Shown here: positions 1-37,291 of the stretch, piece after piece
How positions within the stretch are numbered: the first letter of the stretch is position 1
Layout of the letters: each line of letters opens with the position of its first letter
NCBI GenBank assembly: GCA_016288815.1
Contig: JAEELF010000005.1
Coordinates: 1-37,291 of the forward strand
Source of the DNA: Ruminococcus sp.
Lineage (GTDB): Bacteria > Bacillota > Clostridia > Oscillospirales > Ruminococcaceae
DNA length: 37,291 nt
Direction of reading: 5' to 3'
Notes under the pieces: generated by a model
Told to the model about the DNA's origin: nothing
Database searches by the model: none
The model's input: only the letters and a program-made list of their open reading frames with translations
Translations under genes and position numbers: made by a program

Positions 1-216
1 CTCCTTGAAGACTTCGGCAAGTTTTGCGTTGTCCTTTATGTCAAGCTCATAGAGCTTCACAGATTTGCCTGTTATCTTCTCCACGCGCCTGATAGATTCC
101 GGGCAGCTGTTTGAGTAGTTGTCGGCAACAACTACGTCGTAGCCTGCGTTCAGGAGCTCAACAGCGGTGTGTGAGCCTATATATCCGGCTCCGCCGGCAA
201 GCAGTATCGTTGACAT
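1..216 (-). CDS. galE: UDP-glucose 4-epimerase, N-terminal fragment (cut by window edge)
   Basis: Only the first 72 codons lie in the window. The protein begins [17 protein letters not shown], the glycine-rich Rossmann signature (GxxGxxG) of extended short-chain dehydrogenases, followed by [20 protein letters not shown], where GalE carries its NAD ribose-binding Asp and the DNxxNS motif. GalE interconverts UDP-glucose and UDP-galactose in the cytoplasm. The ATG is preceded by AGGAG. It lies 55 bases downstream of rmlC on the same strand, so it probably ends a nucleotide-sugar operon feeding surface polysaccharide. The N-terminus cannot fully separate GalE from other UDP-sugar epimerases, but DNYSNS favours GalE. 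Confidence 0.85.
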
Positions 217-271
217 ATTTCATTTCTCCTAACTATTTATCGTGCCATACGGCGACTGGTTTTGAATTGAA

Positions 272-880
272 TCAGAACTTAAATGTGTCACGGAAACCAA
301 GCCACTTCTGATCCTTATCAGAAAGATTGAGCTTTGTCCCATCTTCAAGTGTATATCCCTCAGCACTTGCCGTGCCGTTGTACTCACCGACAAGCTCCGG
401 CCACTCAATTCCGATAGCCGGGTCATTCCAAGCCATGCCGCCTTCGTCGTTCGGATGATAGAAGTCATCACACTTGTAGCAGAATTCTGCAACATCACTG
501 AGCACAAGGAAGCCGTGTGCGAATCCCTTAGGTATGAGGAACTGTTTCTTGTTATCCTCTGTCAGCTCAACGCCGTACCACTTGCCGTATGTCTTGCTGT
601 CTGTTCTGAGGTCAACTGCAACGTCAAATACACTGCCCTTGATGACACGAACAAGCTTTGTCTGAGGAAACTGCTTCTGAAAGTGAAGCCCTCTCAAAAC
701 TCCCTTTGCCGAGCAGGACTGGTTGTCCTGTACGAATACGATGTTAATGCCGGCTTCTTCCATGTCGCGCTGCGAATATGTTTCCATGAAGTAGCCGCGG
801 CTATCACCGTGAACTGCGGGAGTGATTACGCAAAGCCCCTCGATCCCGCCGACGTTTTTCTCAACTGTTATCTGTCCCAT
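272..880 (-). CDS. rmlC: dTDP-4-dehydrorhamnose 3,5-epimerase
   Basis: This 202-residue cupin-fold enzyme converts dTDP-4-dehydro-6-deoxyglucose to dTDP-4-dehydrorhamnose, the third step to dTDP-L-rhamnose. Family landmarks are visible: DSRGYFMETY near residues 26-35, the LRGLHFQ motif with the expected catalytic His66, DVAVDLR ending near residue 92, IPKGFAHGF near 116-124 and the Tyr-rich CYKCDDFYHP segment near 134-143. The start is the ATG at 880, with AAAGGAG upstream; a 14-residue longer frame has no ribosome site. The start overlaps the stop of rmlD by one base (TAATG), which suggests translational coupling. Length is normal for the family. Confidence 0.95.
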   Translation of the reverse strand: MGQITVEKNVGGIEGLCVITPAVHGDSRGYFMETYSQRDMEEAGINIVFVQDNQSCSAKGVLRGLHFQKQFPQTKLVRVIKGSVFDVAVDLRTDSKTYGKWYGVELTEDNKKQFLIPKGFAHGFLVLSDVAEFCYKCDDFYHPNDEGGMAWNDPAIGIEWPELVGEYNGTASAEGYTLEDGTKLNLSDKDQKWLGFRDTFKF

Positions 881-1767
881 TACTGAATCTCCTTTAAGTA
901 TCTTGAAAGCGCGTCCTGCCATGTTGGGAGCGGCTTGAAGCCGTTTTCGACGAGCTTGGATTTATTCAAACGGCTGTTAAACGGGCGTGCAGCCTTGCTC
1001 AGACCGTACTCGGCGGTCGTTACGGGGATTACCTTCGTAGACATTCCAGCTTGCTTGTATATCTCGACTGTAAAGTCGTACCATGAGATATATCCGCCCT
1101 CGTTCGTAGCGTGATAGTAGCCGTATTTCTCAGTTTCAGCCATATCAACAAGAAGTCTTGCAAGGTCGTATGTGTATGTAGGAGTACCTATCTGGTCGCT
1201 CACAACTCTGACTTCGTCATGTGTCTTGCCAACATTTATCATAGTCTTGATGAAGTTCTTGCCGTTAACGCCGAATACCCATGCGATACGCACGATGAAA
1301 TACTTTTCAAGAGTATTCGCAACAGCAAGCTCGCCGTCGAGCTTAGACTGTCCATAAACATTCTGCGGAGCATAATCCTTACAGTCGGGCTGCCAAGGCT
1401 CAGTTCCCTGACCGTTGAAAACATAGTCAGTGGAAATGTAAATCATCTTGCAGTCAAGCTTCTTGCAGACGTTCGCGATATTCTGTGTGCCGTCCACATT
1501 AATTGCACGAACTTTCGGAATGTTTTCCTCGTCCTCGGCCGAGTCAACCGCAGTCCATGCAGCACAGTGGATAACTACATCAGGCTTGACGCCCGAGATA
1601 GTCTTCTCGACTGCTTCTGCGTCTGTTATATCGAGCTTGATGTACTCGCAGTCAGCAGCAGTCTCGTCGAGAATATCGCTGCCAATCGCAGTATATCCGC
1701 GTTTTTTCAGTTCATTTACGACATCGTAGCCGAGCTGTCCGCCGACGCCTGTAACGAATGCTTTCAT
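880..1767 (-). CDS. rmlD: dTDP-4-dehydrorhamnose reductase
   Basis: This 295-residue NAD(P)H-dependent reductase makes dTDP-L-rhamnose in the last step of the pathway. The N-terminus FVTGVGGQLGYDV is the Rossmann glycine motif. STDYVFNG lies at about 112-119 and the catalytic YxxxK is Y138-G-Q-S-K142. The C-terminal RPFNSRLNKSKL segment is typical of RmlD. The gene starts three bases after rmlB ends and overlaps rmlC by one base. The product supplies rhamnose for cell wall polysaccharide, a common decoration in ruminococci. Confidence 0.95.
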   Translation of the reverse strand: MKAFVTGVGGQLGYDVVNELKKRGYTAIGSDILDETAADCEYIKLDITDAEAVEKTISGVKPDVVIHCAAWTAVDSAEDEENIPKVRAINVDGTQNIANVCKKLDCKMIYISTDYVFNGQGTEPWQPDCKDYAPQNVYGQSKLDGELAVANTLEKYFIVRIAWVFGVNGKNFIKTMINVGKTHDEVRVVSDQIGTPTYTYDLARLLVDMAETEKYGYYHATNEGGYISWYDFTVEIYKQAGMSTKVIPVTTAEYGLSKAARPFNSRLNKSKLVENGFKPLPTWQDALSRYLKEIQ

Positions 1768-1770
1768 CGC

Positions 1771-2799
1771 TCACACCTCTGCACGGTTGCCGTACATCTT
1801 CTCATAGTAGTTCTGATACTCGCCGCTGATAATTGTCTCCCACCACTCGCGGTTCTCGAGATACCACTTGATCGTCTTCTTGATGCCGTCCTCGAACTTT
1901 GTCTCGGGCAGCCAGCCAAGCTCGTTGTGGATCTTTGTCGGGTCGATAGCGTAGCGCATATCGTGTCCCTTTCTGTCCTCAACGTGAGTGATAAGGCTCT
2001 CGGGCTTGCCGAGCTCCTTGCAGATGAGCTTAACGATGTCGATGTTCTTCATCTCGTTGTGACCGCCGACGTTGTAGACTTCGCCTACCTTACCCTTGTG
2101 GATAATGAGGTCGATAGCGCGGCAGTGATCTTCAACATAGAGCCAATCGCGGACGTTCAGTCCCTCGCCGTAAACAGGGAGAGGCTTGTCTGCGAGAGCG
2201 TTTGCGATCATAAGCGGAATGAGCTTCTCGGGGAAGTGATAGGGACCGTAATTGTTCGAGCAGCGCGAGATAGTCACAGGCAGACCGTAAGTCCTGTGAT
2301 AAGCCATAACGAGAAGGTCTGCGCCAGCCTTGGAGCTGGAATACGGACTGCTTGTATGGATAGGTGTGTTCTCTGTGAAGAAGAGATCAGGTCTGTCAAG
2401 CGGAAGATCTCCGTAGACTTCGTCGGTCGATACCTGATGATAGCGCTGTATGCCGTACTTGCGGCAAGCGTCCATGAGTACTTGTGTACCAAGTATATTT
2501 GTCTGAAGGAATATCTCAGGGTTCTCGATAGAACGGTCAACGTGTGACTCAGCTGCGAAGTTGACAACGATATCAGGCTTCTCCTCCTCAAGAAGCTTGT
2601 ACACACCCTCGCGGTCACAGATGTCGAGCTTCACGAAGCGGAAATTCGGGTTATCCATTACAGGAGCAAGTGTGCTGAGATTGCCCGCATATGTGAGCTT
2701 GTCAAGACAAATTATTCTGTAATCCGGATATGTATCCAGCATATGGAATACGAAATTTGAGCCGATGAAGCCGGCTCCGCCTGTTACGATAATGGTCAT
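1771..2799 (-). CDS. rmlB: dTDP-glucose 4,6-dehydratase
   Basis: This 342-residue extended SDR enzyme converts dTDP-glucose to dTDP-4-dehydro-6-deoxyglucose with bound NAD. Visible landmarks are TGGAGFIGSNF at residues 6-16, STDEVYGDL with the Thr-Asp-Glu dehydration triad at 125-127, YSSSKAGAD with catalytic Tyr153 and Lys157, and SNNYGPYHFPEKLIP further on. Length is normal. It follows rmlA by 10 bases and precedes rmlD by 3, so the order in transcription is A, B, D, C. Confidence 0.96.
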   Translation of the reverse strand: MTIIVTGGAGFIGSNFVFHMLDTYPDYRIICLDKLTYAGNLSTLAPVMDNPNFRFVKLDICDREGVYKLLEEEKPDIVVNFAAESHVDRSIENPEIFLQTNILGTQVLMDACRKYGIQRYHQVSTDEVYGDLPLDRPDLFFTENTPIHTSSPYSSSKAGADLLVMAYHRTYGLPVTISRCSNNYGPYHFPEKLIPLMIANALADKPLPVYGEGLNVRDWLYVEDHCRAIDLIIHKGKVGEVYNVGGHNEMKNIDIVKLICKELGKPESLITHVEDRKGHDMRYAIDPTKIHNELGWLPETKFEDGIKKTIKWYLENREWWETIISGEYQNYYEKMYGNRAEV

Positions 2800-2809
2800 G
2801 TTTTTCTCC

Positions 2810-3697
2810 TCAGTATTTTATCCTGCCCTCGGCGACCTTGCGGAGATGTGCTCCGTAGGGCGATTTACCGTACTTTTCGGCAGATCGCATGAGTCCAGCC
2901 TTATCTATCCAGCCATTGATGAAAGCTATCTCCTCGGGAGCTGATATCTCAATTCCCTGACGGTTCTGGACCATCTGAACAAAGTTTGCAGCTTCTGCAA
3001 GGCTGTCCATCGTACCCGTATCAAGCCACGCAAAACCGCGTCCAAGGAGCTGGACGTCAAGCAGGCTGTCATGGAGATACATCTCGTTGAGAGTAGTTAT
3101 TTCAAGCTCTCCGCGAGCTGACGGCTTGACCTGATCTGCACGGGCAGATACTCCCGCAGGATAGAAATAAAGTCCGGTTACTGCATAATTGCTTTTAGGT
3201 TCGGAGGGCTTTTCTTCGATCGAAAGAGCGCGCCCTTCCTCGTCAAAATCAACTACGCCGAAGCGCTCGGGATCGGGAACATAGTAACCGAAAACAGTCG
3301 CACGGTTATTATCTTCTGCGTTCTTTTTTGCGGTGCGGAGAATGTTCCCGAAGCCGTTGCCGTAGAAGATATTGTCACCGAGCACCATAGCGCAGGCGTC
3401 ATCGCCTATGAACTCTTCGCCCAGAATGAACGCCTGTGCAAGTCCGTCCGGACTGGGCTGAACTTTGTAACTCAAATTGATTCCGTACTGCGAACCGTCT
3501 CCGAGGAGTCTCTCAAAATTCGGAAGATCAGTTGGCGTGGAGATGATAAGTATATCCTTTATCCCTGCCAGCATGAGCGTGGACAGCGGATAATATACCA
3601 TTGGCTTGTCATATACAGGAAGCAGCTGCTTCGAGGTGACCATAGTCAATGGGTAAAGTCTTGTACCAGAACCTCCGGCGAGAATTATGCCTTTCAT
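2810..3697 (-). CDS. rmlA: glucose-1-phosphate thymidylyltransferase
   Basis: This 295-residue nucleotidyltransferase couples glucose-1-phosphate and dTTP to dTDP-glucose, the entry to the rhamnose pathway. It starts [18 protein letters not shown], the NTP-binding signature, followed by [17 protein letters not shown]. Further landmarks are [27 protein letters not shown] and the [12 protein letters not shown] segment. The ATG is preceded by GAGGAG. It is the first gene of the rml operon and lies about 70 bases downstream of a well-formed promoter. Confidence 0.96.
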
Positions 3698-3768
3698 ATG
3701 TAACTCCTCATTATCTTCGTTCGGGAACAGCGCTGCGTATCTTTGGCCCGATACGAAACGCCACTACC

Positions 3769-3797
3769 ATTTTACTTCATCTGCGGGAAAAAGTCAA
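3769..3797 (-). promoter_or_regulatory. sigma-A type promoter of the rml operon
   Basis: On the minus strand, TTGACT and TAAAAT are separated by exactly 17 bases. The -10 ends about 70 bases before the rmlA start codon, in the gap between the dockerin gene and rmlA. Confidence 0.75.
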
Positions 3798-3828
3798 GGT
3801 GCAGATGTGCTGACGCTGCTGCGCCGAT

Positions 3829-6063
3829 TCAGCTGAATGCCGGGTCGTCATAGCTGAAGGTGACATTGTCAGAATTGTAAAACTCCCAGCTGTCAGCGGA
3901 GACAAGTCCCTCACCGTAGTCCACGAGGTTGCCCTTTACCGAAAAATCACTGAACCATCCGTCCACGACGTACATTCTGCGGGACGTGTCCTCGGCGCCG
4001 TATGGCTGATCCATGTAGAGCGTGTTGTACTCAAAAACATGGTGATAGCCCCAGCCCTCGACCTGCTCATGCACCTCAAATGCTGCCACTATCTTCGGGT
4101 TACCGTTCCGGTAGCCCACGTTGCCGTAAACGAAGCAGTTGTTGCCCTTGAGGTCGATGAAGCTGCCCGCATAGTTTTCGCCGGTCATGCCGTCGCCGTA
4201 GAAGGTGCAGCCGCTTATCTCGGTGCCGGTGGTGTATTCCTTGACGTCAACGTGCTCGGCGGCAACATTTCTGAACGTGCAGTCGACTACCCTGTTATAG
4301 TCGCACTTGAAGTCGAATTCGGTCTTGTCCTTGGAGCTGCCGATGTAGACTCCCTCACCATAGCCCGGAGAGACCAGTCCCGTATCGTGGATACTGCACG
4401 ACTGTATCATGCAGTAGGAGCTGCCGTCGCGGATAGCTATCGCCTCCGCACCAGTATTGCATATCTCGCAGCCCGATATCAGCGTCCTGTTTGAATTGTC
4501 GAGAACTATCCCCTTCTGCGAGTTGGTGCAGACCAGTTTGCTGACTATCCAGCGGTCGCCGGTGATGTGCAGTATATAGCCGTGCTCAGTGTTCGCGCCT
4601 TTGAGCACCGGCGGAGAATCGGGGTCCATAGCGGAGAGGATAACCGGTGCGCTCGCAGTGCCGTCAGCCTCCAAGGAGATCTTCTGGCTGCCGCAGTCAT
4701 ACTCCCCCGGTGCGACCAGTATAACGTCGCCGGGCTTCGCGTTTTTGACAGCGCTGCGGAGCTCGTCAACGGTCCAGACATAGACCTTGTTTCCGAGGGC
4801 AGCATTTTCGGCGAGCGCGGTCCTCATCTCGCAGAGGTCGAACACGTCGAGCCTGCCGTCTGCGCAGAGGTCGGCAGCCTGCCAGTCCCTCAGACGTGTG
4901 TCCGGGACGGCGAGCAGCCACTTCTGCACCAGCACCAGATCGGCAGAGGTCAGACTGCCGTCGAGGTTAACGTCGCCGTCAGTCCTCTCGTTCACGAACT
5001 CTGCGAACTGGCTCTTCCTCTGCTCATCGTCGGCAAAATGGTAGTTCCACGAAAAAATGATATTCTCCTCCGCAAGATCAGCGGTCGCACAATAGTCCTC
5101 GCGGAACTGGTCAATGGGCATATGCTCGTTTTTCATGATCTGGGTATCTATGCTGAAGCTCTCGTTGTTCATCCAGAAGTGCAGGCGCCCGTCCACCGCA
5201 TTTTTCTGGACCTCAGCCCACTTGCGTATCACGCCGGGAGAATACGACGCTCTGCCGCCGTCCTGCGGGGCGTAGATGTCACAGGGACGCAGCCCGGAGG
5301 CACTGATGACGTCGCTGATGAAGCTGCCGTACTGCTCGGGCGTGGAGAGGTCGGTATTGTAGAACGGACTGAGCATGAGCGGCTTTCCGGGGCAGGACTG
5401 CTCTATCGCAGCGACGGTCGCGCTGATGTTTTCGCCTATTATACGCGCATATTCGCCGTTGTCAGAGCCGCTGCACGCGGTCTCTATGTTCCATATCTCG
5501 TTGTTGTAGTACCAGCCGGCTATCTGCTCACCGTAGTCGCTGCCGTAGCGCTCCCACATCTCGGTGACGAGCCCGCTGCACAGCTCTGCGTTCGAGGAGC
5601 TCCAGTCTGTGAAATAGCTCGTCGGGGCACCCCAGCCGTAGCTCCACCAGATGTCGTCACTGACTGTACCGAGCCAGAGCTGCATACCGGTCGCCTTCGC
5701 GGCATTCAGCGCGAGCTCGAGCGCGTCGCCGCCGTTCTGGGAGGAGTGGTAGGTCGCCTCGACCGCAGACGGGAACATACAGTATGTATCGGTTTTTCCG
5801 TAGGACGCGGGGTCCTGCTTGTCGCCGGTGCAGTCCTCGCGGGTATAGTCGAACGTGGATTGCAGTATGAGCGAGTCAAAGCCCGCGGACTTCGCTGCAG
5901 AGAACTCCTCCTCCCAGCGCTCCTGCGTCCAGTCGCGGCAGTGCCAGCCCTGCAAAAACGATGCGGTGAATCTGTGAGGCGCCTCCGCTGCGGAAGCGTC
6001 TGCGGGCACGGTCGGTACGGCACATATGAGCGCGGATAAAAGTATGGTCAGTCCTTTTTTCAT
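3829..6063 (-). CDS. secreted cellulosomal protein: DUF4434-like barrel, internal dockerin, beta-helix
   Basis: The predicted protein has 744 residues. A signal peptide covers about 1-25 (MKKGLTILLSALICA, cleavage near ASA). Residues 30-355 (FLQGWHCRDWTQERWEEEF, SAGFDSLILQSTFDY, WNIETACSG) resemble the DUF4434 family of TIM-barrel, glycosidase-like proteins. A dockerin follows at about 360-421: GDVNLDGSLTSADLVLVQKW, then ADLCADGRLDVFDL. Residues 430-740 form repeating turns (VLDNSNRTLISGCEI, DYNRVVDCTFRNV) typical of a right-handed parallel beta-helix, as in polysaccharide lyases. The start at 6063 has AGGAGGG upstream; a 24-residue upstream extension in frame lacks one. Both enzymatic activities are inferred, and no lyase family could be assigned. 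It is monocistronic with its own promoter. Confidence 0.75.
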   Translation of the reverse strand: MKKGLTILLSALICAVPTVPADASAAEAPHRFTASFLQGWHCRDWTQERWEEEFSAAKSAGFDSLILQSTFDYTREDCTGDKQDPASYGKTDTYCMFPSAVEATYHSSQNGGDALELALNAAKATGMQLWLGTVSDDIWWSYGWGAPTSYFTDWSSSNAELCSGLVTEMWERYGSDYGEQIAGWYYNNEIWNIETACSGSDNGEYARIIGENISATVAAIEQSCPGKPLMLSPFYNTDLSTPEQYGSFISDVISASGLRPCDIYAPQDGGRASYSPGVIRKWAEVQKNAVDGRLHFWMNNESFSIDTQIMKNEHMPIDQFREDYCATADLAEENIIFSWNYHFADDEQRKSQFAEFVNERTDGDVNLDGSLTSADLVLVQKWLLAVPDTRLRDWQAADLCADGRLDVFDLCEMRTALAENAALGNKVYVWTVDELRSAVKNAKPGDVILVAPGEYDCGSQKISLEADGTASAPVILSAMDPDSPPVLKGANTEHGYILHITGDRWIVSKLVCTNSQKGIVLDNSNRTLISGCEICNTGAEAIAIRDGSSYCMIQSCSIHDTGLVSPGYGEGVYIGSSKDKTEFDFKCDYNRVVDCTFRNVAAEHVDVKEYTTGTEISGCTFYGDGMTGENYAGSFIDLKGNNCFVYGNVGYRNGNPKIVAAFEVHEQVEGWGYHHVFEYNTLYMDQPYGAEDTSRRMYVVDGWFSDFSVKGNLVDYGEGLVSADSWEFYNSDNVTFSYDDPAFS

Positions 6064-6090
6064 GGTGTCCCTCCTGACTAAGTTTTTTCC

Positions 6091-6119
6091 ATTATACCAC
6101 ACCCCGGTGGATTTTTCAA
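6091..6119 (-). promoter_or_regulatory. promoter of the dockerin/beta-helix gene
   Basis: The minus strand reads TTGAAA, a 17-base spacer, then TATAAT. The -10 lies 28 bases before the start codon at 6063. Confidence 0.8.
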
Positions 6120-6163
6120 TACTTTGCGAAGGCACGGCTGCCCCGTTCCCGGAACCGGTAAAA

Positions 6164-6194
6164 AATATAACGCCGCTGTAAAGCGGCGTTTTTA
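6164..6194. terminator. probable bidirectional terminator after the XRE gene
   Basis: AACGCCGCT and AGCGGCGTT form a 9-bp stem with a 4-base loop. T-rich tracts lie on both sides when read on either strand. It lies downstream of the stop of the regulator gene at 6239. Confidence 0.75.
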
Positions 6195-6238
6195 TGCGGC
6201 GGGGAATGGGATAAATCCACTCTTCCCGGTATCTCGCA

Positions 6239-6829
6239 TCATTTTCTCAGATCCTGATAAAGCAGCCCGCACTTCGTACAGTACCACACCAGTCTTCCTG
6301 TGCGGAGCAGCGGCAGCCTGAACTGTACGTTCCACTCGGGGTACTGCTTGAACAGCATTATGCTGCTGTCGCTCTGGTATGCGGCAAATGAGATGTAGTG
6401 CTCCTTGGTCATCGGGTGGTCTGCGGTCACGAACAGCTCCCCGCCTATGTCCTCGACCTCCAGACGCTCTCCCTCTTCAGCCTTTCTCGGCGTGAGTGCT
6501 TCGAGCCTGCTCCCGCAGCACGTTACTGCTGCGTCAGAGGTCGATGTTATGATGTTCCCGCACTCCCTGCAAACGTAAAATCTGAGCTTCTTCATATTTC
6601 CCACCTCGCTTTCGTTCTTGTATATCTCGCCCGTGAGCAGAGTATGTATGTCGGTCCCGAACACCTCCGCCAGCGCAGACAGCAGCGAAACGTCCGGACA
6701 GCCGTTCCCGGTCTCCCACTTCGACACCGCCTTACCGCTGACATTTATGCGCTCCGCGAGCTCCTTCTGTGTAAGTCCGAGCTCAGTCCGGAACCTCCGT
6801 ATGAGCTCTCCTGTTTTTACCTGATCCAT
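6239..6829 (-). CDS. XRE-family regulator fused to a desulfoferrodoxin-like module
   Basis: The protein has 196 residues. Residues 5-60 form a Cro/CI helix-turn-helix (LTQKELAERINVSGKAVSKW). After a short linker, residues 82-196 follow the layout of desulfoferrodoxin (class I superoxide reductase). A CxxC...CC desulforedoxin centre is formed by Cys87, Cys90, Cys104 and Cys105. A neelaredoxin-like part has DHPMTKEHYI (His138, His144) and ends WYCTKCGLLY (Cys184). The position where superoxide reductases carry the last iron-binding His is Cys187, and a further His ligand is not evident, so catalysis is doubtful. A redox or metal sensing role is inferred. The start at 6829 has GGGGAG upstream and replaces a longer frame. 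It is divergent from the gene at 7023. Confidence 0.8.
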   Translation of the reverse strand: MDQVKTGELIRRFRTELGLTQKELAERINVSGKAVSKWETGNGCPDVSLLSALAEVFGTDIHTLLTGEIYKNESEVGNMKKLRFYVCRECGNIITSTSDAAVTCCGSRLEALTPRKAEEGERLEVEDIGGELFVTADHPMTKEHYISFAAYQSDSSIMLFKQYPEWNVQFRLPLLRTGRLVWYCTKCGLLYQDLRK

Positions 6830-6872
6830 GATAACACTCCCCTGTTCCCGGTCTTCCCGACCGTCTGTATCC

Positions 6873-6901
6873 ATTATACCCGAAAGCTCCCCGCACGTCA
6901 A
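6873..6901 (-). promoter_or_regulatory. promoter of the XRE-desulfoferrodoxin gene
   Basis: The minus strand reads TTGACG, 17 bases, TATAAT. A small inverted repeat, CGGTC-TTCCC-GACCG at 6849-6863, lies in the leader just downstream and could be an operator or a weak hairpin. Confidence 0.8.
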
Positions 6902-6957
6902 TCCACGTTCCGTAGAGTGCGGGCTGCGTATGACTGGAGATAATTCCTCTCAGCTCA

Positions 6958-6986
6958 TTGACAAATCCGGTCTGCCGGGCTATAAT
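6958..6986 (+). promoter_or_regulatory. consensus promoter of the EF-Tu-domain-2-like gene
   Basis: Perfect TTGACA and TATAAT hexamers are separated by 17 bases. The -10 ends 36 bases before the start codon at 7023. The promoter is back to back with the XRE gene promoter. Confidence 0.88.
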
Positions 6987-7022
6987 ATATTTATAGACCC
7001 AGATCCGGAAGGAGCGAGAGAT

Positions 7023-7472
7023 ATGGGAGTTTTAGATGCATTCAAGGATATGTTCACGAAAAAGCAGAAGGACCGCAGCTTCATGACCGACGACGAGCGC
7101 GAGCTGCGCGAATATGAGGAAAATGAGTACAAGCCCGAATCCAAGCTGGCTGATGACGCCTACGCGGAACTCATAGTCGGGGACTGTTTTCCGATGAAGG
7201 ACAGCAAGGGCGAGCACATCGGAGCTGTGGTCGTCGGGACTGTCAGCGTCGGCACCTTCCATGTCGGCGATATGGTGCAGATAGAGGCAAGCCTGAAGGA
7301 GAACACTATCCGCTCGCAGATAGTGAGCATGGAGCAGTTCAGAAAGGTCATCTCATCTGTCTCAGAGGGTGCGCACGCGGGTCTGCTGCTGCGCGGTGTC
7401 TCCTACAAGCAGGTCCGGCGCAACGCTATAGTCAAAAAGCTGACCGGACGCTCCGAAACGCCCTCCGACTGA
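7023..7472 (+). CDS. small protein with a lone EF-Tu domain 2-like beta-barrel
   Basis: The protein has 149 residues. The first 45 or so are charged and probably helical (MGVLDAFKDMFTKKQKDRSF). Residues 66-140 follow the pattern of domain 2 of translational GTPases: GAVVVGTVSVGTFHVGDMV, then SMEQFRKV and HAGLLLRGVSYKQVRRNAIV, compared with the usual GxVxxGxxxVGDxV and GxLLRGxxxxxVxRGxV. No GTPase domain is present. The start at 7023 has AAGGAG 9 bases upstream; the open frame extends further upstream but crosses the promoter. Function is unknown. It is divergent from a redox-type regulator, which may control it. Confidence 0.75.
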   Translation: MGVLDAFKDMFTKKQKDRSFMTDDERELREYEENEYKPESKLADDAYAELIVGDCFPMKDSKGEHIGAVVVGTVSVGTFHVGDMVQIEASLKENTIRSQIVSMEQFRKVISSVSEGAHAGLLLRGVSYKQVRRNAIVKKLTGRSETPSD

Positions 7473-7487
7473 CATACATAAACACAG

Positions 7488-7515
7488 GACGTCCTCTGCG
7501 GAGGGCGTCTTTTTG
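7488..7515 (+). terminator. intrinsic terminator after the EF-Tu-D2-like gene
   Basis: GACGTCCTC pairs with GAGGGCGTC (9 bp, one G-U) around a TGCG loop, followed by TTTTT. It begins 15 bases after the stop codon. Confidence 0.85.
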
Positions 7516-7590
7516 CGCTGACAGGCAGCGGAAACAGTTCTCTGCGGCACGGATATTTCGTCCCGCTGTGCATATCTTTTCATTTTCCGG

Positions 7591-7619
7591 TTGCAAAATC
7601 AGCCCATTTGTGGTATAAT
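7591..7619 (+). promoter_or_regulatory. promoter of the GGDEF/HD-GYP operon
   Basis: TTGCAA, 17 bases, TATAAT. The -10 ends 32 bases before the start codon at 7652. Confidence 0.82.
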
Positions 7620-7651
7620 TAACTGTGATCAACCTATAAGGAGTTAATGCC

Positions 7652-9310
7652 ATGAAACTCAAGAATAAGGTCCGGCACCGCTGGGCATGGGCTGATACCA
7701 TTGCTATCTTCTCGATCACCGCTTTCCTGATAATAGTTGCTGTGTTCTACCGCACCTCGGATTACTCAGACCGCGACGCTGAGACCGACCTCACCGCCGG
7801 CTGGGTCTCGGACTCGGGGGAGACATATTCCCTCGACAAGCTCCCCAAGGGCGACCTCACGCTCTCTCATGATGTATCCGGGCTCGATATCACCAACAGA
7901 GCACTGTGCTTCCGCACGACCGACACGCATATAAAACTCTATTCCGACGGCGAGCTGCTCTACTCCTACGCCCCCGAGATACCAGATATCCTCGGCGACT
8001 CCTACGGCAAGTTCGTCCACACTATCCCGCTGCGCCCGGACACTAAGATCATAACGCTCGAGATACACCCTATCTTCAACGACCACGAGGGCTCCCTGTC
8101 AAGAGTCCGGATACAGACCGCCGGTGACTACATCGCGGGAGTTATCCTCAGCGGACTGCTCGAGTTCTGCATCTGCCTGTTCATGGTGGTGTTCGGCGTC
8201 ATCATGCTCCTCATGGGGATCCTCACGCGCAAGAGCAATGAGCCCACTCTCAACTTCTTCGCGCTCGGCACCTTCGCGATACTCTGTGCGGTATGGTCGG
8301 TCAACGACACCTACATATTGCAGATACTCACCCGTGCACCCGCTATGGTCAAGATATCCTCGATACTCTCGCTCATCTTCATCGCGTACCTGCCGGTATC
8401 CTTCACCGCGAGCGCGACCAATAACCCCCGCACTATACTCCTGCCCATACTCATGATGCTCGTGACCGCTGACTTCTTCCTGATGTTCTTCCTCACCGGC
8501 ACCGGCAGGAGCGATATCCACTACCTTATCCCCGTCGCTCAGGCAATCATCGTCATCGCGCTGTTCATGACGATATACCTCATAATACGGGCTGTCGTCA
8601 AAAAGACCGCCGATCCCGCTTTCACGCGAACGGTCATCATCGGTATCGGTGCTGCGGCGGTTGGAGTAGTCATAGACCTGCTGAAATACCGCCTTGACCT
8701 CAATAACTACCTCGGCGCGAGCGCATTCACGAGAATGGGCGTGCTGGTGTTCATATGCGTGGTCGGGTTCTACCTTATCCGCGAGCGCAACCGCCTCGCG
8801 ATCGAGCACAACCGTGCGGAACTAATGGAGAAAATGGCTTACACGGACGGCCTCACGGAGCTCGCGAACCGCTCGGCGTTCCACAAGAAGGAAAAGAATA
8901 TCCGCTCCACTGGCACTCCCTGCATGATAGTCCAGCTCGATATCAACAACCTCAAGACCGTCAACGACGTCTACGGCCATGCGGAGGGCGACAAGCACAT
9001 CATCGCTGCCGCAGACACGATAAAGTCCGCGTTCGGGGACATCGGCGAGTGCTTCCGCACCGGCGGCGACGAGTTCGTGGTCATCGCACCAAACGCTCAG
9101 GCAGACGCTATCGAAGCCGCTATCGGGAAGATGTCTCAGATCTCGCTCGCGTACAACGAGACTGAAAAGCCGCCCGTTCCGCTAAGGATAGCATACGGCT
9201 ATGCGGAGTATATCCCGCCCGAGGATACCCTTGACGCCGCGGAACAGCTCGCGGACAAGAATATGTACGCTATGAAGAAACAGATGAAGGCGCAGAACGC
9301 TCCCGCGTGA
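7652..9310 (+). CDS. membrane diguanylate cyclase (GGDEF)
   Basis: This 552-residue membrane protein should make c-di-GMP from GTP. A first transmembrane segment at about 15-33 is followed by an extracytoplasmic region to about 165 (WVSDSGETYSLDKLPKGD... LCFRTTDTHIKLYSDGELLY) resembling 7TMR-DISM extracellular sensor domains. About seven membrane helices follow, to about 375, then a GGDEF domain. The signature GGDEF is intact at 471-475, with YTDGLTELANR near the domain start and DINNLKTVND. The RxxD product-inhibition site is absent: the four residues in that place are GDIG. AAGGAG precedes the ATG. The HD-GYP gene follows after 35 bases, so synthesis and breakdown of c-di-GMP are probably co-transcribed. 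Confidence 0.88.
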   Translation: MKLKNKVRHRWAWADTIAIFSITAFLIIVAVFYRTSDYSDRDAETDLTAGWVSDSGETYSLDKLPKGDLTLSHDVSGLDITNRALCFRTTDTHIKLYSDGELLYSYAPEIPDILGDSYGKFVHTIPLRPDTKIITLEIHPIFNDHEGSLSRVRIQTAGDYIAGVILSGLLEFCICLFMVVFGVIMLLMGILTRKSNEPTLNFFALGTFAILCAVWSVNDTYILQILTRAPAMVKISSILSLIFIAYLPVSFTASATNNPRTILLPILMMLVTADFFLMFFLTGTGRSDIHYLIPVAQAIIVIALFMTIYLIIRAVVKKTADPAFTRTVIIGIGAAAVGVVIDLLKYRLDLNNYLGASAFTRMGVLVFICVVGFYLIRERNRLAIEHNRAELMEKMAYTDGLTELANRSAFHKKEKNIRSTGTPCMIVQLDINNLKTVNDVYGHAEGDKHIIAAADTIKSAFGDIGECFRTGGDEFVVIAPNAQADAIEAAIGKMSQISLAYNETEKPPVPLRIAYGYAEYIPPEDTLDAAEQLADKNMYAMKKQMKAQNAPA

Positions 9311-9345
9311 CCTGCTGCCGATCACTTACAAGGAGGTGAAGCCGC

Positions 9346-11043
9346 GTGCTGCTCGTATATTACCATACACTTTTCATTCTCTCGGTACTGCTCACGCTCG
9401 TGTACGCTTTTATGTGGCACAAGCACTTCGACGTGAACTTTTCCCTGATGTTCGGCTTCATACCCGTCGCTAACCTCGGGCACCTGATGCTCGCGCTCTC
9501 AGACAACTATGAATCCGCTATAAACGCTAACCGCGTTATCTACCTCGGAGGGTGCTTCCCGCTCCTGTTCGTGACGCTCTCCGTACTCAGCCTTTGCAAG
9601 CTGCGTCCGAGCCGGACGATCACCGCTGCTATGCTCTCGCTCTGCACAGTCGTGTATGTCTCGTCGCTCAGCCTAAACGGCGGTACGTTCTTCTACAAGA
9701 GCGTTGACTTCGAGGTCGTTGACGGCGTGGGCAAGCTCACCAATAAGGTATACGGTCCCATGCACACCGTCTTCTACCTGATGATCTTCGCGTATTTCTC
9801 GATCTCGATCGCTGCAATGATCTACAGCTACTTCATGAAGAAGGACGTCTCCCACAGGATCATCTATATGCTGTTCCTGCCTGAACTGATATCTGTTATC
9901 GGCTTCTTCGGCAACAGGATGTTCACCGACACCATCGAGCTCGTGCCGCTGACTTACGTCACCGCACAGATCATCTACCTCATCATAATCCACCGCATCT
10001 GCCTTTACGACATCGACGAGACCGTCGTGGATTCACTCGTCCAGACCGGCGATACGGGCTTCATATCCTTCGACCAGAAGTACAGATACCTCGGCAGCAA
10101 CGAGACCGCCAAGAATATCTTCCCCGACCTCCGCTCACTGACAGTTGACAAGCCGCTCGAGCGCGGGGGCGTCTTCGAGGAGAGCATTCTCCTGTGGCTC
10201 GACAGGTTCCGTACAGACCCCAAAAACGACAAGAACTATTACAGCTCCCCCAACAAGAAGATCTACCTCGTGAGCACAAACTACCTCTACAACGGCTCGC
10301 ACCGGAGAGGCTACCAGATGTTAGTCACCGACGACACAAAGAATCAGGAGTATATCACCCTCCTCGGCAGGTACAACACCGACCTGCGCCGAGAGGTAGC
10401 GGTCAAGACCAAGAACATCGTCGAGATGCATGACAAGCTCATCCTCGGTATGGCGACTATGGTCGAATCCCGCGACAACTCCACAGGCGGTCACATCAAG
10501 CGCACCAGCGATGTCGTCCGCATTCTCGTCGAGGAGATACAGAACGGTCCGGGACTCAGCCTGACAAAGTCGTTCTGCACCAAGCTCGTCAAAGCCGCTC
10601 CTATGCACGACCTCGGCAAGATAGCCGTCGATGACGCTATCCTCCGCAAGCCCGGCCGCTTCACTGACGAAGAGTACGAGAAAATGAAGGCGCACGCCGC
10701 TGAGGGCGCCCGTATCGTTCATGCTATCCTCGACGGCACCGACGACGAGGAGTTCCACATCATCGCCGAGAACGTCGCCCAATACCACCACGAGCGCTGG
10801 GACGGCTCCGGCTACCCGCAGGGTCTCAAGGGCGAGCAGATACCCCTCGAAGCCCGTATCATGGCTATCGCCGACGTCTACGACGCCCTCGTCAGCAAGC
10901 GCGTCTATAAGGAGAAAATGTCCTTCGAGCAGGCTGACTCCATCATCATGGACGGCATGGGCAAACACTTCGACAAGCAGCTCGAGCCTTTCTACGTCGC
11001 CGCCCGCCCACGCCTCGAAGCCTACTACTCAGCCCTCGAATAA
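9346..11043 (+). CDS. membrane HD-GYP phosphodiesterase
   Basis: This 565-residue protein should hydrolyse c-di-GMP. The N-terminal 220 residues hold seven or so hydrophobic helices, like the 7TM region of some histidine kinases. A PAS-sized region follows (about 230-350). The HD-GYP domain covers about 360-560, with the HD pair His421-Asp422 in MHDLGKI, HHERWDGSGYP with GYP at 489-491, and ADVYDAL. The start is GTG at 9346, with a full AAGGAGGTGA ribosome site 7 bases upstream. It ends in the convergent repeat region, whose left end includes its TAA stop. Confidence 0.88.
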   Translation: MLLVYYHTLFILSVLLTLVYAFMWHKHFDVNFSLMFGFIPVANLGHLMLALSDNYESAINANRVIYLGGCFPLLFVTLSVLSLCKLRPSRTITAAMLSLCTVVYVSSLSLNGGTFFYKSVDFEVVDGVGKLTNKVYGPMHTVFYLMIFAYFSISIAAMIYSYFMKKDVSHRIIYMLFLPELISVIGFFGNRMFTDTIELVPLTYVTAQIIYLIIIHRICLYDIDETVVDSLVQTGDTGFISFDQKYRYLGSNETAKNIFPDLRSLTVDKPLERGGVFEESILLWLDRFRTDPKNDKNYYSSPNKKIYLVSTNYLYNGSHRRGYQMLVTDDTKNQEYITLLGRYNTDLRREVAVKTKNIVEMHDKLILGMATMVESRDNSTGGHIKRTSDVVRILVEEIQNGPGLSLTKSFCTKLVKAAPMHDLGKIAVDDAILRKPGRFTDEEYEKMKAHAAEGARIVHAILDGTDDEEFHIIAENVAQYHHERWDGSGYPQGLKGEQIPLEARIMAIADVYDALVSKRVYKEKMSFEQADSIIMDGMGKHFDKQLEPFYVAARPRLEAYYSALE

Positions 11044-11319
11044 CTCTTCCCGCTGTGCCGGCGCAGTGGTGTCTGCGACGCATTAAGAATGAGGGCTCTG
11101 CCCTCAAACTCCCGCCAAAGGGTACAGGTACCCTTTGTAAACCCACTGTCAAAAAATCCCATACCGTATCCCTTTTAAAAGCTTATGGGGATACGGTATG
11201 GGATTTTTTCATAATGGGATTCTAAAGGGAATCTATTCCCTTTAGCAGGGGTTTGGGGACGGCGTCCCCATTTTTGATCCGCCGGAGGCACAACTATACC
11301 GGCACAGCGGGGAGAGTTA
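11041..11319. repeat. gap-free 132-nt inverted duplication between convergent genes
   Basis: Bases 11041-11172 and the reverse complement of 11188-11319 align over 132 positions without a gap, with about 102 identities (77%) by hand count. A 15-base centre separates them. The outer ends are nearly identical (one mismatch in 21) and contain the TAA stops of both convergent genes. The innermost 22 bases of each arm are perfect complements, ending in A/T runs that make a bidirectional terminator. Each arm also carries two local hairpins (11091-11105 and 11117-11136 on the left, 11255-11269 and 11224-11243 on the right), and differences between the arms inside these hairpins are paired changes. 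It could be a mobile palindrome or a duplicated 3' UTR module. Confidence 0.85.
11151..11209. terminator. bidirectional terminator shared by the convergent genes
   Basis: A perfect 22-bp stem (11151-11172 with 11188-11209) has a 15-base loop and a run of six A or T at the outer edges. Each strand therefore reads a strong hairpin ending in TTTTTT. It serves the HD-GYP gene on one side and the double-HTH gene on the other. Confidence 0.85.
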
Positions 11320-12705
11320 TATGAAGCTGCGGAAGGCTTCGATGAGGAGGGGGTGGTCGAAGCGGAAGGAGATACCGGGCTGCGTGAGCTTATTGATACG
11401 GACTACGCCGTTCTCGATGAACATCTGGACGCTCCCGATAGTTTTCTGCGGGGTATCGGGCTTCGGCGGGACTGGCACACGGCTTATCCGGATAAGCGGG
11501 CGGCAGTCTGCGAGGAGGCCGTCGAACTCCTGTCTGCGGAGGGCGACCTCGTGCTTATCAGTGATGTAGCGGTAGTCGCAGAGCTTCTCGTAGCCGCGCA
11601 CGCAGGCTCCCTTTATGCAGGCTCTGCCGGGGTCGATGAACATTGAAAAGCAGAATCTGTCCCCAAGGCGGCGGGTGCAGTAATACGGGTCGATGAGACC
11701 GGACATATACAGGGGCAGCCAGTCCGCGATAGCAGTTATCATTTCGGCGGAGCTGCGCTCGATAGTGTGAATGACCTTGATATTCACTCCGCGGCGCAGG
11801 ATACCGCCCATGAGGGTCAGCCATTTATTGTAGAAATCGCCGGACATCCACTCCATGCTCTGGTCGGAGTAGAGAAGCAGCTCGCCCTCAGCGTTTTTCA
11901 CGGCGTCGAAAAGAAATCTCACCGCAGCCATACGAAGGCCTTCCATGCCGCGGTATATCTCGTCGGAGGTATCAGCCATGACGCTGAAATCAAAGTAATC
12001 GACATCGGGGATACTGAATTCCGGGCCTGAGCTGATATTCTCGATACTGCCGATGAGCTTGCGGACGGGAGCAGTGTCGGTGAGCACGCCCTCGTCGGTG
12101 AGCCACTGGCGGAGCATATCGCTGTCAGCCTTGGCGGCTATCTCGGGGAGGACCTCAAGCACCTCTGCGAGGTCTTCGGGGCGTTCCTTCCTGGCGATGA
12201 GATCAGCGAGGGTATTGCAGATGTTGCTCAGGACGGTGGAATCCGCGCCGAGGATACGCTCGCCCTTTCGCATACGGCTGAGGTAGGACGGGTCTATATC
12301 GACTGCCTTGCTGAGTGTGGCATTGTTTATGTCGGCGAGCTCCATGAGACGGCTGAGCTTGCTGCCGAAGGCGCGTCCGTCGCTGCCGCTGACGGGCTGC
12401 TGCATTACGTCGGTGGCGTCGTTTTCATCAAAAAGCCAGTCAAGAAGAGCAGACTTGATCTCGTCGGGAAGCAGCGCAGTGCTGCACCCGATAGTGCGGC
12501 AGAGCAAGTCTGTCTTGCCCTCGCGCTCGGCGCAGATGATGACTCCGCGGGCGAATTTTTCGATACTTGAGCTGTTTTTCTTGGGAATCCGCGCGCCGTT
12601 CCTGATACGGCTGACGATAGAACGGTCAAAGCCGGCTGCATCGGCGATCCGCACGATATCGAATCCCATTGCTTTGATGATAAGGTCAGTTTTTTCTGCG
12701 ATCAT
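11317..12705 (-). CDS. regulator with two XRE-type HTH domains and a large C-terminal sensor region
   Basis: The protein has 462 residues. The first helix-turn-helix lies at about 8-40 (IVRIADAAGFDRSIVSRIRNG) and the second at about 113-150 (LADINNATLSKAVDIDPSYL). The C-terminal half (about 195-462) is not recognised. Its segment ELLLYSDQSMEW...RRGVNIKVIHTIERS looks like an alternating alpha/beta fold of the kind seen in TrmB-type or phospholipase D-like sensor domains, but no HKD motif is present. The start at 12705 has GGGAG at good spacing; the in-frame ATG 9 bases upstream is too close to it. A palindrome overlaps its -35, so it probably regulates itself. It is divergent from the cysteine synthase-like gene. 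Confidence 0.75.
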   Translation of the reverse strand: MIAEKTDLIIKAMGFDIVRIADAAGFDRSIVSRIRNGARIPKKNSSSIEKFARGVIICAEREGKTDLLCRTIGCSTALLPDEIKSALLDWLFDENDATDVMQQPVSGSDGRAFGSKLSRLMELADINNATLSKAVDIDPSYLSRMRKGERILGADSTVLSNICNTLADLIARKERPEDLAEVLEVLPEIAAKADSDMLRQWLTDEGVLTDTAPVRKLIGSIENISSGPEFSIPDVDYFDFSVMADTSDEIYRGMEGLRMAAVRFLFDAVKNAEGELLLYSDQSMEWMSGDFYNKWLTLMGGILRRGVNIKVIHTIERSSAEMITAIADWLPLYMSGLIDPYYCTRRLGDRFCFSMFIDPGRACIKGACVRGYEKLCDYRYITDKHEVALRRQEFDGLLADCRPLIRISRVPVPPKPDTPQKTIGSVQMFIENGVVRINKLTQPGISFRFDHPLLIEAFRSFI

Positions 12706-12738
12706 TATGGTCATCTCCCATGCTGTTACTTTATTTAC

Positions 12739-12784
12739 AGTATAGCACAAGTCACATTCACTGTCAATGACAAAACTGTGACTT
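12739..12784 (-). promoter_or_regulatory. promoter and palindromic operator of the double-HTH gene
   Basis: The minus strand reads TTGACA (12762-12767), 17 bases, TATACT (12739-12744). Two nested inverted repeats cover it: AAGTCACA at 12749-12756 with TGTGACTT at 12777-12784, and the palindrome TGTCAATGACA at 12762-12772, which includes the -35. Two dyads fit a protein with two HTH domains, an inference. Confidence 0.75.
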
Positions 12785-12813
12785 AATTGTAAACAGAAAT
12801 CTCTCCCCGGGCG

Positions 12814-12842
12814 TTGCTTTTTCTGTTCTGATGTGATATAAT
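12814..12842 (+). promoter_or_regulatory. promoter of the cysK-like/TSCPD operon
   Basis: TTGCTT, 17 bases, TATAAT. The -10 ends 30 bases before the ATG at 12873. It is back to back with the regulator promoter. Confidence 0.75.
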
Positions 12843-12872
12843 GGTATAGATTTCATTTTACGGAGGATCAGA

Positions 12873-13802
12873 ATGGTCTGCAATAATATACTCGAAGCTA
12901 TAGGTCACACACCGATGATAAGGCTCAGCCGCATGAACAAGCCCGGAAATGCCGAGATACTCGTGAAGTTCGAGGGGCTGAACGTCGGCGGCTCGGTCAA
13001 AACGCGCACCGCATACAACATGATACGCGGCGCAGAAAAAGCCGGCAGGATAAACAAGGACACCATTATCGTCGAGCCGACAAGCGGCAATCAGGGCATA
13101 GGACTCGCGCTCGTCGGGGCGGTCAAGGGCTACAGGACCGTCATAATCATGCCGGATTCCGTCAGTGAGGAGCGCCGCAAGCTCGTCCGGCACTACGGTG
13201 CGGAAGTCATACTCATCCACGACGACGGCGACATCGGCAAGTGCATTCAGGAGTGTCTCGACACTGCGCTCGATATGGCGGCGAAGGACCCGCGGGTGTT
13301 CGTCCCGCAGCAGTTCGAGAACCCCGATAATACCTTCGCGCACAAATACTACACCGCGCTGGAAATACTCGAACAGACCGCCGGCAGGATCGACGGGTTC
13401 TGTTCCGGTATCGGCACGGGCGGCACGATAACAGGTATCGGCGAGACGCTGAAATCGCAGAACCCCGGCATGGAGATCTGGGCTGTCGAGCCCGAGCACG
13501 CTGCGATACTCGCGGGCGGAACTATCGGCACGCACCTGCAGATGGGCATCGGCGACGGCATAATCCCGGAGATACTCAACACCAACATCTATGACCATAT
13601 ACACATCGTCACCGACGAGGACGCCATAAATACCGCCAAGCGGCTCGCGTCCGAGGAGGGGATAATGTGCGGTATATCGAGCGGCACGAACGTCGCTGCG
13701 GCGCTCGCTCTCGCGGAGAAGCTCGGCGAGGGGAAGACCGTCGTCACTATCCTCCCCGATACTGCGGAGAGGTACTTCTCAACACCGCTCTTTGAAGAAT
13801 AA
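12873..13802 (+). CDS. cysteine synthase-like PLP enzyme (beta family)
   Basis: The protein has 309 residues, a normal length for O-acetylserine sulfhydrylase. Landmarks are the N-terminal IGHTPMIRLSRM, the PLP lysine Lys43 in GGSVKTR, the substrate loop PTSGNQG at 69-75, the phosphate-binding GTGGT and the C-terminal GISSGTN. Two deviations from textbook CysK are visible: KTR in place of KDR after the PLP lysine, and TSGNQG in place of TSGNTG. Both appear, from memory, in a clostridial CysK subgroup, so cysteine synthesis is likely but another nucleophile or amino acid is possible. GGAGG precedes the ATG. The TSCPD gene follows after 16 bases. Confidence 0.82.
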   Translation: MVCNNILEAIGHTPMIRLSRMNKPGNAEILVKFEGLNVGGSVKTRTAYNMIRGAEKAGRINKDTIIVEPTSGNQGIGLALVGAVKGYRTVIIMPDSVSEERRKLVRHYGAEVILIHDDGDIGKCIQECLDTALDMAAKDPRVFVPQQFENPDNTFAHKYYTALEILEQTAGRIDGFCSGIGTGGTITGIGETLKSQNPGMEIWAVEPEHAAILAGGTIGTHLQMGIGDGIIPEILNTNIYDHIHIVTDEDAINTAKRLASEEGIMCGISSGTNVAAALALAEKLGEGKTVVTILPDTAERYFSTPLFEE

Positions 13803-13818
13803 AAACGGAGGTATTACT

Positions 13819-14082
13819 ATGGATCACGCTTACAAGACTCAGATGGTCTGCGCTCAGCAGATTCTCTTCCACATGGAGGGCGACGTTGTCACGAATATCC
13901 GCTTCATCGGCGGCTGCAACGGCAACCTCAAGGCTATCTCAAAGCTCGTTGACGGCTGGACCGTCGAGCAGATCGAGGCTAAGCTCTCGGGCAACACCTG
14001 CAATAACCGTCCCACGTCCTGCGCTGACCAGCTCAGCAGGGCTGTCCGCGCCGCATACGAGGAGGAACAGAAAAAAGCCTGA
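13819..14082 (+). CDS. TSCPD domain protein
   Basis: This 87-residue protein matches the small TSCPD family (TIGR03905-like): FIGGCNGNLKAISKLVDG, then a C-terminal TSCADQLSRA. Cysteines 11, 33, 61 and 68 are placed as expected and may bind metal. The same domain occurs at the C-terminus of some ribonucleotide reductases; the role of the stand-alone form is not established. The start at 13819 has ACGGAGGT upstream, and the longer frame overlapping cysK is not needed. It is co-transcribed with the cysteine synthase-like gene. No terminator is evident before 14112. Confidence 0.85.
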   Translation: MDHAYKTQMVCAQQILFHMEGDVVTNIRFIGGCNGNLKAISKLVDGWTVEQIEAKLSGNTCNNRPTSCADQLSRAVRAAYEEEQKKA

Positions 14083-14111
14083 AAATGCACTGAAAATGGT
14101 TCAAAACATCA

Positions 14112-14140
14112 TTGCTACCCTCTGAGCTATGGTGTAAAAT
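14112..14140 (+). promoter_or_regulatory. promoter of the GH43 arabinanase gene
   Basis: TTGCTA, 17 bases, TAAAAT. The -10 ends 29 bases before the start at 14170, which has GAAAGGAG upstream. Confidence 0.65.
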
Positions 14141-14169
14141 AGGCATAAAAGCTATGAAAGGAGTTTGAA

Positions 14170-16917
14170 ATGAAACTGAAACGACTGATGTCACTGCTGA
14201 TGTCCGGCGTGCTCGCTGCGGGCGCGCTGTCGGCTGTGCCCGGACAGGCAGGCGACGCACTCGCTGCCTCTCACTCGCGGGTGTCGGTGCATGACCCGTC
14301 GATAATCAAGGCGAACGACGGCACATACTATGTCTTCGGTTCGCACGTCGACGCGGCGAAGTCCACCGACCTCATGAACTGGACACGCTTCACGAACGGC
14401 TATACCACGCCAAACAACGTCGAGTTCGGCAACCTCTCGCAGAACCTCGCAAAGGCGTTCGCGTGGGCTGGCGAGGATCTCGGGGACTGCGTGGGCGGCT
14501 TCGCGGTGTGGGCGCCGGACGTTGTCTGGGACGCGGACTACGTCAACACTGACGGCTCGAAGGGCGCATACCTGATGTACTTCTGCACGTCCTCGACGTG
14601 GAACACTTCCGTCATCGCGTATGCGTCCTCAAAAAACGCGGAGGGTCCCTACACATTCGTGGATACGCTCGTGTATTCGGGATTTACGTCCAATGACACC
14701 TACGCGACGAGCACCACAAAGAACGTCAACCGCAAGTACACCTCCACCAACATCGACGAGCTCATCGCTGCGGGCGAGGTGACCTACAACGACAGCTGGT
14801 TCAACGGCACTGCATACGACTACCGCACCTGCCCCAACGCTATCGACCCCACTATCTACTACGACACCGACGGGAAGATGTACATGGTCTACGGCTCGTG
14901 GTCGGGCGGTATTTTTACCCTCCAGATCGACCCCGCGACCGGACGCTGCATACGCCCCAAGACCGGCACTACCTCCGACGGGCGCATGGTGGACAGCTAC
15001 TTCGGCACCAAGCTCACCGGCGGCTATCATAAGTCCGGGGAGGGTCCGTTCATCGAGTACAACGCCGACACCGGGTACTACTACCTCTGGGTGACCTACG
15101 GCGGGCTGACCTCGACGGGCGGCTACAATATGCGCGTTTTCCGTTCCACCTCCCCCACCGGTCCATTCACGGACGCTGCGGGAAGATCGGGGATAATGTC
15201 CGCGAGCTCGAACCTCGACAATACGGGGCTGAAGGTCATGGGCAACTATAAATTCAGCTCGCTCAGTACCGCGTACATGGCGTGCGGACACAACTCCGTG
15301 CTGCGCGATGACGACGGGCAGTGGTACCTGTTCTATCACGCGAGATTTGACGACGGCACTGAGTACCATGAGGTTCGCGTGCATCAGATGTGGTTCAACA
15401 GCGAGGGCTGGCCTGTGGTCGCGCCGTTCGAGTACAGCGGGGACAAGCTCTCCGCAGGCGGCTACGAGACGGGCGACATCGTCGGCGATTATGAGTTCAT
15501 CGACCACGGCACCGCGACCGACGGCAACATCATCAATTACAGCTCGGTGAAGCTCAATGCGGACGGCACCGTCAGCGGCGCTGTCAGCGGTACATGGGAG
15601 CAGGCGGGCGATTCCGCGGAGGCTGTGATAACGATCGGCGGGCAGAAGTACTGCGGGTACTTCCTCGCGGCTCAGGACGAGTCCGGCAAGACTGTGATGT
15701 CGTTCACGGCGGTCGGGAACAATAATCATACGATCTGGGGCGCTAAGACCTCGGCGTATACCGGCACTCCGCGTGAGTCCGGCGTCTATGACTACACTTA
15801 CCCCGACGCGAAGCTCATCGTTGACCCTGATACAGCGTGCGGAACGGGTGCTTCAGCGTATGTCAGCGGAGAGGAGCTGCTCAGCGGCGTTACGTATTTC
15901 ATCACCAACAAAAACAGCGGACTCTCGCTCGATCTCCCGAACGGCGCACTCGACGAAGGCACGAATATCCAGCAGTGGGATCTCAACAAGTCGTGGGCTC
16001 AGCAGTGGCGCATAGTCTCGGAGGACGGCGGCTGGTGCAGGATAGTTCCGGTCGGCAACGAGGATATGTGTGTATCTGTCGCGGAGAACAGCGCGGCAGA
16101 CGGTCTGAACGTGGAGCTGCGCAGGTACACCGGCGGCGACGAGCAGTTGTTCAGGATAGTAAAGAACGGAACGTACTACGGTATCGTCTCCAAATGCTCG
16201 GGCGGCAACGGAGCGCTCGACGTGTTCGAGTGGTCGAAGGAGAACGGCGGGAACGTCAACCAATATGCGTACCACGAGTACGACTGCCAGCTCTGGAGGA
16301 TCACTCCTGTGTACCCGACTGTAAACGAGGGCGCATACATAATAAGGAATGTCAGCAGCCGACTTCCGATCAGTACATCAAACGGCGCAGTCGTCGGAAA
16401 CAAAGAGAAAGAGGAAGTATGGATCATCAGACCCGGCGAGAACGGCGAGTATACGCTCTGCACAGCCGGTACCGGCGAGAATATCCTGATGAGCAAGAAC
16501 TCAGCGGCAGACGGCGTGAGTGTCAGTGCTGCGGCGGTAGATGTCGTCGGCAGCCCGATGACGCAGTTCACCCTGCGGTGCAACAAGGACGGCTCCTACT
16601 CCATATTCACAGCAGTTTCGGATAACAGCTCCGCACTGACCGTCACTGACACAGCACTTGTCCAGCAGAGCTTCACCGGCGACGGCACTCAGAGATTCGT
16701 TCTTGAGCCTGTTCCGGCGGGCAAGATACCGCAGAAGGTGAAGGGCGACGTCAATGCGGACGGTGCGTTCAACGTTGCGGACGTCGTTATGCTTCAGGAG
16801 TACATTCTCGGCGAGGGCGGTCTCACAGACTGGTCTGCCGGCGACTTCGACGGCTCGGAAACGATAACTATCCACGACCTCTGCATGATGAGGACGTACC
16901 TCGTGGAGACTAAATAA
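14170..16917 (+). CDS. secreted GH43 arabinanase-type enzyme with two beta-trefoils and a dockerin
   Basis: The protein has 915 residues. After a signal peptide (about 1-33), residues 35-430 form a five-bladed GH43 domain of the endo-alpha-1,5-L-arabinanase type. Its three catalytic acids are visible: Asp42 in HDPSIIK, Asp226 in AIDPTIY and Glu291 in GEGPF. Residues about 438-535 match the beta-sandwich that follows arabinanase domains (GDYEFIDHG...VKLNADGTVSG). Two ricin-type beta-trefoils (about 572-705 and 717-850) carry QQWDL, QQWRI and QLWRI motifs; the second is more degenerate. A C-terminal dockerin begins at about 858 (GDVNADGAFNVADVVMLQEY...HDLCMMRTYL). It should cut arabinan side chains of pectin while attached to a cellulosome. 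Confidence 0.9.
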   Translation: MKLKRLMSLLMSGVLAAGALSAVPGQAGDALAASHSRVSVHDPSIIKANDGTYYVFGSHVDAAKSTDLMNWTRFTNGYTTPNNVEFGNLSQNLAKAFAWAGEDLGDCVGGFAVWAPDVVWDADYVNTDGSKGAYLMYFCTSSTWNTSVIAYASSKNAEGPYTFVDTLVYSGFTSNDTYATSTTKNVNRKYTSTNIDELIAAGEVTYNDSWFNGTAYDYRTCPNAIDPTIYYDTDGKMYMVYGSWSGGIFTLQIDPATGRCIRPKTGTTSDGRMVDSYFGTKLTGGYHKSGEGPFIEYNADTGYYYLWVTYGGLTSTGGYNMRVFRSTSPTGPFTDAAGRSGIMSASSNLDNTGLKVMGNYKFSSLSTAYMACGHNSVLRDDDGQWYLFYHARFDDGTEYHEVRVHQMWFNSEGWPVVAPFEYSGDKLSAGGYETGDIVGDYEFIDHGTATDGNIINYSSVKLNADGTVSGAVSGTWEQAGDSAEAVITIGGQKYCGYFLAAQDESGKTVMSFTAVGNNNHTIWGAKTSAYTGTPRESGVYDYTYPDAKLIVDPDTACGTGASAYVSGEELLSGVTYFITNKNSGLSLDLPNGALDEGTNIQQWDLNKSWAQQWRIVSEDGGWCRIVPVGNEDMCVSVAENSAADGLNVELRRYTGGDEQLFRIVKNGTYYGIVSKCSGGNGALDVFEWSKENGGNVNQYAYHEYDCQLWRITPVYPTVNEGAYIIRNVSSRLPISTSNGAVVGNKEKEEVWIIRPGENGEYTLCTAGTGENILMSKNSAADGVSVSAAAVDVVGSPMTQFTLRCNKDGSYSIFTAVSDNSSALTVTDTALVQQSFTGDGTQRFVLEPVPAGKIPQKVKGDVNADGAFNVADVVMLQEYILGEGGLTDWSAGDFDGSETITIHDLCMMRTYLVETK

Positions 16918-16918
16918 A

Positions 16919-16955
16919 ACAAACCGCTGTGCCTGGGGGGGTACAGCGGTTTTTG
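16919..16955 (+). terminator. terminator after the GH43 gene
   Basis: AAACCGCTGT pairs with ACAGCGGTTT around a 12-base G-rich loop, followed by TTTTT. It starts directly after the stop codon. Confidence 0.85.
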
Positions 16956-17012
16956 TGTTGTTTCGCGGTTGGAGTCGATTTCTGGATCGAACCGGACATA
17001 ATGGTTATCTGC

Positions 17013-17031
17013 GGGCGCCCAAAGGGCGCCC
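17013..17031. repeat. double GGGCGCCC palindrome
   Basis: Two copies of the self-complementary octamer GGGCGCCC are separated by AAA and followed by CTACAAAT. The copies can each pair with themselves or with each other. GC-rich hairpins of this kind, followed by CTACA, are common dispersed repeats in gut Firmicutes (general recollection, not searched). Confidence 0.7.
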
Positions 17032-17146
17032 CTACAAATACGCTCAAAAAGTGTTCCGTATGCGATGTACGAGTAAGGTCGTTGTTAAGAGTGAGCGAGT
17101 TTACGAGCGGCAACGTGAACCGCCCGCGTGGGCGTCCCCGCAAGGG

Positions 17147-17170
17147 AAAAGGACTGCCGAAGCAGTCCTC
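17147..17170 (-). terminator. terminator of the GH9/GH16 gene
   Basis: Read on the minus strand, AGGACTGC and GCAGTCCT enclose a TTCG loop and are followed by TTTTCC. The UUCG tetraloop makes a very stable hairpin. It lies about 55 bases beyond the stop at 17226. Confidence 0.7.
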
Positions 17171-17185
17171 TTATGGAAGGATATC

Positions 17186-17218
17186 GTCGGGCAAAGGGGG
17201 ACTCTGCCCGACTTTTTT
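17186..17218 (+). terminator. hairpin with T-run in plus orientation
   Basis: GTCGGGC pairs with GCCCGAC across a 13-base loop and is followed by TTTTTT. It would stop plus-strand transcripts entering from the GH43 side. Confidence 0.65.
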
Positions 17219-17225
17219 ATGAAGA

Positions 17226-20200
17226 TTACTTAGTAGGATTGTATGTTACCCACTGGTAGTGTGCCTCAAGCGGTGTCTTGCCGTCGTATGCCTTGAGCCA
17301 GTCGATGACGTTGTCATTGTTGCTAGGATCACTTACGCCGGGCCATGTGTTCATCATGATACGTCCGGGTGTGGAGGGGATATTCTGCTCTGCGGTGTAG
17401 ACCTTAACGCCGTCAACATACCATGAGATGTAGCCGGGCTGCCAGTCGAAGCCGTATGTGTGGTATCCCTCAGAAGCGTCAAAGCCGAGATTATATAAGA
17501 ACTCATGTCCGCCCTGAGCGTTTGTGTAGTAATTGAACTGTACCTTTGTGGTGTCCTTGCCGAGTATCTCAATGTCGATCTCGTCCCACGGATTGTTCTC
17601 GCTCTCGCCTGTGTAGGTGAAGAAGGAGGATACAACACCGTCGTTCTTGATAGCCATCATGGAAGTCTCGTAGTAGCCGTAGCCGTAGTGGTCTGCTGTT
17701 CTGTACTCACCGCCGGAGTAATGATACTTGCCGGACCAGTCTTTATCAATGGAGAGTGTGAGCATACCGTCTGCGATCTGTGCGTTCTGCTTGTACCAGC
17801 CGCAGTCGAAGCAGGAGCCGTTTGTCCAGCCGTCAGAAGCGAAGAACAGCGGGGTCGTGCCCTTTCTGAAGTCAGCGACCATCTGAGCGTTCTCGTTCAT
17901 GGGTGTGCCGTAGTCAGTGTACTTGGAAGCGGGCTGAGTTGTTGTAGTTGTAGTAACTGTGGTAGTTGTTGTTGTAGTTGTGGACTCCTGGGTAGTTGTA
18001 GCTCTGGTCGTAGTCGTAGTTGTTGCGGGCTGAGTGGTAGTTGTCGTTACGACTGTCTGCTGGGGCTGGTCGATCGGAAGAGCTGTAACTATGCCAGCCT
18101 CATACTGCTGGATAGTGAGAGCGTCCAGATTGGAGATACCGTCAGCACCGATAACGTCACCGTTGAGCTTGCCCTGCTCTGTAAGAGCGTAGTCATCGGG
18201 GTCTGCCTGGCTGCGCATGATAGCAACAGCATCTGCCATATTTACTTCGCCGCTCTCATTTGCGTCGCCGGCAAGGTAGCCGCCGCTCTGGTGAGATGTG
18301 CCCTCGGAAGCTCCTGTGAGCGCGATAAGAGCAGTAAGCGGTGAGTTCCAGTAGATAGTGATCTCGTTTGTGGAGTAGCTCTCGGAGTTGTCAACGTAGC
18401 GCTTTGCACGCGGGCTATCCTGTGTGTAAGCCTTTGCTGCGCTGTCCTCGAGGTTCTCGTCCACGCCGCCCACGAGCATACCCTTCATTGCAACGGGCTG
18501 GTTCATGGAAGGTCTGTGGTGCGGGTGCTCCGGGGAAACTGTACCATAGCCTGTTACGAAGCAGTAGCCGAGCGGGTTGGTTCCGAGGAGGTAATTGAGC
18601 TGATCCTGTGCAACCTTGCCGTAGGACTCATCGCCTGTGAGCTGCTGTGCGAGAGAAAGCATCATACCTGCGTTAGCAACTGTCATGTTGCTGCCCCACT
18701 CGTATGCTGTGACTGCCACGCCGTAAGCCTGCTTGGAGCTGATAGAAGCGAGCGTGCCTGCCTGGCTGACGATGGAGTCCTTTGCATTCTCGTAAGCTGC
18801 GGAGTTCTTGTCGATACCGTCCATAGTCACGAGTGCGATGCTGCCGTAGTAACCCATGTCTGCCCAGCCGAGGCCCTTCTTTACAGAGCCGAGGGCGTTG
18901 AGGTACTTCTGATCGCCTGTTGCGCGGTAGAGCTGAGCTGCTGCCCAGTAGCGCTCGTCAGAGTCGGACTTGTCGCCGTACTCACCGGTAACGATGTCAG
19001 CGGGGTTGGAGTAGAGCACTGCTCCGTTATTGGAGAGCCAGTCCCACGACTTTTCAGCGCAGGAGAGGCACTTATTTGCGAAGGACGAATCAACGTCCTT
19101 GTAGAATTCATAAGCCAGAGCCATTGCAGCTGCGAAATCAGCTGTAGCTGTGGAGGAAACGGGCATTACGATGAGCTCGCCCTTCTCGTCCTGGGGCATT
19201 ACATAGCCCGGGAACGTTGCGCAGGATACCTTGTGGTAAACGCCGCCGTCGTTCGTCTGCATCTTCATCATCCACTCGAGCTCGAAGCGTGCCTCATCGA
19301 GAACGTCCGGAACGCCGTTGCCGCTGTCGGGTGTGCCGATGTTGTCGCCGAACATATCGGGGTTTGCCTGGTATGCGTAGAGGAGGTCTGCGACGGTCTT
19401 TGCAGCCGGTACGACATATCTGCCGTAGTCGCCTGCGTCGTGCCAGCCGCCGGAAACATCTATCGTCTGGTTCGTGCCGTAGATAGTTGCTGTGGAGGTG
19501 TGGCAGGCCTCATGACCGTACATCTCGTCCTCGACCTGAACGCCGCAGCGCTGGAGGTAGAGCATCCTTACTGTGTCGTTCATGAGATTGGTGTAAACGT
19601 TGTCGCCGATCTGGAAGGTGTAGGAGTTATCAAGGCTGCCGCACTTGATGTAGTACTTGCCGGGTGCGGTCACAGATGAGAAATCTCCCTGATAGTTGGT
19701 CTCTCCTGCGGAGGTGTTGTTTATGCTGCCGCTGAGGGAACCTGTATATGCGACCTCGTTCGTATCGGCATTCACAACGGAGAACTCAGTCTCGTTCGTA
19801 ACGTTGCGGAACACCGCGATCTTTCTTGCGTCTGTCTTGTAGCCTACCTGGTTGATGTTGATGTCAGATTCGTAGGTCTCTGTGGAGGAGTAGTCCACCT
19901 GGCTGTCATCAACAAGCTCGAGCTTTACGTTGTCGATGTAGATAGTGTGCTCGGGGAGCTCGCCTTCGTGCTTTTCCTGTATACCGCAGTTGAACACGAG
20001 CTTGGACATGATGTCTGTGTCATACTCCATTGTGAACTCGTAGTCTACTGTCTGGGGTGTGGAGGTGAGGTTGAGTCCCTTCCATGTGTAGGCTGTATAG
20101 TCTCCGCCGTTCTGCTGGATCATGCACTCGATGAAGCGGTCAGTGGAGGAGGAGATGTCATAGGAGATGTGGTAAACGCCGTTCTTGTACAGCGGAATGA

Positions 20201-20462
20201 TGTCGTAGAAGACCTGTACAGCGTAATTTACCTTGCCGACGCTGGAGACTGTAAGAGCAAGTCTGCCGCTGTCAGTCGAGAGCTTGCAGGCGCCGCCGCT
20301 CTCCTTGTAGGTGCCCCAGCCGGACACGCCTGTGTCGAACGTGGAGTTCTTGATGATGTTGTCAGCCGCGACCGCAGAAAACGGAACTGCCGGCATCGCA
20401 GAAGCCATTACCGCGAGAGCAGCAAATGCTGCTGCGCAGCGTCTCAGTGAGTGTTTCTTCAT
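17226..20462 (-). CDS. secreted bifunctional GH9 cellulase - dockerin - GH16 lichenase
   Basis: The protein has 1078 residues. A signal peptide covers about 1-33. A CBM4-type module follows at about 34-190 (NSTFDTGVSGWGTY), then an Ig-like GH9 N-domain (about 198-290, ININQVGYKTDARKIAVF) and the GH9 catalytic domain (about 295-715). The latter has GWHDAGDYG with Asp342 and Asp345, the HHRPS segment and the acid in STNEITIYWNSPL. The dockerin at about 727-794 (GDANESGEVNMADAVAIMRS, then KLNGDVIGADGISNLDA) resembles R. flavefaciens cellulase dockerins. A Thr-rich linker (about 796-845) leads to a GH16 domain with DEIDIEILG: Glu961, Asp963 and Glu965. It should cleave cellulose and mixed-linkage beta-glucan. 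GGGA-type ribosome site, ATG start. Confidence 0.92.
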   Translation of the reverse strand: MKKHSLRRCAAAFAALAVMASAMPAVPFSAVAADNIIKNSTFDTGVSGWGTYKESGGACKLSTDSGRLALTVSSVGKVNYAVQVFYDIIPLYKNGVYHISYDISSSTDRFIECMIQQNGGDYTAYTWKGLNLTSTPQTVDYEFTMEYDTDIMSKLVFNCGIQEKHEGELPEHTIYIDNVKLELVDDSQVDYSSTETYESDININQVGYKTDARKIAVFRNVTNETEFSVVNADTNEVAYTGSLSGSINNTSAGETNYQGDFSSVTAPGKYYIKCGSLDNSYTFQIGDNVYTNLMNDTVRMLYLQRCGVQVEDEMYGHEACHTSTATIYGTNQTIDVSGGWHDAGDYGRYVVPAAKTVADLLYAYQANPDMFGDNIGTPDSGNGVPDVLDEARFELEWMMKMQTNDGGVYHKVSCATFPGYVMPQDEKGELIVMPVSSTATADFAAAMALAYEFYKDVDSSFANKCLSCAEKSWDWLSNNGAVLYSNPADIVTGEYGDKSDSDERYWAAAQLYRATGDQKYLNALGSVKKGLGWADMGYYGSIALVTMDGIDKNSAAYENAKDSIVSQAGTLASISSKQAYGVAVTAYEWGSNMTVANAGMMLSLAQQLTGDESYGKVAQDQLNYLLGTNPLGYCFVTGYGTVSPEHPHHRPSMNQPVAMKGMLVGGVDENLEDSAAKAYTQDSPRAKRYVDNSESYSTNEITIYWNSPLTALIALTGASEGTSHQSGGYLAGDANESGEVNMADAVAIMRSQADPDDYALTEQGKLNGDVIGADGISNLDALTIQQYEAGIVTALPIDQPQQTVVTTTTTQPATTTTTTRATTTQESTTTTTTTTVTTTTTTQPASKYTDYGTPMNENAQMVADFRKGTTPLFFASDGWTNGSCFDCGWYKQNAQIADGMLTLSIDKDWSGKYHYSGGEYRTADHYGYGYYETSMMAIKNDGVVSSFFTYTGESENNPWDEIDIEILGKDTTKVQFNYYTNAQGGHEFLYNLGFDASEGYHTYGFDWQPGYISWYVDGVKVYTAEQNIPSTPGRIMMNTWPGVSDPSNNDNVIDWLKAYDGKTPLEAHYQWVTYNPTK
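17930..18055 (-). repeat. low-complexity DNA encoding the Thr-rich linker
   Basis: Runs of Thr codons (GTAGTTGTA-type on the plus strand), broken by QPA and ATT units, encode a flexible, probably O-glycosylated linker between the dockerin and GH16. It is prone to length change by slippage. Confidence 0.85.
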
Positions 20463-20571
20463 AAAAATTCCCTCTCATTTCCTTGGGACATCACGTCCCG
20501 TTGATTTTGGTGTTGCCTATAATCATGTGTCTGTGCTAAAAGACACACAAATTCATATCCCACTGTAAAAA

Positions 20572-20577
20572 ATTATA
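20572..20577 (-). promoter_or_regulatory. candidate -10 of the GH9/GH16 gene
   Basis: TATAAT on the minus strand lies about 110 bases before the start codon. No good -35 is found at the normal distance, which would fit a promoter that needs an activator such as the neighbouring AraC protein. The leader downstream holds a short TGTGTC/GACACA inverted repeat. Confidence 0.35.
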
Positions 20578-20653
20578 GTGCAAAGCGCCGGAGAGGTATA
20601 CTATAATTTTGATAAAAATAGTAAAATCTTGATATCTGCTCCAAGAATTATGC

Positions 20654-20680
20654 AAAAGGGCTGCCATATCGGCAGCCCTT
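20654..20680 (-). terminator. terminator of the AraC gene
   Basis: GGGCTGCC and GGCAGCCC form an 8-bp stem with a 5-base loop. The minus strand continues with TTTTGC. It lies 8 bases after the stop at 20687. Confidence 0.8.
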
Positions 20681-20686
20681 GGGGGG

Positions 20687-21433
20687 TCATTTGTTCTTCA
20701 GTGCGCGTATCTCATACTGCTTCTTGAACTGCTTCGGCGTCGAGCCGGTCACCTTCTTGAAGACCTTGATAAAGTAGCTCTGCGAGCTGAAGCATAGGAG
20801 GTTAGTTATCTCGATGTCCGTGCGCTCGGTGTACATCAGCAGCGCCACCGCTTCCTCGATCTTCGTGCGGTTGACGTATTCGCCGAAGGTCATGCCGGTC
20901 TCCTTGCGGAAGAGGCGGGAGAGGTGCTCGGGACTTATTGCGAGGTGCTCTGCGACGTCCTCGAGGAGTATGCGCTCGTGCAGGTGCGTGACGATATAAT
21001 CAGCCGCGCGGACTATCTGCTTGGAGTACGCTCCGCCCAGTCTTACGCGGCGCATACGGTCTGTGTAGCCCTCTATCATCTCGGCGTGTACAGCGCGTAC
21101 CTCCGCCTCATTCGAGCATTTGTCGGTCTTCATGATGTAGTAGTCGCTGAGACTGTATGCCTCCTCCGGGGACAGTCCCCCGTTCACGCAGGAGCGCGCT
21201 ATCAGCGCTGCCAGCACGACCATGTGGTACTTGAGGTTCCGCATGGGGTCCTCGCTGAGCGTACCGCAGCCCTCGCAGTTCAGGGGCTGCATGAACACGC
21301 GCACGAGCTCCATATTTCCTGTGCAGATACTCTCGTAAAAGGCTATCTCACGGTCGAACGAGGCGTGCTCGAAGAGCTCCTCACGCTTGGTGAAGATGAA
21401 TTCCGAGAGTGCTTTTTCGGTTGAACTGTTCAT
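20687..21433 (-). CDS. AraC-family transcriptional regulator
   Basis: The protein has 248 residues. The C-terminal 100 hold the two helix-turn-helix units of AraC proteins: LLEDVAEHLAISPEHLSRLF and IEITNLLCFSSQSYFIKVF, ending in the typical KKVTGSTPKQFKKQY. The N-terminal region (about 1-145, with DPMRNLKYHMVVLAALIARS and SPEEAYSLSDYYI) is not a cupin. It resembles the N-terminal region of many Firmicutes AraC proteins with no assigned ligand. The start at 21433 has GGAGGTGA upstream. It sits between the GH9/GH16 gene and a divergent intracellular GH5, so control of beta-glucan genes is the natural inference. Confidence 0.88.
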   Translation of the reverse strand: MNSSTEKALSEFIFTKREELFEHASFDREIAFYESICTGNMELVRVFMQPLNCEGCGTLSEDPMRNLKYHMVVLAALIARSCVNGGLSPEEAYSLSDYYIMKTDKCSNEAEVRAVHAEMIEGYTDRMRRVRLGGAYSKQIVRAADYIVTHLHERILLEDVAEHLAISPEHLSRLFRKETGMTFGEYVNRTKIEEAVALLMYTERTDIEITNLLCFSSQSYFIKVFKKVTGSTPKQFKKQYEIRALKNK

Positions 21434-21461
21434 GGCGTCACCTCCGGTCTGGTATAAGAGT

Positions 21462-21490
21462 ATTATACCATATACGGCGGAAAAACGCAA
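21462..21490 (-). promoter_or_regulatory. promoter of the AraC gene
   Basis: The minus strand reads TTGCGT, 17 bases, TATAAT. The -10 ends 28 bases before the start at 21433. Confidence 0.75.
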
Positions 21491-21553
21491 GAGAAAAGCC
21501 GGTCGGGGCGGATCTTCCGCAGGCGGAGGAACAGTCAGCAAAATAGATATTTA

Positions 21554-21568
21554 GTGCAAAAATTGCAC
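21554..21568. promoter_or_regulatory. operator-like palindrome between araC and GH5 promoters
   Basis: GTGCAA-AAA-TTGCAC is a perfect inverted repeat, 18 bases upstream of the GH5 -35. Its left half extends to TAGTGCAAA, a 9-mer also found at 20576-20584 in front of the GH9/GH16 gene. A shared regulator site is inferred. Confidence 0.45.
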
Positions 21569-21585
21569 ATTTTTGATATAACCGG

Positions 21586-21614
21586 TTGACAAGATGTTTT
21601 TTAAATGATATAAT
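21586..21614 (+). promoter_or_regulatory. consensus promoter of the GH5 gene
   Basis: Perfect TTGACA and TATAAT hexamers are separated by 17 bases. The start of transcription is expected near 21621, which leaves a leader of about 155 bases. Confidence 0.88.
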
Positions 21615-21620
21615 ACAACT

Positions 21621-21776
21621 CACATATAGCAAACGACAAAAAATTTGAGCGTTTGCTATTTGCCGATCCGCATGGAGCAAACAATTAGTTTGCGGATGTG
21701 CGAGGCACTTCAGATCATTTATTATAGTGAACGTTATTCTTTGACGTTCACTGTAAATATGGAAAGGCTAATCACT
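21621..21776 (+). promoter_or_regulatory. structured 5' leader of the GH5 gene
   Basis: Three hairpins are visible. ATAGCAAACG (21626-21635) pairs with CGTTTGCTAT (21650-21659). GCAAAC (21677-21682) pairs with GTTTGC (21688-21693). AGTGAACGT (21726-21734) pairs with ACGTTCACT (21744-21752). The arms of the first two share the same hexamer, so GTTTGC at 21651-21656 can instead pair with GCAAAC at 21677-21682. ATCCGCA (21666-21672) can also pair with TGCGGAT (21691-21697). The layout allows mutually exclusive folds. No known riboswitch was recognised. Confidence 0.5.
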
Positions 21777-22724
21777 ATGCTCAGAAAAAAAGGTTTTATC
21801 AAGGGCGTGAACTTCGGCGGCTGGCTCTCGCAGTGCGACTACTCCCCCGAGCACCTCGCCGGCTTCATCACTGATCCCGACTTCCGTCAGGCGGCTGACT
21901 TCGGCTTCGACCACGTCCGTATCCCTATCGACTACAATATCCTCCAGACCGGGAACGGCTTCATCGACAGCGGTTTCGCGCTCATCGACAGCGCCCTCGC
22001 GAGCTGCCGCAGATACGGTCTGAAAACTATCCTCGATATCCACAAGACCGCAGGGTTCTCCTTCGACGAGGGCTCAACGGAGTCCGGTTTCTTCGACAGC
22101 GAAAAGTATCAGGAGCAGTTCTATGCGCTCTGGACCGAGCTCGCCCGCCGCTACGGCAGTGCCCCTGACAACGTCGCCTTCGAGCTTCTCAACGAGGTCA
22201 CCGACAAGGCGTACATCACCGCGTGGAACCGCATCGCACGAGAGTGCATAAAACGTATCCGCGTTCATGCGCCCGAGACCATTATCCTCGTCGGAAGCTA
22301 CAACAACAACGGCGCGGCTGAGGTTCAGTACCTTGACGAGCCCTATGACAGCAACATCGTGTACAATTTCCACTGCTACGAGCCGCTCGAATTCACTCAT
22401 CAGGGAGCGACGTGGACTGTCCGCATCGACCCTGCAAAGCGCGTGAGCTTTGAGGAGTCCGGAACGTCCGAGGAGTACTTTGAGGAGCTTTTCTCCACTG
22501 CTGTGGCAAAGGCTGAGAAGCACGGAGTATCCCTCTACTGCGGCGAATACGGTATGATCGACCTCGCCTCCGCGGAGGATTCACTCAAGTGGTTCAGAAC
22601 TATCCACACAGTATTCGAGAAGCATGGCATCTCCCGAAGTGTCTGGAACTACAAGGAGATGGACTTCGGTCTCACTGACAAAAAGTACGACGGCATGAGA
22701 GATGAGTTATTGAAGTACCTGTAA
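21777..22724 (+). CDS. intracellular GH5 glycoside hydrolase (endoglucanase-like)
   Basis: This 315-residue protein is a single GH5 TIM barrel. FIKGVNFGGWL at the N-terminus, HVRIPIDY, KTILDIHK, FELLNEVTDK with acid/base Glu140, NFHCYEP (His199, Tyr201), YCGEYGMID with nucleophile Glu257 and a late SVWNYK (Trp290) all match. It has no signal peptide, dockerin or binding module, so it probably acts in the cytoplasm on imported cello- or mixed-linkage oligosaccharides. The start at 21777 has GAAAGG 9 bases upstream; the ATG at 21759 has no site and the longer frame runs into the leader. Confidence 0.9.
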   Translation: MLRKKGFIKGVNFGGWLSQCDYSPEHLAGFITDPDFRQAADFGFDHVRIPIDYNILQTGNGFIDSGFALIDSALASCRRYGLKTILDIHKTAGFSFDEGSTESGFFDSEKYQEQFYALWTELARRYGSAPDNVAFELLNEVTDKAYITAWNRIARECIKRIRVHAPETIILVGSYNNNGAAEVQYLDEPYDSNIVYNFHCYEPLEFTHQGATWTVRIDPAKRVSFEESGTSEEYFEELFSTAVAKAEKHGVSLYCGEYGMIDLASAEDSLKWFRTIHTVFEKHGISRSVWNYKEMDFGLTDKKYDGMRDELLKYL

Positions 22725-22735
22725 TACAAGACGAC

Positions 22736-22772
22736 AGACCGGATACCTTCCTGCGAAGGTGTCCGGTCTTTG
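22736..22772 (+). terminator. terminator of the GH5 gene
   Basis: AGACCGGA and TCCGGTCT pair, with an inner ACCTTC/GAAGGT stem and a CTGC loop, followed by TTTGC. It begins 11 bases after the stop. Confidence 0.8.
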
Positions 22773-22783
22773 CATATGGACGC

Positions 22784-22817
22784 AAAAAAGCCGTACAGAT
22801 GATGTACGGCTCTTTTG
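22784..22817. terminator. bidirectional terminator between GH5 and the GH10/GH43 gene
   Basis: AGCCGTACA pairs with TGTACGGCT (9 bp, 5-base loop). A run of six A lies on the left and CTTTT on the right, so both strands read a hairpin followed by T. Confidence 0.82.
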
Positions 22818-22857
22818 CGCTGATTTGTCCCTTACAATATTTTTGGAGTTATTTACC

Positions 22858-22886
22858 CCGCCCGCTGTTGTGCAGATAGCGGGCGG
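22858..22886. terminator. GC-rich hairpin after the GH10/GH43 gene
   Basis: CCGCCCGCT pairs with AGCGGGCGG (9 bp) across an 11-base loop, 22 bases beyond the stop at 22908. The T tract is weak on both sides, so it may protect the mRNA end rather than terminate. Confidence 0.55.
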
Positions 22887-22907
22887 TTTAAATCAATTAT
22901 TACTTGC

Positions 22908-25900
22908 TCAGGCTATCTGCCATGAGTCAAAGCTGACGTCCCCGCTGAATACGAAGTATACGTCCTGTGTTCCTGTCGCCTTTGTAACGATAGGAGAGGT
23001 TATGTTAGACATAGATCCGCCTGCGGGAACCTCGACATAAGTCATGGCTGTGCCGCTTGCGCTCTTTGTGCAAACCTTGATGACTGCACCGTCCTTGGAA
23101 GAAGCACGGACTGTTATGCTCTTCGGATTTGTTCCGAGGGCAACGCCCTTTACCTCTGTCCACTCGCCCTTGCTGCCGGTAACAACAGTATCCTGGAGAC
23201 CTGTTGTTCTGATACCAGCGGACTGGTTGCCCATTGTCTCAGCCTGTACCTTGGTGTAGGGATCGAGAGTCTCGATCTGGTCAACGCCCTTCATGGTACC
23301 TGTTGCTGTGAACATACCGTTGGAGAATGTAGCCTTGTCGATGTGAGTCGAACGGAGATTAGCTCCGAGGTCGTCACCGCCGTCGTCTGTCTTTCCGACA
23401 ATACCCATTGCTCTGGAAAGGTGGCGGCTGTGGTAGAGTACATAGTAATTGCCCTTGAACTCGATGATGGAGTGGTGGTTGTTTCCGCCGCCGTCGAGCT
23501 GGTAGGAAGCAGGGTTCTTGAGGCAGATGCCCTTGTAGGTGAACGGTCCCATAGGATTGCTGGATGTCATTACAGCGATCTCAGCATTGTTGAAGCCATA
23601 GGGATTACCGCCTGTACTCCAGTTTGTGCAGTAGGAGTAGTAGTATGTGCCGTCTACCTTGATTATCGAGGAGTCCTCGAAGAGGTAGGGGGGATTAAGT
23701 CTTGCGTACTCGCCGGTGAGAGATGTCATATCTGCGCCGAGCTTGACTATTCTTGCTGTGCCGGGGTCAGCAGCCTTGCCGCTGGGAACGCCGCCGCCGC
23801 AGTAGAGGTAGCCTGTACCGTCGTCGTCTACCATTACGCCGGGGTCAAAGAGCCACTCAACGTCGCCGAAGCCGGGGGTAGACTTTGTGATAAGTGCGTG
23901 ACCGATAGGATCTGTGTAGGGACCCTCGGGAGCGTCTGCTGTGAGAACGCCGATACCGCCTGCGCTGTCAGCGAAGTAGAGGAAGAACTTATCCTTGCCG
24001 TTGATCGTCTTCCAGCAAGCGTCGGGAGCCCATGCGAAGCTCGCCCACTTTGCGGGACCGTTATGGCCGTTTTTGCCTGCAACGGGGATAGCGCCGTGGT
24101 CAGTCCAGTTTACGAGGTCTGCTGTAGAGAAGCAGTTGAGCGTCTGGCTGTCGTACTTGATAGAACGGATCTGTCCTGCGGAGTTGTACTCGATAGCGTC
24201 GTTTGTGGTGAATACATAGAGTCTGTCCTTGTATACCATCCAGCCGGGGTCAGCACCGAAGCGCTGAGTCCAGCATACGTTGTTCTCGCCGTCCTTCTTG
24301 TAGCTTGTAGCTGTAGTTACAGATGCGAAAATGGACTCATACTTAGCAACGTCTATCTTCTTCTCTGCTACCGGGAATGCTGTTATCATGCCGAGGACGA
24401 ACTTCTGGATATTTACTACGTCTGCTACCTCGAACTCACCGCTCTGGTCAACGTCTGCTACGAGAGCTGTTACGCTGTCAGTGAAGCTGTTTACGAGACC
24501 CTGTCTTGCGAGGGAGATATCAACTGCTGTGATAACGCCGTCGAAGTCGAGGTCGCCGAGGTTGATCTGTCTGCCGCCGCCAGGGCCGTCAATTACCTTG
24601 CCGGGGATAGCTGCGTAAACGTCGTCAACGTAGAAATTAGCTGTGGAATCGTCAGATGTCTCAACGTAGATCTGAAGATTTGTTGCGCCTGCGGGGATCT
24701 CATACTCTGTGTTTGCAAGCTGGATCCACTCACCGCTGAGGGCTGTTCCGCTTGCGATCTCGGAGTAGTATGTCTCGTTATCGGAGCCAGTGTACTGGAG
24801 AGTGAACTTGAAGTCAACGGAAGCTGCGCCGTCGAGCGACAGCGCGCAAGCACTGAAGCTGTACTTCTCGCCAGCCTTGAACCACTTGCTGCTCAGAGAC
24901 TTTGCACCGCCGTTCCATGCAGCTGTTCTGTCCTGAACGAGGAGGGACTCGCTGCCCTCATAAGCAGCTCTGCCGCTTGTGGAAACAGATGCAGCACCTC
25001 TGCCGCTCCAGCTGTTCGTGGAACCCTCGAATGTATCGTGGAAGTATAATCCGTTCTCATCGGGAAGATTTACGGGTGTGGGCGTATTGCCGCTGCTTCC
25101 GGGACCTGTGTACGGGATACCGATGCCCCACTCAGACTCGGGGAGCATGGACGAAAGTGCTGTGTACGCAGCCTTAGGATTGTTGTTGGAATCACGGAGA
25201 AGAGCGTTAGAGCCAGCAGAGAGCCACGAGTTAGCATCGTTGGGTCCCCAGATCTGGTACAGAGTTACTCTACCTGTACCCTCGGGGTTATCGTTCCAGT
25301 CCATAGCAGCCTGTGCTATACCTGTGTACTTCCTTGCCTGATCCTGTGCGGAATATGTGCCGTTCTCGACGCTGATGTCGAGCTCGGTGATCTGTACCTC
25401 ACAGCCGATGGAGAGGTACTTCTTCATAGCTGTAACGTAATTGTTATAGCCGGAGAAACCATCCCAGTTTGCATTGATGTGGGACTGCATTCCTACACCG
25501 TCGAGGACGCCCTCTTCATAGAGCTCCTTACACATTCTGTAGATACAGTCTCTCTTATGATCCCAGTACTCGTTGTAGTCGTTGTAGAACAGCTTACAAC
25601 CCTCGGGAGCATACATCTTAGCGTATGTGAACGCCTGTCTTACGAAGCTGTTGTCGCCGTAAACAGATACCCATGCGGAAGTACCGTCATGGTTCTTATC
25701 GTTATCGCCGGCAACTCTGGGTCCCCAGCCGGGAGCACCCGTTCTGGAGGAGTCATCGGATACGCACTCATTACATACATCGTATGCGAAGAGGTCGAGG
25801 TTAGGATACTGCGTTTCGAAAGCGTTGAACATATTCTTGATGTAGCTCTCGAGACGCTGATTCATCGTAGTCGTGTTAACAAAAGCGCCGTTGGAATTGA

Positions 25901-26768
25901 AGCCCTCTCTGAAGAACCACGAAGGAGACTGGCTGTGCCATACCATCGTGTGTCCGCGGAAGCCGATGCCGTTCTGCGAGCAGAAATCAGCGATAGCTGC
26001 GCATCTGCTGAGGGATACTTTGATATTGGTATCTGTCGAGCCCGACTGAACAAGAGTAGCATCCGGCTTGGTCTCGTTCTCGCACTCGATAGAGTTGAAG
26101 TCCTTGAGATAGTCAGCAAGTATAGTGGAATTCTGTACTGTACCGCCGTTGAGGATATTACCTACGCGGAAGTAGTTTGCGAACTCATCCTTAAGTCCCT
26201 TCTGCGAGGAAGCTGCGTGGACCTCGTTCTTGGATCTCTGCTCTGTAACGAGAACGTTATCGAAGTAGAAATCGTCTGTTGACTCAGTTGTGATGGTAAG
26301 ACGGAACTCATAGCTGTTATCGGGGGCAGTGTACTTTGTGGAAAGCTCTGTCCACTCGCCAGCCTTGACGCTCTTGGTCATGAGCTGGATCTCCGTCTCA
26401 GCCTCAGTATAGAGATCCTGTACAACGAGCGAAACGTGGAACACCTGATCCTTCTCGCTCATTACCTCCATGCTGTAGTTGTACTCAACGCCGCCGTTGA
26501 GGTAGAAGCCCTTGGACGACTGAGCGCCGTCGCCTATGACGGTTCTGCCGCTTACGAGCATTCCCCTTGTGCCGTTGGCACCGCCGCCGGGAACGGCGGT
26601 CAGGGTGGTGTAGTCGCCGAACTCATGCCAGCCGCCGTAGTCGACTTCAAAGTCATTGTGTACGAGCTCAGCAGCGTATGTACTGCCGCCGAAATCCGGG
26701 ACAGCCGTGATAACGCCTGCGAAGCACGCAGCGGCAGTGAGGCTTGCCGCTATCTTCTTGAAATTCAT
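22908..26768 (-). CDS. secreted six-module xylanase: CBM22-GH10-CBM22-dockerin-GH43-CBM6
   Basis: The protein has 1286 residues. After a signal peptide (about 1-33) come a CBM22 (about 35-180) and a GH10 xylanase (about 195-555) with acid/base Glu334 in DVCNECVSD and nucleophile Glu462 in ITELDIS. A second CBM22 lies at about 575-725 and a dockerin at about 735-800 (GDLDFDGVITAVDISLARQ, then ADVDQSGEFEVADVVNIQKF). A GH43 domain covers about 805-1130 (base Asp840 in GADPGWMVYKDRLYVF, LFDPGVMVDDDGTGYLY, LFEDSSIIKVDGTYYYSY). A CBM6 (YTKVQAETM onwards) ends the protein. GH10 cuts the xylan backbone; the GH43 is likely a xylosidase or arabinofuranosidase. The start at 26768 has AAGGAGG upstream; an ATG 21 codons earlier lies right on that site and is rejected. 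Confidence 0.93.
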   Translation of the reverse strand: MNFKKIAASLTAAACFAGVITAVPDFGGSTYAAELVHNDFEVDYGGWHEFGDYTTLTAVPGGGANGTRGMLVSGRTVIGDGAQSSKGFYLNGGVEYNYSMEVMSEKDQVFHVSLVVQDLYTEAETEIQLMTKSVKAGEWTELSTKYTAPDNSYEFRLTITTESTDDFYFDNVLVTEQRSKNEVHAASSQKGLKDEFANYFRVGNILNGGTVQNSTILADYLKDFNSIECENETKPDATLVQSGSTDTNIKVSLSRCAAIADFCSQNGIGFRGHTMVWHSQSPSWFFREGFNSNGAFVNTTTMNQRLESYIKNMFNAFETQYPNLDLFAYDVCNECVSDDSSRTGAPGWGPRVAGDNDKNHDGTSAWVSVYGDNSFVRQAFTYAKMYAPEGCKLFYNDYNEYWDHKRDCIYRMCKELYEEGVLDGVGMQSHINANWDGFSGYNNYVTAMKKYLSIGCEVQITELDISVENGTYSAQDQARKYTGIAQAAMDWNDNPEGTGRVTLYQIWGPNDANSWLSAGSNALLRDSNNNPKAAYTALSSMLPESEWGIGIPYTGPGSSGNTPTPVNLPDENGLYFHDTFEGSTNSWSGRGAASVSTSGRAAYEGSESLLVQDRTAAWNGGAKSLSSKWFKAGEKYSFSACALSLDGAASVDFKFTLQYTGSDNETYYSEIASGTALSGEWIQLANTEYEIPAGATNLQIYVETSDDSTANFYVDDVYAAIPGKVIDGPGGGRQINLGDLDFDGVITAVDISLARQGLVNSFTDSVTALVADVDQSGEFEVADVVNIQKFVLGMITAFPVAEKKIDVAKYESIFASVTTATSYKKDGENNVCWTQRFGADPGWMVYKDRLYVFTTNDAIEYNSAGQIRSIKYDSQTLNCFSTADLVNWTDHGAIPVAGKNGHNGPAKWASFAWAPDACWKTINGKDKFFLYFADSAGGIGVLTADAPEGPYTDPIGHALITKSTPGFGDVEWLFDPGVMVDDDGTGYLYCGGGVPSGKAADPGTARIVKLGADMTSLTGEYARLNPPYLFEDSSIIKVDGTYYYSYCTNWSTGGNPYGFNNAEIAVMTSSNPMGPFTYKGICLKNPASYQLDGGGNNHHSIIEFKGNYYVLYHSRHLSRAMGIVGKTDDGGDDLGANLRSTHIDKATFSNGMFTATGTMKGVDQIETLDPYTKVQAETMGNQSAGIRTTGLQDTVVTGSKGEWTEVKGVALGTNPKSITVRASSKDGAVIKVCTKSASGTAMTYVEVPAGGSMSNITSPIVTKATGTQDVYFVFSGDVSFDSWQIA

Positions 26769-26902
26769 AACTTTTTCCTCCTTATTCATATTTCGTTCAC
26801 GAGTTAATATTGTTATTGTACCCCAGTCCTCATGCACGGTCAGTACACGGAGCCGCTGCCGTCAAGGCATAGCTGTGCCGACTGTGCTTATTGCATAATT
26901 TC

Positions 26903-26931
26903 ATTATAAGTACGCCGAAAACTTTTTTCAA
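26903..26931 (-). promoter_or_regulatory. promoter of the GH10/GH43 gene
   Basis: The minus strand reads TTGAAA, 17 bases, TATAAT. The leader is about 125 bases long. Confidence 0.8.
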
Positions 26932-27182
26932 CCCGCAAAATGCATAATTGGTGTAAAATCTGTGTGAATATGAACTCTTTGTTAAAATTGCATACGCATT
27001 TTACAGATTGGAGTGTGAAAAGCCGGGTTTTTGTGTGCAGATTCTGTCTCTGAGGTGTACAATACGCATGTCGCGGCTTGCTCGCGGGCGATTTTCGCAG
27101 ACTAACCGGATTATCCTAAACTATACAAATTGAATAAAAATCCCACTTCAAGTGGCACTTCTGACACTTCTGAGCATCCTTG

Positions 27183-27211
27183 TTGACAGCCCGTGATTTG
27201 TGTGATATAAT
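27183..27211 (+). promoter_or_regulatory. consensus promoter of the PL1 pectate lyase gene
   Basis: Perfect TTGACA and TATAAT hexamers are separated by 17 bases. The -10 ends 61 bases before the ATG at 27273, which has CAGGAGGT upstream. Confidence 0.88.
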
Positions 27212-27272
27212 ATTATTGATAAATTTTGTTGGAGTTTGAAAATTAAACATTTTATTTCAGGAGGTAAATTTT

Positions 27273-30086
27273 ATGAAATTACGCACCCGTCTGCGGCAGG
27301 CCCTCATACTGTCGCTCGCCCTCCTCGCCTCGTGGCTGACCCCTCTGTTCGGCTTCCGCGGCATGGAGGTGACAGCCTCTGCGCTGTCCACCGACTACCC
27401 CGTTCAGCTCATGAATATCTCCACCAAGGACGCCTCTCTCGTCCTCACCGAGAACGGCACCGCCGACGGCGCTTCCCTTTCCGTGAAGGCTCTCGGCAGC
27501 GACCTCGCCTGCTCGTGGCGCTTCGACCGCGTCGGCGCGGACTCCAAGGGCACGTTCTTCAAGCTCGTTAACGCGCAGTCCGGACGTCTTCTCACGCCGC
27601 AGGGCTACAACGTCACAGCCGGCGCCAATGTTATAATGTATGGCTCCGAGTCGGCTCAGTCCCAGCACTGGTACGTCGTACCCGTGTCGCAGGATCACCT
27701 CGGCAACGACCTCTGCTACAAGATCGTGAACTATTCCGACACCTCCCTCGCGCTCACGCAGGGAACGTCCGGAATGACTCTCGCGAGCTATACCGGCGCT
27801 GACAGCCAGCTCTGGACGCTCAACTGCGACGGCTTGCAGGGCTTTGCGGGCTACTGCTCCGACGACGACCCGCTCGCGTCCGGCTCAACTGTAAAAGCCG
27901 GTGATATCGGCGGTCTCTTCGGCGAGACGGTCGAGGTCACCAGCTTCGACGACCTGAAGAAGTACGCCGAGTCCACGACGCCCTATACTATCGTAGTCAC
28001 GGCAAATATCTCGCTCAACAGCTTCTCGGCTGACAGCCTTGGGCAGAAGTACACCGCTCCCGGCAGGATACAGGTCGCATCGAAAAAGACGATCATCGGC
28101 AGCTACAATGCCCACACGCTGAACAACGTTGCTTTCACGACTGAGCAGTCTGACAAGGGCAACGGCAGCAACGTCATCATCAAGAATTTCGATATCCAGC
28201 ACTCCGCTGAGGCTAACGGAAACGACAACATCATGGTCTATTTCCGCGGCGGTCAGAATCTCTGGGTAGATCATGTGACCTTCACCGGACACAGCGGCTA
28301 CAATCCCTACGGCACCGATAATTCCGTCAGCGACAAGGACAAGTTTCTCGCGTGCTGCTACTATGCGGACTACTGCACGGTATCCGAGTGCTCGTTCGGT
28401 CTGCACGAATACGGTCTTATCCTCGGCTACCCGGACAGCTCCGCGAGCAATTACTCCAAGTACAACGGCTTCCCGCGCATGACTATCGCGGCGAACAAGT
28501 TCGACAAGACCCTCACCCGCGCTCCCGGACTCATGCGCTGGGGCTACTACCACTCCCTCAACAATTACGTCAACAGCTTCTCGATGGCGTACACCGTTCA
28601 GGCGAACTGCAATATCTTCACCGAGAACTGCTACTACGCGAACGGCGGAAATGTCTGCTGCGACTGGAACCAGGCTGGCGCGAACGACCAGAACCTCGGG
28701 TACTTCCTCGACAGCGGCTCCGCGACCGACGGCACTGCAAAGCGTCTTTACGCCGGCGACGGCACCGCGAGCAATCCCTCGTATGCGCAGACCGGCACAT
28801 GGAAGGCAAACAGCAACTACACCTATATAAAGAAGAACGCCAGCGAGGTCGCCGGCTATACGACCAGCTACAGCGGCTGCCAGAGCTCCAAAGACAGCAT
28901 GATGTACCTGCGCTACGGCACAAAGGGCGTTCCGGCGTCGGCGTACACCGAGGCTCCGAGCGGACCTGTCGCGGCTGAGTTCACCGACGGCTCCACCTAC
29001 ATGATAAAGAACGTCAACAGCGGTCTGTACATGGAAGTCGCGGACGCGGCTGCCGAGAACAGTGCAAACGTTCAGCAGTGGGGTCAGGACGCTCCTGCGG
29101 CACATAACGTCTGGAAGCTCGTTTCCGCGGGTGACGGTTACTACTATCTCTACTCCGCGCTCGGCGACGGCAATACCTACGTCCTCGACGTTGCAGCCAA
29201 GAAAGCTGACAACGGCACAAATATCGACATATACCAGTTCAACGGCGGCACCAACCAGCAGTTCATGCTCACTGCCAACGGCGACGGCTCCTACAAGATA
29301 CGCACCCGCGTTTCCGGTGAGAATTCGGCTGTTGAGATCAAGGACGGTCTCACTGCCTCCGGCGCGAACGTGCAGGAGTGGGAGGTCAACGGTGCGAACT
29401 GTCAGGACTGGATACTCGAGCCCGCAAGACTTCCGCTCAGCGGAGTGCTCGTCAAGGAGCTGACAGTCTCCGATGAGACTACTGCTGACAAGTGGTCTAT
29501 CGGCTATAATGCGGCAGTCGGAAGCACTATCTTCGGCGACCGCGATTTCACCTACACACAGCTCCCCGACGAGGTCACCGGCGCGGAGCAGATACTCACT
29601 GCGTGTGATTCAAAGTACACTGACTCCGACCTCGCGACCTTCACGGCGGGCAGTGACATCTTCGTTTTCGTCCTCGTGGACACGAGAGTTACTGCGACGC
29701 CCGACTGGCTCAGGGATTATGAGCTCACAGACCTTACGGCGGCGACCTCAAACGACGTGGCGATGATGGTCTATGTCCGCTCTGTTGACAAGGGCGAGAA
29801 GGTCACGCTCGGCACGAACGGACAGTCCGCGAACTGCGTGAACTACGCCGTGCTCATCACCAAGGACGACCGCACACCGCTGATACACGACCTCTATCCC
29901 GGCGACGTGAACATGGACTATGAGTTCAATATCGCGGACGTTGTCGCGATGCAGAAGTGGCTGCTCGGTCAGCCTGACCACGGTATCAAGAACTGGGAGC
30001 TCGGCGACCTCGACCAGAACGGCGTACTCGATATCCTCGACCTCTGTCTGATGAGACAGCTGCTCGCAGAGAAACCAATTATGTAA
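27273..30086 (+). CDS. secreted PL1 pectate lyase with beta-trefoils and a dockerin
   Basis: The protein has 937 residues. A signal peptide covers about 1-38. Residues 42-190 look like a ricin-type beta-trefoil (SQHWYVV, SQLWTL). The PL1 beta-helix covers about 210-560, with NLWVDHVTF (Asp333, His334), SVSDKDKFLACCYYADYCTV and RAPGLMRWGYYHSLNNYV (Arg416, Arg422), the family's catalytic Arg region. A second trefoil lies at about 600-735 (VQQWGQ, NQQFML, VQEWEV). Residues 740-870 form an unrecognised module. A C-terminal dockerin starts at about 877 (GDVNMDYEFNIADVVAMQKW...GDLDQNGVLDILDLCLMRQL); its first calcium loop has Tyr where Gly is usual. It should cleave homogalacturonan by beta-elimination. 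Confidence 0.9.
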   Translation: MKLRTRLRQALILSLALLASWLTPLFGFRGMEVTASALSTDYPVQLMNISTKDASLVLTENGTADGASLSVKALGSDLACSWRFDRVGADSKGTFFKLVNAQSGRLLTPQGYNVTAGANVIMYGSESAQSQHWYVVPVSQDHLGNDLCYKIVNYSDTSLALTQGTSGMTLASYTGADSQLWTLNCDGLQGFAGYCSDDDPLASGSTVKAGDIGGLFGETVEVTSFDDLKKYAESTTPYTIVVTANISLNSFSADSLGQKYTAPGRIQVASKKTIIGSYNAHTLNNVAFTTEQSDKGNGSNVIIKNFDIQHSAEANGNDNIMVYFRGGQNLWVDHVTFTGHSGYNPYGTDNSVSDKDKFLACCYYADYCTVSECSFGLHEYGLILGYPDSSASNYSKYNGFPRMTIAANKFDKTLTRAPGLMRWGYYHSLNNYVNSFSMAYTVQANCNIFTENCYYANGGNVCCDWNQAGANDQNLGYFLDSGSATDGTAKRLYAGDGTASNPSYAQTGTWKANSNYTYIKKNASEVAGYTTSYSGCQSSKDSMMYLRYGTKGVPASAYTEAPSGPVAAEFTDGSTYMIKNVNSGLYMEVADAAAENSANVQQWGQDAPAAHNVWKLVSAGDGYYYLYSALGDGNTYVLDVAAKKADNGTNIDIYQFNGGTNQQFMLTANGDGSYKIRTRVSGENSAVEIKDGLTASGANVQEWEVNGANCQDWILEPARLPLSGVLVKELTVSDETTADKWSIGYNAAVGSTIFGDRDFTYTQLPDEVTGAEQILTACDSKYTDSDLATFTAGSDIFVFVLVDTRVTATPDWLRDYELTDLTAATSNDVAMMVYVRSVDKGEKVTLGTNGQSANCVNYAVLITKDDRTPLIHDLYPGDVNMDYEFNIADVVAMQKWLLGQPDHGIKNWELGDLDQNGVLDILDLCLMRQLLAEKPIM

Positions 30087-30097
30087 AGCAAAAGCAA

Positions 30098-30133
30098 ACC
30101 GCCTGCGGTCACATGACCACAGGCGGTGTTTTT
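30098..30133 (+). terminator. terminator of the PL1 gene
   Basis: ACCGCCTG pairs with CAGGCGGT, with an inner GGTCA/TGACC stem, followed by GTTTTT. It overlaps the last bases of the convergent dockerin gene. Confidence 0.82.
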
Positions 30134-30932
30134 ATGCATTGTCAGCTGCGAACCACTCCGCGATGGAGAGCGTTCCGTTATCGACCGCGTAGGCGTTGTA
30201 CGCGAGTATCAGCGAGGCGTCAGCGGAATCGACCAGACCGTCGCCGTTGATGTCGGCGGCTTTTTTCTGTACGTCCGTGAACGTGCCCGAGTTGTCAGCC
30301 ACAGCAGCATTCTCGACGAGTATCGCGGAAGCGTCTGCGCCGTCGATGAGTCCGTCGCTGTTGACGTCGCCGAGGACGAAGTCAGAGATGTGGAAGGTCA
30401 CATGGTAATAGAAAGCGATGCCGCCGTCTACTTTCTCGGGCTCCTCCTTTTCTACCTCAACAGCCGCGCCGGGCTCGCTGCTCACTTCGACCAGAACAGC
30501 ATAGAGCACGCTGCCGTCCGGGGAATCGTTGATGTCGGGGAACTCAAATGTCTCCCTGTAGGTCCCGGACTCGACGCCGTCGTCGTTCTTAGCAGTCAGC
30601 GAAAGATGATAGTAGCGGTAGTCGTCAAGGGTATTTGTCCTTCCCTCGACCTCAAAGCCGTAGATCCTGCTGTCTGTGATGTCATAGCTGTAGTACGGCT
30701 CATTTGTGACCTCCGGGGAATCAAAGTCCACCTTGACGTTCAGCTCCGCGCCGGTGAGCAGGCGCACTGCGAAACCTCCGCCGACCTCGAGCTCGTTGAA
30801 TTCCTTATAGACCGGCTCGACCTTTACGGTTGAAGTCTCAACATCGGGAGCCTCCGCCGCATAGGTGCTGGCAGGTGCAGCTGCAAGACTCACCGCCGTG
30901 AGCAGCGCCGCTGTTATCTTCATGATCTTCAT
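30132..30932 (-). CDS. small dockerin protein, last gene of the surface operon
   Basis: The protein has 266 residues. A signal peptide (about 1-25, MKITAALLTAVSLAAA) leads to an unrecognised beta-rich region (about 28-185; FNELEVGGGFAVRLLTG, YYSYDITDSRIYGFEVEG, SLTAKNDDGVESGTYRETF). A C-terminal dockerin covers about 188-258, with two clean calcium loops: GDVNSDGLIDGADASAIL and ADINGDGLVDSADASLIL. No catalytic motif is seen. It follows the AlgJ-like gene by 15 bases and is the final gene of the five-gene operon, so it may link that system to a cohesin at the cell surface. The dockerin differs from all others in the window. Confidence 0.82.
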   Translation of the reverse strand: MKIMKITAALLTAVSLAAAPASTYAAEAPDVETSTVKVEPVYKEFNELEVGGGFAVRLLTGAELNVKVDFDSPEVTNEPYYSYDITDSRIYGFEVEGRTNTLDDYRYYHLSLTAKNDDGVESGTYRETFEFPDINDSPDGSVLYAVLVEVSSEPGAAVEVEKEEPEKVDGGIAFYYHVTFHISDFVLGDVNSDGLIDGADASAILVENAAVADNSGTFTDVQKKAADINGDGLVDSADASLILAYNAYAVDNGTLSIAEWFAADNA

Positions 30933-30947
30933 TCAAATCACAACCTT

Positions 30948-32339
30948 TTACTTATTTGCCGCCGCGCGTCCGTCCGGACTGACCGCGGTTATCGTTATGT
31001 CGTCTGTGCTGATATCCTCGTCTGCGGAGATATACAGCGAAAATCCGTTGTCCGAGGTCTCGCCCTCGCGACCGAGCAGCTTATCCTCGAAGCAGCTGAA
31101 CGCCTCGTATGTGGTGCCGCCGGCGGTGACGTATATCACCGAAGGGCTGCCGTTCACCCACTGCTCCGGTATCTCGCCGTAGATGTGGGTGTACATTCCC
31201 GCCTGCTCTGCCTTTATGAGCGGGGCTGCGGTCTGCACCTGAACGTCCGCTGAGCTGATGTCAGCCTCCGGTGCGGGCATTACAGGGGCGTATTTCTGCA
31301 AGTTGGGGATATTCCTCTCCACTATCTCGAGTATCACGGTGTCCGCCGCGCCGGTGGCTATGCTGCCGGTCTGGTATGGGACGTTCCGCGTGAACTCGCA
31401 CGAGGAGAAGCATTCCGCGATGAACGGTATTATCGCCTCGCCGTATGAGTCGCGGTACATCAGCAGCGAGCCGCTCTTCCCCTCGCAGGACGTGCGTATC
31501 GTGACGTCGTCGAAGCTGCGGAAGTGCCCCATATAGGTGTACTGCGGGACGTAGTCGCTGTAGACCTGCATATCGTCAGCCTTTGCGGACGGGTAGATCA
31601 TCGCGGCGAGGTCGCCCTGACGGTCGTTCCGGGTAGTCCAGTTACCTGCGGGGCAGGTCTCGTGCCCGAGCGCTCCCATGAGGGACAGATGCCCGACGTA
31701 GGCGCCGAGGTTGTTCCAGTGAGTGTCCTCCTTGTGGTAGAGGGGGATATTCGAGTCAGCCGCGAGGAGCGCCGTTTTCAGGTCGCAGAACCATTCCGCG
31801 TCAGCGAGGCTCTCCGCCAGAAGCTCGTAGTTGCCCTTGTCGGCGGACTCGACGTAGTTGAACGGCATATGCTCCGGGTAGAGCGAGTTCTTGTTCGGGG
31901 CGACGGTGAAGATGAAGTCCGCGCCGCACGCCTCGCAGTAGTCGCTGAGGAGCTGTAGATTATGCCGGATATTGCTCACTCCCCTGCCGGAGAGCGTGTT
32001 GATGTTGAGGAAATCGTCTGTGGTCTCGCCGTAGTAGAGCCAGCCGTCTGTGCCGACAATGACGTCGCTGTTGGGCGATGTGCCGAACACTGTGGCTTTC
32101 AGTTCCCCGTCAGCAGTGACGAGCTTTGACCTCCACGCGAAGTGCTCCGAGAACCAGCTGTCGAACTCGTCGAAGTAGTCGAAATTGAGCTTACCGTCCG
32201 TTACCGGCTTCGGGAGCTGCGCGAGCTCGCGCTTTTCCTTGTTGTCGTCAGCTTTGACGAATGGAGTCAGCGCCGCAGGAAGTGCACAGACTGCCACGAA
32301 TACCGCGCAGTAAGCACAGTAAAGAATGTTCTTTTTCAT
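30948..32339 (-). CDS. AlgJ/AlgX-like SGNH O-acetyltransferase (DHHW type)
   Basis: The protein has 463 residues. One N-terminal hydrophobic segment (about 5-27) acts as signal or anchor; the rest should lie outside the membrane. FDSWFSEHFAWRSKLV and GTDGWLYYGETTDDFLN are typical of the AlgJ/AlgX and DHHW group. The presumed triad is visible: Asp205 and His207 in EDTHWNN and Ser298 in YRDSYGEA. A C-terminal domain of about 90 residues follows and is probably a beta-sandwich. In alginate-type systems such proteins take acetyl groups delivered by an MBOAT partner and pass them to a polysaccharide. The MBOAT gene is 11 bases upstream, which supports this. TAGGAGGT precedes the ATG; the acceptor glycan is unknown. 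Confidence 0.87.
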   Translation of the reverse strand: MKKNILYCAYCAVFVAVCALPAALTPFVKADDNKEKRELAQLPKPVTDGKLNFDYFDEFDSWFSEHFAWRSKLVTADGELKATVFGTSPNSDVIVGTDGWLYYGETTDDFLNINTLSGRGVSNIRHNLQLLSDYCEACGADFIFTVAPNKNSLYPEHMPFNYVESADKGNYELLAESLADAEWFCDLKTALLAADSNIPLYHKEDTHWNNLGAYVGHLSLMGALGHETCPAGNWTTRNDRQGDLAAMIYPSAKADDMQVYSDYVPQYTYMGHFRSFDDVTIRTSCEGKSGSLLMYRDSYGEAIIPFIAECFSSCEFTRNVPYQTGSIATGAADTVILEIVERNIPNLQKYAPVMPAPEADISSADVQVQTAAPLIKAEQAGMYTHIYGEIPEQWVNGSPSVIYVTAGGTTYEAFSCFEDKLLGREGETSDNGFSLYISADEDISTDDITITAVSPDGRAAANK

Positions 32340-32350
32340 GCCCGCACCTC

Positions 32351-33754
32351 CTAAAACCTGAAATAGATGAACGGGTTATAGCTCGCGGACGAAAGCGTGA
32401 GTATGCAAACCGCGAGCAGCACGAGCGATACCGCGTAGGTGCAGACCTCGCCGGCTGCCGCGCCTTTCCCGGCGCTGAGTTTCTTCCCTGCCGCCTTTAC
32501 AACAGGCGTGGAGAAGACTATCGCGAGCACGAACATTATGAGATACATCGGGGTGAGCTGGCTGAGCAGCATGGAGGTCTGTGCGCTGCTGCCCGAGAAG
32601 CTGAACATCTTCCCGATGAACCGGCAAGCCGTGGGGAGGTCGTCCGCACGGAAGAATACGAATGCCAGCACTGTCACGAGCACTGCGTAGAAGTGACGAA
32701 ACGGCTTCAGCCATTTGGCGGGCTTGAGTATCCCGTAGGATTCAAGCATCATGAAGGCGCCGTTGAGGAGTCCCCAGACGATGAAGTTAAGGCTCGCGCC
32801 GTGCCACAAGCCCGTGCAGAAGAAAACTGCCAGCTTGTTGAATGCCGTGCGTACCTTTCCTTTGCGGTTGCCGCCGAGGGGTATGTACAGGTACTCCTTG
32901 AACCACGTTGACACGCTGATGTGCCAGCGGCGCCAGAATTCCTGCATGGACTGCGAGATGTAGGGGTAGTTGAAGTTCTCGCGGAACGTGAAGCCGAACA
33001 TCTTGCCGAGTCCGATAGCCATATCGCTGTAGCCGCTGAAATCGAAGAATATCTGGAATAAATACGACACCGCGCCCAGCCATGCAAGTCCCATGGAGAG
33101 ACCGTCAGTGCCGAAACCATAGACGTAGTCCGCGGCGAGCGCCATAGTGTTCGCGATAAGCAGCTTCTTGGAAAGTCCCACGATGAAGCGGCGTATGCCC
33201 TGTGCAGTCATTTCAGGGGTGGTGGTGCGGTGGTCGATCTGGTCTGCGAAATCGTAGTACTTGACGATAGGTCCTGCCACGAGCTGCGGGAAGAAGGTTA
33301 TGTACAGCGCCAGCTTATAGAGGCTGCGCTGTATGTACTTCGGGTCCTTGTAGGCGTCGATGACGTAGGACATCGCCTGGAAGGTGTAGAAGGAAATGCC
33401 TATAGGCAGCGCGATGCGCGGCACGCTTACCGTCACGAACGGGAGCCTGTTGAGCATATCAGCCGCAAAGCCCGCATACTTGAATATCCCGAGCATCGTG
33501 AGGTTCGCGATGACCGCGAGCGCCAGCACGGGCTTGCGCGCCTTGTTTTCCTTCTTCATCGCGAGACCGAAGCAGTAGTTCATCGCTATCGAGATGAGCA
33601 TGAGCACGACTGCCTTCGGTTCGCCATAGGTATAGAATGCTATGCTGAATATCAGCAGCAGCACGTTTTTTGCGGTAATGGCCGGTATCAGGCGGTAGAG
33701 CACGAACACCGACGTCATGAATATAAAGAGGAATACCGGACTGCTGAATACCAA
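32351..33754 (-). CDS. MBOAT acyltransferase (AlgI/DltB-like)
   Basis: This 467-residue polytopic membrane protein belongs to the MBOAT family. Landmarks are LPIGISFYTFQAMSYVID, FFPQLVAGPIVKY, FDFSGYSDMAIG, EFWRRWHISVSTWFKEYLYIP and the catalytic His318 in GLWHGAS. It should move an acyl group, most likely acetyl, across the membrane to the AlgJ-like partner encoded next. The start is TTG at 33754, with AAGGAGG 7 bases upstream; that ribosome site overlaps the stop codon of the preceding gene, and this gene's own stop overlaps the ribosome site of the next. Translation of the three genes is therefore probably coupled. Confidence 0.93.
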   Translation of the reverse strand: MVFSSPVFLFIFMTSVFVLYRLIPAITAKNVLLLIFSIAFYTYGEPKAVVLMLISIAMNYCFGLAMKKENKARKPVLALAVIANLTMLGIFKYAGFAADMLNRLPFVTVSVPRIALPIGISFYTFQAMSYVIDAYKDPKYIQRSLYKLALYITFFPQLVAGPIVKYYDFADQIDHRTTTPEMTAQGIRRFIVGLSKKLLIANTMALAADYVYGFGTDGLSMGLAWLGAVSYLFQIFFDFSGYSDMAIGLGKMFGFTFRENFNYPYISQSMQEFWRRWHISVSTWFKEYLYIPLGGNRKGKVRTAFNKLAVFFCTGLWHGASLNFIVWGLLNGAFMMLESYGILKPAKWLKPFRHFYAVLVTVLAFVFFRADDLPTACRFIGKMFSFSGSSAQTSMLLSQLTPMYLIMFVLAIVFSTPVVKAAGKKLSAGKGAAAGEVCTYAVSLVLLAVCILTLSSASYNPFIYFRF

Positions 33755-33766
33755 GACAGCTCCTCC

Positions 33767-34501
33767 TTATGCCGGATAGTAGAATTCGATCTGGGATACG
33801 GTGTCGCCGCTGTAGGAGAACGTGAGCTCTTTGTCACCGTCGGAGTAGAACGAGCCGTCGCCGCCGAACGCGGATACTACAGCGTCGCGGGAGCTTCCGA
33901 TCGTAACGCCGCCCGCGGAGTAGCCGCTGCCGGTGATGACGATAGAGCAGATAGCCTCAGAGCCGCCGTTGTTGAAGGACTGTACCTCCAGACCGCTGTA
34001 CTGATATACAGTGATGTCGCTGCCGCTGCTGGTGCAGGCGGCGCTTGTTCCCTTGTAGCTGGGAGTGCCGAGCGCGGATATAGCCGAGCTGCTCAGAAGG
34101 TCGCCGAAGCTGAAGCTGTAGCCGGACGCTACCGGCTGCTGTACGGGAGCCTCAGTGGGGGCTTCTGTGGGAGCCTCTGTCTCCGCCTCTGTGGGAGCTT
34201 CGGTCTGCTCCTCGTTATTGCCGTCGCTCTCGGTATTCTCCTCGGTCTTATCCTCGTCTGCCTCTGTGGACTCTTCCTCCTTTGCCTCTGTGGACTTCTC
34301 CTCGGTCTTCTCGGACTTCTCCTCAGCGGGCTTTGTCTCCTCGGACTGCTCCTCGCCGGAGGCTGCCTCGGTGGACTCCGCCTGACTGTTCACATTGAGT
34401 GTTACTGATGTGCCGCCCTTGTCCTCGTCGCTCCCGCACGAAACTGCGGCAGCTGCGAATACTGCTGCACAAGCCATGATAGCTGCGATCTTTCTTTTCA
34501 T
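33767..34501 (-). CDS. lipoprotein with an acidic linker
   Basis: The protein has 244 residues. A lipoprotein signal ends in AAAVSC with Cys22 as the lipidation site. Residues about 30-125 are an extremely acidic, Glu/Thr/Ser/Lys-rich linker ending in EAPTEAPTEAP repeats. Residues about 128-244 form a small folded domain (FGDLLSSSAISALGTPSYKG, GVTIGSSRDAVVSAFGGDG) with two motifs like those of SmpA/BamE or DUF4309 folds; this is a weak resemblance. It probably sits on the outer face of the membrane and reaches into the wall. The start at 34501 has GGAGG upstream; the ATG five codons earlier is part of that site. Confidence 0.8.
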   Translation of the reverse strand: MKRKIAAIMACAAVFAAAAVSCGSDEDKGGTSVTLNVNSQAESTEAASGEEQSEETKPAEEKSEKTEEKSTEAKEEESTEADEDKTEENTESDGNNEEQTEAPTEAETEAPTEAPTEAPVQQPVASGYSFSFGDLLSSSAISALGTPSYKGTSAACTSSGSDITVYQYSGLEVQSFNNGGSEAICSIVITGSGYSAGGVTIGSSRDAVVSAFGGDGSFYSDGDKELTFSYSGDTVSQIEFYYPA

Positions 34502-34528
34502 TTTATTATCCTCCATATCTTTCTTTTA

Positions 34529-36460
34529 TCAGAAATACTTTGCGTAAACGCACTTATACCATGTGTAGTTCTGGGACTTGAGGTAATCATCCGACACGCC
34601 GTAATAACCGTTGCAGGTGTCGTAGTTCACCCACTGTCCGTTGATGACTACCTGATTCCAGTAGTGGTCGCCGTCGCCGCGTCCTGTGCCGTAGATGATC
34701 CTCGTCTGGTAGCCTGCCTGCTGGAAGAGAAGATCAGTTATGGCTGCGAAGTAGTAGCAGACAACGTATCTGTTGTTGAGCGCATACTGTGCGAACGAAG
34801 ACCAGCCGAGCGACTCGATAGTCGCGAGGGACTTGGTGTCCTCGATGTATTTGTACTTGTTGTGGTCGCGGACGTAATTGAATATCTCAGCCACGCCCTT
34901 GCCTGTGGAGGCGAGGATGTTGTTCGCCTGCACCTGAACGGAAGTGAGAGCGACCTCATATCCTGCCACGCCGACATTGCGGCCGTCAACGGTCTTGTTC
35001 TTGTCCATTCTGCCGTCAGCGGCGAAGTGATAGTTCTTGCCGTCAACTGTCACCCAGCCGGTGGTCATAACGCCGCTCGCGTTGAAATAGTAGGTGCTGC
35101 CGTCCTCGATAGTCACTATGCCGAACTGCATAGTTCCGTCGGAAGCGAAGTAATAGGTCTTGCCGTCGATAGTCTGGAGCCCGGTCTGCATAACACCGTT
35201 GTCAGCGAAATAGTACTTCTTGCCGTCGATGAGGAGACGTCCGGTCATCATCTTGCCGTCGTCAGCGAAGTAGTATGTGCTGTCGCCGATGACCTGGAAG
35301 CCGGTCGCCATGACATAATTGTCATCGAAATAGTACTTGCTGCTGTCGATGAGGAGCCTGCCCTTGAGCAGCTTGCCCTCCTCGTTCGCGTAGTAAGTCG
35401 CATCGCCGTACTTCACGAAGCCGATACCCATGACGCCGTCCTCGCCGAAGATGTAGGCGACGTCGTCGATGACAGTAACGCCCTTTGCCTTGACGCCGCT
35501 GCTGTTGTAGTAGTACTTTTTGCCGTCAGCGGTCACCCAACCGGCAAGGAACTCACCGCTCTCGGGGTCTGAGCTGAACTGTGCGCCGTCAACGGTAAAC
35601 TCGCCCTTCTGGAGTCCGCTCTCGGCGGATATATAATATGTATGCTCCGCGCCCTCGGAGTCCTTCAGCGTGACGAATCCGACCTGAGCCTCGCCTGTCT
35701 CGGGGTCGTAGTAGTAGGTGCCGCTCTCGAGGTCAGCCCAGCCGGTCAGCTGCTTGAAATCGTCGGCAAATTTATAGTGAAGGTCTCCGATGAGCGTCTC
35801 GCCCTTTGCGAGGGAACCGTCTTCACCAGCGTAGTAGAAGCTGTCTCCATATTTAAAGAAGCCCGTCTCGGTGCTGAGCGCGCCTTTTTCATCAAAGAAA
35901 TAGCCCTTTTCCTCGTCGGAGTGGATCCAAACAATGCCAGACTTCTTGCCGGAGTCCATCGCAATGAAGTATTTCCTCCCGCAGTACTCGATCCAGCCGT
36001 AAACGGGCTTGCCAGTCGCGGGGTCGAAGTAAAGTCTCCTTCCGCCGACTGTGCGCCAGCCGGTCTTGAGGACGCCGTTCGCCGAGAAAAGGTAGGTGTC
36101 GCCGTCGATAGTATGCTCGCCGGTGAGGTAAGCGCCGTCCTCGCCATAGAAGAAGCGACCGGAATCGTCCTTGATCCAGCCGTCAGCGACCGTAGTCACG
36201 GCAGGCTGGGTCGTTGTGACAGTTGAAGATACAGCCGTGGTCGTAGTAGTCTGCGTGGAAGACAAAGAGGAAGTCTTTGCGGCAGATGTGGTCGTTGCAG
36301 CCGAAGAAGTCGTAGTGGTCGTAGACGCAGCGGGGGCTGTCGTCGTAACAGTAGTTGTTGTCTCCGCCGGTTCAGCGGCGGCATTCGCTGCCTTAGGCGC
36401 GGCAGCAAGAAGAGCGAGCGCAGCAGCAGTGCCGGCTGCTATGCCAAATATTTTTTTCAT
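34529..36460 (-). CDS. cell wall-binding repeat protein with a transglutaminase-like domain
   Basis: The protein has 643 residues. A signal peptide (about 1-26) is followed by a Thr-rich linker (about 30-90). About nineteen choline-binding-like repeats (CW_binding type; GWxxxxGxxYYFxxxG) run from about 92 to 490, with degenerate copies first and clean ones later (GRLLIDGKKYYFADNGVMQTG). The C-terminal domain (about 510-643) resembles a transglutaminase-type cysteine peptidase with a plausible triad: Cys568 in YVVCYYF, His599 in DHYWN and Asp614 in VNYDTC. It could cross-link or cleave surface proteins. The start at 36460 has AAAGGAG upstream. It is the first gene of the five-gene operon. Confidence 0.88.
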   Translation of the reverse strand: MKKIFGIAAGTAAALALLAAAPKAANAAAEPAETTTTVTTTAPAASTTTTTSSAATTTSAAKTSSLSSTQTTTTTAVSSTVTTTQPAVTTVADGWIKDDSGRFFYGEDGAYLTGEHTIDGDTYLFSANGVLKTGWRTVGGRRLYFDPATGKPVYGWIEYCGRKYFIAMDSGKKSGIVWIHSDEEKGYFFDEKGALSTETGFFKYGDSFYYAGEDGSLAKGETLIGDLHYKFADDFKQLTGWADLESGTYYYDPETGEAQVGFVTLKDSEGAEHTYYISAESGLQKGEFTVDGAQFSSDPESGEFLAGWVTADGKKYYYNSSGVKAKGVTVIDDVAYIFGEDGVMGIGFVKYGDATYYANEEGKLLKGRLLIDSSKYYFDDNYVMATGFQVIGDSTYYFADDGKMMTGRLLIDGKKYYFADNGVMQTGLQTIDGKTYYFASDGTMQFGIVTIEDGSTYYFNASGVMTTGWVTVDGKNYHFAADGRMDKNKTVDGRNVGVAGYEVALTSVQVQANNILASTGKGVAEIFNYVRDHNKYKYIEDTKSLATIESLGWSSFAQYALNNRYVVCYYFAAITDLLFQQAGYQTRIIYGTGRGDGDHYWNQVVINGQWVNYDTCNGYYGVSDDYLKSQNYTWYKCVYAKYF

Positions 36461-36546
36461 AGTTCTCTCCTTTATCCGCACTGCGGACTGCCGCACTCCC
36501 GGCAGCGGCGCTCCGTTTTTGCCCATAACATAGGCATCCAAACTAT

Positions 36547-36575
36547 ATTATAGCAGAGTTTTAGCGCAAATGCAA
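36547..36575 (-). promoter_or_regulatory. promoter of the five-gene surface operon
   Basis: The minus strand reads TTGCAT, 17 bases, TATAAT. The -10 ends about 86 bases before the start at 36460. No other promoter is evident in the short gaps of the operon. Confidence 0.8.
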
Positions 36576-36688
36576 CCGTTTTGCGGATTTTTTGCATTTA
36601 TTTTGGCTATCTAATGTTAAATCCCGGTCGATCATCAAAAAAGGCGCCGGCTGGTCGCGGGCGTCGTCTGGTGGGATTTTCTCAGACA

Positions 36689-36717
36689 AAACAAAAACGC
36701 CTGCTATTGCAGACGTT
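36689..36717 (-). terminator. terminator after tRNA-Asn
   Basis: On the minus strand AACGTCTGC pairs with GCAGGCGTT (9 bp, one G-U) around AATA, followed by TTTGTTTTG. It lies 4 bases beyond the tRNA 3' end. Confidence 0.85.
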
Positions 36718-36721
36718 CTCA

Positions 36722-36797
36722 TGGCTCCCCCTGCCCGGCTCGAACGGGCGACAACTCGGTTAACAGCCGAGTGCTCTACCGACTGAGCTAAGGAGGA
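36722..36797 (-). tRNA. tRNA-Asn (GTT)
   Basis: This 76-base cloverleaf includes an encoded CCA. The acceptor stem TCCTCCT pairs with AGGGGGA, the D arm is GCTCAGTCGGTAGAGC, the anticodon stem CTCGG/CCGAG encloses CTGTTAA (anticodon GTT), and the T arm has GTTCGAG. Confidence 0.95.
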
Positions 36798-36805
36798 ATA
36801 TAAAA

Positions 36806-36921
36806 GCCGGCGCTGATCTAATTTCCCGGGCCGTCGCCAGCCAAGTATCTTCAACGCGAATGAGCTTAACTTCCGTGTTCGGAAAGGGAACGGGTGTGAC
36901 CTCATTGCCATAAGCACCGAC
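36806..36921 (-). rRNA. 5S ribosomal RNA
   Basis: It is about 116 bases long. It contains the universal CCGAACACGGAAGTTAAGCTC core, and its ends pair as GTCGGTGCT with AGCGCCGGC. It lies between tRNA-Glu and tRNA-Asn on the same strand. Confidence 0.95.
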
Positions 36922-36926
36922 TATAT

Positions 36927-37001
36927 TGGTGACCCGTACCAGAATCGAACTGGTGTTACCGGCGTGAGAGGCCGGTGTCTTAACCGCTTGACCAACGGGC
37001 C
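36927..37001 (-). tRNA. tRNA-Glu (CTC)
   Basis: This 75-base cloverleaf includes an encoded CCA. The acceptor GGCCCGT pairs with ACGGGTC, and the anticodon loop CTCTCAC gives anticodon CTC. Its body matches the usual bacterial tRNA-Glu sequence. Confidence 0.94.
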
Positions 37002-37005
37002 GTAT

Positions 37006-37081
37006 TGGTGCACCATCGGGGACTCGAACCCAGGACCCACTGATTAAGAGTCAGTTGCTCTACCAACTGAGCTAATGGTGC
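37006..37081 (-). tRNA. tRNA-Lys (CTT)
   Basis: This 76-base cloverleaf includes an encoded CCA. The acceptor GCACCAT pairs with ATGGTGC, and the anticodon loop CTCTTAA gives anticodon CTT. It is the first gene after the internal promoter. Confidence 0.95.
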
Positions 37082-37099
37082 ATTTGAACTTGCTTAACT

Positions 37100-37128
37100 A
37101 TTATATCATATCTTGCGACGTTTGTCAA
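37100..37128 (-). promoter_or_regulatory. consensus promoter for the tRNA-Lys, tRNA-Glu, 5S, tRNA-Asn unit
   Basis: The minus strand reads TTGACA, 17 bases, TATAAT. The expected transcription start is about 12 bases before tRNA-Lys. It lies between the 3' end of 23S and the tRNAs. Confidence 0.85.
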
Positions 37129-37212
37129 GCACTTTTTTCGATTTTATGAAGATTTGAAACGAATAAAGCGTAATGCGAATGAAGGAGAACAATCTGTGTG
37201 CAAGAAGAAAAG

Positions 37213-37291
37213 GAAAAGCCCTCGACCGATTAGTACTCGCAGGCTGAACGTGTCACCACGCTTACACCTTGAGCCTATCAAACTCATAGTC
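37213..37291 (-). rRNA. 23S ribosomal RNA, 3' end (cut by window edge)
   Basis: The minus strand contains GGTGTAAGCGTGGTGACAC and GAGTACTAATCGGTCGAGG, the conserved last 80 or so bases of bacterial 23S rRNA. The exact 3' end is estimated; the remainder of the gene lies beyond the window. Confidence 0.9.

Follow-up and report, generated by a model that had tools for sequence, protein, structure and literature searches.

Five minus-strand genes of a Ruminococcus sp. contig appear, from their spacing and conserved order, to form one operon joining a secreted transglutaminase-like protein (hereafter referred to as TG), a lipoprotein (LIP), a membrane-bound O-acyltransferase (MBOAT), an extracellular SGNH protein (ALGX) and a secreted dockerin protein (DOC). 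Their products may constitute an extracellular O-acylation module, most likely for O-acetylation, with the cell's own wall glycan as its substrate and, in cellulosomal ruminococci, the wall-bound anchor ScaE as its docking site; we give this reading slightly less than an even chance. Bacteria of the R. flavefaciens type are key fibre degraders, and the finding touches the open question of how the wall is tailored for cellulosome carriage and why many dockerins sit on proteins other than fibre enzymes. The conserved placement of a ScaE-type dockerin next to acyltransferase genes of wall type singles out particular genes for study, and hints that cell-wall chemistry and the fibre-digesting cellulosome are built together. 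According to the available part of one report (PMC2930009), group 4 dockerins may have a part in organising the cell surface.

Operon structure and conservation among near relatives

The window (the whole stretch of DNA analysed) comprises 37,291 nt of Ruminococcus sp., assembly GCA_016288815.1, contig JAEELF010000005.1. All five genes of the operon originally predicted at 30132..36460 were recovered there on the minus strand, running from 36460 to 30132 with intergenic gaps of 11-27 bases:

36547..36575, minus strand: probable operon promoter, TTGCAT-17-TATAAT with TGC before the -10, read from the sequence
34529..36460, minus strand: TG, secreted, 643 aa (PF19127, 178.5 bits; PF01473, 108.8 bits; PF01841, 37.3 bits, cut-off 23)
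33767..34501, minus strand: LIP, lipoprotein, with an acidic low-complexity linker followed by a compact beta/alpha domain
32351..33754, minus strand: MBOAT, membrane-bound O-acyltransferase, 467 aa (PF03062, 122.1 bits)
30948..32339, minus strand: ALGX, extracellular SGNH protein (PF16822, 66.3 bits, cut-off 26.5; PF14286, 41.3 bits)
30132..30932, minus strand: DOC, secreted, with a beta-sandwich domain (35-181) and a two-repeat dockerin (187-266)
30098..30127, minus strand: terminator-like hairpin after DOC (13 pairs, 9 G-C, T-rich tail)

The original prediction gave gaps of 27, 12, 11 and 15 bases. The last three hold; the first is 27 if LIP begins at its second ATG (34501) and 12 if it begins at the first (34516). 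The second ATG, which is preceded by GGAGG and gives a shorter signal peptide, seems the more probable start. Ribosome sites overlapping the upstream stop codon, also predicted, were confirmed for MBOAT and ALGX only, and that of DOC (AAAGG) is weaker. The single promoter proposed for the unit was not recovered by a consensus scan, which returned nothing before TG and a single weak site between TG and LIP, but a candidate can be read about 85 bases upstream of the TG ATG; it has a good extended -10 and was missed by the scan because its -35 box fits at just 3/6 positions. The hairpin (30127-30098) sits between DOC and a convergent pectate lyase gene.

Conservation was assessed in 90 loci, the window counted, 63 of which have full context. 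Loci L063-L142 are the best 80 of 561 confirmed relatives, and the frequencies are valid for near relatives only. The 90 exclude three loci in which a distant ALGX accompanies MBOAT with no TG within reach (L047, L048 and L049) and three duplicates (L087, L090 and L130); L104 and L141, which lack MBOAT, fall outside the 88 loci scored for motifs. Among the 63 full-context near-relative loci, MBOAT was present in 63, TG in 61 and LIP in 58, and a dockerin lay inside or adjoining the unit in 47. The order TG-LIP-MBOAT-ALGX was found in 50 of the 63, with DOC next in 37, a recurrence greater than chance would give. Gene spacing differs between loci. R. flavefaciens FD-1 (L085) has all five genes, with 223 bases between MBOAT and ALGX.

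The association also holds from the TG side. Among the ten best matches to the transglutaminase end of the TG protein in 148 family genomes, including the window's own, eight adjoin the MBOAT pair; the refuting condition named in the original prediction, that TG usually occurs without this pair, is thus not borne out. Two matches depart from this pattern: a second TG in G096, whose operon has another, and a broken TG in G027, where no ALGX match was found.

The acyltransferase pair and its target

MBOAT ends in FIYFRF, which contains Tyr464, and has a catalytic-type His (H318); both residues are at least 90% conserved in 18 aligned rows. The corresponding FXYXXF, described as the acyl-shuttle motif of PatA and DltX in the available part of PMC12148441, stands at the C-terminal end in 88/88 loci, and the string LWHG(A/G) was found in 77/88, the other 11 lacking it in that form. 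ALGX has an N-terminal hydrophobic anchor and is extended at its C-terminus by about 110 aa. Its triad, S298, H207 and D205, is invariant in 13 aligned rows, and D(T/S)HW and RDS are present in 88/88 loci. It belongs to the AlgX/AlgJ family by its PF16822 score and its DXH motif (D205-T-H207); both AlgX (PF16822) and DHHW exceed their curated cut-offs, AlgX the more strongly. The nearest solved structure is B. cereus PatB1 (5v8d, E 3.4e-7). The PatB1 blocks KDS, DXRY and TDHHW were not found in ALGX, which has RDS and D(T/S)HW at 88/88 loci and retains of DXRY only an Arg (R318), at 90% conservation or more. Judged by these motifs, ALGX is not a canonical PatB1.

Because the MBOAT shuttle motif and the ALGX blocks are kept in 88/88 loci, extracellular acylation by the pair as an MBOAT-SGNH system is well supported at the level of sequence. 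The original proposal of an MBOAT and AlgJ/AlgX-like acylation pair is supported. We assume that the acyl group is acetyl. The nearest solved MBOAT structure is DltB, and the DltB profile TIGR04091 scored 144.4 of the 375 bits needed. Dlt-type alanylation was rejected on this missed cut-off and on the absence of carrier genes from the operon, as was, in view of its fixed MBOAT partner, action of ALGX as an esterase on its own.

The original prediction named the rhamnose-containing wall polymer or the bacterium's own matrix as possible targets. Across 96 loci scanned, an M15/VanY peptidase gene neighbours the operon in five and a transpeptidase-domain gene in 13; the latter begins 42-161 bases past the preceding frame (12 loci) and may be a separate unit. 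Peptidoglycan-type neighbours occur in a minority of loci. A 2005 study of R. flavefaciens 007 found O-acetylated peptidoglycan, with base-labile acetate at 33.4 +/- 3.4% per muramic acid (PMC1199599), a value that could include wall-bound polymers; the operon, itself seen in FD-1, is a candidate source of this modification. No AT3 protein, and therefore no OatA, was found in the window's own genome (95% complete). This genome has three further MBOAT genes, one of them adjoining a second AlgX-like protein, and this second MBOAT-SGNH pair could be the wall acetylase instead.

The pair might alternatively O-acylate a secreted or capsular polysaccharide (glycocalyx), with TG and DOC fixing this matrix to the surface. 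The better fit of ALGX to AlgX than to DHHW, the TG repeats that also reach a glucan-binding cut-off, and the CcsH/CcsI pair, an MBOAT/DHHW pair in Clostridia (PMC7710045, available part), are all consistent with such a role, as is a polysaccharide-biosynthesis gene (PF02719) 79 bases before TG in L044. That gene is, however, the only one for polymer synthesis among the 28 neighbour proteins from relatives scanned with Pfam, and peptidoglycan enzymes recur more often; we regard the polysaccharide reading as unlikely, although it is the strongest of the alternatives. The peptidoglycan-enzyme neighbours and the 33% O-acetylation in strain 007 lead us to prefer the cell's own wall to a secreted matrix as the target, so that the original proposal is shifted towards the wall, with L044 speaking for the matrix.

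TG, the dockerin and the wall anchor

TG consists of a Thr-rich stretch, wall repeats of choline-binding and glucan-binding type, and a C-terminal transglutaminase-like domain. Choline_bind_3/1/2 and Transglut_core exceed curated Pfam cut-offs, and the repeats pass a glucan-binding cut-off (TIGR04035, 155.3 vs 147.7). Solved proteins with similar repeats include glucan-acting enzymes, and the window's own genome has one LicD gene. The Cys-His-Asp triad (C568, H599 and D614) is invariant in 12 aligned rows, identifying the protein as transglutaminase-like. No Pfam family exceeded its curated cut-off in LIP; its beta/alpha domain (residues 130-249, numbered from the ATG at 34516) is fused inside a 667-aa ALGX in L046.

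The DOC dockerin scores 36.2 bits against PF00404 (Dockerin_1; cut-off 22.9), and its fold matches known dockerins. By both sequence and fold, it is nearest to the ScaH dockerin (8AJY), which was solved with the cohesin of the wall anchor. When the window's own genome was searched with the ScaH dockerin, DOC came first among 26 matches, about 3 bits ahead of ranks 2 and 3, and the dockerin of the window's GH43 protein came 23rd. The genome's own ScaB and CttA, the known ScaE ligands, came 20th and 24th, so that likeness to ScaH does not directly gauge binding to ScaE. A search with CttA placed DOC 10th of 39. For the DOC protein of FD-1, ScaH is the best match, followed by two X-dockerin chains and one group 2 dockerin; for a control pectate lyase dockerin, ScaH was absent among matches at E up to 1. 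The Gly-Arg dyad important in FD-1 ScaH is absent from DOC (Gly-Ala in repeat 1, Ser-Ala in repeat 2), and the recognition dyads of the genome's own ScaB and CttA, aligned by eye, are Gly-Val, Gly-Ala or Gly-Thr, likewise without Arg. The genome encodes ScaE, to which dockerins of groups 2 and 4 bind (PMC5301203, available part). From its nearest kin, we infer that the DOC dockerin is of the group 4 (ScaE-binding) kind. The predicted link to the cellulosome or the wall can accordingly be kept in a changed form: a tie to the cellulosome apparatus is likely, but it is probably to the wall anchor rather than the enzyme-bearing scaffold, because the dockerin is of this surface-anchor kind.

Placement of the dockerin varies. 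A gene of the DOC family follows ALGX in 43/43 members of one clade (a contig end cuts it in L088). Elsewhere, a dockerin is fused to TG in another clade, or is encoded after ALGX (L038 and L109) or by an LRR-dockerin gene before TG (L041). It lies within the TG protein itself at 11 loci, with L037 a twelfth by Pfam. A dockerin-less core occurs in cohesin-free genomes (L106 and L132) and in cohesin-rich ones (L142 and L133); L133 was scored as lacking a dockerin, although one is encoded upstream, its gene ending 235 bases short of TG. Since the core is also present in cohesin-free genomes, the dockerin is an add-on, not essential to the core system. The count of dockerin against cohesin covers 33 rows; 11 rows of known cohesin number were left out because of short flanks: L037 (2), L045 (3), L046 (22), L115 (0), L116 (17), L118 (2), L122 (0), L124 (12), L134 (1), L135 (0) and L136 (0). 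Among these, L046, L116 and L124 have no dockerin in the available flanks and lean against a dockerin-cohesin association.

Two further explanations concern these partners. The operon could serve surface-protein maturation: TG would attach DOC, ScaE or components of the cellulosome to the wall by covalent cross-links, and MBOAT-ALGX would acylate protein-linked glycans in Thr-rich linkers. TG accompanies the pair almost as consistently as any partner does and keeps its triad, a dockerin inside TG would place the enzyme at a cohesin, and long Thr-rich linkers occur in the DOC of L035. Many transglutaminase-like proteins of bacteria are, however, peptidases, and the core is present in genomes without cohesins, making this explanation improbable. 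Slightly less probable still is that DOC and the TG dockerin are ordinary cellulosomal passengers that chance brought next to a housekeeping operon for acylation in dockerin-rich species. Dockerin matches in the own genome number 70 (about 3% of gene slots), and on the MBOAT tree dockerin presence is explained by three changes, with too few independent pairs for significance; the constancy of DOC after ALGX in its clade and the recurrence of dockerins in other positions argue against it. Chance adjacency within the operon was set aside in view of the conserved order.

Proposed mechanism and comparison with known systems

In the favoured reading, acylation of the cell's own wall, MBOAT would load Tyr464 of FIYFRF with an acyl group, probably acetyl derived from acetyl-CoA, a reaction modelled on PatA for which the residues are conserved. 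The FIYFRF peptide would offer it outside the membrane to Ser298 of the ALGX triad, and ALGX would hand it to peptidoglycan or to a peptidoglycan-linked polymer. Membrane-lipidated LIP may partner ALGX, as the L046 fusion suggests. TG would hold the wall through its repeats and might cut or link side chains of peptides or surface proteins by its Cys-His-Asp triad. The DOC dockerin would plug into the cohesin of wall-sorted ScaE, and its beta domain could retain the module, or the glycan it has modified, at cellulosome anchoring sites. A further possibility, which we consider rather doubtful, is that the acylation/transglutaminase module is recruited to the wall anchor via the ScaE-type dockerin and that the modified wall patch controls the site or firmness of seating of cellulosomes and other surface proteins, much as acetylation of a secondary polymer seats S-layers in Bacillus.

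This composition had been said to match no described system, and a literature search found none. One close parallel is PatA1/PatB1 of Bacillus cereus/anthracis, likewise an MBOAT and SGNH pair in a Gram-positive, with PatB1 the nearest solved structure to ALGX. It O-acetylates the secondary cell wall polysaccharide, as needed for S-layer protein assembly, so that wall-polymer acetylation there governs surface-protein seating; the available part of its description (PMC9487903) includes no transglutaminase, lipoprotein or dockerin partner, and ALGX differs from PatB1 in the blocks given above. Gram-negative PatA/PatB, which O-acetylates peptidoglycan, shares the C-terminal FXYXXF on the MBOAT, the catalytic His and a separate SGNH transferase, but PatB belongs to another SGNH family (DUF459), and the operon, as described in the available part of PMC12148441, has Ape1 rather than TG, lipoprotein or dockerin. 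AlgI/AlgJ/AlgX (alginate) and CcsH/CcsI (proposed for clostridial cellulose) combine an MBOAT with an AlgX/DHHW-type SGNH protein and lie in polymer-synthesis operons, whereas the five-gene operon of the window contains no polymer-synthesis gene. The Dlt system (DltB/DltD, DltX) follows the same MBOAT-SGNH logic; in the window, the shuttle motif is on the MBOAT itself and the operon lacks DltA, DltC and DltX. Finally, the group 4b 'transglutaminase-like-Doc' operon of FD-1 (ORF01263-01267) likewise encodes secreted transglutaminase-like proteins with surface-type dockerins, as five tandem dockerin proteins (four transglutaminase-like, one LRR), with no acylation pair reported in the available part of PMC2930009.

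Organization and conservation of the operon

The predicted run of five genes was found in the window, in consecutive positions on the minus strand:

34529–36460, minus strand: TG, secreted wall-repeat and transglutaminase-like protein
33767–34501 or 34516, minus strand: LIP, lipoprotein
32351–33754, minus strand: MBOAT, membrane-bound O-acyltransferase
30948–32339, minus strand: ALGX, extracellular SGNH protein (AlgX/AlgJ-like)
30132–30932, minus strand: DOC, secreted beta-sandwich protein with a two-repeat dockerin

Sequence reading placed an extended -10 box ahead of TG; a terminator-like hairpin lies 3' of DOC, and the operon is flanked upstream by three tRNA genes and downstream by a convergent pectate lyase gene, the dockerin of which scores just under the Pfam cut-off. 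Elsewhere in the window (22908–26837), a single protein carries a dockerin-like stretch, just below the same cut-off, between GH10/CBM and GH43/CBM6 modules.

This is a conserved operon type that combines an MBOAT-SGNH acylation system with a transglutaminase-like wall protein; in cellulosomal ruminococci it also includes a surface-type dockerin. An ALGX match of some kind was obtained for 107 of the 148 family genomes sampled, and a close match (E below 1e-50) for 13. TG lay upstream, on the same strand, in 11 of the 12 close loci other than the window, separated from the MBOAT-ALGX pair in one of them (L043); the sequence of the twelfth (L045) stops too early for TG to be judged. A scan of contigs from named genomes yielded at least 561 relatives, the best 80 of which, including R. 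flavefaciens FD-1, were used. With duplicates and three distant pairs removed, the set comprised 90 loci including the window; 63 had full context (upstream flank ≥4.5 kb, downstream flank ≥1.2 kb). MBOAT was present in all 63, TG in 61, LIP in 58 and a DOC of the same family in 37. Gene order was indeed conserved: 50 of the 63 loci have exactly TG-LIP-MBOAT-ALGX, and in 37 of these DOC comes next. The remaining 13 have LIP 3' of ALGX or 5' of TG, or showed no LIP or no TG. All five genes are present in FD-1, where 223 bases separate MBOAT from ALGX. The 667-aa ALGX of L046 (G096) contains the LIP domain, a natural fusion from which LIP and ALGX would share a function; this suggests that the lipoprotein works with the acyltransferase.

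Several neighboring features were recorded. A gene of ~310–340 aa lies up to ~240 bases 5' of TG in L035, L063 (where the two frames overlap), L065, L066, L068, L069, L070, L074, L075 and L082; it belongs to the diacylglycerol-kinase family in L035 and L066 (Pfam), the other eight being grouped by a common start sequence. In L084, the gene at 6475–9306 encodes a PreP-like M16 peptidase of 943 aa (Pfam on this locus only), and genes of M16 size and place occur in L086, L089, L091, L097, L099 and L101–L103; in this subgroup the gene begins 5–16 bases after DOC or overlaps it. The contig of L071, from a record titled Alistipes senegalensis, carries an operon of the Ruminococcus type; a wrong name or contamination is probable. 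Genome G027, which has no ALGX match, contains a TG relative interrupted by stop codons (C27:21222–21767).

Dockerin arrangements and the candidate cohesin

Four dockerin arrangements were seen among the loci, which include the best 80 of at least 561 relatives: a DOC gene, in 43/43 members of a single starred clade on the MBOAT tree (the L088 contig stops before the dockerin); a dockerin gene 3' of ALGX whose N-terminal part is diverged or unrelated (L038, L109); a dockerin within TG (11 loci by HMM count and a twelfth, L037, by Pfam); and an LRR-dockerin gene 5' of TG (L041). In the 63 full-context loci, the dockerin was an adjoining gene in 39 and within TG in eight. Cohesins were counted for 33 rows with a known cohesin number and either full context or a dockerin, 11 further rows with short flanks being excluded. 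At least one cohesin was present in 19/19 dockerin rows and 10/14 dockerin-free rows, and four or more in 17/19 and 3/14, respectively, counts that ignore kinship; a kinship-correcting test of the association had low power. Dockerin-free cores were found both where the genome has no cohesin (L106, L132 and, at a contig edge, L136) and where cohesins are abundant (L142; also L133, in which a dockerin gene precedes TG by 235 bases), so the acylation core extends beyond the cellulosome link. From these distributions, the link seems to be an addition made in cellulosomal lineages, perhaps on more than one occasion.

The cohesin of ScaE, which is sorted to the wall, is bound by group 4 (CttA, ScaB, ScaF, ScaH, ScaI and a peptidase) and group 2 dockerins, and weaker binding has likewise been recorded for cohesins G and H (PMC5301203). 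A surface role has been proposed for group 4 dockerins (PMC2930009). The closest match to the dockerin of DOC was that of ScaH (8AJY), at E 2.4e-10 with the window sequence and 1.6e-12 with that of FD-1; for FD-1, two X-dockerin chains and one group 2 dockerin followed. For the adjoining pectate lyase dockerin, ScaH was absent from the matches at E up to 1. In the window's own genome, which has a sca cluster including ScaE (2zf9 match, E 3.9e-20), the ScaH dockerin query ranked DOC first of 26 matches (44.0 bits; runner-up 40.9), ScaB 20th and CttA 24th, both of the latter dockerins carrying insertions; the CttA dockerin query ranked CttA first, ScaB second and DOC 10th of 39. The Gly-Arg dyad of FD-1 ScaH is missing from DOC, and likewise from ScaB and CttA of this genome.

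Target of acylation

The TG repeats point to the wall as the target. Of 96 loci scanned, five have an M15/VanY peptidase gene upstream (L106, L107, L112, L113, L114) and 13, all with a DOC gene, have a transpeptidase-domain gene downstream, which points the same way. In L044, a polysaccharide-biosynthesis gene (PF02719) that lies 79 bases upstream of TG points to a polysaccharide. Base-labile acetate amounts to 33.4 ± 3.4% per muramic acid in the peptidoglycan of R. flavefaciens 007 (PMC1199599, Table 1). No AT3 protein was found in the window's own genome, which therefore appears to be without OatA; some AT3 was present in 30/32 relatives. Three more MBOAT genes in this genome, one adjoining an AlgX-like protein, count against the operon as the source of wall acetylation. 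We consider it possible, if just short of probable, that the operon is an extracellular O-acylation module, most likely for O-acetylation, acting on the cell's own wall glycan and docked to ScaE in cellulosomal ruminococci; confidence in this wall-acylation and ScaE explanation was lowered slightly by the L044 neighbor and the low ScaB and CttA ranks in the ScaH query.

The second MBOAT and AlgX-like pair of this genome lies at L051:7637–10135 (G000:C29). At L052:9042–13910 (G000:C29), a further MBOAT gene is followed by two uncharacterized genes and an 80-aa gene resembling, by eye, an acyl carrier protein. Weaker ALGX matches only, often of ~370–450 aa, were found in 94 of the 107 ALGX-matching family genomes; these relatives, paired with MBOAT in 3/3 cases inspected (L047–L049), may be general wall acetylases.

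Comparison with known acylation systems

We found no account of the operon in the openly licensed literature on MBOAT together with dockerin/cellulosome, transglutaminase or DHHW, or on R. flavefaciens O-acetyltransferase; a survey of FD-1 dockerins reports another transglutaminase-dockerin operon, different from the present one (PMC2930009). PatA acetylates the tyrosine of its own C-terminal hexapeptide, and PatB is able to accept acetyl from such a peptide (PMC12148441). Among the loci, which include the best 80 of at least 561 relatives, a C-terminal FIYxxF was present in 88/88 MBOATs, and D(T/S)HW and RDS(F/Y) in 88/88 ALGX proteins. The corresponding blocks of PatB1 are KDS, DXRY and TDHHW (PMC9487903); ALGX deviates at all three and is therefore of a related but distinct type.
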